Assembly (NCBI GenBank): GCA_024707405.1
Contig: JANPZU010000003.1
Location: 1 to 64,000 of the forward strand
Direction of reading: 5' to 3'
DNA from: Luteimonas sp.
GTDB taxonomy: Bacteria > Pseudomonadota > Gammaproteobacteria > Xanthomonadales > Xanthomonadaceae
Length of the DNA stretch: 64,000 nt
This document shows, piece after piece, positions 1 to 64,000 of this stretch (its first letter is position 1; the number at the start of each line of letters is the position of its first letter). A program made the translations under genes and the position numbers. Under the pieces are notes generated by a model. It did no database searches. It saw only the letters and a list, made by a program, of their open reading frames with translations, and was not told the DNA's origin.

Positions 1-150
1 GGCGGGCCAGATATGTTCAAAAGCCGAGTTGACTGACAAACGCGTTCCCACGCGTGATGCCTGTGAATCGGCCAAGCGATTGCTTCAAGATTCGGGCACC
101 AGAGATGAACGGATCCACCGACTCTCCGGTATCCTATGCAGGTTCCATGT

Positions 151-228
151 GGTGGCTGTAGCTCAGTTGGTTAGAGTCCTGGATTGTGATTCCAGATGTC
201 GGGGGTTCGAGTCCCCTCAGCCACCCCA
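151..228 (+). tRNA. tRNA-His (GTG anticodon)
   Basis: A complete cloverleaf can be folded: 8-bp acceptor including the extra G-1:C73 pair that is diagnostic of histidine tRNAs, D arm GCTCAGTTGG, anticodon stem-loop with GTG, T arm GGGGGTTCGAGTCCCC, and an encoded CCA. First of two tRNAs on the same strand, 86 bp before tRNA-Lys. Confidence 0.97.
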
Positions 229-269
229 CCCTTCCAATGCTCTGGTGCAGCGGGCCTGTTCCGCCGCGA

Positions 270-298
270 TTGCCAGGCGATGCGCATCTGGCTACAAT
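270..298 (+). promoter_or_regulatory. sigma70-type promoter of tRNA-Lys
   Basis: TTGCCA (270-275) and TACAAT (293-298) are separated by exactly 17 bp. Transcription would begin near 305, about 10 bp before the tRNA-Lys 5' end. This suggests tRNA-Lys has its own promoter even though tRNA-His lies just upstream. Confidence 0.65.
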
Positions 299-314
299 GC
301 GCGTCCGATTTTTC

Positions 315-390
315 GGGCCGTTAGCTCAGTTGGTAGAGCAGTTGACTCTTAATCAATAGGTCCAAGGTTCGAATCCTTGACGGCCCACCA
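315..390 (+). tRNA. tRNA-Lys (CTT anticodon)
   Basis: Canonical cloverleaf beginning GGGCCGTTAGCTCAG, with anticodon loop CTCTTAA (CTT, reading AAG), T arm AAGGTTCGAATCCTT and encoded CCA at 388-390. The 3' 16 nt and the following terminator are repeated perfectly 176 bp downstream. Confidence 0.97.
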
Positions 391-434
391 GTTCCACGAA
401 AAACCCGGCCTTGCGCCGGGTTTTTCGTTCCTGC
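375..434 (+). repeat. 60-bp direct repeat, copy 1 (tRNA-Lys 3' end + terminator)
   Basis: These 60 bases are identical to 551-610. The unit starts inside the tRNA T arm (CCTTGACGGCCCACCA), includes the CCA end and the whole terminator, and stops 7 bp after it. Copy-to-copy distance is 176 bp. Confidence 0.97.
397..427 (+). terminator. rho-independent terminator of tRNA-Lys
   Basis: A 13-bp stem (397-409 with 415-427) carries a GC-rich core and a run of five T in the 3' arm, 6 bp after the tRNA. An identical copy lies at 573-603. Confidence 0.85.
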
Positions 435-550
435 ATTTCACACAAGGATTCGAACCTGCGGTTCGCCCGCTGTGCGGGCCCGGCCACGCGCAGCACGCGT
501 GGCGCTCGTGCGGACGCGAACCTTTCGGTTCACATACCGTCCGCCCTCGC
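435..550. repeat. hairpin-rich insert between the two tRNA-Lys 3' ends
   Basis: This 116-bp stretch is built of consecutive palindromes: 451-465 (CGAACC/GGTTCG), 465-479 (GCCCGC/GCGGGC), 483-503 (8-bp stem, loop CAGCA) and 518-531 (GAACC/GGTTC). It opens with 443-457, an exact inverted copy of the tRNA-Lys T-arm segment 365-379. No convincing coding frame is present. Confidence 0.8.
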
Positions 551-610
551 CCTTGACGGCCCACCAGTTCCACGAAAAACCCGGCCTTGCGCCGGGTTTT
601 TCGTTCCTGC
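551..610 (+). repeat. 60-bp direct repeat, copy 2 (displaced tRNA-Lys 3' end)
   Basis: Perfect copy of 375-434. It carries only the last 16 nt of the tRNA (ending CCA) and the terminator, so it is not a functional tRNA. From 611 to the tRNA-Leu at 762 the DNA is unique and holds only a possible TAATAT -10 box at 735-740. Confidence 0.95.
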
Positions 611-761
611 GCATCGACCTGATGTTCACAAGTCGCCCGCTTGCGGCCTGCCCGCACATCGAGTCGCCCGGGTCGCCGGAAGCTTTCTCTTCCGGATCGC
701 CTCGTCGGTGGAGTCCCGGCCTGCCCGTCGCGGTTAATATGTCGCGCGCCCCAAGGGCGAT

Positions 762-846
762 GCGAAAGTGGCGGAATGGTAGACGCACTGGATTTAGGTT
801 CCAGCGGGTAACCCCCGTGAGGGTTCGAGTCCCTCCTTTCGCACCA
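762..846 (+). tRNA. tRNA-Leu (TAG anticodon)
   Basis: Class II tRNA of 85 nt: acceptor GCGAAAG/CTTTCGC, anticodon loop TTTAGGT (TAG, reading CUA), a long variable arm (GCGGGTAACCCCCGT), T arm and encoded CCA. It ends 17 bp before the stop of the convergent gene on the minus strand. Confidence 0.97.
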
Positions 847-863
847 CGCCGTTGCCCGGACAC

Positions 864-1559
864 CTATCTCGCCGTAAAACCGGCTGGAGCCGCGCCATGG
901 TGTTCGGAACGGGCATGAATCGTTGCCGTCGCACCCACCGGGATGCCTGCCGCGATTCGCGGAGCCCCTCCGGACAAGGCTGGCTCCGACGTCGGCGCAA
1001 CACCCAAAGCAGGATCTCCGCCACCGATATATGCGCCAACACCGTCGACCCACACCTGCCTGATCCAGACCTTGCCGGTCGCCGCATCGCCAGCGATCCC
1101 GTAACGAACCACCGGCCATCCTTCGGCATGAACCAGCACCGAATTCTTGAAGCCCTCGCCGTTGGTCAATGCGAACAATGTATCCGCGCCATCGTTGACC
1201 ACCCCGCAGCTCTGGTTGCCGTATAGCTGGCCGATGTTCGCCCACTCGCCGGGGTCACGGGGCGTGCCCGCGACATTCCAGACGCCGATGCTCCCGATGG
1301 GCTGTCCGTCCTCATCGTCGAACAGGAGACTGACCTCGACGTAGAACTTCCCGGCCAACGGTGCGGTATAGGCAATCGCCAGGTTTTCCGCCTGCGTGGC
1401 ACTGGCCATTGTTCCGGAGAAGGTCGCGCGCCAGCCGCCGGCCCACTCAATGCGTTCTTCCGGAACGAATGCGGATACCCCCAGAGCAGACAGGAGCAGC
1501 GCAACGACGATCATCACTGCAAGCATGCGTGCGCGCACGGCGCAGGAGATCAAAGTCAT
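864..1559 (-). CDS. secreted SPRY-like domain protein
   Basis: 231 residues. The N-terminus has a hydrophobic export segment (about residues 12-30, MLAVMIVVALLLSALGVSA), so the product is probably secreted or periplasmic. The rest resembles a B30.2/SPRY fold: beta-rich segments FYVEVSLLFDD, GQLYGNQSCGVVNDG and the signature stretch GKVWIRQVWVDGV followed by GGGDPALG. SPRY domains are protein-interaction modules, and the partner here is unknown. The start is supported by GGGAG seven bases upstream of ATG 1559. The gene stands alone between tRNA-Leu (convergent) and the divergent Bax-inhibitor gene. The family assignment rests on motif resemblance only. Confidence 0.7.
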   Translation of the reverse strand: MTLISCAVRARMLAVMIVVALLLSALGVSAFVPEERIEWAGGWRATFSGTMASATQAENLAIAYTAPLAGKFYVEVSLLFDDEDGQPIGSIGVWNVAGTPRDPGEWANIGQLYGNQSCGVVNDGADTLFALTNGEGFKNSVLVHAEGWPVVRYGIAGDAATGKVWIRQVWVDGVGAYIGGGDPALGVAPTSEPALSGGAPRIAAGIPVGATATIHARSEHHGAAPAGFTAR

Positions 1560-1764
1560 GGCCAAGCTCCCATCCAGGTGCATCCGGCAGTTCAAGACAT
1601 GGCCCCATGCTAGTCCGCAAGATGCACACAGGCAAAGCGTCCCCCTCGGCACCTCTGGGCCATCGCGATGCCTGTTCGCCTGCACCTCGCACGCGGTACA
1701 CCCGCCAATGATCATGCGTTGTATCCTTGGCCCGATCCTTCCACCGCGACCATCCGGAGCTTCC

Positions 1765-2526
1765 ATGCGCAGCGGCAATCCTGCACTGAAAGAATCGACC
1801 TTCCTCGACCTCGGCAGCGGCACCGTCGTTTCCCGCGCCGAAGGCGCGATGACGCTCAACGGCACCGTCAACAAGACCGGTTTCCTGCTGCTGTTGACCG
1901 TGCTCACGGCCGCGTTCGCCTGGTCGCAGGCCTTCGGTGCCGACGGCAACCTCGCGCCCGGCTTCAGCATGTATGTCTGGGGCGGCGCCATCGGCGGTTT
2001 CGTCATCGCCTTGGTGACGGTCTTCAAGAAGGAATGGGCGCCGGTCACCGCACCGCTGTACGCGCTGGTCGAGGGTTTCTTCCTCGGTGCGATCTCGGCG
2101 CTGTACAACCACCTCTACGAAGGCATCGTGATGCAGGCGGTGCTGCTGACCTTCGGCACGCTGTTCGCGCTGCTGTTTGCCTACCGCAGCGGCCTGATCA
2201 AGGCCACCGAGAACTTCAAGCTGGGCGTGGTCGCGGCGACCGGCGGCATCGCGCTGGTCTACCTGGCGACGATCGTGCTGGGCTTCTTCGGCGTCAGCAT
2301 CCCGCTGATCCACGAATCCGGTCTCATCGGCATCGGCTTCAGCCTGTTCGTGGTGGTGATCGCGGCGCTGAACCTTGTGCTGGACTTCGACTTCATCGAA
2401 ACCGGCGTCGAACAGGGCGCGCCGAAGTACATGGAGTGGTACGGCGCATTCGGCCTGATGGTCACGCTGGTGTGGCTGTACATCGAGTTCCTGCGCCTGC
2501 TGGCGAAACTGCAGTCGCGCGACTGA
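1765..2526 (+). CDS. Bax inhibitor-1/YccA family membrane protein
   Basis: 253 residues with seven hydrophobic segments from about residue 33, including the family core FLGAISALYNHLYEGIVMQAVLLTF and the acidic C-terminal region LDFDFIETGVEQGAPKYMEWYGAF, whose conserved aspartates are linked to the cation/pH-dependent leak of the TMBIM family. In bacteria YccA is a substrate and modulator of the FtsH protease. Length matches the longer YccA-like branch. GGAG lies 5 nt before the ATG. The gene is monocistronic, closed by a strong terminator at 2547-2576. Confidence 0.9.
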   Translation: MRSGNPALKESTFLDLGSGTVVSRAEGAMTLNGTVNKTGFLLLLTVLTAAFAWSQAFGADGNLAPGFSMYVWGGAIGGFVIALVTVFKKEWAPVTAPLYALVEGFFLGAISALYNHLYEGIVMQAVLLTFGTLFALLFAYRSGLIKATENFKLGVVAATGGIALVYLATIVLGFFGVSIPLIHESGLIGIGFSLFVVVIAALNLVLDFDFIETGVEQGAPKYMEWYGAFGLMVTLVWLYIEFLRLLAKLQSRD

Positions 2527-2546
2527 CGGCTCGCACCGAGTGACGA

Positions 2547-2576
2547 GAAGAAGGGCGCCTGAAGGCGCCCTTCTTC
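2547..2576. terminator. bidirectional terminator between convergent genes
   Basis: A 13-bp perfect stem (2547-2559 with 2564-2576) with a four-base loop, rich in A on the left arm and T on the right. It serves the Bax-inhibitor gene on the plus strand and overlaps the stop codon of the convergent antiporter gene. Confidence 0.8.
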
Positions 2577-3915
2577 ATGCCTGCGCTTCGCCGGCACTCA
2601 CCTGCGTTTCCACGACCCGCGAGGGCCAGGCCATGAACCCGATCGCCACCAGCGCCAGCAGCCAGCAGTACCAGACCTTCCCGGCCAGCATGAATGGCGA
2701 CACCGATGCCAGCGACGCCGCCAGCAACAACTGCGCGCCATACGGCAACAACCCCTGCGGCACGCAGGCGAAGATGTCCAGCACGCTCGCCGCACGATGC
2801 GGGCTGATGCCGTGTCTCTCGGCAATGTCCTTTGCCACGCCGCCGCTCACCAGGATCGCCACCGTGTTGTTGGCGGTGAATACGTCCGCGGTCGTCGACA
2901 GTGCCGCAATGCTGAACTCGCCGGAACGCCGGCCCGTGTGTCCGCGCGCGAAACGGGCGATCAACTGCGCCAACCAGGCCAGGCCACCGCTGGCCTTCAT
3001 CAGCGCGCCGAGTCCGCCGATCAGCAACGACAACAGCAGGATCTCGACCATGCCCTCGAAGCCGATCCAGATGTCGCCGACGTACTGCACGGCGTCGTAA
3101 CCATCGCCGAAGACGAATCCGAACGCGCCGGCCAGCACCAGTCCGATCCCGAGCACCAGCAGCACGTCCAGCCCCGCCAGCGCGAGCACCAGCACCACGA
3201 GGTAAGGCAATGCCAGCCACGCCGACGCATGCGCCTCGGCCTCGACCGGCGCGGAATCGCCGGCGAAGCCGAGCAGCACCATCGTCGCCAGCGCCGCAGG
3301 CAACGCGATTTTGAAATTCTCGCGGAACTTGTCGCGCATCCGGGCGCCCTGCGTCCGCGTGGCCGCGATGGTGGTGTCGGAAATCATCGACAGGTTGTCA
3401 CCGAACATCGCGCCACCGATGACGGCGCCGACGACCAGCGCGCGATCCAGGCCCGAGGCATCGGCCACCCCTACCGCGATCGGCACGACCGCCGCGATGG
3501 TGCCCATCGACGTGCCGATGGCGAGCGAGACCAGGCAAGCGATCAGGAACAGACCCGGCAACAACAACGACGGATGCAGCGCGCCGATGCCGAGCGACAC
3601 CACGGCGTCCACCGCGCCGACCGCCTTCGACACGTAAGCGAACGCACCCGCCAGCAGGAAGATCAGGCACATCAGCACGATGTTCGGATCGCCCATCCCC
3701 TGCAGCAGGGTCTCACCAGGCTTCAGCCCCTGGCGCCACGCAATCCAGGCGGCCAGCGCGACGGCCGGCAGGATCGCCACCGGTGCGCGCAACTGGTAGA
3801 AGCCCATCTCGTCGCCGAGGGAGGTGAAATAGAGTCCTGCACCGAAGAACAGCGCGAGGAACAGCAGCAGCGGCGTGAGCGCCACCGCGCTCGGACGTGG
3901 GGACATCCGGGGCAT
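2575..3915 (-). CDS. NhaC-family Na+/H+ antiporter
   Basis: About 446 residues of polytopic membrane protein with some 11 hydrophobic helices. The run GTSMGTIAAVVPIAVGVADASGL and the segment AMFGDNLSMISDTTIAATRTQG are characteristic of the Na_H_antiporter (NhaC) family, the aspartates of GDNLSMISDTT lying in the transport core. Role: proton-driven export of sodium, or a related organic exchange, across the inner membrane. The stop lies inside the shared terminator. The start is uncertain: ATG at 3915 and ATG at 3906 are both possible and neither has a clear ribosome site. The mature helices begin at ALTPLLLFLALFFGAG either way. Confidence 0.85.
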   Translation of the reverse strand: MPRMSPRPSAVALTPLLLFLALFFGAGLYFTSLGDEMGFYQLRAPVAILPAVALAAWIAWRQGLKPGETLLQGMGDPNIVLMCLIFLLAGAFAYVSKAVGAVDAVVSLGIGALHPSLLLPGLFLIACLVSLAIGTSMGTIAAVVPIAVGVADASGLDRALVVGAVIGGAMFGDNLSMISDTTIAATRTQGARMRDKFRENFKIALPAALATMVLLGFAGDSAPVEAEAHASAWLALPYLVVLVLALAGLDVLLVLGIGLVLAGAFGFVFGDGYDAVQYVGDIWIGFEGMVEILLLSLLIGGLGALMKASGGLAWLAQLIARFARGHTGRRSGEFSIAALSTTADVFTANNTVAILVSGGVAKDIAERHGISPHRAASVLDIFACVPQGLLPYGAQLLLAASLASVSPFMLAGKVWYCWLLALVAIGFMAWPSRVVETQVSAGEAQA

Positions 3916-3990
3916 CCGGTTCGTGGGGAGCCGCGATTGTCCGCGGCCCTCCGGCACGCGTCACCGGCACCAACGGAATGCCGCGGATGC

Positions 3991-4016
3991 AAAAACGGGA
4001 CGCTGTGCGTCCCGTT
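3991..4016 (-). terminator. terminator of the isocitrate dehydrogenase gene
   Basis: A 10-bp stem (3994-4003 with 4007-4016) with loop TGT. Read on the minus strand it is followed by a run of five T (3991-3995). It lies 25 bp after the dehydrogenase stop codon. Confidence 0.8.
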
Positions 4017-4040
4017 CCCTGCTGCAACCCTGCCTGCCGA

Positions 4041-5048
4041 TCAGACGCGGCTGGCAATCGCCTTGGCGAACGACATCGTGTTGCCGCTGCCGCCGAGGTC
4101 GCCGGTCAGCGAATCCTTTGCTTCCAGCGTGGCGACGATGGCCTTGCGCAAGCGGGTGGCGTCGTCCGGCTTGCCGATGTGGTCGAGCATCTGCGCCGCC
4201 GCCAGCAGCAGCGCGCAGGGATTGGCCTTGCCCTGCCCGGCAATGTCCGGCGCGGTGCCGTGCACGGCCTCGAAGATCGCCGCGTCCTTGCCGATGTTCG
4301 CGCCGGGCGCGAGGCCGAGGCCGCCGACCAGGCCAGCGCACAAGTCGGAAATGATGTCGCCGAACAGGTTGGTGGTCACGATGATGTCGAACTGCTCGGG
4401 ACTCATCACCAGCTGCATGCAGGTGTTGTCCACGATCATCTCGTTGGCCTCGATGTCGGGATACTGCGCCGCCACCTCGCGTGCCACCTTCAGGAACAGG
4501 CCCGAGGTGCTCTTGAGGATGTTGGCCTTGTGCACGATGGTGACCTTCTTGCGGCCGGTGGAGCGGGCCAACTCGAAGGCGTAGCGCACGATGCGCTCGG
4601 AGCCGGTGCGGGTGATGCGGGTGATCGACACTGCCGTCTCGCCATCGGCCGACACTTCCTGACCTTCGCTGATGTACGAGCCCTCGGTGTTCTCGCGGAT
4701 CGTGATCAGGTCGACGCCGCTCGCGAAGCGCGACTTGGTGTTCGGGAACGAGATCGCCGGACGCACGTTGGCGTAGAGGTCGAACTGGCGCCGCAACTCC
4801 ACGTTGATCGAACTGAAACCGCCGCCGACCGGCGTGGTCAGCGGACTCTTGAGTGCAACGCGCGTACGACGGATCGATTCCATCGTCTGCGCCGGCAGCA
4901 GCTCACCATGCTTCTCCAGCGCCACCAGCCCTGCATCGGCTTCCTCGTAATGCAGGTCGAGGTTCATCGCGCCAAGGACATGCAGCGTGGCGTCCATGAT
5001 CTCCGGGCCGATGCCATCGCCGCGGATGACCGTAATCGTCTGGGTCAT
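4041..5048 (-). CDS. NAD-type isocitrate dehydrogenase
   Basis: 335 residues of the isocitrate/isopropylmalate dehydrogenase family, beginning MTQTITVIRGDGIGPEI. Seen: substrate-loop arginines in LRRQFDLYANVRP, the phospho-loop equivalent ITIRENTEGSYISEG, and the metal/nucleotide region VTTNLFGDIISDLCAGLVGGLGLAPGANIG. The sequence SSINVELRRQFDLYANVRP fits mitochondrial-like (IDH3-type) isocitrate dehydrogenases rather than LeuB or homoisocitrate enzymes. Xanthomonads typically encode this short NAD-type form. Reaction: isocitrate to 2-oxoglutarate plus CO2 in the TCA cycle. Cofactor choice is inferred from family, not read directly. Monocistronic with its own terminator. Confidence 0.88.
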   Translation of the reverse strand: MTQTITVIRGDGIGPEIMDATLHVLGAMNLDLHYEEADAGLVALEKHGELLPAQTMESIRRTRVALKSPLTTPVGGGFSSINVELRRQFDLYANVRPAISFPNTKSRFASGVDLITIRENTEGSYISEGQEVSADGETAVSITRITRTGSERIVRYAFELARSTGRKKVTIVHKANILKSTSGLFLKVAREVAAQYPDIEANEMIVDNTCMQLVMSPEQFDIIVTTNLFGDIISDLCAGLVGGLGLAPGANIGKDAAIFEAVHGTAPDIAGQGKANPCALLLAAAQMLDHIGKPDDATRLRKAIVATLEAKDSLTGDLGGSGNTMSFAKAIASRV

Positions 5049-5291
5049 GTTGTGGGGATTCCGTGCACAAGGACGCCGCCCAGGCGAGCGGCGTCGGTTC
5101 GAAAGGGATGCACGTATTATGCCGCGCCGCGCCCCGACTTCACAGGCCAACGGGCATCGCGGCAAGCCCGCATGCGGGGCGAATGTTCACGAAACCCGTG
5201 GTTTCCAGCCTCGCGTGGCACGCAACGGGAACATTTCCGCCATCCCGTCTACGACGAAAGTGCAATCGTTGCCTGCAAGCGAACCCGCAGG

Positions 5292-5687
5292 TCAATCGTG
5301 CGCGTGGATCTGCGGCGACTGTTCGCCGCCCTGCTCCAGCCGGTCGAGGAAATCCACCGCGCGCCGAAGGTGCGGGATCACGATGCTGCCACCGACGACC
5401 AGCCCGACCGAGAACGCCTCGAACATCTCGTCGCGGTTCACGCCGGCTTCGCGGCACTGCGCGACGTGGTAGCTGATGCAGTCGTCGCAACGCAGCACCA
5501 GCGACGCCACCAGCCCCAGCAGTTCCTTGGTCTTCACGTCCAGCGCGCCGGCCTGGTAGGTCTGCGTGTCGAGCGCGAAGAACCGGCGGACGACCTGGTT
5601 CGGCTCGGCCAGGATGCGTTCGTTCATGCGCTTGCGGAATTCGGTGAATTCGCGGACGCGGTCGGCCTCGGCCTCGGATCCGCTCAT
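5292..5687 (-). CDS. AhpD-like (carboxymuconolactone decarboxylase family) protein
   Basis: 131 residues. The central LVLRCDDCISYHVAQCREAG carries the CxxC plus His arrangement of AhpD-type peroxidase or disulfide-exchange proteins, with the usual flanking helices (VKTKELLGLVASLVLRC and EMFEAFSVGLVVGGS). True decarboxylases lack the CxxC, so a redox role is more likely. Its ATG overlaps the stop of the upstream glutaredoxin gene (ATGA), so the two are translationally coupled. This supports a shared thiol/peroxide function, inferred from context. Confidence 0.85.
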   Translation of the reverse strand: MSGSEAEADRVREFTEFRKRMNERILAEPNQVVRRFFALDTQTYQAGALDVKTKELLGLVASLVLRCDDCISYHVAQCREAGVNRDEMFEAFSVGLVVGGSIVIPHLRRAVDFLDRLEQGGEQSPQIHAHD

Positions 5688-5974
5688 CGGGCGCCACCCG
5701 CTTCGAGCAGGGAGTCGAAGCGTCCCGCGCGGTGCAGCGCCATCATGTCGTCGTATCCACCCACGTGCACGTCGCCGACGAAGATCTGCGGCACGCTGGT
5801 GCGCCTGGCCAGTGCGACCATCCGCTCGCGCGCGGCGGCATCGATGTCGATGCGCACTTCCGTCCATGCCAGTCCCTTGCTCTTGAGGAACTGCTTGGCG
5901 GCCATGCAATAGCCGCACACGGCGCTGGTGTAGAGGGTGATGGGAGGCGATGCCTGCCCGGCTGGAACGTCCAC
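5684..5974 (-). CDS. glutaredoxin (CGYC active site)
   Basis: 96 residues starting at GTG 5974, with GGAG five bases upstream. Thioredoxin-fold small glutaredoxin: active site SAVCGYCMAAKQ (CxxC with Gly-Tyr in place of the usual Pro-Tyr), cis-proline TSVPQIF, and the glutathione-binding GGYDDMMAL. It would reduce protein or glutathione mixed disulfides in the cytoplasm, and the dithiol motif makes a GrxC-type role likely. The stop overlaps the start of the downstream AhpD-like gene. The GTG start lies inside the divergent interval facing the M48 protease gene. Confidence 0.9.
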   Translation of the reverse strand: MDVPAGQASPPITLYTSAVCGYCMAAKQFLKSKGLAWTEVRIDIDAAARERMVALARRTSVPQIFVGDVHVGGYDDMMALHRAGRFDSLLEAGGAR

Positions 5975-6157
5975 GCTGGCTCCGGAACCTTGCGATTGTC
6001 GAGGTGTCAGAGTGTGGTCACGAATGCGCGCCTTTTCCAGTCCATCGGCGGAACGCAGCGGCCGATTAACACGGGATTCACGTCTCGATCTCCGGATGGA
6101 TCCATCCTGCCCCATCATTCCTGCCCCACCATCGCGACCACACACCAACGACACCCG

Positions 6158-7843
6158 ATGCGCTCCATGCCCACATTCCGCCTGGTCGTGACCACCGCCC
6201 TGCTGGCCATGCTCGGCGGCATGGGCGCGTCCGCGCAGGAAAGCCGCCTGCCGGACATCGGCTCCAGTGCCGGCACCGTGCTCGGCCCGGCGCAGCAGGA
6301 GGAATACGGCCGCATGCTGCTGGCGCAACTGCGCCATTACGGCTACGTGCTGGAGGATCCGCTGATCGAGGGATGGCTGCAGTCCTCGGGCGATCGTTTG
6401 GGCGCGGTCAGCGACCAGCCGCGGCAGAAGTTCACCTTCTTCATGATGAAGGATCGCAGCATCAACGCGTTCGCCACGCTGGGCGGCTACATCGGCATGA
6501 ACGCGGGCCTGGTGCTGACCGCCGGCAGCGAGGACGAAGTGGCCGCGGTGTTGTCTCACGAAATCGCACACGTCACCCAGCAACACGTGCTGCGCAGCGT
6601 CGAACGCGCGCAACGGGACCAGATACCGATCCTGCTCGGCATGCTCGGCGCAATTGCCGTCGCGCAATCGGCCGGCGGCAACTCCTCGGGCGACGCGTCG
6701 ATGGCGGCGCTGGCCGTGGCCCAGGGCCTGGCGATCCAGCGGCAGATCGATTACACCCGCTCCAACGAGTCCGAGGCCGACCGGCTCGGCATCCGCACGC
6801 TCGAGCGCAGCGGTTACGAACCGATGGCGATGGCCACCATGTTCGAACGCATGCAGGCCGCCTCGCGCACCAACCAGGGCGGCGAGCGCGAGCGGACGCC
6901 CGATTACCTGCAGACCCACCCGGTCACCACCACCCGCATCGGCGAGGCTCGCCAGCGTGCCGAGCAGATGGCGGGCAACGCGACCGTCTCCACGTCCGTG
7001 ACCTGGGGCCAGGCACCGGTGGCGCCTGCTCCGGCAGCGGACGGCGTCACCAATCCCGGCGATCCGGCATCGACCGGTACCATCACCGACCTGCTGGCCG
7101 GCAACCCGCTGCTCCCGGGTTCGCTGGTGCTGGCGGGCGGCAGCTTTTCCGGCATCGACCCGGTGCAGTTCGGCTGGGTCAAGGAGCGCCTGCGCGTGCT
7201 GAGCGCCAACACGCCCGCCGAGGCGATCCGCGAATACGAACAGTTCCAGCGCGCCGGTCGCCTGGACGACGCTCAACGCTACGGCCTCGCGCTTGCGCGC
7301 ATGCTCGATGGCCGCGCGATCGAAAGCGCGGTCACCCAGTTCGCCGCCTTGCTCGAACAACATCCCGGCGACCTGTGGCTGTCGTTGGCGCTGGCCGAAT
7401 CGGAAGCCCGCATCGGGCGACATGAACGCGCCGACGCCCATTTCGAAGCCCTGCTCGATCGCATGCCCCGCAATGCCGCAGTCGCACTGACGTATGCGAC
7501 CAGCCTGGCCGAGCGCAATACGGCGCAATCGGGACAACGCGCCCAGGCCGTGCTGCGGCCATTGCTGCAGAGTTCCGGCGCCGATCCGTACTTCCAGCGC
7601 ACCTTTGCCCGTGCCAGCGAGATCGCCGGCGACCCGGTGCGGGCCGGCGAGGCCTGGGCCGAGGCCGCCTACCTCAGCGGGCGCGAGGAACAGGCGCTGG
7701 TGCAGCTCAACACCCTGCGCAAGCGCGACGACCTGGACTACTACGCCCGCGCCCGGATCGACGCCCGGATCGCCGCCATCACCCCGGTGGTGCTGGAACT
7801 GCGACGGCAGGGCATCCGCGACCAGGATCTGCACCGCCGTTGA
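6158..7843 (+). CDS. periplasmic M48 metalloprotease with C-terminal TPRs (BepA-like)
   Basis: 561 residues. A signal peptide (about residues 1-25, ending GASA-QE) precedes an M48 peptidase domain with zinc motif HEIAH (H134-H138) and the third-ligand region NESEADRLG near residue 205. This is followed by an alpha-helical TPR-rich C-terminal half (roughly 330-550). This arrangement matches BepA/YfgC, which degrades or assists folding of stalled LptD and BAM substrates at the outer membrane. No obvious ribosome site precedes ATG 6158, and ATG 6167 is an alternative. Monocistronic. It is followed by PHO boxes that belong to phoB. Confidence 0.88.
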   Translation: MRSMPTFRLVVTTALLAMLGGMGASAQESRLPDIGSSAGTVLGPAQQEEYGRMLLAQLRHYGYVLEDPLIEGWLQSSGDRLGAVSDQPRQKFTFFMMKDRSINAFATLGGYIGMNAGLVLTAGSEDEVAAVLSHEIAHVTQQHVLRSVERAQRDQIPILLGMLGAIAVAQSAGGNSSGDASMAALAVAQGLAIQRQIDYTRSNESEADRLGIRTLERSGYEPMAMATMFERMQAASRTNQGGERERTPDYLQTHPVTTTRIGEARQRAEQMAGNATVSTSVTWGQAPVAPAPAADGVTNPGDPASTGTITDLLAGNPLLPGSLVLAGGSFSGIDPVQFGWVKERLRVLSANTPAEAIREYEQFQRAGRLDDAQRYGLALARMLDGRAIESAVTQFAALLEQHPGDLWLSLALAESEARIGRHERADAHFEALLDRMPRNAAVALTYATSLAERNTAQSGQRAQAVLRPLLQSSGADPYFQRTFARASEIAGDPVRAGEAWAEAAYLSGREEQALVQLNTLRKRDDLDYYARARIDARIAAITPVVLELRRQGIRDQDLHRR

Positions 7844-7854
7844 CCGGCCCGCGG

Positions 7855-7882
7855 CGTCATCTTTCCGTCATAAAACTGTCGT
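7855..7882 (+). promoter_or_regulatory. PHO box array upstream of phoB
   Basis: Three half-sites recur every 11 bp: CGTCAT at 7855, CGTCAT at 7866 and TGTCGT at 7877. The second and third form CCGTCATAAAACTGTCGT (7865-7882), 16 of 18 matches to the PhoB consensus CTGTCATAwAwCTGTCAy. A possible -10 hexamer TCTAAT (7882-7887) starts about 10 bp after the first 18-bp box (7854-7871). This is the geometry of PhoB-activated promoters and implies autoregulation. Confidence 0.8.
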
Positions 7883-7916
7883 CTAATGCCCGCACCCCCC
7901 AGATGCCGGCAGATCC

Positions 7917-8606
7917 ATGCAGAAACGCATCCTGATCGTCGACGACGAACCCGCGATCCGCGACATGGTCGCCTTCGCCCTGCGCAAGGGCGATTTCGAC
8001 CCCGTCCACGCCGGTGACGCCCGCGATGCCCAGTCGGCCATCGCCGACCGCGTGCCCGACCTGATCCTGCTCGACTGGATGCTGCCGGGCACCAGCGGCC
8101 TCGAACTGGCCCGGCGCTGGCGACGCGAACCGCTGACCCGCGAAGTGCCGATCATCATGCTCACCGCGCGCGGCGAAGAAAACGACCGCGTCGGCGGGCT
8201 GGAAGCCGGCGTCGACGACTACGTGGTCAAGCCGTTCTCGGCGCGCGAACTGCTGGCACGGATCCGCGCGGTGATGCGCCGCTCACGCGAGGACGACGAA
8301 GACGGCAGCGTCAGCATCGGCAAGCTGCGCATCGACGGCGCCGCGCATCGCGTCTACGCCGGCGACGAACCGATCAGCATCGGCCCGACCGAATACCGCC
8401 TGCTGCACTTCTTCATGACCCATCCCGAACGCGTCTACAGCCGCGCGCAATTGCTCGACCATGTCTGGGGCGGCAGCGTCTACGTCGAGGAACGCACCGT
8501 CGACGTGCACATCCGTCGGCTGCGCAAGACGCTCGAGCCGACCGCGCTCGACGACATGGTGCAGACCGTGCGCGGATCGGGCTATCGCTTCTCGGCCTCC
8601 ACATGA
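7917..8606 (+). CDS. phoB: phosphate regulon response regulator PhoB
   Basis: 229 residues. CheY-like receiver with acidic pocket DD (9-10), phospho-acceptor D53 (LLDWMLPG), switch threonine in MLTA and K105 (YVVKPF). A C-terminal OmpR/PhoB winged helix ends in the recognition-helix stretch [20 protein letters not shown] and RGSGYRFS. The paired kinase PhoR follows after 89 bp. It activates high-affinity phosphate acquisition genes under phosphate limitation. PHO boxes directly upstream indicate positive autoregulation. Confidence 0.96.
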
Positions 8607-8695
8607 TCCGCGGCGGCAGGCCCGTCCGCGCTGCGCCGGTATGATCCGACGATCGCACGCACGCCCTCCGGATCGACCGAGAAGACGCCGCTGAC

Positions 8696-10017
<1,322 letters not shown>

Positions 10018-10021
<4 letters not shown>

Positions 10022-12147
10022 GCAAGCCCCGCAAGACGCGCAAGCCTGCAACCACCGATGCCATCGTCGCGACCATGCCGCCGGGCGTCGAGGCCGATCC
10101 GTTGCGCGACCCGTCGCTCTACTTCAACCGCGAACTGTCGCAGCTCGACTTCAACTTCCGCGTGCTGGCGCAGGCGCTGGACGAATCGGTGCCGCTGCTC
10201 GAACGCCTGCGCTACCTGTGCATCTCCTGCACCAACCTCGACGAATTCTTCGAGATCCGCGCCGCGACCGTCCGCCACGCGCAGGACTTCGGCTTGATGG
10301 TCGCACCGGACGGCCTCTCGCCCGCGACCGTGCTCAAGCGCATCCACGAACGCGCCAAGGAACTGGTCGACGCGCAATACCAATGCTGGAACGACGTGCT
10401 GCGACCACAGCTGGAAGACAGCGGCGTGCGCGTGCTCTCTCGCGGCACCTGGAACGCGCGGCAGACCCGCTGGCTGCGCGCCTACTTCCGCGACGAGATC
10501 ATGCCGGTGCTGTCGCCGCTGGGCCTCGATCCGGCGCACCCGTTCCCGAAGATCCTCAACAAGTCGCTGAACATCGTCGTCGTGCTCAAGGGCAAGGATG
10601 CGTTCGGTCGCAGCGGGCATCTCGCGATCGTGCGCGCGCCGCGCTCGCTGCCACGCATCATCCAGTTGCCCGAGAATGTCTCCGGCGGCGAACACGACTT
10701 CGTGTTCCTGTCCGCGGTGCTGTCGGAATTCGTCGACGAGCTGTTCCCCGGCATGGAAGTCAAGGGCGCCTACCAGTTCCGTGTGACCCGCAACTCGGAA
10801 CTGATGGTGGACGAGGAGGAAGTCGAGAACCTCGCACTCGCCTTGCGCGACGAACTGGTGGGCCGCGGCTACCTGCGCGCGATGCGGCTCGAGATCGCCG
10901 CCAATTGCCCGAAGCCGATCGTGCGCACGCTGCTCGAGAACTTCGACCTGCCCGAGAGCGCGGTCTACCGGATCGACGGCCCGGTCAACCTCAACCGGGT
11001 GATCCAGGTCTACGACCTGGTGCAACGCCCCGACCTCAAGTTCCCGCCGTTCCAGCCGCGCGTGGCCGCCAACAGCGATGCCATCTTCGACCTCGCCGCC
11101 GAAGGCGACGTGCTGCTGCACCATCCGTTCGATTCGTTCTCCACCGTGCTCGACCTGATCAAGCAGGCCGCGGAGGACCCGAACGTCCTGGCGATCAAGC
11201 AGACGCTGTACCGCACCGGCAAGGACTCGGCCATCGTCGAGCACCTGGTGCAGGCCGCACGCAACGGCAAGGACGTGACCGTCGTGGTCGAACTACGTGC
11301 GCGCTTCGACGAGGAAGCCAACCTGGGCCTGGCCGACCGCCTGCAGGAGGCCGGCGTGCAGGTCGTCTATGGCGTGGTCGGCTACAAGACCCACGCCAAG
11401 ATGATGCTGGTCGTCCGCCGCGAAGGCCGCAAGCTGCGCCGCTACGTGCACCTGGGCACCGGCAACTACCACTCCGGCACCGCACGCGTGTACACCGATT
11501 TCGGCCTGATCACCGCCGACCCGGACATCGGCAACGACGTGCACCAGATCTTCCAGCAGCTGTCGGGGCTGGCACCGGCGATCGCGCTCAAGCGCCTGAT
11601 GCAATCGCCGTTCACGCTGCATGCCGGCATCATCGAGCGCATCGAGCGCGAAACGCGCAATGCGCTTTCCGGAAAGCCCGCGCGCATCATCGCCAAGATG
11701 AACGCGCTCAACGAACCGCAGGTGGTGCGTGCGATCTACGCCGCCTCGCAGGCCGGTGTGCAGGTCGATCTCATCGTCCGTGGCGCATGCACGTTGCGCC
11801 CTGGCGTCGAAGGCATCTCGGACAACATCCGCGTGCGTTCGATCGTGGGCCGGTTCCTCGAGCATCATCGCATCTACTGGTTCGACAACGACGGCGATCC
11901 GGAACTGTACTGCTCCAGCGCGGACTGGCTGGAGCGCAACCTGCTGCGCCGGGTCGAGACCTGCTTCCCGATCCTGGATCCGGAACTGCGCGCGCGCGTG
12001 CGCGACGAAGCCCTTGACAATTACCTCGCCGACAACCTCAACGCCTGGGAATTGCAGGCCGACGGCAGCTACCGCAAACTTTCGCCCGGCGACGATGCGA
12101 TGCCGCACTCGGCGCAATCCTCCCTGCTGGCGAAACTCTGCGGATGA
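10018..12147 (+). CDS. ppk: polyphosphate kinase 1
   Basis: 709 residues from GTG 10018 (GGAG seven bases upstream, GTGA overlap with phoR). PPK1 domains in order: N-terminal helical (SLYFNRELSQLDFNFRVL), head/middle, and two phospholipase-D-like C-terminal domains. Autophosphorylated histidine H459 is in VGYKTHAKMML, followed by HLGTGNYH. The second conserved His lies in FLEHHRIYWF (about 616). Transfers the ATP gamma-phosphate to polyphosphate chains at the inner membrane. Grouped with phoBR and ppx, so polyphosphate metabolism probably responds to phosphate starvation. Confidence 0.96.
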
Positions 12148-13682
12148 CACGAACGCTGTCCCTGGCCGAAACTGACGCACCCCAGCTGGACGACGGCGAC
12201 CTGCTTGCCGCCGTCGACATCGGCTCCAACAGCTTCCACATGATCGTGGCCCGCTACACGCTGGGCCAGTTGCGCATCGTCGACCGCCTGCGCGAGACCG
12301 TGCGCATGGCCGAGGGACTGGACGCGAAAGGCGGGCTGTCGCCGGACTTCAGGCAGCGCGCGCTCGAATGCCTCGCCCGCTTCGGGCAACGCATCCGCGA
12401 CATCCCGCCGCAGCACGTGCGCGCGCTCGCCACCAACACGGTGCGCGCGCTCGCCGCGCCGCAGACCTTCCTGATGCCGGCCGAAACCGCGCTCGGGCAT
12501 TCCATCGAAGTCATTTCCGGCCGCGAGGAAGCCCGCCTGATCTATCTCGGCGTGGCGCACGCGCAACCGCCCAAGCCGGGCCATCGCCGACTGGTGATCG
12601 ACATCGGCGGCGGATCCACCGAATGCATCATCGGCACCGGCTTCGACACGCTGGAACGCGAAAGCCTGCAAGCCGGCTGCATTGCCACCACGCGCCGTTT
12701 CTTCGGCAACGGCAAGCTGTCGCGCAAGAAATGGCGCGATGCGGTGATCGAGGTCTCCGCCGAGTTCCAGCAGTTCGCCAACGCCTACCGCTCGCTCGGC
12801 TGGCAGGAGGCACTCGGCGCCTCCGGCACCAACAAGGCCATCGGCGAGATCTGCGCGGCGATGAAGCTGACCAAGGGCGCGGTGACCGCCGAGGCATTGC
12901 CGCAGGTTCGCGACCGCCTGCTGATGGCCGACCGCATCGACGCCATCGATTTGCCAGGCCTGTCCAGCGACCGCAGGCCGATCATCGCCGGCGGCGTGCT
13001 GGTGCTGGAGGCGGCGTTCAACGTCCTCGGACTGCAACGCATGGCCGTGAGCAAGGCGGCGATGCGCGAGGGCATCCTCTACGACATGCTTGGCCGCGGC
13101 AGCGACAACGACCCACGCGACCTGTCCGTCGACGCGCTGATGCAGCGCTACGGCATCGATGAAGCGCAGTCCACGCGCGTGGAAGCGACGGCGATGCGCC
13201 TGTTCTCGCAAGTCCAGCAACGCTGGGCATTGGACGAAGATGATGCGCGCATGCTCGGCTGGGCCGCGCGCCTGCACGAGATCGGCCTGGTCATCGCGCA
13301 CAGCCAGTACCACGTCCACGGCGCATACCTGCTGGAACACTCGGACATCGCCGGCTTCTCCCGCCAGGAACAGCAGGTGCTGTCGGCATTGGTCCGCTCG
13401 CATCGCCGTGGCGTCCCCAAGAGCGCCTTCGATGCGCTCCCCGATCGCCTTCTGCTGCGCAGCCGGCGCATCGCGGCGCTGCTGCGCCTGGCCGTATTGC
13501 TGCATCGTTCCCACGGTGCCGAGGCGATCCCGCAACTCGAACTGTCCGCCGATGGCGAACGCCTCTCGCTGGTGATCGGCAAACGCTGGGTGGATGCACG
13601 TCCGCTGCTGCGTTCGGATCTGCTCGGCGAGCCCGAGGACATGCAAGGACTGGGCATCGTGTTCAAGCCCTTCGTGGCCTGA
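12144..13682 (+). CDS. ppx: exopolyphosphatase / pppGpp phosphohydrolase
   Basis: 512 residues, start overlapping the ppk stop (ATGA). ASKHA-fold phosphatase: phosphate-1 motif AAVDIGSNSFHMIVAR, phosphate-2 motif LVIDIGGGSTECIIG with the catalytic-type glutamate region upstream (ISGREEARLIYLG), and a C-terminal HD-like helical domain (WAARLHEIGLVIAHSQYHVHGAYLL). Removes terminal phosphate from polyphosphate, opposing Ppk. The coupled ppk-ppx pair is classical, and here it is joined to phoR. No strong terminator was found after it. Confidence 0.95.
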   Translation: MTRTLSLAETDAPQLDDGDLLAAVDIGSNSFHMIVARYTLGQLRIVDRLRETVRMAEGLDAKGGLSPDFRQRALECLARFGQRIRDIPPQHVRALATNTVRALAAPQTFLMPAETALGHSIEVISGREEARLIYLGVAHAQPPKPGHRRLVIDIGGGSTECIIGTGFDTLERESLQAGCIATTRRFFGNGKLSRKKWRDAVIEVSAEFQQFANAYRSLGWQEALGASGTNKAIGEICAAMKLTKGAVTAEALPQVRDRLLMADRIDAIDLPGLSSDRRPIIAGGVLVLEAAFNVLGLQRMAVSKAAMREGILYDMLGRGSDNDPRDLSVDALMQRYGIDEAQSTRVEATAMRLFSQVQQRWALDEDDARMLGWAARLHEIGLVIAHSQYHVHGAYLLEHSDIAGFSRQEQQVLSALVRSHRRGVPKSAFDALPDRLLLRSRRIAALLRLAVLLHRSHGAEAIPQLELSADGERLSLVIGKRWVDARPLLRSDLLGEPEDMQGLGIVFKPFVA

Positions 13683-14033
13683 GGCATATGCGGGTCTGAT
13701 GCCCACGGATCCACAAGACTTGCGATGGCGCGGCATCCTGCGCATCATCGTGCAACTGCGACAGCGATGGATGCCGAGTGCTTCCATCACCGCACGACCT
13801 CTTTCGTCGCAATGCCTGTCCCCACGGGAGCCGTCCGGCATGGATGACGTGCAGGGTTACCTTCCTCGGACGTACGAGGCCACCTCGGTCGCGCTGATGC
13901 TGCAAACGGCCTCGCGGCTGCACTGAACCCGGCGGCATCGAGAGCCTGAGCCGCGACTGTCACCCGGCGGAAACCCCGCTGACACCTGGGCTTCATGGTT
14001 TGCGCGCAGCATGCGCCAAACGTGGAGTCAGGC
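13683..14033. other. 351-bp intergenic region, no supported gene
   Basis: No reading frame on either strand has family resemblance or a ribosome site. Two CTGTCAC/CTGACAC hexamer-like motifs lie 22 bp apart (13957 and 13979), a multiple of the 11-bp PHO half-site period, but the intervening half-site is not conserved. The region probably holds the promoter of the glycosyltransferase cluster. Confidence 0.5.
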
Positions 14034-15182
14034 ATGCACTACGCCATCGTCACCGAGACGTATCCGCCCGAAGTCAATGGCGTGGCCCTCACCGTGCACG
14101 CCTTGGCCGGAGGATTGCAGGCACGCGGGCACGCCGTGTCGATCGTGCGCCCGATCCAATCGGGCACATCCGATGTGCGCACGGATGAAACGCTCGTCCC
14201 AGGTTTCTCGCTGCCGGGTTATGCGGGATTGCGGGCCGGATTTCCCTGCACGCGCAAGCTGGTGCGGATGTGGCGCGATCGGCGACCCGATGCGGTCTAC
14301 ATCGCCACGGAAGGCCCGCTTGGCTGGTCGGCGTTGCGTGCGGCCCGGCGACTTGGCGTGCCCGCGGCCACCGGCTTCCATACCCGTTTCGACGAGTACA
14401 TGCGCGATTACGGCCTGCCGTGGCTGAAGCCGGTCGCGATGCACTGGATGCGGCGTTTCCACAGCGGCGCACAAGCCACGCTGGTACCGACCCGCGAGCT
14501 TGGCGGATTCCTCGCCGGGAATGGTTTCCGGCAGGTACGACTGCTGGAACGCGGCGTCGACACGATCCTGTTCGATCCGTCGCGTCGCGACCCCGGACTC
14601 CGCGCTTCGTGGCGTGCAGGCGACCACGCGCCGGTCGTGATCCATGTCGGCAGGATCGCCGCTGAAAAGAACCTCGACCTCGCCATCCGCGCGTTCCGCG
14701 AACTGCAGCGCCATTGTCCGGGTGCACGATACATCTGGGTCGGGGACGGCCCGCTGCGCGAAAGCATCCAGGCGGCCAACCCGGACTTCCTGTTCATGGG
14801 TGTGCAACGCGGCGAAGCATTGGCCAAATCGTTCGCCAGCGCCGACCTGTTCGTGTTCCCGAGCAAGACGGAGACCTTCGGCAACGTCACCCTCGAGGCG
14901 ATGGCCAGCGGCGTGCCCACCGTCGCCTTCGACTACGCCGCCGCGCGCGAACACTTGCGCGATGGCGAGCATGGCGCCGCGATCACCCTCGGGGACGACA
15001 CGCGCTTCATCGAGTCGGTCGTGCGGATCGGCAGCAATCCCGCCACGCGCAACGCGATGGGGCGCGAAGCCCGGAAAGGGGTCGAGCGATTGTCGCCCGG
15101 ACGCGTCGCTGCCGATTTCGACGCCTTGCTCGCCGGATTAGCCGGCAAGGACACCCGCCATGCCCGTCTTGCAACGGCTTGA
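14034..15182 (+). CDS. GT4-family glycosyltransferase (lipid glycosyltransferase-like)
   Basis: 382 residues with two Rossmann domains of GT-B fold. N-terminal acceptor region MHYAIVTETYPPEVNGVA includes the Gly-Val acceptor loop. The donor-binding C-terminal domain has VIHVGRIAAEKNLDLAI and the E-x7-E-like signature FPSKTETFGNVTLEAMASG. This is typical of GDP-mannose or UDP-sugar dependent GT4 enzymes such as MgtA/SqdX and diacylglycerol glycosyltransferases. GGAG is placed 7 nt before ATG 14034. It overlaps the PAP2 phosphatase gene by 23 bp. Function inferred: glycosylation of a membrane lipid or a polyisoprenyl carrier. The sugar donor cannot be read from sequence. Confidence 0.85.
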   Translation: MHYAIVTETYPPEVNGVALTVHALAGGLQARGHAVSIVRPIQSGTSDVRTDETLVPGFSLPGYAGLRAGFPCTRKLVRMWRDRRPDAVYIATEGPLGWSALRAARRLGVPAATGFHTRFDEYMRDYGLPWLKPVAMHWMRRFHSGAQATLVPTRELGGFLAGNGFRQVRLLERGVDTILFDPSRRDPGLRASWRAGDHAPVVIHVGRIAAEKNLDLAIRAFRELQRHCPGARYIWVGDGPLRESIQAANPDFLFMGVQRGEALAKSFASADLFVFPSKTETFGNVTLEAMASGVPTVAFDYAAAREHLRDGEHGAAITLGDDTRFIESVVRIGSNPATRNAMGREARKGVERLSPGRVAADFDALLAGLAGKDTRHARLATA

Positions 15183-15708
15183 ACGACTGATCCAACACGA
15201 ATCCGGCTGGTGCCTGCGTGCCAACCATGCATGCACCCGGCAGTACATCCGCGCATATTTCGCATCGGTGAGTCGCCTGGGCGACGGCGTGTTCTGGTAT
15301 GTGCTTATGGCCGTGCTGGTGGCGGTCGATGGCTACCACGGGTTGCTCGCCACAGCGCACATGGCCATCACCGCAGCCATCGCGTTGCTGATGTACAAAG
15401 GCCTGAAGCGCTGGACGAAGCGCCCTCGCCCCTGCGCCGCGAATCCCGAAATCCGTGCATGGGTCGCGCCGCTGGACGAGTTCAGCTTCCCGTCCGGACA
15501 TACCTTGCACGCAGTTTCGTTCAGCATCGTCGCGGTGGCGTATTACCCGATGCTGGCATGGCTGCTGATGCCTTTCGCAGTCTCGGTCGCGATGTCGCGC
15601 GTGGTGCTGGGACTGCATTACCCCAGCGACGTGATTGCCGCCACCGGCATCGGCATCGGGCTTTCATCGGCATCACTGTGGCTGGCCGGCAACACCACAT
15701 TCATCTGA
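15160..15708 (+). CDS. PAP2-family membrane phosphatase
   Basis: 182 residues with about four or five transmembrane helices. All three PAP2 signatures are present: KRWTKRPRP (K-x6-RP), FPSGHTLHA (PSGH) and SRVVLGLHYPSD (SR-x5-H-x3-D). Members dephosphorylate phosphatidic acid or undecaprenyl pyrophosphate at the membrane. The start lies 23 bp inside the glycosyltransferase gene, so translation is coupled. A model in which it makes diacylglycerol for the preceding glycosyltransferase is inference from this coupling. Confidence 0.9.
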   Translation: MPVLQRLERLIQHESGWCLRANHACTRQYIRAYFASVSRLGDGVFWYVLMAVLVAVDGYHGLLATAHMAITAAIALLMYKGLKRWTKRPRPCAANPEIRAWVAPLDEFSFPSGHTLHAVSFSIVAVAYYPMLAWLLMPFAVSVAMSRVVLGLHYPSDVIAATGIGIGLSSASLWLAGNTTFI

Positions 15709-15759
15709 TCCTGGCTTCACGCGATAACCTTTCGCATCCGAAGCCATCGATGGACGCCC

Positions 15760-16614
15760 ATGTTGCGCCGACTGCTTGCCGCCCTCCTCGCCTCCACCAT
15801 CATGGCGTTCGCCCTGCCGCTGGCTGCCGAAGACTGCGTCGATGCCGGGCAAACGACGATCTCCGTCGTCACCCTGAACCTCTATCACGACAAGGCGGAC
15901 TGGCCGAAGCGGCGCATGCTGATCGCCGAGGCGTTCAACCGGTTGAAGCCCGACGCCATCGTGCTTCAGGAAGTGATCCAGACCGAAGCCACGGAGAACC
16001 AGGCCGAATGGCTGGCCAGGCAGATCGGTTATGCGTACCAGTTTGTCAGCGTCGATCCACCCGAGCGCATCCAGCGCTACGGCAACGCACTGCTCACGCC
16101 GCACCCGATCCTGCTGCGTGATGAAACCCGGCTGGAACCTCTGGAGGATTCGCGCACGGCAGGTCTGCTCCGGATCGACATCCATGGCGTACCGGTCAAC
16201 ATCTACGCCACCCATCTCCACCACACAGCCGAGGGCGCTGCGATCCGCACACAACAGCTCGGGGATTTGACGGCCTTCATCGCGCTCACGTCCGGCGATG
16301 CGCCCAGCATCGTGGGCGGCGACTTCAACACCGTCGCCGATGCGCTGGAACTGGAGCCCTTGCGCGCAGGCTTTACCGACAGCTTCGGAACCCTGCATCC
16401 CGATGCCGGCCCCGACACCACCACCTTGAACCGGGCCTGGTTCGATGCACCCAAGCGCATCGACCACATCTTCTTCGAGACCGCGCGTTTCGAGCCGGTC
16501 AGTTCGAAAATCCTGTTCACCGAGCCCGATGCCGAAGGTACATGGGCGTCGGATCACCATGGCGTGCTGTCGGTGTTCCGCATCATCGACACCAACGGCA
16601 GCAGCGAACGCTGA
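15760..16614 (+). CDS. secreted endonuclease/exonuclease/phosphatase-family protein
   Basis: 284 residues with signal peptide (LLAALLASTIMAFALPLAAE). EEP-fold catalytic motifs: VVTLNLYHDKADW, VLQEVIQ (metal-binding Glu), ATHLHHTAEG, GGDFNTVAD and ASDHHGVLS (catalytic Asp-His). This fold covers DNase I, sphingomyelinase and lipid or sugar phosphatases. Export argues for an extracytoplasmic phosphodiester or phospholipid substrate. It lies 51 bp after the PAP2 gene on the same strand and so may belong to the same transcription unit, which would fit phospholipid turnover. Confidence 0.82.
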   Translation: MLRRLLAALLASTIMAFALPLAAEDCVDAGQTTISVVTLNLYHDKADWPKRRMLIAEAFNRLKPDAIVLQEVIQTEATENQAEWLARQIGYAYQFVSVDPPERIQRYGNALLTPHPILLRDETRLEPLEDSRTAGLLRIDIHGVPVNIYATHLHHTAEGAAIRTQQLGDLTAFIALTSGDAPSIVGGDFNTVADALELEPLRAGFTDSFGTLHPDAGPDTTTLNRAWFDAPKRIDHIFFETARFEPVSSKILFTEPDAEGTWASDHHGVLSVFRIIDTNGSSER

Positions 16615-16624
16615 ACCCGGGAAA

Positions 16625-17506
16625 CTAGAGTTTTTCGACGCCCGCCCGCGAGATCGCGGGCACGCATTGCCCGGGCCAATCGCGGTCGTTGGCGACCTGT
16701 GCCGACGCGCGGCTGGCATCAAGCGTCTCGAAATCCAGTTCCGCGATCGCCCAGCCGCCATCGCCTGTGGTGCCGGCGACGATACCGTCTGCAGGCAGGC
16801 CGACATCCATCGGCGCGTAGACCGTCGCCTCACCGGTATTCACGTCCAGCGCAGGGCTCCACGGCGCCTCGCCCGCCGTCACCGACTGCGCGACGAAGCA
16901 ACGGTTCTCCAGCGCCCGCGCCAGGCAACCCACGCGTACACGCGTGGCGCCGGCATCGGTATCTGTGCAACTCGGCACCAGCAACAACCGCATGCCTGCC
17001 TCGCATTGGGCGCGCACGGGCAACGGGAATTCGCTGTCGTAGCAGACGGCCACGCCGATGCGGACGCCTCGATGCTCGAAGACCTTGAGCGCGTCGCCGC
17101 CGTCGATCACGCCGGTCTTCTTCTCGAAGCCGGTCAGCTGCAGCTTGTCCTGCCAGGCGTGGCGACCCTCCGGCGAGAACAGGTCGCAGCGGTTGCGGTA
17201 CCGCCCCGCCCCGTCGTCGAGCAGGAACGTCCCCGCCGCCACCAGCATCCCGGTGTCGCGCGCGATGGACGAGAACAATGCCATCCAGTCATCACGATGG
17301 CGCTGGATCGCATGCAACGATGCATGCAGGTCACCGGATAACTCCGGCGCGAAAGTCGCCCCGAGTTCCAGCGACAGGTATTCCGGCAACACCGCAACGT
17401 CGACTCGCTGTGCAGCGAGCGCAACCAGTTCGCGCCGCTGGCGATCTGCGAAGACGGCGAAATCCACCGGCGCCCCGACGACATGCTTGGCCACGGCGAC
17501 TTTCAT
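16625..17506 (-). CDS. carbon-nitrogen hydrolase (nitrilase superfamily)
   Basis: 293 residues with the Glu-Lys-Cys triad: E in AVLPEYLSLE, K in WQDKLQLTGFE and C in IGVAVCYDSEFP. The superfamily hydrolyses nitriles, amides or N-carbamoyl substrates. This subgroup is often encoded with a GNAT acetyltransferase, as here (start overlaps the GNAT stop). Substrate unknown. It converges on the EEP gene, 10 bp away, with no visible terminator. Confidence 0.9.
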   Translation of the reverse strand: MKVAVAKHVVGAPVDFAVFADRQRRELVALAAQRVDVAVLPEYLSLELGATFAPELSGDLHASLHAIQRHRDDWMALFSSIARDTGMLVAAGTFLLDDGAGRYRNRCDLFSPEGRHAWQDKLQLTGFEKKTGVIDGGDALKVFEHRGVRIGVAVCYDSEFPLPVRAQCEAGMRLLLVPSCTDTDAGATRVRVGCLARALENRCFVAQSVTAGEAPWSPALDVNTGEATVYAPMDVGLPADGIVAGTTGDGGWAIAELDFETLDASRASAQVANDRDWPGQCVPAISRAGVEKL

Positions 17507-18114
17507 CGCGCCGCCTCCAGTTCGCGCAGCCAGAACGTCAGCGAGTGCCCGGTCTCGCCAATGCCGACCTCATCCCAGTGCAGGCGCATGGTCATGCCGG
17601 GCTGGCGCACATAGCCACGCTTCGCCCAGAACGCATCGTTGCCGCGATGCCCGGCAGGCTTGCGCGGGTCGTCGGCCTTGCGGTCGACCGCGGCGAACGC
17701 CGTCCAGCGATAGTCGCCGAAGGAGCGGGCATGTGCCTCGCGGTGGTCGAAGAAGGCGTGCCCGAGGCCTCGCCCGCGATACTCGGGCAACAGCACGGAT
17801 TCGCCGAAATAGAACACCTCGGCCGCATCCATGTCACCCGTCGCGAACGGCGCCCGGAAAGCCTCGGTATCGTCCAGCAACGGGATCCCCGTGGAGGCAC
17901 CAACCACGCTATCGCCATCGGTCGCCAGCACGAACACGCTGCGTCGCGAACGGACGTATGCGGAAAGGTAGTCGCGTTCGTAGTCCATGTCGCCTTCGTA
18001 CAGGTAGGGCCAGTCGCGGAATACCTTGATGCGCAGTGCGGCAATGGCATCGAGATGCCCGCGCGCATCGTCCCCGGTCAAACTGCGTATCGCCAGCCCG
18101 CTGTTTTCGTCCAT
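17503..18114 (-). CDS. GNAT-family N-acetyltransferase
   Basis: 203 residues. Acetyl-CoA binding motif A is seen in VLLPEYRGRGLGHAFFDHREAHA. The upstream strand FYFGESVLL and downstream FWAKRGYVRQPGMTM complete the GNAT core. Acceptor unknown. The stop overlaps the start of the carbon-nitrogen hydrolase (ATGA), forming a two-gene operon. A joint role in modifying and hydrolysing a small amide is plausible but unproven. Confidence 0.88.
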   Translation of the reverse strand: MDENSGLAIRSLTGDDARGHLDAIAALRIKVFRDWPYLYEGDMDYERDYLSAYVRSRRSVFVLATDGDSVVGASTGIPLLDDTEAFRAPFATGDMDAAEVFYFGESVLLPEYRGRGLGHAFFDHREAHARSFGDYRWTAFAAVDRKADDPRKPAGHRGNDAFWAKRGYVRQPGMTMRLHWDEVGIGETGHSLTFWLRELEAAR

Positions 18115-18182
18115 GCCCCGATTCTATGGCGGGACGGAACCATGCGCAGCGCCCGGGTGGCATCCCGGGCGCTGCCCTTCGT

Positions 18183-19547
18183 TCAAGCCCTGTGTTCGCC
18201 GGCGCGCGTCGCCAACTGGTACCAGTCGACCTTGCGCGTCGCCACCATGATCGCGGCGAGGATGACGAACAACAGGCCGGCGCCGAGCACCAGCGCGTTG
18301 TCCTCCGACACCAGCAACCCGTACAGGGCCGCGTACAGCGTGGCCAGCATCACCGCGAATCCCGCGCCGCGCATGCGGTCGCGCAGCACATGCGAGAGAT
18401 AGAAGCCGAGCAGCCCGATGCAGGCGATGCTGGCCGCGAGGTAGGCCCAACCGAAAGCGATGTGCTCGGACAGCGCGACCAGCAGCAGGAAGAAGACCGC
18501 GAGCGCCAGGCCGACCAAGCCGTACTGGATCGGGTGGATGCGCAACTGCTTGACCAGCTCGAACATGAAGAATCCGACGAAGGTCAGCAGCACGAACAGC
18601 AACCCGTACTTGCTGGCGCGATCGGCCTGCGAGTAGGTGTTGACCGGATCGACCAGCGAGATGCCGATGGCATCCATCCCGGCGTCGGCGCCATGGCGGA
18701 TGTCGCCGACCGACTCCGACGACAGTCCCGCGCCCGCGCGGTACTGGCCTTGCGCATTGGTCGCGAGCGAGCTCACCTCCCATTCGGCACTGAAGCCGCT
18801 GGTTCCGATGGAGCGATCACGCGGCAGGAAAGCGCCGTTGAACTGCGGATGCGGCCACGACGATTCGATCACCACCCGGTTCCGCTCCGCGAGCGGCGCG
18901 AACGCGAACGCCTCCGCACCGGCAAGATCGAGGTCGAGCTTGGTCTCCAGTTGCACGCGTCCGCCAGCCGCGGGCACGTCGATGCGGACATGCACGCCGG
19001 GGGCATCACGATGCCCCTGCCCTTGCTGCAAGCCATGCTCGACCCCGCCGATGCGAAGCCTGGGAGCGGCACGCAGGCCGCGGACGTCGGCGATCCCGTA
19101 GGCGAGCCACGGCTGCCCGATCCTGCGCGGCAGTTCGGGATCGGCATCCTGCGGGATCGCGGCATCGAACTTCGCTTCCAACTGCGCCGTCAGTGCATAC
19201 ATGCGCACTTCGTGCAGGCCCAGGCGGCGCGTGTACGGCGCCATCCGCCCCTCGAATCCGCTGGTGCGCGGGAAGAACACCCACTGCCCGCTGTTGCCGT
19301 CGCGCTTGACCTTGCCGGTCACCTGCCCGAGCGCGTTCTTCTCTTCGACCTCGATGGTCTCCGTCCACGGCACGACCAGCACCGGGCCGACGATGCCCTG
19401 CGCGCCCGCCTCGCTCCGCGAGATCGTCTGCACGGCCTGCGTCCTGTAGGCCTGCCTGTCCTGGATCACGCCGCGGATCATCGTCAGCGGTATCAGGATC
19501 GCCAAGGTCATCGCCACCACCATCAACACCTTCAACGCCAGTTTCAT
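18183..19547 (-). CDS. creD: inner membrane protein CreD
   Basis: 454 residues: one N-terminal membrane helix (LKVLMVVAMTLAILIPLTMI), a large extracytoplasmic beta-rich domain with GIVGPVLVVPW and SGFSAEWEVSSL, then five or six C-terminal helices starting near YGLLFVLLTFVGFFMFELVKQLRIHPIQYGLVGLAL, the CreD hallmark. GGGAG precedes the ATG. It is the main output of CreBC signalling and affects envelope integrity and beta-lactam response in other gammaproteobacteria. It is separated from creC by 141 bp that carry a cre tag, so it has its own regulated promoter. Confidence 0.93.
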   Translation of the reverse strand: MKLALKVLMVVAMTLAILIPLTMIRGVIQDRQAYRTQAVQTISRSEAGAQGIVGPVLVVPWTETIEVEEKNALGQVTGKVKRDGNSGQWVFFPRTSGFEGRMAPYTRRLGLHEVRMYALTAQLEAKFDAAIPQDADPELPRRIGQPWLAYGIADVRGLRAAPRLRIGGVEHGLQQGQGHRDAPGVHVRIDVPAAGGRVQLETKLDLDLAGAEAFAFAPLAERNRVVIESSWPHPQFNGAFLPRDRSIGTSGFSAEWEVSSLATNAQGQYRAGAGLSSESVGDIRHGADAGMDAIGISLVDPVNTYSQADRASKYGLLFVLLTFVGFFMFELVKQLRIHPIQYGLVGLALAVFFLLLVALSEHIAFGWAYLAASIACIGLLGFYLSHVLRDRMRGAGFAVMLATLYAALYGLLVSEDNALVLGAGLLFVILAAIMVATRKVDWYQLATRAGEHRA

Positions 19548-19613
19548 CGTTCGCTCCCATGCGGATGTGCCGCGAAGGGTGGCGCCCGGCGGTGTGCGCA
19601 CGACGGGGCTTGC

Positions 19614-19629
19614 GTGAAGCCGGGATGAA
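19614..19629 (-). promoter_or_regulatory. cre tag (CreB binding site) of creD
   Basis: On the minus strand the sequence reads TTCATCCCGGCTTCAC, matching the CreB consensus TTCAC-N6-TTCAC at 9 of 10 defined positions with the exact 6-bp spacing. It lies 66 bp upstream of the creD start. Confidence 0.7.
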
Positions 19630-19688
19630 GTGCGCACCTGCCGCATCCGCGATCCCGGAGGGGATCGTCCGCGGCCCCGGGCGGATCG

Positions 19689-21119
19689 CTATGGCGTGCG
19701 TGGCAATGACAGGCGGGCGATGGCGCCACCGCCCTCGCGGTTGGACAGCGACACACTGCCGCCATGCAGTTCCGCGACCTCGGCGACGAATGGCAGGCCC
19801 AGGCCGCTGCTGCGTCCGCCGTCAGGGCGTGGCAGCGAATAGAAGCGCTCGAACACGCGGCCCAATGCATAGTCGGGGATGCCGGATCCGCCATCGCGGA
19901 TCTCGACCACGACTTGTCCGGCCTCGTCCGATGCCTGCCATTCGATGCGGCTGCCATGCGGTGCATGCGCGAGCGCGTTGTCGAACAGGTTGGACACCGC
20001 CTGCCGCAGCAGGAAAGCATCGCCGGCGATGGGCTGCGGCGCGGCGGCATGCATCACGATGATCTCCACGCCCGCCTTCCCGGCACGCAAGTCGAAACCG
20101 TCCACCACGTCCGCGACCAGTGCCGCGACGTCGATCTGCTCCGGCTGCTCGATCCGCTGGCGCGATTCCACCGCCGCGAGCGCGAGGAGTTTGTCGATGG
20201 CCTGCGCCATGCGTTCGCTCTGCTGGTCGACATGGGCCGCGAAACGGATGCGGTCGCCGTCGGGCAGCGCCGGGTCGGTCAGCAGTTCCGCGGCGCCGCG
20301 GATCGCGGTCAACGGCGCCTTCAGCTCGTGCGTCAGGCTGTGCACGTAGCGTTCGACGTACTGCTTGCCCTCGAGCCGCTCGCGCATCGTTTCCAGCGCG
20401 CGACCGAGATCGGCGAACTCCCCGGCCGAGTCGGGCAAGGTGGCGCGCTCGCCCGCGGTCACCGCGCGTGCATAGCGCTGCAGGCCACCCAGTTGCCGCG
20501 ACAGCCACCACGCGGCCAGCAGGCCGATGGTGAGCGCGGCACCGAGCAACACCAGCCCCCAGCGCCGGACGATGCGCTCGCTGCGCAGGATGAAAGGTTC
20601 CATCGTGGCGTTGGGCTTGGCCACGGTCAGCACGCCGATGATGGCGTCGTCATGCCGGATCGGCGCAGCCACGTGCATCACCGAACTGCTGTCGTCGTCG
20701 GGATCGCTGCGGGTCGATCGCGCGCCGTACTCGCCCTGCAGCGTGCGGTAGACATCGTTCCAGCGTGAATGGTCGCGGCCCACGTCGATGCCGGCCGAAT
20801 CGAACACCACGATGCCGCGGGCATCGGCCACCATGATCCGGTAACTGACCGCGTGTTTCGTGAAGTCCCAGATGCGGGCATCGATGTCGCGCTCGCGCAA
20901 CGCTTCTATCCGGCGCGCGAAATTGCCGTCCGCAATGCGCCCGGCCAGCATGTCGTCGGTCGCCAGTTCCGCCAGCACGTTGGCGGTGTCGGCCAGCGTG
21001 TCCTCCATCGCCTGGCGCACGCCGGGCTTCACTTCCTGCACGAACACCCGCATCAGCAGGATGCCGGCGATCGCCACGATCAGGAAATAACCCAGCAGGA
21101 TCCGCAGGCCGATCTTCAT
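19689..21119 (-). CDS. creC: sensor histidine kinase CreC
   Basis: 476 residues: N-terminal helix (GYFLIVAIAGILLMRVFV), a periplasmic sensor of about 150 residues (PAS-like, with YRIMVADARGIVVFDSAG), a second helix (WGLVLLGAALTIGLLAAWWL), a HAMP region, HisKA with H264 (HSLTHELKAPLTAI) and HATPase_c with NLFDNALAHAPHG, GGSGIP and SSGLGLPFV. The creB stop is 9 bp upstream, so the two are cotranscribed. Confidence 0.93.
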   Translation of the reverse strand: MKIGLRILLGYFLIVAIAGILLMRVFVQEVKPGVRQAMEDTLADTANVLAELATDDMLAGRIADGNFARRIEALRERDIDARIWDFTKHAVSYRIMVADARGIVVFDSAGIDVGRDHSRWNDVYRTLQGEYGARSTRSDPDDDSSSVMHVAAPIRHDDAIIGVLTVAKPNATMEPFILRSERIVRRWGLVLLGAALTIGLLAAWWLSRQLGGLQRYARAVTAGERATLPDSAGEFADLGRALETMRERLEGKQYVERYVHSLTHELKAPLTAIRGAAELLTDPALPDGDRIRFAAHVDQQSERMAQAIDKLLALAAVESRQRIEQPEQIDVAALVADVVDGFDLRAGKAGVEIIVMHAAAPQPIAGDAFLLRQAVSNLFDNALAHAPHGSRIEWQASDEAGQVVVEIRDGGSGIPDYALGRVFERFYSLPRPDGGRSSGLGLPFVAEVAELHGGSVSLSNREGGGAIARLSLPRTP

Positions 21120-21128
21120 GCAGGTCGG

Positions 21129-21800
21129 TCAGCCCGCGTCGATCGAATAGCCGATGCCGCGATGCGTCCGGATCGGGTCGATGTCGGACGCGGCCGCATG
21201 CAGCTTGGCGCGCAGGGTCTTGATATGCGTATCCACGGTACGGTCACCGGTGTCGGGCGCATCGCCCCACACGCGATCCATCAATTGCGCGCGCGTCAGC
21301 ACCGCGCCAGGGCGTGCCAGCAGCGCCGCGAGCAGGCCGTATTCGTAGCGGGTCAAATCGAGCAGTTGCCCGCGCAAGCGGATGCGGCGGCCTTCGGCAT
21401 CGTGCTCGAAGCCATGCGCGGCTTGTGCAGGCGCGGCCTGGGCCACGCGCCGCAGCAGCGCGCGCACGCGGGCGGCCAGCTCGCGCGGCGAGAACGGCTT
21501 GGCGACATAATCGTCGGCACCAAGTTCGAAACCGAGCACGCGGTCGGCCTCGGCGCCGTGCGCGGTCAGGAAGATCACCGGCAGGTCGTGCCGCGCACGC
21601 AACTCGCGGCACAGGGCAAACCCGCCGATGTCCGGCAGGCCCACGTCGAGGATCGCAAGGTCGAAACCACCGCCGGCCGCCTCGCGCAAGGCATCGCCGG
21701 CCGTACCGCAATGCCCCACGTCGTAGCCTTCTGCACGCAGCGCATAGACCACCGTATCGGCAATCGCGGTTTCGTCTTCGACGAGCAGGATGCGTGGCAT
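21129..21800 (-). CDS. creB: response regulator CreB
   Basis: 223 residues, OmpR/PhoB family. Receiver with ED pair (9), phospho-acceptor D52 (ILDVGLPD), MLTA-like FLTAHG and K of YVAKPF. Winged helix with DLTRYEYGLLAALLARPG and DRTVDTHIKTLRAKLHA. First gene of creB-creC-creD. It diverges from rlmJ across 81 bp. The expected target, a cre tag, is found before creD. Confidence 0.93.
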   Translation of the reverse strand: MPRILLVEDETAIADTVVYALRAEGYDVGHCGTAGDALREAAGGGFDLAILDVGLPDIGGFALCRELRARHDLPVIFLTAHGAEADRVLGFELGADDYVAKPFSPRELAARVRALLRRVAQAAPAQAAHGFEHDAEGRRIRLRGQLLDLTRYEYGLLAALLARPGAVLTRAQLMDRVWGDAPDTGDRTVDTHIKTLRAKLHAAASDIDPIRTHRGIGYSIDAG

Positions 21801-21881
21801 GGTCGCAGTGAGGCGCTGGATGGCGGGAAGCGTACCCGCTTTGCCGGTACGATTCCCGCTCCACGGGTGCCCAGGGCCACG

Positions 21882-22739
21882 ATGAACTACCGCCACGCCT
21901 TCCATGCAGGCAACCACGCCGATGTGCTCAAGCACCTCGTGCTGTTGGCGACCTGCGATGCGCTGGTGGCCAAGCCGGCGTCCTGCTTCGCCCTCGACAC
22001 CCACGCCGGGCGCGGCCTGTACCAACTCGATGGCGATGCCGCGCTGCGCACCGGCGAAGCGACGGACGGCATTGGCCGCCTGTCCGCCTCGCCGCCCGGC
22101 GAACCGCTGCTGGCACGCTACCTGCATGCGATTGCCGCCTGCCGGGAAGCGCATGGCGGGCATGCCTATCCCGGCTCGCCCTGGTTGCTGGCGCACGCGC
22201 TGCGCGAGCAGGATCGCATCGCCTGCTGCGAGCTGCAGCCGGAAGAAGCCGCCGCACTGAAACAGACCTTCGCCCAGGATCCGCGCGTCGCCGCGCACCA
22301 GCGCGACGGTTACGACGCGATCAAGGCACTGTTGCCGCCACGCGCCGGGCAGACGCGCTTCGCGCGCGGGCTGGTGCTGGTCGATCCGCCCTACGAGCGG
22401 CAACTGGACGAATTCGACATCGCGCTCGATGCGCTCGCCAACGGACTCGAACGCTGGCCGCAGGCGACCTTCGCATTGTGGTATCCCATCAAGCAGCGCA
22501 AGGCATTGCACCCGTTCCTGCGGCGTGCGACGACGTTGCCGGCCAAGTCGCTGCTGTGCGTCGAACTGCTGGTGCGTCCGGACGACTCGCCATTGCGCAT
22601 GAACGGCAGCGGCCTGCTGCTGTGGAATCCGCCGTGGATGCTGGATGCCGCCCTCGCCCACTGCCTGCCGCTACTCGTTCCCCGCCTCGACGATGGCGGC
22701 GGCTCGCAACGGGTGGAATGGTTGCGCGCACCGGCCTGA
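21882..22739 (+). CDS. rlmJ: 23S rRNA (adenine(2030)-N6)-methyltransferase RlmJ
   Basis: 285 residues beginning with the family signature MNYRHAFHAGNHADVLKH. SAM-binding and catalytic features: FALDTHAGRGLY, the NPPY-like catalytic motif LVDPPYER, and the family ending LLLWNPPW. Methylates A2030 of 23S rRNA. It stands divergent from creB and 63 bp before a GNAT gene. Confidence 0.95.
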   Translation: MNYRHAFHAGNHADVLKHLVLLATCDALVAKPASCFALDTHAGRGLYQLDGDAALRTGEATDGIGRLSASPPGEPLLARYLHAIAACREAHGGHAYPGSPWLLAHALREQDRIACCELQPEEAAALKQTFAQDPRVAAHQRDGYDAIKALLPPRAGQTRFARGLVLVDPPYERQLDEFDIALDALANGLERWPQATFALWYPIKQRKALHPFLRRATTLPAKSLLCVELLVRPDDSPLRMNGSGLLLWNPPWMLDAALAHCLPLLVPRLDDGGGSQRVEWLRAPA

Positions 22740-22802
22740 AACAACCCTGCGGCGTGAAGGATTCGTCATCGCCCGCGAAAACGGTCATGCCAACATCCGC
22801 GC

Positions 22803-23351
22803 ATGGCTCCACTGCGCAACCAGATGCCGCCATGGCATGAGCACGTCGTCCTTGCGAACGGACGGGACGTCCTCATCCGTCCGATCCGGCCCGCCGACGC
22901 TGGCCCGCTGCGCGCGTCCTTCGCCTTGCTCACGCCCGAGGAAGTCCGCCAGCGCTTCCTGCATACGTTGACCGAAATGACGGAAGAGATGGCGCACAAG
23001 CTCGCCAACCCCGATCCCAGGTCGGAGTTCGCCCTCGTCGCCGCGGAACCACTGCCGCCGGGCGAGGCCCTGCTGGGCGCCGTTGCCCGGCTCGCCATCG
23101 AGCCTGGCACACGGCACGCGGAGTTCGCCATCCTGGTCAGCCGCTACGTGGCCGGCATGGGACTGGGCCGCCGGATGATGGGACGACTGGTGCGCTGGGC
23201 GAAGACCAAGCGACTCGAACGCCTGCATGGCGATGTGCTCGACGGCAACCAGCCGATGCTGGCGCTCGCGCATGCGCTGGGCTTCACACGCGAACACGGC
23301 GACAGCCCCGGCCTGGTGCGCGTGACCCTCGACCTGCGCCAACGCCGCTGA
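22803..23351 (+). CDS. GNAT-family acetyltransferase related to Pat-type C-terminal domains
   Basis: 182 residues. ANGRDVLIRPIRPADAGPLRASFALLTPEEVRQRF is the entry typical of GNAT domains related to protein lysine acetyltransferase Pat/PatZ. Acetyl-CoA motif: AILVSRYVAGMGLGRRMMGRLVRWA. No CoA-ligase domain is attached, so only the transferase part is present. ATG 22824 (residue 8) is an alternative start. Acceptor unknown. Confidence 0.82.
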   Translation: MAPLRNQMPPWHEHVVLANGRDVLIRPIRPADAGPLRASFALLTPEEVRQRFLHTLTEMTEEMAHKLANPDPRSEFALVAAEPLPPGEALLGAVARLAIEPGTRHAEFAILVSRYVAGMGLGRRMMGRLVRWAKTKRLERLHGDVLDGNQPMLALAHALGFTREHGDSPGLVRVTLDLRQRR

Positions 23352-23430
23352 CCGCGGTCACGTAAAATCACGCCTTTCGCGCTGGCGGCCACGGGCTTCC
23401 GGCGCTGCCCTGCTTTTGCGATCCCGGACG

Positions 23431-26400
23431 ATGACCGAAAAGACCCCGATCCACCTGCCGATGCCGAAAGCCGGCCAGCAACGCGCCTGGTGGCGAGCGC
23501 CCGCCAGCCGGAGTGCGTTGGCCTGGGCCGCCGCGCGTGCCGCCGAAACGCACGACGGCCCATTGCTGCTGGTGGCGCGCGACAACCACGCCGCGCACCA
23601 GTTGGAAGCCGACCTGCACACCCTGCTGGGCGCGGACGCCACGATGCCCGTGGTTGCCTTCCCCGACTGGGAAACGCTGCCGTGGGATCGCTTCAGCCCG
23701 CATCCGGACATCGTCTCGCAACGACTGGCCACGCTGCTGGCATTGCCGGCGCTGGCGAAAGGCATCGTGATCGTGCCGGTGCAGACGCTGCTGCAACGCC
23801 TGCCGCCGCTGCGCTACGTGGTGGGCAACGCCTTCGACGTGCGCGTCGGCCAGCGGATCGACCTCGATGCAGAGAAACGGCGACTGGAAAGCGCCGGTTA
23901 CCGCAACGTGCCGCAGGTCTTCGATCCGGGCGACTTCGCCGTGCGCGGCGGGCTGCTCGACGTCTACCCGATGGGCGCGTCGCAGCCGTATCGGGTCGAA
24001 CTGTTCGACGACGCCATCGACACCATCCGCGCGTTCGATCCCGAATCGCAGCGCTCGCTGGACAAGGTCGATGCAGTGCGCATGCTGCCTGGCCGCGAAG
24101 TCCCGATGCACGACGACGCCACCGGCAAGGCGATGGATGCGCTGCGCGACCGCTTCGACATCGATACCCGGCGCAGCGCGTTGTTCCAGGACCTCAAGGC
24201 CGGACTCGCGCCGGCCGGCATCGAGTACTACCTGCCGCTGTTCTTCGACGGCACCGCAACGCTGTTCGACTACCTGTCCAAAGACGCGCTGCCGCTGGTC
24301 GATGATGGCGCGTTCGACGCCGCCGACCACTTCTGGTCGCAGACGGCAGACCGCTACGAACAACTGCGCCACGACATCGAACGGCCGATCCTGCCGCCCG
24401 TGGAATTGTGGCTGCCGCCCGACAGCCTGCGCGAACGGCTCAACCAGGGCGAGCGCGTCGAGGTCTGCGGCGAAAGCCACCCACGGCGCAAGGACGCGCA
24501 GCCGCTTGGCGATCAACCGGCACCGACCTTGCCGCTGGCCACGCGCGATGCAGAGCCTGCGGCTTCGCTGAAATCGTTCCTGTCGAGCTATCCGGGCCGC
24601 GTGCTCATCGCCGCCGATTCCGCCGGCCGTCGCGAAGCGCTGCTGGAGATGCTGGATGCGGCCTCGCTGCAGCCCAGGACGCTGGCATCGTTCGATGCCT
24701 TCCTCGCCGACGGCGAACGCTTCGCCATCGCCGTCGCACCGCTCGATGACGGCTTCGCGCTGGACGACCCGGCGATCGCCGTCCTCACCGAACGCCAGTT
24801 GTTCCCCGAGCGCGCCTCGCAGCCGCGCCGACGCAAGCGCGCGGGGCGCGAGCCCGAAGCGATCATCCGCGACCTCGGCGAACTGAGCGAAGGCGCACCC
24901 ATCGTCCACGAGGATCACGGCGTCGGTCGCTATCGCGGACTCATCACGCTGGATGCGGGCGGCCAGCCCGGCGAATACCTCGACATCGAATACGCCAAGG
25001 GCGACCGCCTGTACGTTCCGGTCGCGCAACTGCACCTGGTCAGCCGCTACTCCGGCGCATCGCCCGAGACCGCGCCGCTGCATTCGCTCGGCGGCGAGCA
25101 GTGGACGAAGGCCAGGCGCAAGGCTGCGGAAAAAGTACGCGATGTCGCCGCCGAACTGCTGGAAATCCAGGCCAAGCGGCAGGCGCGCGCCGGCTTGGCG
25201 CTGCAGGTCGATCGCGCGATGTTCGAACCGTTCGCCGCCGCGTTCCCGTTCGAGGAAACGCCGGACCAGCATGCCGCCATCGAAGCGGTGATCCGCGACC
25301 TCGGCAGCAGCCAGCCGATGGATCGCGTGGTCTGCGGCGACGTCGGCTTCGGCAAGACCGAGGTCGCCGTGCGCGCGGCGTTCGTGGCTGCGGCGGCCGG
25401 CAAGCAGGTCGCGGTGCTGGTGCCGACCACCCTGCTGGCCGAACAGCACTACCGCAACTTCAGCGACCGCTTCGCCGACTGGCCGCTGCGGGTCGAAGTG
25501 CTATCGCGCTTCAAGAGCACCAAGGAAATCAAGGTCGCGCTGGACAAGGTGGAAGCCGGGCAGATCGACGTGATCGTCGGCACGCATCGCTTGCTGCAGA
25601 AGGACGTGCGCTTCAAGGATCTCGGCCTGGTCATCGTCGACGAGGAACAGCGCTTCGGCGTGCGCCAGAAGGAAGCGCTGAAGGCGCTGCGCGCCAACGT
25701 GCACCTGCTCACGCTCACCGCGACGCCGATCCCGCGCACGCTCAACATGGCCATGGCCGGACTGCGCGACCTGTCGATCATCGCCACCCCACCCGCGCAT
25801 CGCCTTGCGGTGCAGACTTTCGTCACGGCCTGGGACGACGCGCAACTGCGCGAGGCATTCCAGCGCGAACTCGCGCGCGGCGGACAGGTGTATTTCCTGC
25901 ACAACGACGTGGAGAGCATCGGTCGCATGCAGCGGCAACTGGAGGAACTGGTGCCGGATGCGCGCATCGGCATCGCCCACGGCCAGATGCCCGAGCGCGA
26001 ACTGGAAAAGGTGATGCTGGATTTCCACAAGCAGCGCTTCAACGTGCTGCTGTGCTCGACCATCATCGAATCGGGCATCGACATCCCCAACGCCAACACC
26101 ATCATCATCAACCGTGCCGACAAGTTCGGCCTCGCGCAGTTGCACCAGTTGCGCGGACGCGTCGGCCGCTCGCACCACCGCGCCTACGCCTACCTCGTCG
26201 TGCCGGACGGCCGTTCGATCACCGCCGACGCGCAGAAGCGGCTGGAAGCCATCGCGTCGATGGACGAACTCGGCGCCGGCTTCACGCTGGCCACGCATGA
26301 TCTCGAAATCCGCGGCGCCGGCGAACTGCTGGGAGAAGACCAGAGCGGGCAGATGGCCGAAGTCGGCTTCAGCCTCTACACCGAACTGCTGGAGCGCGCG

Positions 26401-26904
26401 GTGCGCAGCATCAAGCGCGGCGAACTGCCGGACGTGGACGGGCCGCAGCACCGCGGCGCCGACATCGTGCTCAACACGCCTTCGTTGATCCCCGACGACT
26501 ACCTGCCCGACGTGCACACCCGGCTCACGCTGTACAAGCGCGTCAGTTCCGCGCGCGATGCGGAAGAACTGCGCGAGCTGCAGGTGGAGATGATCGATCG
26601 CTTCGGCCTGCTGCCCGATCCGGCGAAACACCTGTTCGCCATTGCCGAACTGAAACTCGATGCGACGCGACTGGGCATCCGCAAGCTCGACCTCGGCCCG
26701 AACGGCGGCCGCCTGCAGTTCGTGGAGAAGCCGGACGTGGATCCGATGGCGGTGATCCGCCTGATCCAGGGCCAGCCGAAGCATTACCGCATGGATGGCC
26801 CGGACAAGCTGCGCATCACGCTCGACTTGCCCGACGCCGACGCACGGCTCAAGGCCGCCCGCGGCCTGCTGATCGCGTTGGCACCCACCACGGCAGCCCG
26901 CTGA
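23431..26904 (+). CDS. mfd: transcription-repair coupling factor Mfd
   Basis: 1157 residues, the usual Mfd length. N-terminal UvrB-homology modules (FPDWETLPWDRFSPHPDIVSQRL), RNA polymerase interaction domain (IVHEDHGVGRYRGLITL and GDRLYVPVAQLHLV), SF2 translocase with Walker A GDVGFGKTE, DEEQ box, TATPIPRTLNMA and motif VI QLRGRVGRS, then the TRCF C-terminal domain. Displaces RNA polymerase stalled at DNA lesions and recruits UvrA. ATG 23431 was chosen over an upstream TTG because the family begins near here. A possible TAAAAT -10 element is at 23363-23368. The next gene starts 1 bp after the stop. Confidence 0.96.
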   Translation: MTEKTPIHLPMPKAGQQRAWWRAPASRSALAWAAARAAETHDGPLLLVARDNHAAHQLEADLHTLLGADATMPVVAFPDWETLPWDRFSPHPDIVSQRLATLLALPALAKGIVIVPVQTLLQRLPPLRYVVGNAFDVRVGQRIDLDAEKRRLESAGYRNVPQVFDPGDFAVRGGLLDVYPMGASQPYRVELFDDAIDTIRAFDPESQRSLDKVDAVRMLPGREVPMHDDATGKAMDALRDRFDIDTRRSALFQDLKAGLAPAGIEYYLPLFFDGTATLFDYLSKDALPLVDDGAFDAADHFWSQTADRYEQLRHDIERPILPPVELWLPPDSLRERLNQGERVEVCGESHPRRKDAQPLGDQPAPTLPLATRDAEPAASLKSFLSSYPGRVLIAADSAGRREALLEMLDAASLQPRTLASFDAFLADGERFAIAVAPLDDGFALDDPAIAVLTERQLFPERASQPRRRKRAGREPEAIIRDLGELSEGAPIVHEDHGVGRYRGLITLDAGGQPGEYLDIEYAKGDRLYVPVAQLHLVSRYSGASPETAPLHSLGGEQWTKARRKAAEKVRDVAAELLEIQAKRQARAGLALQVDRAMFEPFAAAFPFEETPDQHAAIEAVIRDLGSSQPMDRVVCGDVGFGKTEVAVRAAFVAAAAGKQVAVLVPTTLLAEQHYRNFSDRFADWPLRVEVLSRFKSTKEIKVALDKVEAGQIDVIVGTHRLLQKDVRFKDLGLVIVDEEQRFGVRQKEALKALRANVHLLTLTATPIPRTLNMAMAGLRDLSIIATPPAHRLAVQTFVTAWDDAQLREAFQRELARGGQVYFLHNDVESIGRMQRQLEELVPDARIGIAHGQMPERELEKVMLDFHKQRFNVLLCSTIIESGIDIPNANTIIINRADKFGLAQLHQLRGRVGRSHHRAYAYLVVPDGRSITADAQKRLEAIASMDELGAGFTLATHDLEIRGAGELLGEDQSGQMAEVGFSLYTELLERAVRSIKRGELPDVDGPQHRGADIVLNTPSLIPDDYLPDVHTRLTLYKRVSSARDAEELRELQVEMIDRFGLLPDPAKHLFAIAELKLDATRLGIRKLDLGPNGGRLQFVEKPDVDPMAVIRLIQGQPKHYRMDGPDKLRITLDLPDADARLKAARGLLIALAPTTAAR

Positions 26905-26905
26905 C

Positions 26906-27439
26906 ATGCGCACGACGATCCGCGTCATTGCCCTCGCCTGCGCATGGCTGCTGGCCGCGTGCATCACGCCACCGACGCACGACGCCGGCACTACCTTCGT
27001 GGTCGTCCGCCATGCCGAGAAAGCCGACGACGATCCGCGTGATCCCTCGCTCAGCGAAACGGGACATGCACGCGCGCAGCGGCTTGTGCAACGACTGTCC
27101 GGCGAAAACCTCGTCGCCGCCTACGCCACCGATTACTGGCGTACGCAGCAGACGGTCGCGCCCGCGGCGCGAGCACGCGGCATCGCGGTCGAAACCTACG
27201 ATGCACGCCAGCCTGCGACCCAACTGGCCACGCGGATGAAGGCCACGCATCACCATGGCGCCATCCTGATCGCCGGGCACAGCAACACCGTGCCGGACAT
27301 CGTGTCCGCGCTGTGCGACTGCACTGCCAATCCGATGCCGGATGACGAATACGACCGCATCAGCATCGTGCGCATCGCAGGCGATGGCAGTGCAACGCTC
27401 GAGGTGCTGCACGACGGCGCCGGGGCCGGTTCGCAATGA
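26906..27439 (+). CDS. histidine phosphatase family lipoprotein (SixA-like)
   Basis: 177 residues. Signal peptide with lipobox LLAAC (Cys at about 19), so probably membrane-anchored. RHG motif VVVRHAEKA supplies the phospho-acceptor His, and the second His is in [13 protein letters not shown]. The family includes SixA and phosphoglycerate-mutase-like phosphatases. It starts 1 bp after mfd and its stop overlaps nfi (ATGA), so mfd, this gene and nfi form a compact operon. Confidence 0.85.
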
Positions 27440-28134
27440 ACCATCCCTTCGGCGATTGGGATGGCAGCGTCGTCGATGCGCGCCGCGTGCAAACCGGTCT
27501 TGCGCAGCAGGTCGTGTTGCGCGACGACTTTGCCAAGCCATTGCGCCATGTCGGTGGCTTCGATGTCGGCTTCGAGGAAGATGGCACCATCACCCGCGCC
27601 GCGGCGATATTGCTGGACGCAGGGAATCTGGATGTCGTTGCCAATGAGGTCGTACGCATCCCCACCACCATGCCCTACGTGCCCGGCCTGCTGAGCTTCC
27701 GCGAGTTGCCGGCACTGCTCGCCGCGCTGGAACGATTGCCGCATCCGCCCGACATCGCCTTCGTCGACGGCCATGGCATCGCGCATCCGCGCCGGCTGGG
27801 CATCGCCGCGCACTTCGGCGTCGCCACCGGCTTGCCCAGCATCGGTGTGGCGAAGAAGGTGCTCGTCGGCACGTCCGCCACTGCACTGCATGACATGCGC
27901 GGCGCCTTCACCTCGCTGCGCGATGGTGGCGAACGCATCGGCTGGCTGCTGCGCAGCAAGGTGCGCTGCAACCCGCTCATCGTCTCGCCCGGCCATCGGG
28001 TGTCGATGGCGTCCGCACCGGAACTGGTGATGCGCTTCACCAAGAACTACCGCTTGCCGGAACCGACGCGACTGGCCGACCGGCTGGCATCGCGTCGAGG
28101 CGGCACGGACTCAAGTTCACTGCCGCAGCCATAG
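27436..28134 (+). CDS. nfi: endonuclease V
   Basis: 232 residues. Catalytic core: [11 protein letters not shown] (metal-binding Asp), [15 protein letters not shown] (PYxP-type wedge and Glu), [20 protein letters not shown] (second Asp), GVAKKVLVG and SPGHRVSM. Cleaves DNA one nucleotide 3' of deoxyinosine and other deaminated bases. Placement with mfd gives a DNA-repair operon. Confidence 0.92.
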
Positions 28135-28153
28135 CCATTCCACTTCCGCAGAG

Positions 28154-28216
28154 CGGAGCTTGCTCCACTGCTCCACTCCAAACGTTCGGTACCGGAAAAC
28201 AGCGGAGCAAGCTCCG
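28154..28216. repeat. REP-like inverted pair downstream of nfi
   Basis: Two 17-bp palindromic units face each other: CGGAGCTTGCTCCACTG (28154-28170) and CAGCGGAGCAAGCTCCG (28200-28216), complementary with one mismatch and separated by 29 bp. Each contains the smaller palindrome GGAGC-TT/AA-GCTCC. Together they could form one long stem or two short ones, the layout of REP/BIME elements. Confidence 0.75.
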
Positions 28217-28342
28217 TTGTACTAGACGCGTCGCGGGCATGCATGCCTCCGTGCCCACGCGCAACGATCCGTTCCCGCCGCAACGGCTGCCGCGATGGCG
28301 CGGGCATGCGATGCTGCACGCTCGCCAGCCACGGAGCCCGCC

Positions 28343-29203
28343 ATGACCACCATCATCGCGCCGCGCGAGCACGACATCGGCAACCTCGTCGTGCGTCGCG
28401 CCGTCCCCACCCTCCAGGCGCGCAGCGTCGGGCCGTTCGTGTTTGTCGACCACATGGGGCCGGCGATCTTCGAGCCGGGCGTCGGCATCGACGTGCGCCC
28501 GCACCCGCACATCGGGTTGGCCACGGTCACCTATCTCTGGGCCGGCACCATCCGCCACCGCGACACGCTCGGTTCGCTGCAGGACATCAATCCCGGCGAC
28601 GTGAACTGGATGACCGCCGGGCGCGGCATCGCCCATTCCGAACGCACGCCCGGCGACCTGCGCGGCGGCGGCCAGCCGGTGCACGGCATGCAGACCTGGG
28701 TGGCGTTGCCGAAGCCGCACGAGGAAGCCACGCCGGAATTCCACCACCATGCCGCGGCCACCTTGCCGCAATTCGTGCGCAAGGGCGCCACCGCGCGCAT
28801 CATCGCCGGCACCGCCTACGGCGATGCGTCGCCGGTGCGGGTGTACACGGACACGTTGAACGTCGCGCTCGACCTCGAACCCGATGCCGAGATCGCCATC
28901 GACGCCACGCATCCCGAACGCGCGATCTACATCCTCGAGGGCGAGGCCCAGCTCGACGGTGCCGACATCCCCGCGCGCCACCTCATCCTGCCCGACAGGG
29001 GCTCGCCCGCCGTGTTGCGCGCCAAGACGCCGATCAAGGCGATCCTGTTCGGTGGCGAACCCCTCGATGCGCCCCGCCACATGTGGTGGAACTTCGTGTC
29101 GTCGTCGAAGGAACGCATCGAACAGGCCAAGGAAGATTGGCTGGAAGGCCGCTTCGGCACCATCCCCGGCGAAACGGAATTCATCCCGCTGCCCGAAAAA
29201 TGA
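28343..29203 (+). CDS. pirin family protein
   Basis: 286 residues, bicupin. The N-terminal cupin has the metal-binding set HPHIGLATVTYLWAG, HRD (GTIRHRDTLGS) and WMTAGRGIAHSER. The C-terminal cupin is degenerate. Pirins bind Fe(II), and some have quercetinase activity. ATG 28343 is preceded by GGAG. Monocistronic between two intergenic regions. A second, distinct pirin lies on the other strand at 31274-32134. Confidence 0.9.
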   Translation: MTTIIAPREHDIGNLVVRRAVPTLQARSVGPFVFVDHMGPAIFEPGVGIDVRPHPHIGLATVTYLWAGTIRHRDTLGSLQDINPGDVNWMTAGRGIAHSERTPGDLRGGGQPVHGMQTWVALPKPHEEATPEFHHHAAATLPQFVRKGATARIIAGTAYGDASPVRVYTDTLNVALDLEPDAEIAIDATHPERAIYILEGEAQLDGADIPARHLILPDRGSPAVLRAKTPIKAILFGGEPLDAPRHMWWNFVSSSKERIEQAKEDWLEGRFGTIPGETEFIPLPEK

Positions 29204-29287
29204 CACCGGTCACGGATTCATTGCACTGCAACACGCACCATGGCCCGGGACATTTGGCGTCATTTGTGGTTGTTGCAGGGGGAATGC

Positions 29288-29725
29288 ATGCAATTCCGGC
29301 GTTTGCTGCCATTGGCAGCCCTTCTCTTCGTGCCGTTCGCGTTCGCGCAATCGACATCGTGCCCTGAGTTGCCGGCATCGACCGGCCTGACCTGGGACAG
29401 GGTGGACGGTGCGGGCTTCACGTTCTGCAAGGCCATCCGCGACACCGACGGCCAGCAAGCGTTCGCCGTCATGCTGCGGCCCGATGCGCAGTTCCGAACC
29501 CGCCGCTCCCATCGCGAAGGCGATCGCGTCCTGATCGATGGCCATGAGGTGTTCTGGTACCGGGGCGACGTCCAGAACGGCATGGTGCGCGAGACCCTGA
29601 TCGAACTCGACCGCAACAGCACGGCGCACATCGTGGTGCGTGCCGATTCCGAACCGGAACTGTCCGAAGCACAACGCGCCGCCCAGGGCCTCCGCTTCCG
29701 GGATGCGCGATTGGGCAGCAACTGA
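29288..29725 (+). CDS. exported hypothetical protein
   Basis: 145 residues. Clear signal peptide ([20 protein letters not shown], cleavage before QSTSC). The mature part is about 125 residues with two cysteines (STSCPELP and FTFCKAI) that could form a disulfide, and a predicted mixed alpha/beta content. AGGGGG lies upstream of ATG 29288. No family recognised. It sits between a pirin and aqpZ on the same strand, with gaps too large to prove an operon. Confidence 0.7.
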
Positions 29726-29826
29726 AGCCTGCCGATTTAACGATTCCGGAACACGCGGTTCACATTCTTCGTTCAGCATTCGCCCGGGCCATGTGGCCTG
29801 CAGATACTGATCGGGGACGGAATCTA

Positions 29827-30540
29827 ATGATCAAGCGACTCTCTGCCGAATTCATCGGCACGTTCTGGCTCGTACTGGGCGGTTGCGGCAGCGCGGTTCT
29901 TGCAGCGAACTTCGGCGGCGATGGCAATCCGCTCGGCATCGGCTTTGTCGGCGTCTCGCTGGCCTTCGGCCTCACGGTGCTGACCGGCGCCTACGCACTC
30001 GGACACATCTCCGGCGGGCATTTCAATCCGGCGGTGAGTTTCGGACTGTGGGCCGGCGGGCGCTTCGCAGCGAAAGACCTGCTGCCCTACATCGTCGCCC
30101 AGGTACTCGGTGCGATCTTCGCCGGCTGGATCCTGTTCCAGATCGCCAGCGGCAAGCCCGATTTCGAGGCCGGCGGCTTCGCCAGCAACGGCTACGGCGA
30201 ACTCTCGCCCGGTGGCTACACGGTGGCAGCGGCGTTCCTGGTCGAAGTGGTGCTGACCGCCGTATTCGTCATCATCATCATGGGTGCGACCCACAAGCTG
30301 GCGCCGGCGGGTTTCGCGCCGATCGCCATCGGCCTGGGCCTGACCCTGATCCACCTGGTCAGCATCCCGGTAACCAACACCTCGGTGAACCCGGCACGTT
30401 CGACGGGCGTGGCGTTGTTCGCCGACACCGCTGCGCTGTCGCAGTTGTGGCTGTTCTGGGTGGCGCCGATCCTTGGCGGCCTGATCGGCGGCATCGCCTA
30501 CAAGTGGCTGGGCAGCGAGAAGGCCGCACCGGTCAACTGA
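29827..30540 (+). CDS. aqpZ: aquaporin Z
   Basis: 237 residues, six transmembrane helices plus two half-helices with NPA boxes: [12 protein letters not shown] and [13 protein letters not shown]. The arginine after the second NPA and a His in helix 5 (LIHLVSIP) give the narrow selectivity filter of water channels rather than glycerol facilitators. Followed by a good terminator. Confidence 0.95.
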
Positions 30541-30560
30541 GCTTCTTGCATGCTGCAAAG

Positions 30561-30587
30561 GAAAAGCCGGGCAATGCCCGGCTTTTC
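30561..30587. terminator. bidirectional terminator between aqpZ and the oxidoreductase gene
   Basis: Perfect 12-bp stem (30561-30572 with 30576-30587), loop AAT, A-rich left arm and T-rich right arm. It lies 20 bp after aqpZ and 23 bp after the convergent minus-strand gene. Confidence 0.85.
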
Positions 30588-30609
30588 TTCGACCATGCGG
30601 CCCCCGGCT

Positions 30610-31248
30610 TCAATAGCCGACCGTGATCCGCCGCTTCGGCGCATCGTTCTTCTCGATGCGGTCGAGCAACGCGACGGCATAGTCCTCGTTGCTGATGTGG
30701 CTGTTGCCTGCATCGTCGAACAAGGGCGTGTCGGCACCGATGCGGTAATTGCCGGTGCGCTCGCCGGGCGCGATCACGAACGGCGGGCTGATGAACGTCC
30801 AGTCGATGTCGGTTGCCGACGCACGCAACACGTCCAGCACTTCGCCGAGCGCCAGCGCCTCGGCCTTGTAATCGGTCGGGAAGTCCGGCGTGTCGACCGC
30901 GCGCACGCCGGGCGCGACCTCCAGGCTGCCGGCACCGCCGACCCACAGCAGGCGCTTGACGCCAAGCTGCGGCAGGTTGGCGAGCAGGTCGTTCGCCAGC
31001 ACAACCAGCTGCGCACCGGTGGTGTTGCCACGCGGCGACACGCTCACGACCACGGCGTCCACGCCCTGCAGCGCAGCGGCGTAACCGTCGGCAGCAGTGA
31101 TGTCGCCGCTGACCGTCGAAAGACGGTCACGCGGAGCGAGTTTCGACGGATCGCGCACGATGGCGACCACGTCATGCCCGCGACCGAGTGCTTCGTCGAG
31201 GATGCGCGAACCGATGCTGCCGGTCGCACCGAACAATGCGAGTTTCAT
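30610..31248 (-). CDS. NAD(P)-binding oxidoreductase (atypical SDR, NmrA-like)
   Basis: 212 residues. Rossmann motif at the N-terminus MKLALFGATGSIGSRILDEALGRGHDVVAIVRD (GxxGxxG), DITAADGYAAALQGVDAVVVSV and WTFISPPFVIAPGERTG, as in the NAD(P)H-binding SDR_a5-type family (YwnB-like). No catalytic YxxxK is present, which is usual for the atypical group. Substrate unknown. It is 25 bp downstream of the pirin gene and likely cotranscribed with it. Confidence 0.88.
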   Translation of the reverse strand: MKLALFGATGSIGSRILDEALGRGHDVVAIVRDPSKLAPRDRLSTVSGDITAADGYAAALQGVDAVVVSVSPRGNTTGAQLVVLANDLLANLPQLGVKRLLWVGGAGSLEVAPGVRAVDTPDFPTDYKAEALALGEVLDVLRASATDIDWTFISPPFVIAPGERTGNYRIGADTPLFDDAGNSHISNEDYAVALLDRIEKNDAPKRRITVGY

Positions 31249-31273
31249 GTGGGGACTTTCCTTGGGTTGACGA

Positions 31274-32134
31274 TCAGAACCGGCCTTCCTGGAAATCCAC
31301 GAAGGCCTGCATGATTTCCTGCTTGGTGTTCATCACGAACGGGCCGTAGCGGGCGACCGGCTCGCGCAACGGGCGGCCCGCAACCAGGATCAGGCGCGCG
31401 CCGGCATCGCCGGCCTTGAGCGACAGCATGTCGCCACCCCCCAGCACCGCCATTTCCTGTGCGGCCAGCGGACGCGCGTCGTCGCCCTCGCCCAAGGTCA
31501 GCGCGCCTTCGAACGCATACGCGAACGCGTTGTGGCCTTCGGGCAAGGCATGCGACCACGCCACGCCGGGCGCGAGTTCGATGTCGAGGTAGACCGGATC
31601 GGTCGCCGGCTGCGAGATCGGGCCACGCACGTCGCCCACTTCGCCGGCGATGACCTTGATGGTCACGCCTTCGGCAGGCGTTGCCACCGGCAATTGCTCC
31701 GGCGGGAATTCCTGGTAGCGCGGATCGGTCATCTTGTCCTTCGCCGGCAGATTCACCCAGAGCTGGAAACCACGCATGCGGCCTTCCTGCTGCTCGGGCA
31801 TCTCCGAATGCACCAATCCGCGACCAGCGGTCATCCACTGCACGCTGCCGGGCACCAGCAAACCTTCGTTGCCGTGGTTGTCTCTGTGGCGCATGCGACC
31901 GTCGAGCATGTAGGTCACAGTCTCGAAGCCGCGGTGCGGGTGCTCGGGAAAACCGGCGAGGTAATCCTCGGCCTTGTCGGTGCCGAACTCGTCGAGCAGC
32001 AGGAACGGATCGAGGTCGGGCAGTTCACCGCTGCCGATCACGCGGGTCAGCTTGACGCCGGCGCCGTCCGACGCAGGCATGCCGCGCACCTTGCGGGCGA
32101 TGCGGGCGTAACGGATGGGATCGATGGCACTCAT
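31274..32134 (-). CDS. pirin family protein (YhhW-like subgroup)
   Basis: 286 residues, bicupin. Metal-binding cluster EHPHRGFETVTYMLDG, MRHRDNHGNEG and WMTAGRGLVHSEMPEQ. The C-terminal cupin is retained (GPISQPATDPVYLDIELAPG). AGGAG precedes the ATG. It is clearly different from the pirin at 28343 and resembles proteins annotated as quercetin 2,3-dioxygenase-like. Paired with an NAD(P)-binding oxidoreductase in one operon, perhaps for handling quinones or redox stress (inference). Confidence 0.9.
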   Translation of the reverse strand: MSAIDPIRYARIARKVRGMPASDGAGVKLTRVIGSGELPDLDPFLLLDEFGTDKAEDYLAGFPEHPHRGFETVTYMLDGRMRHRDNHGNEGLLVPGSVQWMTAGRGLVHSEMPEQQEGRMRGFQLWVNLPAKDKMTDPRYQEFPPEQLPVATPAEGVTIKVIAGEVGDVRGPISQPATDPVYLDIELAPGVAWSHALPEGHNAFAYAFEGALTLGEGDDARPLAAQEMAVLGGGDMLSLKAGDAGARLILVAGRPLREPVARYGPFVMNTKQEIMQAFVDFQEGRF

Positions 32135-32273
32135 GGCCGGCTCCTGTTGAGGTCTGCCGCCCAATATGCCGCCATTTCCGGCGCGAAGAACCCACGCCAA
32201 TGGAACGATGGTTGCCATCCATGGCAATCAACACCTTGATTGGAACGAAATCGGGCGCGAACCCGCCACGTGC

Positions 32274-34508
32274 TCAGTCCGCCCGGCGGGCCAATCGCCA
32301 CGCGCGGTGGATGCGCGGGTTGCGCGCGAAATCGGGCGGGATGGTCTCGCGACTGATCTCTTCCACCACGGAGAACGCCGACAAAGCGGCTTCATCCAGC
32401 CGGAACCGGCGGAAATTGTTCGAGAAATAAAGAACGCCGCCCGGCGCCAGCCGCGCCACGGCCAACCGCAGCAGTTCGACATGCGAGCGCTGCACGTCGA
32501 AGTCGTCGGCGCGCGCGGAGTTGGAGAACGTCGGCGGGTCGCAGAACACCAGGTCGTACTCGGAACGCTCGGCCTGCAGCCATTGCATCGCATCGGCCTG
32601 CACCAGACGGTGCTTCGCGCCGCCGATGCCGTTCTCCTGCAGGTTGTCGGCACACCATTGCAGGTAGGTGCCGGAGAGATCCACCGTGGTCGTGGTGCGC
32701 GCGCCGCCCACGGCTGCATGCACGGTCGCCGCACCGGTATAGCCGAACAGGTTGAGGAAGCGCGTATCGTGCGCATCCTCGGCAATGCGCAGGCGCAGCG
32801 GGCGATGGTCGAGGAACAGGCCGGTATCGAGGTAGTCGAACAGGTTCACGCGCAGGCGCGCCGCACCTTCGCGCACCACCAACATCTCGCCACGTTGCTG
32901 GAAGCGCCCGTACTTGCTGCCGCCCTTGCCCTTGGCGCGCGTCTTGATCGCGATGCGCTCGCGCGGCACCTGGAGCGCTTCGGCCGCACCCGCCAGCAGG
33001 TCGCCAAAGCGCTTGCGTGCGACGTCCTCCGGGATGTCGGCAGGCGCGGCGTATTCCTGCACGTGCAGCCAGCGCTCGCGCGTGTCGGCCGTGGTGTAGA
33101 CGTCGATCGCCGCGGCGTATTCGGGAATGTCGGCATCGTAGGCGCGGAAGCAATCGATGCCCTCGCGTTCGCGCCAGGTCTTCGATGCACGCAAGGTCTT
33201 GCGCAGGCGGTTGGCGACCATCTGCGCGCCTTCCGACAGTGCGCGCGGCTCGCCGGATTCGCGGCGCGGCACATGGATCGGATCGCACACCAGCAAGGTG
33301 CATTCCAGTGCGCCATTGAACAGCTGGTAACTTTTCTTCGCACGCAGGCCGGTGGCGAAGGCCAGTTCCTTGTCGCCGCACAGCAGGCTGGCCCGCCAGT
33401 CGGGCACGACGCGCTGCAAGGCGTTGCCCAGCGCGCGATACAAACCGGGATCCGCCGCCAGCCGGGCGTCGTAAGGCGGGTTGCACACGACGAGGCCACG
33501 CGTGCTTGCCTGTGCATCCTCGCCGTTCCCGTGCGGCAAAGACGAGTTCGCCCATGGATTCCCGCTTTCGCGGGAATGACGGCCCGTCTGTTCGACAGCG
33601 CGTTGTTCCACAGAGAGCTGTTCGACGGCGCGCACGTCCCACCGGATCGCATCACGCAGTCCGGCCGCCGTCGCGTTTTCGCGCGCATTGCGGATGGCAT
33701 GCGGATCGAGATCCGCGCCGTCGAAACACGGGCGCAATGCGCCGCGTCCGGCACGTTCCCGCGAGACGGCCTCGTCCACCAGCGCTTGCCAATGCGCGGC
33801 GTCGAAGCCATGCCAGCGCGAAGGCAGCGCATCGCCATGGCGCATCAATCCCGGCGCCACGTCGGCGGCCATCAATGCGCCTTCGATCAGCAGCGTGCCG
33901 CTGCCGCACATCGGATCGAGCAGGCCACCACCTTCGCGGTACAGCGCCGGCCAGCCGCCGCGCAGCAGCATCGCGGCCGCAAGGTTTTCCTTCAGCGGTG
34001 CCTCGCCCTGCGCACGTCGCCAGCCGCGACGATGCATCGGGCCACCGGACAGGTCGACCGACACGATCGCCCGCCCCTTGCGCACCACAAGGCTGAGTCG
34101 CAGGTCGGGCGATTCGACATCCACGTCCGGGCGCGCACCGGCATGTTCGCGCAGTGCATCGACCACGGCATCCTTCACCCGCTGCGCGGCATAACGCGCA
34201 TGGGTGATGGCGCTGCCGGAGACGTGCGCGTCGATGGCGAGCGTCATCGTCGCATCGAGGTGTTCGTGCCAGGGCAATGCGCGTGCACCGGCATACAGCG
34301 CATGTTCGTCGGCGCAGTCGTAGTCGTCCAGCGGCCACAGTACGCGGCTGGCGAGGCGTGACCACAACACCGCACGCTGCGCGTCGTGCAGGCTGCCTTC
34401 GACATTGACGCCCGCGGTGGTCGCCGTTGCGCGCTCGCAACCGAGTGCGGTCAGTTCGTCGGCCAGCAGGTATTCAAGGCCCTTGGCGCAGGAAACGAAG
34501 AATTTCAT
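32274..34508 (-). CDS. rlmKL: bifunctional 23S rRNA methyltransferase RlmKL
   Basis: 744 residues. N-terminal THUMP domain ([19 protein letters not shown]), then RlmL (m2G2445) with [20 protein letters not shown] and catalytic [11 protein letters not shown], then the RlmK (m7G2069) part with [17 protein letters not shown] and [13 protein letters not shown]. Both active sites look intact. Odd feature: residues about 293-340, just before NPPY, form an insert with triplicated VEQ units and a segment [10 protein letters not shown] that is the translation of a REP-like palindrome (33558-33577). The family normally has a much shorter linker there. Confidence 0.93.
33558..33577. repeat. REP-like palindrome inside rlmKL
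   Basis: ATTCCCGC-TTTC-GCGGGAAT, an 8-bp perfect stem of a widely dispersed proteobacterial repeat type, read in frame by rlmKL. A 15-bp near-repeat (33588-33602 and 33618-33632, one mismatch) lies beside it. Confidence 0.8.
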
Positions 34509-34511
34509 CGA

Positions 34512-35042
34512 TCAGAACCGTGCGAGCAGTGCCGCGAATGCATCGGCGGATGCCTGCACGTGATCCGACAGCCGGTGCGTGTCATCCACCATCAGCAACG
34601 CGGCATCGCGCGATGCCGCCCAGTCGAAGACCGCCGCCGCGGGAATGAGTTCATCGTGCCAGCCATGGATGATCGACACCGGCACCTTGGCCGCCTGCAG
34701 CGGCGGCGCCTTGCCCATCGCGATCGGCGGCGCCATCAGGAACAACCCCTTCACCGGCACCTGCAACGACACCTGCCCGGAGATCCAGGCACCGAGACTG
34801 GAACCTGCCAGCAGCAACGGGCCACGCGCGGCAGCGGCCTTGGCCAGCGCATGCAGGCGCTCGACCCGCGCGAACACGTCGCCGAGTTCGCTCACTTCTC
34901 GCCGGGCATCAAGGTCGGTGTAGTCGGGGCGTTCGTGCGTCCAGCCGAAGCGGTCGGCCACGTCGGCGAGGGCCGTGACCTTGGTCGCGTCGGGTCCGCT
35001 TTCGAATCCGTGCGAGAGGATGCAGTGTCCCCGCGTGCTCAC
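34512..35042 (-). CDS. small alpha/beta hydrolase
   Basis: 176 residues from GTG 35042, which overlaps the MOSC gene stop (GTGA). Nucleophile elbow LLAGSSLGAWISG, oxyanion region CILSHGFESGPDATKV, late acidic residue in IHGWHDELIP and catalytic His in DDTHRLSDH. The size and the SHGFESGPDATK start fit the YcfP/RBBP9-like group of small hydrolases. Substrate unknown. Third gene from the end of a MOSC-hydrolase-rlmKL cluster with 3-bp and overlapping junctions. Confidence 0.85.
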   Translation of the reverse strand: MSTRGHCILSHGFESGPDATKVTALADVADRFGWTHERPDYTDLDARREVSELGDVFARVERLHALAKAAAARGPLLLAGSSLGAWISGQVSLQVPVKGLFLMAPPIAMGKAPPLQAAKVPVSIIHGWHDELIPAAAVFDWAASRDAALLMVDDTHRLSDHVQASADAFAALLARF

Positions 35043-35539
35043 GCCTCCACCCACTCCACGGCATCGCCGACGTGCAGCGCACCGCCTTCGAGGATGCGGG
35101 CGCACAATCCGCCCATGCCTCGCATGGCGTTGTAGCCGCCCGCACCGAGGGCATCTTCCATGCGCGAACAGGGATCGCAATCGTCGGTGCCTTCGAGCAG
35201 CACGCCGCCGATGCGGAAGCGGTTGCCCTTCAATGCCACCAGCGGGATGCCCTCGACCACGAGGTTGCGCCGCAAGGTGGCGGGCGCGACCGCATCGTGC
35301 CCGGACAGCGCCGCGATCACCGGCAGGTGTTCGGCCTGGATCAGGGTGATGCCGCGCTTGCCGCTGCCGCCGGCGTAACGATCCCCGGCCAGTCCGACGC
35401 CCGTGACGGCCTCGGCCGTGGCGACCTCGTGCATCGGCACGTCGCGGGCCGGGCGCAGCCCGATCCAGCGCACGCGACCGGCGCGCGGAAAGCGCGTCAT
35501 CAGGGCGTGGAGTTCGGATCCGGGCGGCGGAATTCGCAT
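35039..35539 (-). CDS. MOSC domain protein
   Basis: 166 residues. The MOSC cysteine is in TDDCDPCSRMEDALG, with GLAGDRYAGGSGKRGITLIQAEHL and TLRRNLVVEGIPL upstream, the pattern of stand-alone MOSC proteins (YiiM/YuaD-like) that handle molybdenum cofactor and sulfur. Likely role is molybdenum cofactor-dependent detoxification, by family only. Divergent from the amidase gene with only 22 bp between starts, so promoters overlap. Confidence 0.9.
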   Translation of the reverse strand: MRIPPPGSELHALMTRFPRAGRVRWIGLRPARDVPMHEVATAEAVTGVGLAGDRYAGGSGKRGITLIQAEHLPVIAALSGHDAVAPATLRRNLVVEGIPLVALKGNRFRIGGVLLEGTDDCDPCSRMEDALGAGGYNAMRGMGGLCARILEGGALHVGDAVEWVEA

Positions 35540-35561
35540 GCTGCAATGCTAGCATCGCGCC

Positions 35562-36134
35562 ATGCCGCCGCCCCATTCGTCCGGACTCCGGATCTATACC
35601 GACAACCTTCCCTACGCCTCGAAACTGGAGGCGCGCGACATCGGCGGCATCGACCTCGTCGTCATCCACTGCACCGAACTGCCCGACATCGAGACCGCGC
35701 GTGCCTGGGGCGAGCGCATCGTGCATCCCTCCGGTACCGGCAACAGCGGCCACTGGTACATCGACCGCAACGGGGCCGTCCTCGAATACGTGCCGCCCGA
35801 ACGCATCGCGCACCATGTGCGCGGCTACAACGCACGTGCGGTCGGCATCGAACTGGTCAACCGGGGCCGCTTCCCGGACTGGCTCGACTCGCGCCGGCAA
35901 ACCATGGAAGAACCCTATCCCACGGCGCAGGTCGACGCCCTGCTCGCCCTGCTCGACAAGCTGCAGGCCGAGCTGCCGTCATTGCGTTTCATCGCCGGCC
36001 ATGAGGATCTGGATACCGAAGCCGTGCCAGCCAGCGACGATCCCGCCGCCACCGTGCAACGCAAGCGCGATCCGGGGCCACTGTTCCCGTGGACGCAAGT
36101 GCTGGAAGCGAGCGCGCTGCAGCGCATCCCCTGA
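35562..36134 (+). CDS. AmpD-like N-acetylmuramoyl-L-alanine amidase
   Basis: 190 residues, Amidase_2 fold. Zinc-ligand positions: VVIHCTELPD, HHVRGYNARAVGIELVN and the C-terminal KRDPGPLFPW, with GTGNSGHWYIDRNGAVLEYVP between. No signal peptide, so cytoplasmic, consistent with recycling of anhydro-muropeptides. It differs from classical AmpD in the long loop RRQTMEEPYPTAQ. Upstream lies the overlapping divergent promoter region shared with the MOSC gene. Confidence 0.87.
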   Translation: MPPPHSSGLRIYTDNLPYASKLEARDIGGIDLVVIHCTELPDIETARAWGERIVHPSGTGNSGHWYIDRNGAVLEYVPPERIAHHVRGYNARAVGIELVNRGRFPDWLDSRRQTMEEPYPTAQVDALLALLDKLQAELPSLRFIAGHEDLDTEAVPASDDPAATVQRKRDPGPLFPWTQVLEASALQRIP

Positions 36135-36157
36135 ACGGCGCGCCGGGGGCGCATCCG

Positions 36158-36163
36158 TATAAT
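36158..36163 (+). promoter_or_regulatory. -10 box of tesB (possible leaderless transcript)
   Basis: A perfect TATAAT ends 7 bp before the tesB ATG. Transcription from it would begin at or one base before the start codon. No ribosome site is present. No good -35 is visible. Confidence 0.5.
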
Positions 36164-36170
36164 CGCGGCC

Positions 36171-37067
36171 ATGACTTCCCCCGTCTCCGAACTGATCGAA
36201 CTGCTCTCGCTGGAGCGGCTCGAGGAAAACCTGTTCCGCGGCCAGAGCCGCGACATCGGCACCAAGTACGTGTTCGGCGGACAGGTGCTGGGGCAGGCGC
36301 TGTCGGCGGCGCAGGCGACGATGTCCGAACCACGCGCCGCGCATTCGCTGCATGCCTACTTCCTGCGTGCCGGCGACATCGACCATCCCATCGTCTACGA
36401 CGTCGACCGCACCCGCGACGGCGGCACGTTCTCCGTGCGCCGCGTCACCGCGATCCAGCACGGCAAGGTGATCTTCTTCTGCGCCGCGTCGTTCCACGAA
36501 GGCGAGGCCGGCGCCGAACACCAGTTGTCGATGCCGGAAGTGCCGAAACCCGACGACATCGAACCCGCGCCTGCGATCCCGCCGGAAAAGCTCGCGACGC
36601 TGCCGACCAAGGTGCAACGCTGGCTCGACCGGATGGGGCCATTCGAGTTCCGCCACGTCTATCCGCGCGACGAACTCAACCCGCCCAAGCGCCCGCCCTA
36701 CCAGCAGGTGTGGTTCCGCCTCGGCGCGAAAGTCGGCGATGCGCCGGAACTGCATCGTGCGTTGCTGGCCTACGCGTCCGATTTCCACCTGCTCGGCACC
36801 GCGACCTTCCCGCACGGCATCAGCTATTACCAGCCGAACGTGCAGATGGCATCGCTCGACCACGCGCTCTGGTTCCATCGCCCGTTCCGCGCCGACGAAT
36901 GGTTGCTGTATTCACTCGACAGCCCCAGCGCGCAAGGCTCGCGCGGGCTCGCCCGCGGCATGGTCTACGACCTGCAGGGCCGGCTGGTCGCCAGCACTGC
37001 ACAGGAAGGCCTGATCCGCGTGGTCGCCGATGCGGCCGCCGCCCGGCAAGTCCCCTCGAAGGGCTGA
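36171..37067 (+). CDS. tesB: acyl-CoA thioesterase II
   Basis: 298 residues, double hot-dog fold. Family landmarks: SRDIGTKYVFGGQVLGQAL, SLHAYFLRAGDIDHPIVYDV, and in the second domain MASLDHALWFHRPFRADEWLLY (catalytic Asp region) and AQEGLIR. Hydrolyses medium and long acyl-CoAs. Followed 3 bp later by the DUF2007-type gene, probably cotranscribed. Confidence 0.94.
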   Translation: MTSPVSELIELLSLERLEENLFRGQSRDIGTKYVFGGQVLGQALSAAQATMSEPRAAHSLHAYFLRAGDIDHPIVYDVDRTRDGGTFSVRRVTAIQHGKVIFFCAASFHEGEAGAEHQLSMPEVPKPDDIEPAPAIPPEKLATLPTKVQRWLDRMGPFEFRHVYPRDELNPPKRPPYQQVWFRLGAKVGDAPELHRALLAYASDFHLLGTATFPHGISYYQPNVQMASLDHALWFHRPFRADEWLLYSLDSPSAQGSRGLARGMVYDLQGRLVASTAQEGLIRVVADAAAARQVPSKG

Positions 37068-37070
37068 ACG

Positions 37071-37886
37071 ATGCGGCAGGTCTTCAGCAGCGCACGGATC
37101 GAGAACGCGGAGGCCGTGGCCGCCATGCTCGAAGCCGAAGGCATCGAGGTACGGGTCGAGCATGGCCGTTCTTTCCGCAGCGCGATCCGCGGGAACTTCA
37201 GCTACCGCAGCGGCGCCGACAGCAGCCCCAAGCCGACCGTCTGGGTGATCCGCTCCGGCGACCAGCCGCGTGCGCGGCAGTTGCTGCGCGAAGCCGGGCT
37301 GCTCGATGCCGACACCACACTGCCGGCGAGCTTCCTGCCGGTGACGCCACATACCCGGATCGCCGAACGCGATGGCCGTGAGGGACGACGCAAGGCGATG
37401 CGCATGCGCCTAGGGTTGTTCGCCGCCATCGCCATCGTAGCCGCCGCCATCGTGTTCAAGCCGACGCCGGATCCCGCGCCCGCTGCGCCGACACCTCGCG
37501 TGGTGGTACAGACCGGGCTCGACCCGGCGCTCGACATCCTCGACGACACGCCCGGCGCGATCCACCTGCTCGCGACCCCGCCCGGCCTTGCCGCGGCAGT
37601 CGCCGCGCTCGAAACCGGCGGCGGCGTGGTCTGCCTGGACATCGACGGCCGCGAACCACCGGAGGCAACGCTGGCCGCGATGCGCGCCGACGGCATCGAC
37701 GCATCCCCGGCTTCCGGCTGCGAAGCGCCCCAGGCCATCCGGGTGTCGGTCTACGCCTGGCGTACCGACGGCAGCGGCACCGGCAAGGTCACCTGGTCGG
37801 TCGGCCACGGCGCGACCCAGGCACGGGTACGCACGGCGGACGCACGGCGCGAAGGTGACGACTGGCACGTGGACGCCACCCGCTGA
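37071..37886 (+). CDS. DUF2007-like membrane-anchored protein
   Basis: 271 residues. N-terminal segment (about 1-75, MRQVFSSARIENAEAVAAMLEAEGIEVRVE with VWVIRSGDQPRARQLLREAG) resembles DUF2007, a GlnB-like fold. One transmembrane helix follows (about 111-129, RLGLFAAIAIVAAAIVF), then a proline-rich linker and a C-terminal domain of about 130 residues of unknown type with two Cys (VVCLDID and SGCEAP). The orientation would leave the DUF2007 part in the cytoplasm. Function unknown. It lies between tesB and a sigma factor gene. Confidence 0.75.
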   Translation: MRQVFSSARIENAEAVAAMLEAEGIEVRVEHGRSFRSAIRGNFSYRSGADSSPKPTVWVIRSGDQPRARQLLREAGLLDADTTLPASFLPVTPHTRIAERDGREGRRKAMRMRLGLFAAIAIVAAAIVFKPTPDPAPAAPTPRVVVQTGLDPALDILDDTPGAIHLLATPPGLAAAVAALETGGGVVCLDIDGREPPEATLAAMRADGIDASPASGCEAPQAIRVSVYAWRTDGSGTGKVTWSVGHGATQARVRTADARREGDDWHVDATR

Positions 37887-37942
37887 CGGTCACATCCTGC
37901 GCGTTGGCGCCGTCCCGAAGCATCGCCCGCATCCAAGACGAC

Positions 37943-39088
37943 ATGAACGCCGAAGACATCGACCTGCTGATCCGCCGCGAACTGCCCGCCGCCACCCGCG
38001 GCGATGCCGATGCCTACGGCCGGATCGTGGTGGCCAGCCAGAACACGGTCACGGCGGTGGCGCTGGCGATCACCCGCGACGTCTCCAGCAGCGAAGACAT
38101 CGCGCAAGAAGCCTTCATGTCCGCCTGGCACAACCTGCCACGGCTGAAGAACACGGCCAGCTTCCTGCCCTGGTTGCGGCAGATCACGCGCAACCTCGCC
38201 CACGACCACCTGCGCGGCCTGCGCAACCGCCCGCTCGACGGCGAAGCCGCGGAACTGGCGATCCAGCACGCCGCCGATCCATCCGCCTGCCCTATGCAGT
38301 CCACGCTCGACGCCGAGCGCGATGCCATCGCCGCCGACCTGATTTCGGAACTGCCCGAGGACAGCCGCGAAGTGCTGCTGCTGTTCTATCGCGAGGGCCA
38401 GAGCTCGAAGCAGGTCGCACGCCTGCTGGGCATGTCCGACGCCGCCGTGCGCAAGCGCCTGTCGCGTGCGCGCCAGAGCGTGCACGACGACATGCTGGCG
38501 CGCTTCAGCGAGTTCGCGCGCAGCAGCGCCCCGACGGCTGCGTTCGCCGTGGGCATCACCGCCTCGATCGGCTTCACCAAGCCCGCCGCCGCCGCGGGAT
38601 TGGGCGTCGCCACCAAGTCGCTGGCCGGCGGCCTGTTCGCGCGTTTCGCGATGGGCTTCGCAGGTGCGGCCGCGGGCGGACTGCTCGGCGGACTGGTCGC
38701 GGCCTGGTTCAGCCGCGGCATCGTGCTGGCCTATGCCGACAACGCCGACGAACTCTCCACCATCCAGCGTTTCTCGTGGCGCTACATGCTGGCCACGCTG
38801 GCCTCGACCCTCGTGGTCATCGCCATCCACCTGCTGTTCCACGAGCCGCGACTGACGCTGGCGACGATCTTCGTCGCGCTGCTGGCGATGAACTGGCAAT
38901 TGCTGGTGCTGCTGCCGAAGCTGATGGCGCCGATGATCGAACGCGATGCGCGGCGCGATCCGGCAGGCGCACGGTCGCGGCTGCTGGCCTATCGGTTGAC
39001 CTGGGGCCGCACCGGCATGATGCTGAGCAACATCATCGTGATTGGTTCGATCGTGATCGCGCACATGCACTTCAGCACCACGGGCTGA
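37943..39088 (+). CDS. ECF sigma factor with C-terminal membrane domain
   Basis: 381 residues. Residues 1-190 are a sigma70-family ECF factor: region 2 (SSSEDIAQEAFMSAWHNLPRLKNTASFLPWLRQITRNLAHDH) and region 4 (LISELPEDSREVLLLFYREGQSSKQVARLLGMSDAAVRKRLSRARQ). The rest is hydrophobic with four likely helices (about 235-258, 279-297, 305-325, 357-376). Such fusions tether the sigma factor to the membrane, and the tail may act as its own anti-sigma. ATG 37943 was chosen because region 2 begins shortly after. No separate anti-sigma gene is adjacent. Confidence 0.88.
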   Translation: MNAEDIDLLIRRELPAATRGDADAYGRIVVASQNTVTAVALAITRDVSSSEDIAQEAFMSAWHNLPRLKNTASFLPWLRQITRNLAHDHLRGLRNRPLDGEAAELAIQHAADPSACPMQSTLDAERDAIAADLISELPEDSREVLLLFYREGQSSKQVARLLGMSDAAVRKRLSRARQSVHDDMLARFSEFARSSAPTAAFAVGITASIGFTKPAAAAGLGVATKSLAGGLFARFAMGFAGAAAGGLLGGLVAAWFSRGIVLAYADNADELSTIQRFSWRYMLATLASTLVVIAIHLLFHEPRLTLATIFVALLAMNWQLLVLLPKLMAPMIERDARRDPAGARSRLLAYRLTWGRTGMMLSNIIVIGSIVIAHMHFSTTG

Positions 39089-39111
39089 TCTTCGCGCCAC
39101 GGCCATGACAC

Positions 39112-39139
39112 AAAAAAGCCCGCATCTTTCGATGCGGGC
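39112..39139 (-). terminator. terminator of the EF-hand gene
   Basis: 9-bp stem (39118-39126 with 39131-39139), loop TTTC. On the minus strand a run of six T follows (39112-39117). It also follows the convergent sigma factor gene by 29 bp. Confidence 0.8.
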
Positions 39140-39161
39140 CTTTGCTTCCCCGAACGCCGTG

Positions 39162-39833
39162 TCAGCGGCCGCGGTCGAACCGCAGTTCGTCGCGACCGAG
39201 GAAACCGTCGCCATTCTCGTCGAACCAGGCGAAGCGGTTCGCCAGACGCGGCATCTTTTCCTGCACTTCGACGCGGCTCAACTTGCCATCGCCATTGAGG
39301 TCGGCCGCGGCGAAACGTTCGTCGAAACGCTGGCGCATCTCCGCCTCCCGCTGCGGGCGTTGGCTTTGGTGCCAAGCACGCAACTCGGCCCGGGTGACGT
39401 GGCCGTCGCGGTTGGTGTCGATGGCATCGAAGTTCTCCAGCAGACGGTTCTTGCCGTCGCGTCCGGTGAGGGCCGCCGCGACTTCTTCGCGGCTCAGGCG
39501 ACCATCGCCGTTGGTGTCCAGGCGCTCCGGGCCACCGAAGCCCCGGCCATGTCCATGGCGGCCTTCGCCATGCCCGCGACCGCGCTTGCCATGCTCGCCG
39601 CGACGCGGACGCTCGCTGGCATCGAGCTTGCCGTCGCCATTCTTGTCGAGTTGGTCGAAACGCTCGGCCAGGCGCGGGAATTTCGCGGCTTCGGCGCGAT
39701 CGATCACGCCATCGCCATTGGCATCGATGTTCATGCGCGCGGCACGTTCCTGCCGCGGTTGCGACGTCTGAGCGATGGCGGCGGTCGCGAACAGTGACAG
39801 CACGATGGCGGCGGCCAGGGTCTTCTTCATCAT
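39162..39833 (-). CDS. secreted six-EF-hand calcium-binding protein
   Basis: 223 residues with a signal peptide ([20 protein letters not shown]). Six canonical 12-residue EF loops begin at D37, D63, D106, D139, D178 and D205 (for example [36 protein letters not shown]). A Gly/His/Arg-rich spacer (about 77-103) lies between loops 2 and 3. GAGGAA precedes the first of two adjacent ATGs. Likely a periplasmic calcium buffer or sensor. The partner is unknown. Confidence 0.88.
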
Positions 39834-40001
39834 GTCGGGTTCCTCGAAGGCGGCACCAGCGCCGCAGGTGCCTCCATGAACGCCCATGCCATTGGCCCGG
39901 TTGACAGCATGGCCGGCGGGTTCAGGCACCGGACAGTCGCACGTCGCGCCCCACGCGACCGGCCACGGTTATGCTGGCGTGGTACGGGCCTCGGCATCGC
40001 G

Positions 40002-40724
40002 ATGGGCGACCACGACAACCTGCGGCTGTTCCACACCGGCGACCACGCCTGCGGCTACTGGCCCGAGCGCGTCGCGCGCGACCTCGTGTTCGACCCCAAC
40101 GACCCCCGCCTCGACGCGGTCTACCCGCAAGCCTTGCAGTGGGGCTTCCGCCGTTCTGGCGACATCCTCTACCGGCCGCATTGCCAAGGCTGTCGCGCGT
40201 GCATCGCGGTGCGCATCCCGGTTGCTGCGTTCGTGCCCGATCGCAGCCAGCGACGCTGCCTGGCACGCAATGCCGACGTGACCGCGCGCATCCTGCCCGC
40301 GGAGCGCACCGAGGAGCGTCTCGCGCTGTATCGGCGCTACCTGGTGCATCGCCACCCCGCGGGCGGCATGGACACGCACGGCGCCAGCGAGTTCGACCAG
40401 TTCCTGATCGGCCGCTGGGCGCAAGGCCGTTTCCTCGAACTGCGCAGCAAAGGGCGACTGCTCGCGGTCGCCGTCACCGACCTTGCGCCACGCGCGATGT
40501 CGGCGGTGTATACCTTCTACGATCCCGACGAATTGCAACGCGGCCTGGGTACGCTTGCCATCCTCAAGCAGATCGAATGGGCGGCGCGCGAACATCGCGA
40601 ACACCTCTACCTGGGCTACTGGATTTCCGGACACGACAAGATGGACTACAAACGCAGGTTCAAGCCGCTCGAACGATTCGACGGACGCCAATGGCGACGC
40701 TTCGACGCGACCTCCGGGGAATGA
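40002..40724 (+). CDS. bpt: aspartate/glutamate leucyltransferase Bpt
   Basis: 240 residues. N-terminal ATE domain with [20 protein letters not shown] and the paired-cysteine motif [15 protein letters not shown]. The C-terminal GNAT-like part has [29 protein letters not shown] and [22 protein letters not shown]. Adds leucine to N-terminal Asp/Glu of proteins, marking them for ClpS/ClpAP. The stop overlaps the start of the next gene (ATGA). Confidence 0.95.
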
Positions 40725-41974
40725 TCGTGCATCGACTGTCCGCCCTCTTCGCAACGCTTGCCATCGCCACGTTCGCGATCACCGCGTGTGCGCATGCACC
40801 CGACACCGCCGCCACGGACGACACGATGACCGACCGCACGATCCGCATCGCCAGCTACAACGTGTCGCTGTACGACGAGGACACGGGCGGGCTGATCCGG
40901 CGACTGGAACTGGGCAACGCGCAGGCCAGGCGGATCGCGGCGGTACTGCAGGTCGTGCGCCCCGACATCGTGCTGCTCAACGAATTCGACTACGACGAAG
41001 CCGGCCGTGCCGCCGACCTGTTCCAGCATGACTACCTCGAACAGCCGCAACCCGGCGGTGGCGACGCATTGCGCTACCCGTATCGCTACTTCGCGCCGGT
41101 GAACACCGGCGTGCAGAGCGGACTCGACCTCGACAACAACGGCAGCGTCGGCGGCGATGGCCGCGACCGTGGCAACGACGCCTGGGGCTACGGCCTGCAC
41201 CCCGGCCAGTACGGCATGCTGCTGCTGTCGAAATTCCCCATCGACGCCGCGCAGGCGCGCACCTTCCAGTTGCTCAAGTGGAGCGACATGCCGGGCGCGC
41301 GACGCCCGGTCGATCCCGCGACCGGCCAGCCGTTCCATGCCGATGCCGTGTGGTCGCAATTGCGCCTGTCGTCCAAATCGCACTGGGACGTCCCGGTCGA
41401 AACGCCGCTCGGCACGGTGCACATCCTCGCATCGCATCCCACGCCGCCGACATTCGACGGCCCGGAGAACCGCAACGGCCTGCGCAACCACGACGAGATC
41501 CGTCTGTGGCGCGAATACATCACGCCCGGCGCGCTTCCGCCAGGCACGAAGCCATGGCTGTGCGACGACAACGGCACCTGCGGTGGACTTGCCGATGGTG
41601 CGTTGTTCGCGATCCTCGGCGACCTCAACAACGATCCGGTCGATGGCGACGGCGAACACGAGGCCATCGTCGAACTGCTGGAACACCCACGCGTGCTGCG
41701 ACACGCCACCCCACGCAGCGAAGGTGCAATCGCATCAGCCGAGGCCGAAGGCGGTGCGAACCTTCAGCACCGGAGCGCGCACGCGCACGACACCGCCAAC
41801 CTCAACCCGCGCGTGGGTAACCTGCGCCTGGACTACGCCTTGCCTTCGGTCGGCTTCACGCCCACCGGCAGCGGCGTGTTCTGGCCGAAGCGCGGTGAAC
41901 CGGGATCGGAACTGGTTGATGCCAGCGACCACCGGCTGGTGTGGGTGGACGTGGCAACGCCGTCGGCGCCCTGA
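40721..41974 (+). CDS. endonuclease/exonuclease/phosphatase-family lipoprotein
   Basis: 417 residues. Lipoprotein signal with lipobox ITAC (Cys about 23). EEP motifs: [69 protein letters not shown] and the C-terminal DASDHRLVW catalytic pair. Between them is a calcium-site-like loop [20 protein letters not shown]. Probably an envelope-anchored phosphodiesterase or nuclease that works on extracellular DNA or phosphoesters. Start overlaps bpt. The ATG-proximal ribosome site is poor, so expression may depend on coupling. Confidence 0.87.
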
Positions 41975-42005
41975 CGATCCGTCTGCAACGGAGGCGACCT
42001 CGCAG

Positions 42006-42341
42006 CTAGCCTTCCTTGGGCGGCGGCGCATCCGTTGCCGCGGACGGCTCGGCCATCGGCGCGATCGCCTGGTGCGGCCTGAACCCGAAGCTGCCGTCCT
42101 GCTGCGTCGAGACGATCATCATCACCATGCTCGACGGCAACATCAGCTCGAGCGTCACGTCGCGGCCCTCCGGCGTCTTGCCGCGCAGGGTCATCTCGAT
42201 GAAGCCGCCTGCGGTGTCCACCTCGTCGCAGGCCACGTGCGGGCCGGTCAGGCTGTCCTGCAGGTAGGGCTTGATCGCGCCGCCCAAGGCTTCCAGCGCC
42301 TGCGGGAAGAAGAAAACCGCATATCCGGCGTGTCCGTTCAT
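42006..42341 (-). CDS. conserved-looking hypothetical protein
   Basis: 111 residues, no signal or membrane segment. Seen: NGHAGYAVFFFPQALEALGGAIKPYLQD, a beta-rich middle (GGFIEMTLRGKTPEGRDVTLELMLPSSMVMMIVST) and a Pro/Ala-rich tail. The start is ATG 42341, or GTG 42344 just before it. Convergent with the EEP gene and divergent from the SPFH operon across 157 bp. No family recognised. Confidence 0.7.
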   Translation of the reverse strand: MNGHAGYAVFFFPQALEALGGAIKPYLQDSLTGPHVACDEVDTAGGFIEMTLRGKTPEGRDVTLELMLPSSMVMMIVSTQQDGSFGFRPHQAIAPMAEPSAATDAPPPKEG

Positions 42342-42435
42342 CACTCGCCCCCGATGGCCATGCGGGCATCTTCGCAGATCGCCCCACCGGCAACCACATT
42401 GAAAATCAACAGGTTACCGGGCGACAAAATATTTC

Positions 42436-42464
42436 TTGACGATGTGATATCAAATTGATATCAA
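42436..42464 (+). promoter_or_regulatory. promoter and paired-palindrome operator of the SPFH/Arc operon
   Basis: TTGACG (42436-42441) and TATCAA (42459-42464) with a 17-bp spacer. Two copies of the palindrome TGATATCA (42445-42452 and 42456-42463) lie between and across the boxes, centre to centre 11 bp. Ribbon-helix-helix repressors of the Arc type bind exactly such paired subsites, and the operon encodes one. GGAG follows before the ATG at 42499. Confidence 0.72.
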
Positions 42465-42498
42465 TATTTCCGGCCCACGGTGGGCCCGGAGAACCACC

Positions 42499-43365
42499 AT
42501 GAAAGAAAACCCGATTCGCTCCCTGCCCGGCATCCCGACGCTGCTGGCCCTGATTGCGCTCCTGGTCGCCGCCGGCTGGCTGATGCTGAGTGCGATCCAC
42601 GGCACTGGCGGTGTGACGGCACTGGTCACGGGCTTGTCGCTCGGCGCCATCGGCGTGTTCGGTCTGGTCGGCCTGTACATGGTCGAGCCGAACCAGGCCG
42701 CGGTGCTGACCCTGTTCGGCCGCTACGTGGGCACGGTGAAGGAGAACGGCCTGCGCTGGAACAACCCGTTCTTCACCAAGAAGAAAGTCTCGCTGCGCGT
42801 GCGCAATTTCGAGAGCGGCAAGCTCAAGGTCAACGAACTCGACGGCTCGCCCATCGAGATCGCCTCGGTGATCGTGTGGCGCGTGGTCGATTCGGCCGAA
42901 GCGGTGTTCAACGTCGACGACTACGAGAGCTTCGTGCACATCCAGTCCGAAGCCGCGCTGCGCGCGATGGCCACCAGCTATCCCTACGACCAGCACGAGG
43001 AAGGCGAGATCTCGCTGCGCAGCCATCCGCAGGAAATCTCCGACCGGCTCAAGGAACAACTCGACGAACGCCTCACCGCCGCCGGCGTGGATGTGCTGGA
43101 AGCGCGGATCAGCCATCTCGCCTACGCGCCCGAGATCGCGCAGGCGATGCTGCAACGGCAGCAGGCCAACGCGGTGATCGCAGCACGCACGCGGATCGTC
43201 GCCGGCGCCGTGGGGATGGTGGAGATGGCGCTGTCCGAGCTGGAGAAGAGCGGCACGGTCAAGCTGGACGAAGAGCGTCGCGCCGCCATGGTCAGCAACC
43301 TGCTGGTGGTGCTGTGCGGCGACCGCAGCACGCAGCCCATCGTCAACACCGGTTCGCTGTACTGA
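42499..43365 (+). CDS. SPFH/band-7 domain membrane protein
   Basis: 288 residues. Two hydrophobic helices (about 13-33 and 42-62), then the SPFH domain: [78 protein letters not shown] and a C-terminal coiled region [39 protein letters not shown] proteins form rings that organise membrane microdomains and control proteases. It heads a nine-gene operon (gaps of -4 to +13 bp), so the neighbours probably act at the same membrane site (inference). Confidence 0.93.
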
Positions 43366-43372
43366 GCCGCGG

Positions 43373-43648
43373 ATGGATCTCTTCGCGCCATTGCTGGTTG
43401 CCATCGGCGGGATGCCCGCGCTGGGCATCGCCGCCTGGTACGCACGCGTCGCCGATCCGCTGGCGAGGATCGTCGCCCTGCACTGGGCGATGATCGCGCT
43501 GTGCATGTTCCTGGGCGCACTCGGGTTGTATTGGGCCGGCGCACAACAGGGGCGCATCGCGACGGTGGCTGTGCTGATGGTCGTTGCGGTGAACGCATTG
43601 GCACTGTCGATGATCCTGCGGCTGCGCCACGGCGACCGGAGGCGCTGA
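43373..43648 (+). CDS. small membrane protein of the SPFH operon
   Basis: 91 residues with three hydrophobic helices ([64 protein letters not shown]) and a basic C-terminus. It starts 7 bp after the SPFH gene and 4 bp before the Arc gene. No family recognised. Its position suggests a membrane partner of the SPFH ring. Confidence 0.8.
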
Positions 43649-43652
43649 CGCC

Positions 43653-43844
43653 ATGGCAGAGAAGAAGGCCTATCCCCTGCGCATCAACGCCGAAGTGCTG
43701 ACGGCGGCGCAGAAGTGGGCGGACGACGAAATCCGCAGCCTCAACGCGCAGATCGAATACGTGCTGCGCGATGCGCTGCGCAAGGCCGGCAGGCTGCCCA
43801 GGGACGGATCGCAGCTTGGCAGCGACGAGGGATCCTCTGCATGA
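43653..43844 (+). CDS. Arc-family ribbon-helix-helix DNA-binding protein
   Basis: 63 residues. The strand [42 protein letters not shown] shows the RHH beta strand (alternating Y-L-I residues pointing at DNA) followed by two helices. Arc-type proteins bind as dimers of dimers to paired operator subsites about 11 bp apart, and such a site overlaps the promoter of this operon. Likely an autoregulator. The stop overlaps the next start (ATGA). Confidence 0.9.
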
Positions 43845-44647
43845 GCATCACCTGGGCCAAGGTCAGGAAGGTCTGGGCCATCACCGGCACGATCGTGCTG
43901 GTGGCGACGGTCGGCTGGGCGCTGCTTGCTTTCCGCGCCAACGACACCGCACGCGATGCCCTGCACGGGGACGAGCGTGTTTCCGTCGAAGCCGCCGATG
44001 GCGTGTGGCATTTCGAGCCTGCCGTCGCCACGCCCGGCGCGGCATCGCTGCTGTTCTTCCCGGGCGGCATGGTCGATCCCGTCGCCTACGCACCGCTGCT
44101 CCGCGACGTGGCCGCGCACGGCCATCGCGCGATGCTGGTCGCCCTGCCACGCCGCGGTGCCTTCGGTGGCGCCGAGGATCCGGCCTTGCTGGCGCACGCG
44201 CGTGCGCTGACGACCGATGCCGGCAGCCGCTGGGTGGTCGCGGGCCACTCGAAGGGCGGCAAGGTGGCCGCGCTGTTCGCACATGCGCATCCCGAGCACA
44301 CCGCGGCGCTCGTGCTGATCGGCACCTCGCATCCGCGTGACGTCGACCTCTCCGACGCCGCGTTCCCGGTCGTCCAGGTGCTGGGGGATCGCGATCCCAT
44401 CGCCAGCATCGAACGCGCAAACCGCAACCGCCGCAACCTGCCCGCCGACGCGTCGAGGATCGTGGTGGAAGGCGGCAATCATTCCCGTTTCGGCGAGTAC
44501 GGCTTCCAACCGGGCGACCGGTTCGCGGCGGTCTCGCGCGAACGGCAACGCGAGGCGACACTGTCCGCGCTGCTGTCAGCCCTCGCATCCGTGCAACCGG
44601 CATCGAACGACCCGGCCATGCACACGACAATGGAGCCATCACCATGA
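43841..44647 (+). CDS. membrane-anchored alpha/beta hydrolase
   Basis: 268 residues. One N-terminal transmembrane helix ([21 protein letters not shown]) places the catalytic domain outside the cytoplasm. Nucleophile elbow [17 protein letters not shown], oxyanion strand [18 protein letters not shown], acid [11 protein letters not shown] and His [12 protein letters not shown]. This resembles the alpha/beta hydrolase group found in Gram-positive and gammaproteobacterial membrane operons. Substrate unknown. Both ends overlap neighbours by 4 bp. Confidence 0.87.
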
Positions 44648-44826
44648 GCAAGCGCTGGACATACCTGGTCGTCGAAGTGAAGACCAACTGGAAAGGCGGC
44701 TTCAAGAGCGACGCCTTGAAGGAAGAACTCGACAGGCACGGAAAGATGGGCTGGGAACTGGTGAACGTGGTGCATGCGTTCCCCACGATTTCGTCACCGA
44801 CACTGATCTTCAAGAAGGAGCAATGA
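44644..44826 (+). CDS. DUF4177-like small protein
   Basis: 60 residues: [18 protein letters not shown], then a helix SDALKEELDRHGKMGWELV and two strands. The strand-helix-GWELV pattern is that of DUF4177, small soluble proteins of unknown role often found beside membrane or signalling genes. Overlaps the hydrolase gene. Confidence 0.83.
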   Translation: MSKRWTYLVVEVKTNWKGGFKSDALKEELDRHGKMGWELVNVVHAFPTISSPTLIFKKEQ

Positions 44827-44827
44827 C

Positions 44828-45226
44828 ATGAACCGAATCCCCCGTTTCCTCGCCGCACTCTGCCTCGCGATCGCCTTCGTTGTGCCCGCATCCGCGCAGG
44901 ATGGGGCCGACCCTACCGCCACCGCCGCGGCAGTCCTCGACCAGATGGAAGCCGGCGACTTCGAAGCCGCCACCGGCGATTTCAACGACCAGATGAAGGC
45001 CGCACTGGGCGCAACCCAGTTGGCGAGCCTGCAACTCCAGATCGAATCGGCGGGCCCGGTGCAGTCGCGTGGCGATGCGCAGGTGTCCAGCCGCGATGGA
45101 TACACCGTCGTCGTCCATCGCATCCAGCGCGAGCACGCAGCCCTCGACGCCACCGTCGCCATCGATGCCGAAGGCAAGGTCGCGGGGCTGCACTTCGCAC
45201 CCGCTGCCGACACCACCGCGAAGTGA
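44828..45226 (+). CDS. secreted DUF3887-like protein
   Basis: 132 residues. Signal peptide (FLAALCLAIAFVVPASAQ). The mature part, with ATAAAVLDQMEAGDFEAATGDFNDQMKAALGATQL and a four-strand C-terminal sheet ending AAVDAEGKVAGLHF-like, is a small cystatin/NTF2-like DUF3887 domain. The next gene carries the same domain fused to a hydrolase, so the two are probably paralogous partners. Confidence 0.8.
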   Translation: MNRIPRFLAALCLAIAFVVPASAQDGADPTATAAAVLDQMEAGDFEAATGDFNDQMKAALGATQLASLQLQIESAGPVQSRGDAQVSSRDGYTVVVHRIQREHAALDATVAIDAEGKVAGLHFAPAADTTAK

Positions 45227-45234
45227 GGCAAGCC

Positions 45235-46566
45235 GTGCGCCGCAACCCCTTCCTTTCCAGCACGCTGTTCGCCTGCGGATTGTGGCTGGCGACGGCGCTT
45301 CTCCCCGCCACGGCCTCCGATGCCGACAAGGATCGTGCGATCGCTCTCGCCGTGCAGACGCTCGACCGCCTGGACGCGGGCGAGTACCAGGCCATCGTCG
45401 AAAGCTTCACGCCGGAGGCACGCGCTGCGATCGATGCCGAAAGCCTGTCCAGGATCTGGACGGGCTTGCCCGCGCAACTGGGCGAGCCCACTGGACGTGG
45501 TGAGCCGGCATTCAACCTGCGCGGTGCGTTGCGCGTCGTGGTGATCCCGCTGCATTACGAGCGCGGCATGCTCAATGCCATCGTTTCCCTGGATGCGCAC
45601 GATCGCGTGGCCGGATTGTTGTTGCAGCCACCCGTGGCGGCGCCACCACCCCGCCCGGCCGCGGCAGCGGGTGTGCGCGAAACGGAAGTGCACATCGGCA
45701 GCGGCGAACGCGCCCTGCCCGGCACGCTCAGCCTGCCCGCCCCCGGCGACGGCCTCTTCCCCGGCGTGGTGCTGGTGCACGGCTCGGGCCCGCAGGATCG
45801 CGACGAAACCATCGGCCCGAACCGCCCCTTCCTCGACATCGCCCACGGCCTCGCAGCACAAGGCATCGCCGTGCTTCGCTACGACAAACGCACGCGCGCA
45901 CGCCCGCAGGATTACGCGACCGGCGAGTACGGCGTGGACGATGAAGTCACCCTCGATGCCGTCACCGCCATCGAAACGCTGCGCAACACACCGGGCATCG
46001 ACCCGCAACGCATTTACGTGCTCGGCCACAGCCTCGGCGCGATGATGGCGCCACGCATCGCGGCACGCGCCGACACCGCCGGTGCGATCCTGTTCGCCGC
46101 GCCTTCCCGCCCGCTGCTCGACATCCTGGTCGAACAGTTCGAGCGGATGGCCTCCGCCGACGGCACGGTGTCCGAAGCAGGACGCAAGGCCATCGACGGG
46201 CTGCAGGGCGGCATCGCGCGGATCCGCGCTGGCGAAGACGTCCCGGCATCGGAGGCTCCCCTCGGACAGTCGACCACCTACTGGCGCAGCATCGAAGCGG
46301 TGGATCCGGTCGGCGAGGCGAAGTCGCTGGCGATCCCGCTGCTCCTCCTGCACGGCCACCGCGACATCCAGGTCACCGACGACGATTGGCGTGGCTGGCG
46401 GGACGCCTTTGCCGACGACCCGCGCGCGAGGCTGAAATCCTATCCGGCGCTCAGCCACCTCGGCATCGCGGGAACCGGCCCCGGCTCGCTCGTCGACTAC
46501 CAGACGGCCGGGCGAGTCGATGCCGCGCTGATCCGAGACATCGTCGAATGGATCGGCCAACACTGA
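45235..46566 (+). CDS. secreted DUF3887-alpha/beta hydrolase fusion
   Basis: About 443 residues. Signal peptide, DUF3887-like domain (about 30-130, LAVQTLDRLDAGEYQAIVESFTPEARAAID), a Pro/Ala linker, then a hydrolase of the type FPGVVLVHGSGPQDRDETIGPNRPFLDIAHGLA with nucleophile VLGHSLGAMMAPRIA, acid LHGHRDIQVTDDD and His SHLGIAG. The order and the HGSGPQDRDETIGPN motif match dienelactone-hydrolase-like YjfP/EstA relatives. GTG 45235 is preceded by GAGG. GTG 45223 overlaps the previous stop and is the alternative start. Probably periplasmic esterase. Confidence 0.87.
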   Translation: MRRNPFLSSTLFACGLWLATALLPATASDADKDRAIALAVQTLDRLDAGEYQAIVESFTPEARAAIDAESLSRIWTGLPAQLGEPTGRGEPAFNLRGALRVVVIPLHYERGMLNAIVSLDAHDRVAGLLLQPPVAAPPPRPAAAAGVRETEVHIGSGERALPGTLSLPAPGDGLFPGVVLVHGSGPQDRDETIGPNRPFLDIAHGLAAQGIAVLRYDKRTRARPQDYATGEYGVDDEVTLDAVTAIETLRNTPGIDPQRIYVLGHSLGAMMAPRIAARADTAGAILFAAPSRPLLDILVEQFERMASADGTVSEAGRKAIDGLQGGIARIRAGEDVPASEAPLGQSTTYWRSIEAVDPVGEAKSLAIPLLLLHGHRDIQVTDDDWRGWRDAFADDPRARLKSYPALSHLGIAGTGPGSLVDYQTAGRVDAALIRDIVEWIGQH

Positions 46567-46577
46567 AAGGGACACGA

Positions 46578-47171
46578 ATGGACGACCAAGCCAAGCGCTG
46601 GCAACTCGAACGCCCTTCCGGCGCCGCCTACGCATTCCTGCTGCTGGTCACGATGGTGCTGCCCGTCGGCATCACCATCGCAGCGCTGACCCATGCCTTC
46701 CAGGCCGACGATGCCGCACTGCGGTTGATCGGCGACAGCCGCCAGCTCACGACCTGGCTGACGGTGGGCGGCATCGGCCTCTTCAGTGCCACGTTGTGGT
46801 GGTTCCTGCACCGCGTGTTCAGCCGCCACCGATTGGCACTGGTCGATGGCGTGCTGGAAGTTGCCACCACGTTCTACCGGCGCCGGCTTCCACTGGCCGA
46901 CCTGAAACTGGACGAAGCCCGCATCGTCGACCTCGACGAACGCACGGAACTTCGGCCGATGTTCAAGACCAACGGCACCGGATTGCCCGGTTTCAAGAGC
47001 GGCTGGTTCCGCCTGCGCAATCGCAACAAGGCGCTGGTGGCGATGGTCGGCGGCAAGCGCGTGGCGTGGATCCCGACCCGCGTCGGCTACGACCTGCTGT
47101 TGCAGCCGCGCAGTCCGCAAGCCTTGCTGGACGAACTGCGCAAGATGGCGGAGCGCGCGCCGCGGCGATAA
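46578..47171 (+). CDS. membrane protein with PH-like domain
   Basis: 197 residues. Two helices (AYAFLLLVTMVLPVGITIAAL and WLTVGGIGLFSATLWWFL) separated by an extracytoplasmic loop of about 30 residues, then a cytoplasmic beta-rich region (HRLALVDGVLEVATTFYRRRLPLADLKLDEARIVDLDE) resembling bacterial PH domains. A GGGA box precedes ATG 46578. Eighth gene of the SPFH operon. Function unknown. Confidence 0.8.
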   Translation: MDDQAKRWQLERPSGAAYAFLLLVTMVLPVGITIAALTHAFQADDAALRLIGDSRQLTTWLTVGGIGLFSATLWWFLHRVFSRHRLALVDGVLEVATTFYRRRLPLADLKLDEARIVDLDERTELRPMFKTNGTGLPGFKSGWFRLRNRNKALVAMVGGKRVAWIPTRVGYDLLLQPRSPQALLDELRKMAERAPRR

Positions 47172-47180
47172 CCTTCGCGC

Positions 47181-47993
47181 ATGCGCCCTCGTCTCCGCCT
47201 GCTGGCCAACACGCCCGAGATCGAACTCTGGCCCGGCGACCTGTTGCATGCGCGTGCGAACCACGATGCGCGCATCCTGGCGCGTGCGACGCGCGTGCTG
47301 CGGCGCAAGCGCGATGGCCGCTATCTCGCCGCGGAGCTGCCCGAAGGGCTGATGCCGCTGGTGCCGCGATGGATGCACGAACCGGGGATCGACGACGCGC
47401 TCGATGCGCTCGATGCACATCCCGGCCACGCCCGGAACGGCATCGAAATCGTCGGCGAACTGCCCGTGCATCGCATCGAAGAGCGCCTCGACCGGCTCGG
47501 GATCGATGCCGACGACTATGCAGACAAGAGCGGATTGGCACTGGTCGCCGAACCGGACTGGCTTTCATTCGCGGGATTCGACCGCTACCGCCGCCCGTTG
47601 TGGCTGCATGCGGATGCCACTGGCGCATGGCAACGCATGCGCGAGGCGGCGCAGCGTGACGGCATCGTGCTCGATGCCATCTCGGGCTACCGCAGCCACG
47701 ACTACCAACTCGGCATCTTCGAGCGCAAACTCGCGCGCGGGTTGCGCGTGGACGAGATCCTCACCGTCAACGCCGCCCCCGGCTTCAGCGAACACCACGA
47801 CGGCCGCGCGCTCGACATCGGCACGCCCGGCGAACCACCGGCGGAGGAATCGTTCGAGTCCACGCCCGCCTTCACATGGCTGCGCACGAACGCCGGCGGG
47901 CACGGCTTCCGCATGAGCTACCCCCGCGACAATCCGCACGGCATCGTCTACGAACCGTGGCATTGGCGGTTTTCAGGCGCACGGGATACGTAA
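47181..47993 (+). CDS. M15-family D-alanyl-D-alanine carboxypeptidase (VanY/DacB type)
   Basis: 270 residues. Catalytic region: LDAISGYRSHDYQLGIFERKLARG, zinc motif GFSEHHDGRALDIG (SxHxxGxAxD) and the terminal EPWHWRF with catalytic Glu and third zinc ligand His. An N-terminal extension of about 110 residues ([32 protein letters not shown]) is unusual and lacks a signal peptide. Cleaves D-Ala from peptidoglycan stem peptides. Last gene of the SPFH operon, 9 bp after the PH-like gene. Confidence 0.9.
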   Translation: MRPRLRLLANTPEIELWPGDLLHARANHDARILARATRVLRRKRDGRYLAAELPEGLMPLVPRWMHEPGIDDALDALDAHPGHARNGIEIVGELPVHRIEERLDRLGIDADDYADKSGLALVAEPDWLSFAGFDRYRRPLWLHADATGAWQRMREAAQRDGIVLDAISGYRSHDYQLGIFERKLARGLRVDEILTVNAAPGFSEHHDGRALDIGTPGEPPAEESFESTPAFTWLRTNAGGHGFRMSYPRDNPHGIVYEPWHWRFSGARDT

Positions 47994-47996
47994 GCG

Positions 47997-48075
47997 GCGG
48001 CAAGCCGGGCAAGCTCGGCCCTGCTACCGGATCGCATCGGCCGATCCGTGGTCGCAGCGAAGCGACCTTGCCGCC
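47997..48075. repeat. hairpin element between convergent genes
   Basis: The whole 79-bp gap is enclosed by the 9-bp inverted repeat GGCGGCAAG (47997-48005) / CTTGCCGCC (48067-48075), with internal hairpins at 48028-48048 (CGGATCG/CGATCCG) and 48050-48067 (GGTCGC/GCGACC). It may terminate both genes but has no T-run. Confidence 0.65.
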
Positions 48076-48750
48076 TCAATCCTGCGAACGCTTGACCGGC
48101 GTCTTCGCGCCTTCGGCGAAATCGGCGATGCGCCAGAGGTAAAGGCTGGCGTAGGTGCGGTACGGCCCCCACTTCTCGCCGCGGGCCGCCAGTTCCTTCG
48201 GAGTCGGCATCGCATCCGACTTGTCCACGCGCTGCGCGCCCTTGCGGATGCCCAGGTCGTCGATCGGCAACACGTCCGGTCGCCCGAGCCGGAACATCAA
48301 CATCATTTCCACCGTCCAGCGGCCGATGCCGCGGATCGGCACCAGTGCGGCGACGATCTCGTCGTGGTGCAGGGTCGACATCCGGCGCAACGTGGGGATC
48401 TCGCCGCGCGACTCCCGGGCAGCCAGGTCACGCAGCGCCAGCGCCTTGTTGCCGGACACGCCGCAGGCGCGCAACGCGGCATCGTCGATCCGTGCCAGAG
48501 TGTCGTGGTGCAGGCGCGTACTGCCGATGGCGGTCTCGACCCTGCCGACGATGGTCGATGCCGCCTTGCCGCTGAGTTGCTGGTACAGGATTGCCCTCGC
48601 CAAGGCATCGACGGGATCGAACGGGCGACGCCAGCGCGGCTCCGGCGCGATGGCCCCGATGCGCTTCATCCACGTACCCAGCCTGCGGTCGCGGCGACAC
48701 AGGTGGTCGAAGGCCGCTTCGGTATCGAACCCGCGCGCGTGGCGTGGCAT
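48076..48750 (-). CDS. DNA-3-methyladenine glycosylase 2 family protein (AlkA-like)
   Basis: 224 residues. Helix-hairpin-helix GPD module: PVDALARAILYQQLSGKAASTIVGRV, then ALVPIRGIGRWTVEMMLMFRLGRPDVLPIDDLGIRKG, where the HhH loop and the catalytic Asp (DVLPIDDLG) are intact. Lacks the N-terminal AlkA_N domain, so it belongs to the shorter Mag1-like group. Removes alkylated purines from DNA. ATG 48750 follows the DUF423 stop by 2 bp. Confidence 0.92.
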   Translation of the reverse strand: MPRHARGFDTEAAFDHLCRRDRRLGTWMKRIGAIAPEPRWRRPFDPVDALARAILYQQLSGKAASTIVGRVETAIGSTRLHHDTLARIDDAALRACGVSGNKALALRDLAARESRGEIPTLRRMSTLHHDEIVAALVPIRGIGRWTVEMMLMFRLGRPDVLPIDDLGIRKGAQRVDKSDAMPTPKELAARGEKWGPYRTYASLYLWRIADFAEGAKTPVKRSQD

Positions 48751-48752
48751 CG

Positions 48753-49115
48753 CTATCGCCTCAAGGCACCAATGACATGCAATAGCCAGCCGAGCATGAG
48801 CATCGTGCCGCCCCAGGGCGCGAGCATCGACGGCCAGCCGAGCAGCGATTTCGCGACCAGCGAACCGCTGAACAGCAAGGTGCCGATCATCAGCAGCAAT
48901 GATGCCGACGCACCCAGCCGTCCTTGCGTCCTTGCGGACAACGCGACCAGTGCCACACCGTGGCCGAATGCGAAAGCCGCGGCCAGCAGCAGGTGCTGGC
49001 GGACGATGCCGTCCACCGCATGCGAGGCGTAGGCCGACAGACCCACGGACACGCCGGCCAGCAACGCGCCGATGGCGGCGGGCCAGCGCGGGCGCTGGGC
49101 AGCAGGCATGTGCAT
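48753..49115 (-). CDS. DUF423 family membrane protein
   Basis: 120 residues with four hydrophobic helices. WPAAIGALLAGVSVGLSAYASHAV, HLLLAAAFAFGHGVALVAL, LLLMIGTLLFSGSLVAKSLLGWPSMLAPWGGTMLMLGWLLHVIGAL: the GAFGAHAL-like and FSGSL/PxGG patterns are those of DUF423 (YgdD). GGAGG is placed 7 nt before ATG 49115. Function unknown. Cotranscribed with the DNA glycosylase. Confidence 0.88.
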   Translation of the reverse strand: MHMPAAQRPRWPAAIGALLAGVSVGLSAYASHAVDGIVRQHLLLAAAFAFGHGVALVALSARTQGRLGASASLLLMIGTLLFSGSLVAKSLLGWPSMLAPWGGTMLMLGWLLHVIGALRR

Positions 49116-49134
49116 TCACCATCCTCCAAACGCA

Positions 49135-49162
49135 TCGCGCCGCATCTTGCGATGCGGCGCGA
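49135..49162 (-). terminator. probable terminator after the SRPBCC gene
   Basis: Perfect 12-bp stem (49135-49146 with 49151-49162), loop TTGC, 29 bp after the SRPBCC stop. Only a short T-run (TTT) follows on the minus strand. Confidence 0.5.
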
Positions 49163-49191
49163 AGGAACATCACTTCAATGGGCGCGGCCGA

Positions 49192-50343
49192 TCACTTGGT
49201 GCGGATCGGCCAGTAAACCTCGAACTCGCCGTCGGCGGTGAACGCAGCATCGATGCCGTTGCTGTAGTACTCGAACGGACGGCCGGCCACTTCGTGCCCT
49301 TGTACCATGGTCCATGCACGCAGCGCGTTGCGGACGTTGTCGAGTTCGGCCATGTAGCCGGTGTACAGCGCGCGGGTCGCGCGGCCAGGCTCGGCACGCA
49401 CGTACTCGACCGGTGCGCCGGTCGGGATGGTCACTTCAAGCTCGCCGTCATCCACCGCCAGTTCGATCGCGGGGGTGGCCGGCGCCTGTTCGCCTTCAGC
49501 CGCATCGGCAGCCGGCGCGGACGAACCGACGCGCTTCTTGCGCACGGGCTGGACGACGTCGAAGGTGTAAGTCTCGCGGCCGAGTTCGGTGGACACGATG
49601 CGCATCGGGCCGGCGGGCTCGAGGTTGTTCGCATCCATCGTGCGCTTGATCCACTCGGTGTTGGCCGTCATCGACTCCTTGATCTTCTGGTTGTTGCGGT
49701 CGATGGCACCCGCGAACACCACCAGCAGGTTCTCGGCCGGACGATCGACGACCGCCATGTCGCGCATCTTGCTGCCTTCGACGCGATAGTCGACGTTCGG
49801 AATCTGCGCAAGCATGTTGGACAGGCGGCGCATGCCGAGCTTCATGTCCTCGCCCACGCTGCTGCGCACGTACAGGCCCGCGTAGCGGCCAAGCAGATCC
49901 CAGTCGTAATGCACCTGGTAGCGTTGCGTGACCTCGATGTTGCGGCCGCTGCGGCCGGCGGTCTTGAGGTTGAAGTCGACGCGCTTGCCGCTGCCGCGGT
50001 TACCGTCGTCGATGCTGTAGGCCACGCTGTTGCCCGGCTCGCTCTCGATGATTTCCCAGCTGCCCTTGCCGACCGACCTGACCGACGAGTCGAAGTCCAG
50101 GCGCGCACCGACGCCCTCGGCCGGGCCCGAACGCTCGAGCTTGACCTGTGCATCGTGCAGCGGGAGCGCGTTCCAGTCCTTGAACCGGTTGAAGCTGTTG
50201 AGCGTGTCGAACACGATCGTGCGGTTGCGGCTGGTTTCGAACTGCTCGGTCAGGGTACGGCTCGACGGCAGGAAGACACCCACCAGGACAAACAGCACGG
50301 CGACGATCGCCATGGAAATCAGGATCTCGTACAAACGGGTCAT
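49192..50343 (-). CDS. SRPBCC (polyketide cyclase-type) protein with GyrI-like C-terminus
   Basis: 383 residues. N-terminal helix (LYEILISMAIVAVLFVLVGVFLP), then an SRPBCC/START-fold domain (about 30-190, SRNRTIVFDTLNSFNRFKDWNALPLHDAQVKLERSG), a middle region, and a C-terminal segment resembling GyrI-like effector domains (AGRPFEYYSNGIDAAFTADGEFEVYWPI). Residues about 273-300 are an acidic/Ala-rich linker. Ligand unknown. Good ribosome site (GGAG) before ATG 50343. Monocistronic. Confidence 0.85.
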   Translation of the reverse strand: MTRLYEILISMAIVAVLFVLVGVFLPSSRTLTEQFETSRNRTIVFDTLNSFNRFKDWNALPLHDAQVKLERSGPAEGVGARLDFDSSVRSVGKGSWEIIESEPGNSVAYSIDDGNRGSGKRVDFNLKTAGRSGRNIEVTQRYQVHYDWDLLGRYAGLYVRSSVGEDMKLGMRRLSNMLAQIPNVDYRVEGSKMRDMAVVDRPAENLLVVFAGAIDRNNQKIKESMTANTEWIKRTMDANNLEPAGPMRIVSTELGRETYTFDVVQPVRKKRVGSSAPAADAAEGEQAPATPAIELAVDDGELEVTIPTGAPVEYVRAEPGRATRALYTGYMAELDNVRNALRAWTMVQGHEVAGRPFEYYSNGIDAAFTADGEFEVYWPIRTK

Positions 50344-50493
50344 TCAGGATTCTCCAGGAACCAATCCGGCCGGCATCAGGCGCAGACCGGCAATGCTAGC
50401 AATTTGCGTCGGGTCGGGCGAGCCATCCCCTCCCGACCTGCAAAGACGGGGTGGCGGGCCATCCTGCCCGGGGCTGCGTGGATATCCTGTCGA

Positions 50494-50562
50494 TCAAACC
50501 AATTGCAGTTCGAACGCCTTCAGCACGGCCCGGGGCGATCCCGAACACCGAGCTTGGACAGG
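50494..50562 (-). repeat. displaced third copy (C) of the response regulator 3' end
   Basis: 69 bp equivalent to the last 23 codons of the gene at 50868. Relative to the functional end, 13 codons differ and all differences are synonymous. One base is deleted in codon 10 of the block. It ends in TGA and encodes the same AVLKAFELQLV terminus. Confidence 0.92.
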
Positions 50563-50713
50563 GTGAGCCGTCATGGCCTGCGAGGCATGCCTCGCATGGC
50601 TGCGAACGCCCGCCGCGCTGCGGCGGGCAGGGTAAGGAGCCGTGGCTTGTGCGGCATGCCGCACGCGGCGACGAACGGCCGGTGCGCTGCACCGGCCCGG
50701 AACATCCTGCCGG
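50563..50713. repeat. hairpin array between copies B and C
   Basis: Four perfect palindromes in 150 bp: 50579-50596 (TGCGAGGC/GCCTCGCA), 50608-50628 (8-bp stem, loop CGCTG), 50649-50664 (GTGCGGC/GCCGCAC) and 50678-50696 (GCCGGTG/CACCGGC, loop CGCTG). No coding function seen. Confidence 0.85.
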
Positions 50714-50783
50714 TCAGACCAGTTGCAGCTCGAAGGCCTTGAGGACCGCACGGGTTCGGTCGCGCACGCCGAGCTTGGACAGG
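50671..50783 (-). repeat. 113-bp tandem unit, copy B
   Basis: Matches 50825-50937 at 111 of 113 positions, 154 bp away. It contains the hairpin 50678-50696 and a full copy (50714-50783) of the response regulator's last 23 codons with one synonymous change (CGT for CGA). Confidence 0.95.
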
Positions 50784-50867
50784 GTGAGGCGGCGCCGACC
50801 ACGAGGCACTGCCTCGTGGCGCCGACGAACGGCCGGTGTGCTGCACCGGCCCGGAACATCCTGCCGG
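50784..50867. repeat. hairpin pair between copies A and B
   Basis: Two palindromes: 50799-50819 (CCACGAGGC/GCCTCGTGG, loop ACT) and 50832-50850 (GCCGGTG/CACCGGC, loop TGCTG). The second belongs to the repeated unit whose other copy has loop CGCTG. They sit directly after the functional stop codon and could also terminate transcription. Confidence 0.85.
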
Positions 50868-51509
50868 TCAGACCAGTTGCAGCTCGAAGGCCTTGAGGAC
50901 CGCTCGGGTTCGGTCGCGCACGCCGAGCTTGGACAGGATGTTGGACACGTGGTTCTTGATCGTGCCTTCGGCCACGCCGAGCGAATTGGCGATTTCCTTG
51001 TTGGAAAAACCGCCGGCCATGAGCCGCAGGATCTCGGTTTCCCGGTCGGTCAGCGGATCCGGGCGGTCGAGGCTGACGAACTCGTTGCGCATGTGCTCCA
51101 GCCCCGAGAGCAGGCGCTGGGTCACGGCCGGCTGCACCAGCGAGCCGCCGCCGGCCACTGCGCGGATGGCCCCGACCAGCTGCTCCAGCGAGACGTCCTT
51201 GAGCAGGTAGCCCTTGGCGCCGGCCTTCATGCCCGCCAGCACCAGTTGGTCGTCGTCGAAGGTGGTCAGGATGATCGTCGGCGGCAACGTCCCGGCCTTG
51301 GACAGGGCCTGCAACGCCTCGAGGCCGGACATGACCGGCATGCGCATGTCCATCAACACGACATCGGGCCGGATCTGGGGCACCAGCTCGACGGCCTGCT
51401 TGCCGTCGGCGGCTTCGGCGACGACCTCCATCTCGCCATCGAGGGCCAGCAGCGACTTGATGCCCTGGCGAACCAGGGTCTGGTCGTCGACCAGGCAGAT
51501 ACGAATCAT
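50868..51509 (-). CDS. NarL/LuxR-family response regulator
   Basis: 213 residues. Receiver with DD (8-9), phospho-acceptor D54 (VLMDMRMPVMSG), LTTFDDD and K in GYLLKDV. C-terminal LuxR HTH: DPLTDRETEILRLMAGGFSNKEIANSLGVAEGTIKNHVSNILSKLGVRDRTRAV. Pairs with the kinase gene upstream (start overlaps its stop, ATGG/TGA junction at 51506-51509). The liaR/desR-like group often senses envelope or membrane state, so targets are unknown. Its last 70 bases are repeated twice downstream. Confidence 0.94.
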   Translation of the reverse strand: MIRICLVDDQTLVRQGIKSLLALDGEMEVVAEAADGKQAVELVPQIRPDVVLMDMRMPVMSGLEALQALSKAGTLPPTIILTTFDDDQLVLAGMKAGAKGYLLKDVSLEQLVGAIRAVAGGGSLVQPAVTQRLLSGLEHMRNEFVSLDRPDPLTDRETEILRLMAGGFSNKEIANSLGVAEGTIKNHVSNILSKLGVRDRTRAVLKAFELQLV

Positions 51510-52771
51510 GGTGCCTCCACGGCGGTGTCTGGTTGGGTGGCGGCCTGCCGCGGCCGCGGTTCTTGTCCTTGCGGCGCAACCACGGCGGCACGGGCCAAGG
51601 CCTCGGCGCCCTCTTCCAGAGGCAACCGCAGCCGAACCGCGAAGCCGTTGCCGGGGGACGTTTCGACCTGCAAGGTGCCGCCATAGGCGACCAGCCGTTC
51701 GCGCATGCCCAGCAACCCGTTGCCGGCGGTGGCCATCTCGGCGCCCTTGCCGTCGTCGAAGGCTTCCAGCGTGACCACGCCCGCCTCGTTCCTGTAACGC
51801 AGGCGCAGGGTTTCGGCCGCGGCATGGCGCACGGCATTGGTGATGATTTCCTGCGTGCAGCGCAACAGGACATGGGCGCGTTCGGGATCGTTGAGCAGGA
51901 ACGACCTCGGCATCTCCATCTCGATCCGCAGGCCCGGCACGTTGTCGGCCAGCGGCAACAGGGTGGCGCGCATGTCGATGGCATCGTCGTCGCGCAGACG
52001 GCTGACGGCCTCGCGCACGTCGCTCAGCAGCAACTTGGCCAGCGTGTGGGCCTGGGTCACGTGCTCCTTGGCCTGCCCGCGCACGAGGTGGTTGGCCACC
52101 TCGAGATTCAGGCTGAGCGCGGTCAGGTGGTGGCCCAGCAGGTCGTGCAGTTCACGGGAGATGCGGGTGCGCTCGTTCACGCGCACGCTTTCGGCCAGCA
52201 ACGCGCGGGTGGCGCGCAATTCCGCGTTCAGCCGGCGCTGTTCGTCCCGTGCCTGCGCCTGCTGGCGCGCCACCAGTCCGGTGACGTAGGCAAACCCCGT
52301 GAAACCGACGAACAACGCGGCCTGCAATGCCGCTTCACCCCAGGTGAACCCGAGCCCGCGCACGAAGACCGGGATGATCGCGAACTCGCACAGCACCAGC
52401 AGCGCGATGCCCGGCTTGAGCGGCAGCAGCCAGGGCAGGACGCAGGCCACCACCATCAGCAGCACGCTGCCCAGCCCGCTCTGGCTGTAGTAGCTGATCG
52501 CGATGGCGCTGCCCGCCAGCAGCACCAGCATCGGGTAGTCGAACAGCGTGATCCGGCGCTGGCCGAGGCCTCGCGTCAGCCACGCGTAACACAATCCGAA
52601 CGTTCCCCACGAAATCCACGTGCGCCAGCCCTCCAGCGTCGCCAGCGACACCCCCTGCGACAGCGGGTCGGCCGGCACCAGCGACAGGAACAGCAGCGGC
52701 AGCCCGGTCACACCCCAGGTGAACAGGCCTGCGTAGCGCAGCAGGCGGTTGTGGTCGAAGCGCGCGAGCAT
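51506..52771 (-). CDS. NarX/DesK-type sensor histidine kinase
   Basis: 421 residues. Five or six N-terminal hydrophobic helices (about 10-165) with no large loop, so an intramembrane sensor of the DesK type. Then HisKA_3 dimerisation helix with H209 (RTRISRELHDLLGHHLTAL) and HATPase_c (HVLLRCTQEIITNAVRHA, GNGLLGMRERLVAYGG). The C-terminal tail is rich in Pro/Gln. The stop overlaps the start of the response regulator gene. The type suggests sensing of membrane fluidity or envelope stress. Confidence 0.93.
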   Translation of the reverse strand: MLARFDHNRLLRYAGLFTWGVTGLPLLFLSLVPADPLSQGVSLATLEGWRTWISWGTFGLCYAWLTRGLGQRRITLFDYPMLVLLAGSAIAISYYSQSGLGSVLLMVVACVLPWLLPLKPGIALLVLCEFAIIPVFVRGLGFTWGEAALQAALFVGFTGFAYVTGLVARQQAQARDEQRRLNAELRATRALLAESVRVNERTRISRELHDLLGHHLTALSLNLEVANHLVRGQAKEHVTQAHTLAKLLLSDVREAVSRLRDDDAIDMRATLLPLADNVPGLRIEMEMPRSFLLNDPERAHVLLRCTQEIITNAVRHAAAETLRLRYRNEAGVVTLEAFDDGKGAEMATAGNGLLGMRERLVAYGGTLQVETSPGNGFAVRLRLPLEEGAEALARAAVVAPQGQEPRPRQAATQPDTAVEAP

Positions 52772-52968
52772 GCGGCCATGTTAGGGGCAAACCGGCCACC
52801 CGGAAGCCTCGAAAGTCATGCCGCCCGGCACCGTCGGTCGCCGCCCCGCGTTGCGCCGTGCGATAATCCGATGCGGTTCCGCCGCGGCCGCCCGTTCGCG
52901 CCGCAGCCGTTTCCGCCAAGGAGTGGCAGCACGCAGCTGCAGTCAGGAATTTCCCCCTGGAGTCAGGA

Positions 52969-53553
52969 ATGTCGATCGTCGTCCGCGACGTGCGCGAGCA
53001 CGAGCTGGATTCCATCCTCGCCCTCAACAACGCCGCCGGCCCCGCCATCCTGCCGCTGGACGCGGACAGGCTTCGCAGGTTCTTCGACACCGCCGAGTAT
53101 TTCCGCATCGCCGAGCGCGACGGCGCGCTGGCCGGGTTCCTGGTCGGCTTCGGTTCCGGCGCCGGCCACGACAGCAGCAACTTCCGCTGGTTCGGCGAGC
53201 ACCACCCGCATTTCTTCTATATCGACCGCGTGGTCGTCGCCAGCCGCCGCCGCGGCGGCGGCGTTGGCCGCGCGTTCTACGCCGACGTGCAGAGCTACGC
53301 CGAATTACGCTATCCATTGCTGGCCTGCGAGGTGTTCCTCGAACACGACAACGACCCGGTGCGTCTGTTCCACGGCAGCTTCGGCTTCCGCGAGATCGGC
53401 CAGAACATCATGGAGAACGGCATCCGCGCTTCGATGCTGACCAAGGACATGACCTGCAGCTACGACTGGGTGAAGACCCGCTACGGCACCGACCTGCCGG
53501 ACGAAGACTGGCTGACCAAGCCGCGCCCGACCGCTGCGGAGGCATCTGCATGA
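52969..53553 (+). CDS. GNAT-family acetyltransferase
   Basis: 194 residues. Acetyl-CoA loop FFYIDRVVVASRRRGGGVGRAFYADVQ. Preceding core ALNNAAGPAILPLDADRLRRFFDTAEYFRIAERDGALAGFLVGFG. Matches the group often annotated as putative GNAT superfamily acetyltransferase next to minC in xanthomonads. Acceptor unknown. The stop overlaps the minC start (ATGA). Confidence 0.87.
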   Translation: MSIVVRDVREHELDSILALNNAAGPAILPLDADRLRRFFDTAEYFRIAERDGALAGFLVGFGSGAGHDSSNFRWFGEHHPHFFYIDRVVVASRRRGGGVGRAFYADVQSYAELRYPLLACEVFLEHDNDPVRLFHGSFGFREIGQNIMENGIRASMLTKDMTCSYDWVKTRYGTDLPDEDWLTKPRPTAAEASA

Positions 53554-54326
53554 GCAGTGCCGTGCCCGTCGTCGACTACGAGCCCGCCGGCGAACTGAAG
53601 ATCGGCCAGGTCGGCATCGCCAACCTGCGCATCCGCACGCTGGACGTGGATCGGCTGGCCGACGAGATGCGCGAGCGCGTGGCGCGTGCACCGAAGCTGT
53701 TCGCGCGGGCTGCGGTGATCATCGATTTCGGTGGCCTCGCCGGCACGCCCGATGTCGCCATCGCACGCAAGCTGGTCGATGCCCTGCGCGATGCCGGCGT
53801 GCTGCCGGTGGCACTGGCCTGGGGCAGCAACGACAACGAGAGGCTGTCTGTCGAGCTGGGCCTGCCACTGCTGGCCAAGTTCCGCGCCCAGTACGAACGT
53901 GCCGACGGCACCCTGCCCGCCGCCGAACCTGCGCCCGAACCCAAACCCGCAGCCGTCCGCCAGGAGCCTGCCCCCCGCCCCGCTCCCGCCACGGGCCAAC
54001 CCGGCCTGATCCAGTCGGCACCGGTGCGCTCCGGCCAGCAGGTCTACGCCGACAACCGCGACCTGACCGTGCTGTCCCAGGTCGGTGCCGGCGCGGAAGT
54101 CATCGCCGACGGCTCGATCCACATCTACGGCCCGCTGCGCGGCCGCGCGCTCGCGGGCGCGCAGGGCAACGAGAAGGCGCGCATCTTCTGCCGCGCCTTC
54201 CACGCCGAACTGGTGGCCGTGGCCGGACACTACAAAGTGCTGGAAGATATCCCGAAGGAACTGCACGGCAAGCCGGTGCAGGTCTGGCTGGACAACGAAG
54301 AACTCAAGATCGCCGCACTGGATTGA
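53550..54326 (+). CDS. minC: septum site-determining protein MinC
   Basis: 258 residues. N-terminal MinC_N (about 1-105, FARAAVIIDFGGLAGTPDVAIARKLVDAL), a Pro/Ala-rich linker (about 118-150) and a C-terminal beta-helix domain (RSGQQVYADNRDLTVLSQVGAGAEVIADGSIHIYGPLRGRALAGAQGNEKARIFCRAFHAELVAVAGHY) that binds MinD. Inhibits FtsZ polymerisation away from midcell. First of minC-minD-minE. Confidence 0.96.
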   Translation: MSSAVPVVDYEPAGELKIGQVGIANLRIRTLDVDRLADEMRERVARAPKLFARAAVIIDFGGLAGTPDVAIARKLVDALRDAGVLPVALAWGSNDNERLSVELGLPLLAKFRAQYERADGTLPAAEPAPEPKPAAVRQEPAPRPAPATGQPGLIQSAPVRSGQQVYADNRDLTVLSQVGAGAEVIADGSIHIYGPLRGRALAGAQGNEKARIFCRAFHAELVAVAGHYKVLEDIPKELHGKPVQVWLDNEELKIAALD

Positions 54327-54353
54327 CGGCGACACATCCCAAGGAGACGTGTT

Positions 54354-55163
54354 TTGGCAGAAATCATCGTAGTCACCTCCGGCAAGGGCGGCGTCGGCAA
54401 GACGACCTCCAGCGCCAGCGTCGCCAACGGACTCGCGCGACGCGGCAAGAAAGTCGCGGTCATCGACTTCGACGTCGGCCTGCGCAACCTCGACCTGATC
54501 ATGGGTTGCGAACGCCGCGTGGTCTACGACTTCGTCAACGTCGTGCAGGGCGAAGCCTCGCTCAGGCAGGCGCTGATCAAGGACAAGCGCTTCGACAGCC
54601 TCTACGTGCTGGCCGCGTCGCAGACCCGCGACAAGGACGCGCTGACCAAGGAAGGCGTGGAGAAGGTGCTCAAGGATCTGGCCGACGACGGCTTCGACTA
54701 CATCGTCTGCGATTCGCCGGCGGGGATCGAGAAGGGCGCGTTCCTGGCGATGTATTTCGCCGACCGCGCGATCGTGGTGGTGAATCCCGAAGTGTCCTCG
54801 GTGCGCGACTCCGACCGCATCCTCGGCCTGCTCGCCTCCAAGACCCGCAAGGCCGAGGCCGGCGAGCGCGTGCAGGAACACCTGCTGCTCACCCGCTACA
54901 GCCCGGCACGCGTGGAATCGGGCGAGATGCTGTCGATCACCGACGTGGAGGAGGTGCTGGGGCTCAAGACCATCGGCGTGATCCCCGAATCGGGCGACGT
55001 GCTCAACGCCTCCAACAAGGGCGAACCCGTCATCCTGGACATGGAATCGAACGCTGGCCAGGCCTATGACGACGCCGTCGCACGCCTGCTCGGCGAAGAG
55101 CGCCCGATGCGCTTCACCCAGCTGGAGAAGAAGGGCTTCTTCAGCAAGATCTTCGGAGGTTGA
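54354..55163 (+). CDS. minD: septum site-determining ATPase MinD
   Basis: 269 residues from TTG 54354 (AAGGAG nearby). Deviant Walker [11 protein letters not shown] (9-18), switch I/II regions [20 protein letters not shown] and [14 protein letters not shown], and a C-terminal amphipathic membrane-targeting helix ([12 protein letters not shown]). Recruits MinC to the membrane and oscillates with MinE. The weak TTG start may keep MinD low relative to MinC and MinE. Confidence 0.96.
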
Positions 55164-55165
55164 GC

Positions 55166-55429
55166 ATGGGACTGTTCGATTTCCTGAAGGCCAAGAAAGA
55201 CACCGCGTCCATCGCCAAGAACCGCCTGCAGATCCTGATCGCACAGGAACGCAGCGGACGCGACGCGCCCGACTACCTGCCGCTGCTGCAGCGCGAGCTG
55301 CTGGAAGTGATCCGCAAGTACGTCAGCGTCGACGTGGATGCGGTGAAGGTCGACCTGGTCAAGGACGGCGACCACGACGTGCTCGACATCTCGGTCGCGC
55401 TTCCCGACGAACGCACGGCAACGGCCTGA
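55166..55429 (+). CDS. minE: cell division topological specificity factor MinE
   Basis: 87 residues. N-terminal amphipathic MinD-binding segment [30 protein letters not shown] and C-terminal topological domain ([33 protein letters not shown]). GGAGG precedes ATG 55166. Stimulates MinD ATPase and drives the oscillation. Confidence 0.96.
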
Positions 55430-55438
55430 CCTTCGACG

Positions 55439-55557
55439 CCCTCCCCATCAAGGGGAGGGTTGGGCGGGGATGATCGTCACTCACGGCGCCCGCGACTGCA
55501 CATGCACGGCATCCCGCACCATCCCGACCTTCCCCTTGAGAGGGAGGGAGAACAGTC
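55439..55557. repeat. imperfect inverted repeat downstream of minE
   Basis: A hairpin CCCTCCCC/GGGGAGGG (55439-55459) followed by TTGGGCGGGGATG. The reverse complement of the segment ending at about 55557 contains a similar TCAAGGGGA-AGGTCGGG block. The two similar arms face each other around about 40 bp and overlap the start region of the next gene. The left hairpin may act as the min operon terminator. Confidence 0.6.
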
Positions 55558-56062
55558 CGGCGTCCTGCTGCTGCGCGACATCGACGCCGACGATGTCGCG
55601 GCCCTGCTCGCCCGCTACGGGCTGCACCTGCAACGGGTCGAGGATGGCGCACCGATCCCCGGCAGCTACTGGGGCGAGTCCGAAGCCGGATTGATCGGAA
55701 CCACCGTGTATGCCCGTGGCGACACGCCGCTGCATTCATTGCTGCACGAAGCCTGCCACCTGATCGTGTTGCCGCCGGAACGCCGTGCGGCGGTGCATAC
55801 CGACGCCACCGATTCGGTCGAGGAAGAGGACGCCGTGTGCGTGCTGCAGGCGCTGCTGGGCGACCTGATCCCGGGGGTCGGTGCGGCGCGCATCCTCGCC
55901 GACATGGACGCCTGGGGTTACACCTTCCGCCTCGGTTCTGCCGCCGCTTATTTCGACCGCGACGCCGCCGATGCCTGGGCCTGGCTACGTCGCGCGCGGC
56001 TGGTGGATCCGCTCGAACGCACGCCCTTGCTCCCGGACGAACCGCACTTGCGGCACTCCTGA
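55502..56062 (+). CDS. hypothetical protein with HExxH-like motif
   Basis: 186 residues from ATG 55502. The N-terminal 15 residues come from repeat DNA, so the true start is doubtful. Seen: GSYWGESEAGLIGTTVYARGDTPLHSLLHEACHLIVLPP, in which HEACH fits the zinc-protease pattern HExxH, and a C-terminal helical part (AYFDRDAADAWAWLRRARLVD). The acidic stretch EEEDAVCVLQAL follows. No signal peptide. Could be a small cytosolic metalloprotein. No family recognised with confidence. Confidence 0.75.
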   Translation: MHGIPHHPDLPLEREGEQSGVLLLRDIDADDVAALLARYGLHLQRVEDGAPIPGSYWGESEAGLIGTTVYARGDTPLHSLLHEACHLIVLPPERRAAVHTDATDSVEEEDAVCVLQALLGDLIPGVGAARILADMDAWGYTFRLGSAAAYFDRDAADAWAWLRRARLVDPLERTPLLPDEPHLRHS

Positions 56063-56111
56063 CCGCGGTCTAGCCTGCTCGCTCCGCAAGCAGCTCCCGC
56101 AGGACGACCCC

Positions 56112-58127
56112 GTGATCCAACGCCATGCTTTGCTCGTACTCGCCGTCGCGGCGAGCCTCGCCCTTTCCGGGTGCAAGCGCGAACCTTCGCCCGACGCGGG
56201 ATCGACCGCCGCCGGCACCAGCGCAGAACGCAAGAACGAGACCGCCGACGAATTCGTCACGCGCGTCAATGCCGAACTCAAGGCGATGTACCCCGAGCTC
56301 ACTGCAGCGCAATGGCTGTCGAGCACCTACATCAACGACGACAGCCAGTTGCTCGCCGCGAAAGCCAACGAGAAGTACCTGACCGCACTCAACGGCTGGA
56401 TCGAACAGGCCAGGAAGTTCGAAGGCCAGCAGATGTCGCCGGAAACATCGCGCGCGATCATGCTGCTCAAGCTGGGCACCTCGATGCCCGCGCCGAACGA
56501 CCCGGCCAAGCTGGCCGAGCTTTCCCGCCTCGCCACGAAGATGGAAGGCATGTACGGCGCAGGCTCGTACTGCACCGCAGCCGGCGACAGCAAGAGCTGC
56601 CGGCAGTTGCCGGAACTCGAGGACGTGCTGCGCAGCAGCCGCGACCCGGCCGCGCAGCTCGACGCATGGCAGGGCTGGCACACCATCGCCCAGCCGATGC
56701 GCAACGATTACCAGCGTTTCGTGGAACTGGTGAACGAAGGTGCGCGCGACCTCGGCTTCGCCAACGCCGGCGAGATGTGGCGCTCGGGCTACGACATGCC
56801 GCCGGCCGAGATCGCGGCCGAGACCGACCGCCTCTGGGGCCAGGTCAAGCCGCTGTACGAACAACTGCACTGCTACGCCCGCACCAGGCTCGACGCACGC
56901 TACCCCGGGCAGGGATCGGTGAACGGCCTGCTGCCCGCGCACCTGATGGGCAACATGTGGCAGCAGGACTGGGGCAACCTGTGGGACGTCCTTGCGCCGT
57001 ACACCGACGCGCAGGCCGGCAGCCTCGACGTCACCGGCGCACTGGAGAAGCAGCATCAGGCCATCCTCAACGACCTCCAGACCGCGCAGAGCCCGTTCAT
57101 CGGCGAAGACAAGCGCGTCGAGCTCGCCCGCCAGGCGCAACTGGACATCGCACGCAGCATGACCGAGCGCGCCGAGGACTACTACGTCTCGCTCGGCATG
57201 CCCAAGCTGCCGGCGCAGTACTGGCAGAAGACCCAGTTCATCAAGCCGCGCGACCGCGACGTGGTCTGCCACGCCAGCGCGTGGGACATGAACATGTCCG
57301 GCGACGACGGCAAGTCGCCGGACGTGCGCACCAAGATGTGCATCAAGCCGAACGAGGAAGACTTCACCACCATCTACCACGAACTCGGCCACGTCTATTA
57401 CTACCTGGCCTACAACCACCAGCCGCCGCTGTTCCAGGGCGGCGCGCACGATGGTTTCCACGAAGCCATCGGCGACACCATCGTGCTGGCGATGACGCCG
57501 CAGTACCTGCAGTCCATCGGACTGGTCAGCGGCCAGCAGCCCAGCCAGGAAGCAGTGATCAACAACCAGATGCGGATGGCATTGGCGAAGGTAGCGTTCC
57601 TGCCGTTCGGGCTGATGATCGACCGCTGGCGCTGGGGCGTGTTCGACGGTTCGATCACGCCGGACAACTACAACAAGGCGTGGTGGGACCTGAAGGCGCG
57701 CTACCAGGGCGTCGCGCCGGCCACCACGCGCGGCGAGGAGTTCTTCGATCCGGGCGCGAAGTACCACGTCCCCGGCAACACGCCGTACACGCGCTACTTC
57801 CTCTCGCACGTGCTGCAGTTCCAGTTCTACAAGTCGCTGTGCGACGCGGCCGGCTACCAGGGCCCGCTGTACCAGTGCAGCTTCTACGGCAACAAGGCCG
57901 CGGGCGAGAAGTTCTGGGCGATGCTGGGCAAGGGCAACAGCCAGCCGTGGCAGCAGACCATGAAGGAACTCACCGGCGGCGAGCAGATGGACGCCTCCGC
58001 CGTGCTCGAATATTTCGCGCCGCTGCAGGACTGGCTGAAGCAGCAGAACGAAGGCAAGACCTGCGGCTGGACGGCGCCATCGGCGGCCGCCACGGGCGCG
58101 GGGGACGCCGCCTCGCCGGCAGGCTGA
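56112..58127 (+). CDS. M2-family metallopeptidase (ACE-like peptidyl-dipeptidase) lipoprotein
   Basis: 671 residues from GTG 56112 (AGGA upstream). Lipoprotein signal with lipobox ALSGC (Cys about 20). Zinc motif TTIYHELGHVYYYLAY, second-ligand stretch GGAHDGFHEAIGDTIVLA, and substrate-binding HVPGNTPYTRYFLSHVLQFQFY, all as in angiotensin-converting enzymes (chloride-binding arginine region YTRYF). Releases C-terminal dipeptides from oligopeptides in the periplasm. Bacterial ACE homologues are typical of xanthomonads. Terminator at 58150-58174. Confidence 0.93.
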   Translation: MIQRHALLVLAVAASLALSGCKREPSPDAGSTAAGTSAERKNETADEFVTRVNAELKAMYPELTAAQWLSSTYINDDSQLLAAKANEKYLTALNGWIEQARKFEGQQMSPETSRAIMLLKLGTSMPAPNDPAKLAELSRLATKMEGMYGAGSYCTAAGDSKSCRQLPELEDVLRSSRDPAAQLDAWQGWHTIAQPMRNDYQRFVELVNEGARDLGFANAGEMWRSGYDMPPAEIAAETDRLWGQVKPLYEQLHCYARTRLDARYPGQGSVNGLLPAHLMGNMWQQDWGNLWDVLAPYTDAQAGSLDVTGALEKQHQAILNDLQTAQSPFIGEDKRVELARQAQLDIARSMTERAEDYYVSLGMPKLPAQYWQKTQFIKPRDRDVVCHASAWDMNMSGDDGKSPDVRTKMCIKPNEEDFTTIYHELGHVYYYLAYNHQPPLFQGGAHDGFHEAIGDTIVLAMTPQYLQSIGLVSGQQPSQEAVINNQMRMALAKVAFLPFGLMIDRWRWGVFDGSITPDNYNKAWWDLKARYQGVAPATTRGEEFFDPGAKYHVPGNTPYTRYFLSHVLQFQFYKSLCDAAGYQGPLYQCSFYGNKAAGEKFWAMLGKGNSQPWQQTMKELTGGEQMDASAVLEYFAPLQDWLKQQNEGKTCGWTAPSAAATGAGDAASPAG

Positions 58128-58149
58128 AGAGGACTTCCGGCGCAACGGG

Positions 58150-58174
58150 AAAAGGCAGGCCTGGCCTGCCTTTT
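58150..58174. terminator. terminator after the M2 peptidase gene
   Basis: 11-bp stem AAAAGGCAGGC / GCCTGCCTTTT with loop CTG, followed by CCTTTTCC. It lies 22 bp after the stop. Confidence 0.8.
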
Positions 58175-58273
58175 CCTTTTCCGCGACCGGGCAAGGCGTC
58201 GGGCACTGTGACAAGCATCCTGCCCCGCGCATACTCCGGCCACGGCGTCGCGCGCCACCGGAGGAGCCCCGCC

Positions 58274-59860
58274 ATGCACAAGGCATCGATCGCATCCGCC
58301 ACGCTGTTCGCGCTGGCACTGGCGCTGTTGCCCGCGACGCAGACCCGCGCACAGGCCCGCGACGCGCACGGCCCTCATGCGACCTCGCCGTGGCGCCTGC
58401 CGCCGTTGCTTCGCGCGATCCGCGCGCCCGAGTCCGATCCGTTCGCCCCGGTCTACGTGGTCACCTCGCGCAAGCTGTTCGATGCAGGTCTTGCACATGC
58501 CGCGCGCAACGCCAGCAGGCATCGCGACAGCGTCGGCAGCGAACTCGTCGTCGCCCAAGTGCAGGCACACCGCATCGCCGACTTCAGCCACTTCGTGCAC
58601 GAGCGCGAAAAACGTTGCGGTGGTTTCTTCGCCTTCGCGACGCGCGCCGAGGCAGAAGCCTTCCTGCGCACGGAACGCTCGGCGCAGGCGGTCTTTCCCA
58701 AGTCCGTCCTGCAGCATCCGATCGACAACCACGCCACCGTATCGCCGTGGCTGCAACAGGTCTCCGAACCGAACATCCGCGGCACGATCCAGCACCTGTC
58801 GACGGCATGGCCCAACCGCTACTACGCCAGCAACCACGGCCGCAATTCGGCGTTGTGGATCCGCGACACCTGGCTCGCGCTCGGGCGCGGGCGCGCGGAC
58901 GTCAGCGCGGAATTGTTCACCGCCTGCGGCAACTGCGGCATCCAGCCCTCGGTGATCCTCACCGTGCGCGGAACCGACCTGGCCAACGAGGTCGTCGTGG
59001 TCGGCGGCCACCTGGACTCGATCTCCAACAGTGGCAGCGGTGACGCGATGTATGCACCCGGCGCCGACGACGACGCTTCGGGCATCGCCACCATCACCGA
59101 GATCATCCGCATTGCGCTCGCGACCGACTGGAAACCGCGCCGCACCGTGAAGTTCATGGGCTATGCCGCCGAGGAAGTCGGCCTGCGCGGCTCGCATGCC
59201 ATCGCGCAGGCGTATCGCGCGCAAGGGCAGAACATCGTCGGCGTGCTGCAACTGGACATGACCAATTACGCGGCCGGCAGCACGCTCGCCATGCGCCTGA
59301 TGACCGACTACTCCAACCCGGGCATGCAGCAGTTCCTGACCGGGCTGTTCGACACCTACCTTGCGCCGCTGGGCCTCACCCGCGGCACCACCACCTGCGG
59401 CTACGCATGCTCCGACCACGCATCGTGGACGGCTGCCGGCTATCCCTCGGCGATGATGTCGGAACCGACGTTCTTCACCCGCCTGCACACCACCACCGAC
59501 ACCCTGGCCTACATGGACAACAGCGCGGCCACCAGCGTGAATTTCGCCAAGCTCGGACTCGCCTTCGTCGGCGAACTCGGCAAGACATCCGTCCCGCGCC
59601 GGGGGAACGGCTCGCAGCCGCTCGTTCCGCCGGCCACGCCACTTCCCGTCACGCCACGGCTTGCGCCGCACCCCCGGCCAAGGCGCAGGCCGAGATGTTC
59701 ACCTCGCCCGCAGCCCGCGCGGATGCAGTCGGACGACGGCAGGCGCATTGACCACGCACGGCGATTCCTGCCGGGCAAGCGGCACGGCGTGCTATTTTCC
59801 CTGCGTGGGGCAGCGGCACCCGCCGCCGCCATGGAGTCCATGAAAGAAGGTTGGCCGTGA
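58274..59860 (+). CDS. secreted M28-family aminopeptidase with run-on C-terminus
   Basis: 528 residues. Signal peptide (LFALALALLPATQTRA). Zinc ligands of M28: VVVGGHLDSISNSG (His, Asp), APGADDDASGIAT (Asp), GYAAEEVGLRGS (Glu pair), LQLDMTNY and the late His in FTRLHTTTDT. A disulfide pair is likely in TACGNCG and TCGYACSDH. Leucyl-aminopeptidase-type exopeptidase. The last 85 or so residues after GNGSQPL are Pro/Arg-rich and unlike a peptidase, and the frame runs to a GTGA overlap with the next gene. Confidence 0.88.
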   Translation: MHKASIASATLFALALALLPATQTRAQARDAHGPHATSPWRLPPLLRAIRAPESDPFAPVYVVTSRKLFDAGLAHAARNASRHRDSVGSELVVAQVQAHRIADFSHFVHEREKRCGGFFAFATRAEAEAFLRTERSAQAVFPKSVLQHPIDNHATVSPWLQQVSEPNIRGTIQHLSTAWPNRYYASNHGRNSALWIRDTWLALGRGRADVSAELFTACGNCGIQPSVILTVRGTDLANEVVVVGGHLDSISNSGSGDAMYAPGADDDASGIATITEIIRIALATDWKPRRTVKFMGYAAEEVGLRGSHAIAQAYRAQGQNIVGVLQLDMTNYAAGSTLAMRLMTDYSNPGMQQFLTGLFDTYLAPLGLTRGTTTCGYACSDHASWTAAGYPSAMMSEPTFFTRLHTTTDTLAYMDNSAATSVNFAKLGLAFVGELGKTSVPRRGNGSQPLVPPATPLPVTPRLAPHPRPRRRPRCSPRPQPARMQSDDGRRIDHARRFLPGKRHGVLFSLRGAAAPAAAMESMKEGWP

Positions 59861-61332
59861 GAAAAATCGTCGCTTCGTTGATCGCCAGCGCACTGCTGGC
59901 AACACCTGCAATCGGTCTCGCCGCGGAACGCGTGGACGGCGAACAGAGCCGTTCTTCCAGCGCGGCGAAAGTCCAGTGGCGCACGCCCGCGGCCATGCAA
60001 CTGGTCAAGACCCGGTTGCGCTACGCCGAACTGCCGATCCAGCGCATCATCGACGTTCAGGGCGCCAACCTGTCCCGCGATGCGCGCAGGCCTAAAGCCA
60101 CCCAGATCGGCATCGCGCGCAACGCGACCACGGAAAGCATGGGCCAGGCGCTCCTGGCCACGGCATGGCAATCCCTGCCGGCTGGCGGGCAAGCCGCCCG
60201 CCTTGAAGTGACTTCGCCGCTGGCGATGGGATTGCGTGTCGGGTTGAAGCTGGAAGGACTCGATCCGCGCGCCGAACTGCGCTTCGCGGGCTCCGAACTC
60301 CCGCTGGGCAACACGCTGCTGATGTCCGGCAGCGAAGTCCTCAAGTCCACCCTGCCCAACGGCGTGTTCTGGACACCAGTCACCGATGGACAATCGCAGG
60401 TGATCGAGATCTACCTGCCTGCCGGCGTCGATGCCGGTCGCCTGCTGGTGCGGGCACCCGAACTCTCTCACCTGCTCACCAACACGCGTCGCGATTTCAA
60501 GATCATCGAGAAGATCGGCGAATCCGGAAGCTGCAACATCGACACCGCCTGCCAGGTGGATCAACTGGGCGCGGGCTTCGTGCATGCCAAGAATGCCGTC
60601 GCTCACATGGTGTACAACCTGTTCAACACCAATGGCAGTGTGTACGGGACCTACATCTGCACCGGCACACTGCTCAACGACACCGTGCCACTCACGCAGG
60701 TGCCGTATTTCTTCACCGCCGACCACTGCTTCGCAGGCGGCAGCGGTGGCGTCCCGGCGCAGAACCGGCAGAACGTCGCCGCCACGCTCAACACCCACTG
60801 GAACTACGAGGCGACTAGCTGCCGCAGCGGCGTCTCGACGCAGCGGACAACGTTGTCGGGCGGCGCGGACATGCTGTTCCACGACAGCAACACCGACGCC
60901 TTGATGGTGCGCCTGCGCAACCCTGCACCGGCCATGGCGACGTTCGCGGGGTGGGATTCGGCGCCGCTGGCGGCATCGAGCGACGTGGTCGCCATCCACC
61001 ATCCAAGCGGCGATGCGAAGAAGGTCTCGTTCGGCAAGCACATTCCGGGCCAAAGCGACGGTTACAACCACGCCGCCGCATGGCTGCAGGGCACCACCGA
61101 GGGCGGCAGCAGCGGCTCGGGCCTGTTCACTGTGGACGGGAACGGACAATACAGATTGCGCGGCGGCCTCTATGGCGGTTATGCGTCCTGCGCGAACACC
61201 GGCAGCCTCAACAACACCCAGAACATCGACTGGTATTCCCGCCTCGATGTCGTGTTCCCGCAGATCAAGCAGTACCTCGCGCCGCAGCCTGCACGAAGCA
61301 ATGGTTCGCAGCCGCTGGCAGTGCCGAACTGA
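59857..61332 (+). CDS. secreted trypsin-like serine endopeptidase (lysyl-endopeptidase type)
   Basis: 491 residues from GTG 59857 (GAAGG upstream). Signal peptide (VASLIASALLATPAIGLA), a propeptide of about 180 residues, then the S1 protease core: H290 in FFTADHCF, D347 in SNTDALMVRL and S419 in GGSSGSGLF. Cysteine pattern (GSCNIDTAC, YICTG, ATSCRSG) resembles Achromobacter lysyl endopeptidase. The tail RSNGSQPLAVPN follows the barrel. Exported extracellular or periplasmic protease. Sequential with the M28 gene, so both proteases may be made together. Confidence 0.9.
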   Translation: MRKIVASLIASALLATPAIGLAAERVDGEQSRSSSAAKVQWRTPAAMQLVKTRLRYAELPIQRIIDVQGANLSRDARRPKATQIGIARNATTESMGQALLATAWQSLPAGGQAARLEVTSPLAMGLRVGLKLEGLDPRAELRFAGSELPLGNTLLMSGSEVLKSTLPNGVFWTPVTDGQSQVIEIYLPAGVDAGRLLVRAPELSHLLTNTRRDFKIIEKIGESGSCNIDTACQVDQLGAGFVHAKNAVAHMVYNLFNTNGSVYGTYICTGTLLNDTVPLTQVPYFFTADHCFAGGSGGVPAQNRQNVAATLNTHWNYEATSCRSGVSTQRTTLSGGADMLFHDSNTDALMVRLRNPAPAMATFAGWDSAPLAASSDVVAIHHPSGDAKKVSFGKHIPGQSDGYNHAAAWLQGTTEGGSSGSGLFTVDGNGQYRLRGGLYGGYASCANTGSLNNTQNIDWYSRLDVVFPQIKQYLAPQPARSNGSQPLAVPN

Positions 61333-61407
61333 TCCCGCGCCGTAAGCAGCCAACGCCCGCAATTCCTGCGGGCGCCACGGCGAAAGTCATCCGCAACCTG
61401 CGACGCC

Positions 61408-62655
61408 CTAGAGATGTTCGCTCGGCTCCAGTCCCGCCTGCGCCGGCGGGCCGGGCGGCGCCTTGCGGCCGGGGCGCGTTTCCCAGCGCCAGAACACCCA
61501 ACCGACCAAGGTGAAGGCACTCGCGGTGAGCGCCAGGTGCAGGGCCGAATGGCTGACCAGTGGTGACAGCAAGCCCGCCACCACTGCATTGAGTACCAGC
61601 CCGGTGAATGCCTGCAGCGACGATGCCGATCCGCGCTGGCGCGGATACATGTCCAGGATCGTCAAGGTGACGATGGGGAACACCAGCGCGATGCCGAAGG
61701 CATTCAGCGTCATCGGCAGGATCGCCCACGGTACCTGCGGCTCCGTCGCGAACGTGTTGTAGAGGACGTTGGCAACCACCGCCACGCCGCAACACGCAAA
61801 ACCGAAATTCGCCAGCCGCGTCCCGCTGATCCGCCCTGCCGCGCGCCCGGACAGCCAAGCCCCCACGACCATGCCGCTGATCATCGGGATGAAGAACCAG
61901 CCGAACTGGCGTTCGTTGAGCCTGAGCAGGTCGAGCACGAAGGCCGGTGCCGAGGCGATGAACAGGAACAGCGCCGAGAAATTGAACGCACCCGCCGCGG
62001 CCAGCCGCTGGAACCGCGGGTTGGTGAAGATCGCCACGTAGTCGCGCAGCATGCGCCTGGGCACGATGCCGATGCGCGCTTCGCGCGGATGCGTCTCGGG
62101 CAACCAGCGCCAGGTCGCCGCGAGCAGCAGCAACGAAAACCCGACCAGGAACCAGAAGATCAGCGGCCAACGGCCCCAGCCCAGGATCCAGCCGCCGATG
62201 ACCGGCGCGATCGCCGGCGCGATGCTGAAGATCATCGACACCTGGCTGAGCAGGCGCTGCGCGTCGTCGCCCTGCAGCACGTCGCGGATCACCGCGCGTC
62301 CCACGATCAGCCCCACGCCCGCCGACAACCCCTGCAGCACGCGGAACGCAAGCAGCGTCGGCAGATCGGTCGCCAGCGCGCAGCCGACCGACGCCAGCGT
62401 GAACACCACCAGCCCTCCGAGGATCACCCGCTTGCGCCCGATGGCATCCGACAGCGGGCCATGCACCAGGCTCATCAGTGCGTAGGCGATCAGGTAGGCA
62501 CTGATCGTCTGCTGCATCGCCACCTTGTCGGCGCCCAGGTCGGCACCCATCGCCGGGAATGCCGGGAAGATGGTGTCGATCGAAAACGGCCCGAACATCG
62601 CCAGGCCTGCCAGCAGCAGCGTGAGGCGGCGCAAGCCCGGGACGGATCGTGGCAT
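61408..62655 (-). CDS. Bcr/CflA-family multidrug efflux transporter (MFS)
   Basis: 415 residues with 12 hydrophobic helices. Family marks: MFGPFSIDTIFPAFPAMGADLGADKVAMQQTISAYLI, motif A GPLSDAIGRKRVILGGL, motif C-like GVGLIVGRAVIRDVLQGDDAQRLLSQVSMIFSIAPAIAPVIGGWIL, and the Bcr-type PMISGMVVGAWLSGR. Drug/H+ antiporter of the DHA1 class in the inner membrane. Converges on the serine protease gene (75 bp). Confidence 0.92.
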   Translation of the reverse strand: MPRSVPGLRRLTLLLAGLAMFGPFSIDTIFPAFPAMGADLGADKVAMQQTISAYLIAYALMSLVHGPLSDAIGRKRVILGGLVVFTLASVGCALATDLPTLLAFRVLQGLSAGVGLIVGRAVIRDVLQGDDAQRLLSQVSMIFSIAPAIAPVIGGWILGWGRWPLIFWFLVGFSLLLLAATWRWLPETHPREARIGIVPRRMLRDYVAIFTNPRFQRLAAAGAFNFSALFLFIASAPAFVLDLLRLNERQFGWFFIPMISGMVVGAWLSGRAAGRISGTRLANFGFACCGVAVVANVLYNTFATEPQVPWAILPMTLNAFGIALVFPIVTLTILDMYPRQRGSASSLQAFTGLVLNAVVAGLLSPLVSHSALHLALTASAFTLVGWVFWRWETRPGRKAPPGPPAQAGLEPSEHL

Positions 62656-62846
62656 GGGGTTCCTTGCGTCTGATGGGGGGATGCCGGCAAGCACATCCGC
62701 CACTACCGGCGATCGGGCGATGCCTTCGCTGCGTGACGGGCCGGCACGCCACTGTCCGCGGAGCCCGGCAGTATCGGCCATGGACGCCGGCTTAGCCATG
62801 TACCCGGCCCGCTCGACGGGCCTGCCTCGCAGCGCCGGGCGGCAGG

Positions 62847-62852
62847 TATAAT
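62847..62852 (+). promoter_or_regulatory. -10 box of the gcvP riboswitch transcript
   Basis: Perfect TATAAT just before the riboswitch, giving a start near 62860. The -35 region is poor (TGCCTC at 62823). Confidence 0.65.
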
Positions 62853-62861
62853 CGGCATGCA

Positions 62862-63067
62862 GTCCAGGTGGGAGAAGCGCAGGGCCGGATGCCCCGCGCT
62901 GCCGAAGGCGCAAACGCCCGTAATCGCTCAGGCCCGATACCACCGTCGCACCAACACTCTGGAGAGACCGACCGGCCCAGCCGGAACCGGCGCCGAAGGG
63001 GCACGAAGCAGGCGGATCCTCGTCCCGCACGCTTCCAAACTCTCAGGCAAAAGGACAGAGGGGCACC
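62862..63067 (+). promoter_or_regulatory. tandem glycine riboswitch
   Basis: Two aptamers in series. The first has GGGAGAAGCGC, GCCGAAGGCGCAA and CGCTCAGGCCCGATACCA. The second has CTCTGGAGAGACC, CGCCGAAGGGGCA and AACTCTCAGGCAAAAGGACA. These conserved blocks and their order define the tandem gcvT-type glycine aptamer. It controls the glycine cleavage gene gcvP, 86 bp downstream. Confidence 0.95.
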
Positions 63068-63152
63068 TCGCCGATCCCGGCGCGCACCCGTTCGTCGTCC
63101 ATCACGACGCGTGCGTCCCGGCGCGACAACGCCCCCTTCCCGGATGCCCGCC

Positions 63153-64000
<848 letters not shown>

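Follow-up and report, generated by a model that had tools for sequence, protein, structure and literature searches.

Integrative elements use the 3' ends of tRNA and protein genes, leave the end repaired and produce direct repeats of the gene end. REP sequences and BIMEs are dispersed short hairpins beside gene ends; duplication of host gene ends is not known to be among the traits of REPs. Integron attC sites are marked by the core boxes GTTRRRY and RYYYAAC. In Escherichia coli, the 178-bp repeats of the tyrT/tyrV (rttR/tpr) region form tandem units. Each of them opens with a copy of the 3' end of the tRNA before it, joined exactly at the TCC of the T-arm (GAA-TCC). At the one locus examined (L401), the rttR/tpr repeats lie at positions 1367-1537.

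Here, we describe repeated gene ends in Luteimonas and related genera that are accompanied by a double-hairpin element, E. The E. coli tyrT/tyrV repeats are the nearest known parallel: their units start at the same T-arm position as in the tRNA cases reported below, such as tRNA-Lys, whereas the E model R1 does not match the E. coli spacer (L401) up to an E-value of 5. Like integrative elements, the units of gene end plus E target the 3' end, leave it repaired and form direct repeats of it. Unlike integrative elements with a tyrosine integrase, their spacers of about 85-150 bp hold copies of E and no integrase, and one type of element occurs at many ends. E resembles REPs and BIMEs in being a short hairpin element dispersed beside gene ends, but has no GTAG/CGTC tag; its consensus feet are CCGG, GTTCG and CTCACCC, of which GTTCG and CTC[AG] were fixed by the pattern used for collection. 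This GTTCG, fixed as it is, does not fit the attC box GTTRRRY. In the literature listings covered, with subscription papers largely outside, nothing was found on a hairpin element that duplicates the ends of genes.

The window, i.e., the whole stretch of 64,000 nucleotides of Luteimonas sp. that was analysed, carries on its minus strand a LuxR-type response regulator (RR) gene with the end sequence LSKLGVRDRTRAVLKAFELQLV. The preliminary description had stated that the last codons of this gene recur twice downstream (copies B and C, see Table 1). It had further stated that the farthest copy differs in 13 codons with no amino acid changed and with one base deleted. Coordinates and alignment bear out the first statement, and the count behind the second was reproduced: relative to the working end A, copy C shows 13 synonymous and 0 nonsynonymous codons and lacks one base. 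Between A and B there is a single difference in 66 coding nucleotides, which is synonymous. Depending on the weight given to transitions, 0 nonsynonymous changes among 13 random ones are expected with P = 1.5e-7 to 7.6e-7, which supports the view that copy C diverged under selection as coding sequence. A 154-bp direct repeat contains A and B, with 97% identity over 122 nt. Copies B and C share the flank CTCACCCTGTCC, which has only CCTGTCC in common with the RR gene; it had been taken to define a junction, and a defined junction is indeed present. An Rfam search of positions 50380-51600 gave six matches, none above the gathering threshold.

Table 1. Features at the two repeated gene ends of the window.
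Feature	Position	Strand	Evidence
RR gene (receiver + LuxR/GerE domain)	50868..51509	-	Pfam PF00072, PF00196
Copy A, working end: last 22 codons + stop of RR gene	50868-50936	-	Coordinates
Element E1, separating A from B, double hairpin with CTCACCC at its right end	50782..50854	-	CM R1, 73.4 bits
Copy B of RR gene end, one synonymous difference from A	50714..50782	-	Sequence comparison
Element E2, with E3 directly after	50630..50700	-	CM R1, 68.7 bits
Element E3, to whose right end (CTCACCC) copy C is joined	50561..50631	-	CM R1, 77.4 bits
Copy C, probably a displaced RR end, one base short, with 13:0 synonymous to nonsynonymous codons relative to A	50494..50561	-	
Sensor histidine kinase, upstream of RR gene (context)	51506..52771	-	PF07730, PF02518
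Gene downstream of RR array, family unassigned (context)	49192..50343	-	No Pfam match at E-value 0.001
tRNA-Lys(CTT), second case in window	315..390	+	ARAGORN
tRNA-Lys 3' end + terminator-like hairpin	375..434	+	100% repeat at 551-610
Element E4, between two tRNA-Lys end copies	480..552	+	CM R1, 47.6 bits, E-value 1.4e-6
Second tRNA-Lys 3' end copy, joined to E4 right end (CTCG-CCC)	551..610	+	Sequence comparison

Two observations were absent from the preliminary description. The spacers between the RR ends are three copies of the double-hairpin element E, which is about 70 bp long, and a second case of a repeated end lies at tRNA-Lys near position 500. A 56-sequence alignment gives the E consensus of about 70 nt as CCGGCCCGGCGCAGCGCGCCGGGC-GTTCG-stem-hairpin-stem-CTCACCC. 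In the gene-end cases presented here, E stands just 3' of the gene and in the same orientation. Out of 19 consensus pairs, 12 keep their pairing through double changes. In the second hairpin, the outer stem, which itself was not subject to any filter, covaries: its sequence is variable, but it keeps its self-complementarity. With 149 of 189 distinct elements usable, 121 distinct arms were compared; 50% of them are 6/6 complementary to the other arm of their own element, a value that drops to 2.3% when arms of different elements are paired. GTTCG, CTC[AG] and parts of the inner hairpin had been set by the pattern used for collection, and A1 admitted only first-hairpin stems of 7 or longer; conservation in these parts is therefore little proof.

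E is dispersed in Luteimonas and related genera (Lysobacteraceae). A loose pattern matches 2-45 times in each of 52 Luteimonas genomes, versus 0-7 times for a reversed control pattern. With a stricter pattern, 5-23 matches (control 0-1) are found in eight Luteimonas genomes and 1-29 (control 0) in eight genomes of other genera. The element also forms tandem arrays of its own with units of 71, 77 and 101 bp, in several cases with the joint CTCA-TCCGG. One E array with a 101-bp period (L193, G025:C8) has one copy inverted.

The end of tRNA-Lys is repeated across E4 over 60 nt with 100% identity. At a CM E-value of 0.01, the genome of the window (G000) has three E loci, and a repeated end is present at two of them but missing from the remaining one, which lies between two permease genes. 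The preliminary description had proposed to look in this genome for other genes with repeated 3' ends, and tRNA-Lys is such a case. It had also proposed to look for loci with one end only; some of the relatives treated below are of this kind.

The triple RR end is one case of an E-linked repetition of gene ends and not a private accident. Repeated 3' ends beside E were also found at acnA, glnA, ftsZ, the genes of an FNR-like reductase (FAD/NAD domains) and an M23/NlpD-like peptidase, tRNA-Lys and tRNA-Arg. For acnA, the pattern extends over many genera: an ungapped extra copy is present in 23 of 31 loci, 30 of which are the best search matches (one of these showing no gene). The 36 acnA copies, ungapped ones only, sum up to 79 synonymous and 69 nonsynonymous changes. 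In a wider count, 381 loci provided 243 elements, four of which were dropped because of too little upstream sequence. The sequence to the right of E is repeated upstream in 69 of the 239 testable elements. For swapped pairs, among which the same genes from other species also occur, the control value is 31 of 714. An element-only flag set 15 of these 69 matches aside. Among the 54 that are listed, 43 lie at identified gene or tRNA ends; the remaining 11 concern other palindromic repeats or unidentified sequence, and not all of them follow WTCC. The flag (CGTTC or CGCTC near the start) is crude and also removes glnA, whose cases stem from an earlier count. In this stricter count, the right-hand neighbour is repeated upstream for 29 of 150 CTC[AG]-ended elements, nine of which carry the element-only flag; for random positions the figure is 45 of 1025. 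Before counting, 59 elements that lack a CTC[AG] end had been dropped here, and 55 in another scan. Starting from reading frames, 21 of 44 ORF ends with E within 160 nt are repeated, versus 87 of 1784 other ORF ends, the latter including RR and acnA arrays whose E is absent from the list. The loci behind these counts had been collected through matches to E, RR or acnA, and the species are not independent.

At each identified gene, i.e., at eight gene kinds with nine sites, the start of the copy corresponds to a WTCC of the gene, in place of which CTCA-CCC or CTCG-CCC stands in the copy. The junction scans required CTC[AG], and the constancy of this end of E is partly given by construction; the variants CTTG, CTTA and TTCA were read directly in acnA and RR arrays. 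For CC dinucleotides 60-135 nt upstream, the WTCC/CC fractions of the eight genes multiply to 10^-4.7. The WTCC site used in ftsZ depends on the species, L150 and L554 having one and L211 another, hence at least these are separate events, and events recur. The WTCC junction lies 74-131 nt upstream of the central GTTCG of E at identified ends; one element of L303, which was called twice, also gives 62. A strict 100-nt ruler from junction to E was considered and dropped in view of this range.

These junctions bear on the explanation by ordinary slippage, where strong hairpins stall replication and a CC microhomology of two bases leads to tandem duplication with no special machinery, E being merely a terminator-like hairpin. 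The hairpins themselves, the short microhomology and the tandem arrays of E with their three periods are what slippage would give. It would, however, be expected to use other or longer microhomologies at times, whereas all nine identified sites join the right end of E to WTCC, an argument limited by the CTC[AG] requirement. Moreover, gaps of 74-131 nt with matches of two or three bases are, as far as is known, unusual. We consider slippage unlikely.

Further RR ends (a BLAST match beyond the gene itself) occur in 15 of 52 Luteimonas genomes, two being cut by contig ends; one locus (L009) holds five extra RR ends in 152-bp steps. Such arrays recur at the orthologous gene in other genera, and the extra ends begin at the same codon in Lysobacter, Thermomonas, Pseudoxanthomonas and Vulcaniibacterium loci. 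Here, E terminates in CTCA (L103, L093) or in CTTG (L092, L105). Two Xanthomonas loci (L045, L046) carry an E remnant in one case and a fused gene-end remnant in the other. Altogether, at least one ungapped extra RR end is present in 26 of 113 distinct RR loci, which are the best search matches and two others and not a random sample. Apart from these arrays, a larger C-terminal piece of the RR gene is doubled in L065 (MAG RYN_609), and no E was seen between the copies. A Lysobacteraceae-type RR locus was also met in a sequence titled Bacillus subtilis (L053, JAHREJ010000043.1), probably by contamination or mislabelling.

The reading we prefer, with a probability of roughly 0.55, is a tandem duplication of gene 3' end, spacer and E as one unit, joined at the right end of E and followed by turnover of the array. 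The right end of E (CTCA then CCC, or a close variant) is joined repeatedly, and in unrelated genes, to a WTCC inside the gene. This would duplicate the gene 3' end together with E and leave the gene intact, because the copy beside the gene body either stays its end or takes over this role. The event may be driven by the folded single strand of E, either by a switch of strands or by an enzyme that nicks at A-YCC. By recombination, the array would then grow and shrink, and many copies would therefore stay like their own gene. Among 40 extra RR copies, 23 have their own gene closer than that of any other species, five tie and 12 are not closer. The duplication predicts spacer or broken E after the outermost copy, and this fits L271, L273, L299 and L303, where spacer and an incomplete or decayed E come after that copy, as well as L383, where the spacer does.

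A second step is needed, since duplication alone does not suffice for displaced ends with synonymous changes only. From time to time, the gene-proximal part would be replaced by a diverged allele, presumably through recombination with a relative, and the former end would be stranded outside with synonymous-only differences, as copy C. Outer ends of this kind (copy C of the window; L022 from Lysobacter with 18 synonymous to 0 nonsynonymous changes) would therefore be recent working ends, the present gene end being derived from a diverged allele. For a few loci, these sequence patterns support such a replacement of the end in use, and copy C may well have been displaced by allele exchange. No near-identical donor end for A or C was found among the 113 RR loci (best 0.939 for A, 0.877 for C), so the exchange is not traceable there. 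The suggestion of a displaced former working end is supported for copy C by its 13:0 pattern and is not supported as a general rule, given the 23 copies nearest to their own gene and several outermost copies with many nonsynonymous changes, namely L015 (4 synonymous to 11 nonsynonymous), L010 (6:8) and L274 (6:13). The 40 ungapped RR copies, window copy C excluded, sum up to 124 synonymous and 48 nonsynonymous changes.

The preliminary description saw a resemblance to an integration that supplies a replacement end. In this explanation, a mobile unit of gene end plus E enters from a relative at WTCC and displaces the old end. The junction is there. The spacers of about 85 and 150 bp hold E copies, and the inserted or amplified unit consists of gene end plus E, with E shared by unrelated genes. 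Displaced ends with only, or nearly only, synonymous changes (window C, L022, and L156 with 12:2) would follow from such an integration, and conserved 3' ends are also the targets of integrative elements. In addition, the last copy is followed by a different sequence, with neither spacer nor E, in L074, L103 and L105; this, as well as the E. coli case, is what an insertion would give and counts against duplication. Conversely, most RR copies are closest to their own gene or tie, several outer copies decay, and what the units at different genes have in common is E and not the gene end. The spacers hold no integrase, and the 154-bp unit has no match among plasmids and phages at an E-value of 1e-5. 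Integration with a replacement end thus seems improbable to us, about as much as slippage.

A partner enzyme for E was searched for and none was found. If E were of the REP type and a Y1 (RAYT) transposase moved it, with the gene-end copies resulting from one-ended transposition, this would make sense of a foldable repeat near gene ends whose right end is fixed and whose left end varies. E has no GTAG/CGTC tags, however, and PF01797 is found in 8 of 12 genomes but not in the window genome G000 or in the E-rich G011, G024 and G025; no E pattern occurs at 18 Y1 loci. On these grounds the Y1 transposase was rejected as the partner of E, and the whole explanation is very improbable. A bolder version of the duplication, which we regard as doubtful, is that E is a structure-guided element: a dedicated enzyme acting on the folded strand would copy the 3' end of the preceding gene from WTCC on, and E would multiply harmlessly in essential genes and provide genes with spare ends for exchange. 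In that case, the tyrT repeats of E. coli would be an independent or distant instance of this process.

With these data, a single odd locus becomes a pattern over several genes, including the core genes ftsZ, glnA and acnA as well as tRNAs, with one junction motif, and the mechanism is thereby testable. The E pattern may bear on the long-known E. coli tyrT repeats. If ends are exchangeable, this would be a route for bacterial genes to swap their C-termini, and also a source of false gene-end matches in annotation.

E was also met in other surroundings. In L146 and L148, it sits within another palindromic repeat (GCAAGCGGGG-type), which suggests that one repeat family was inserted in another. 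In L143, L145 and L149, E faces a convergent gene, and its reversed right end, GGGTGAG, appears to give that gene's TGA stop.
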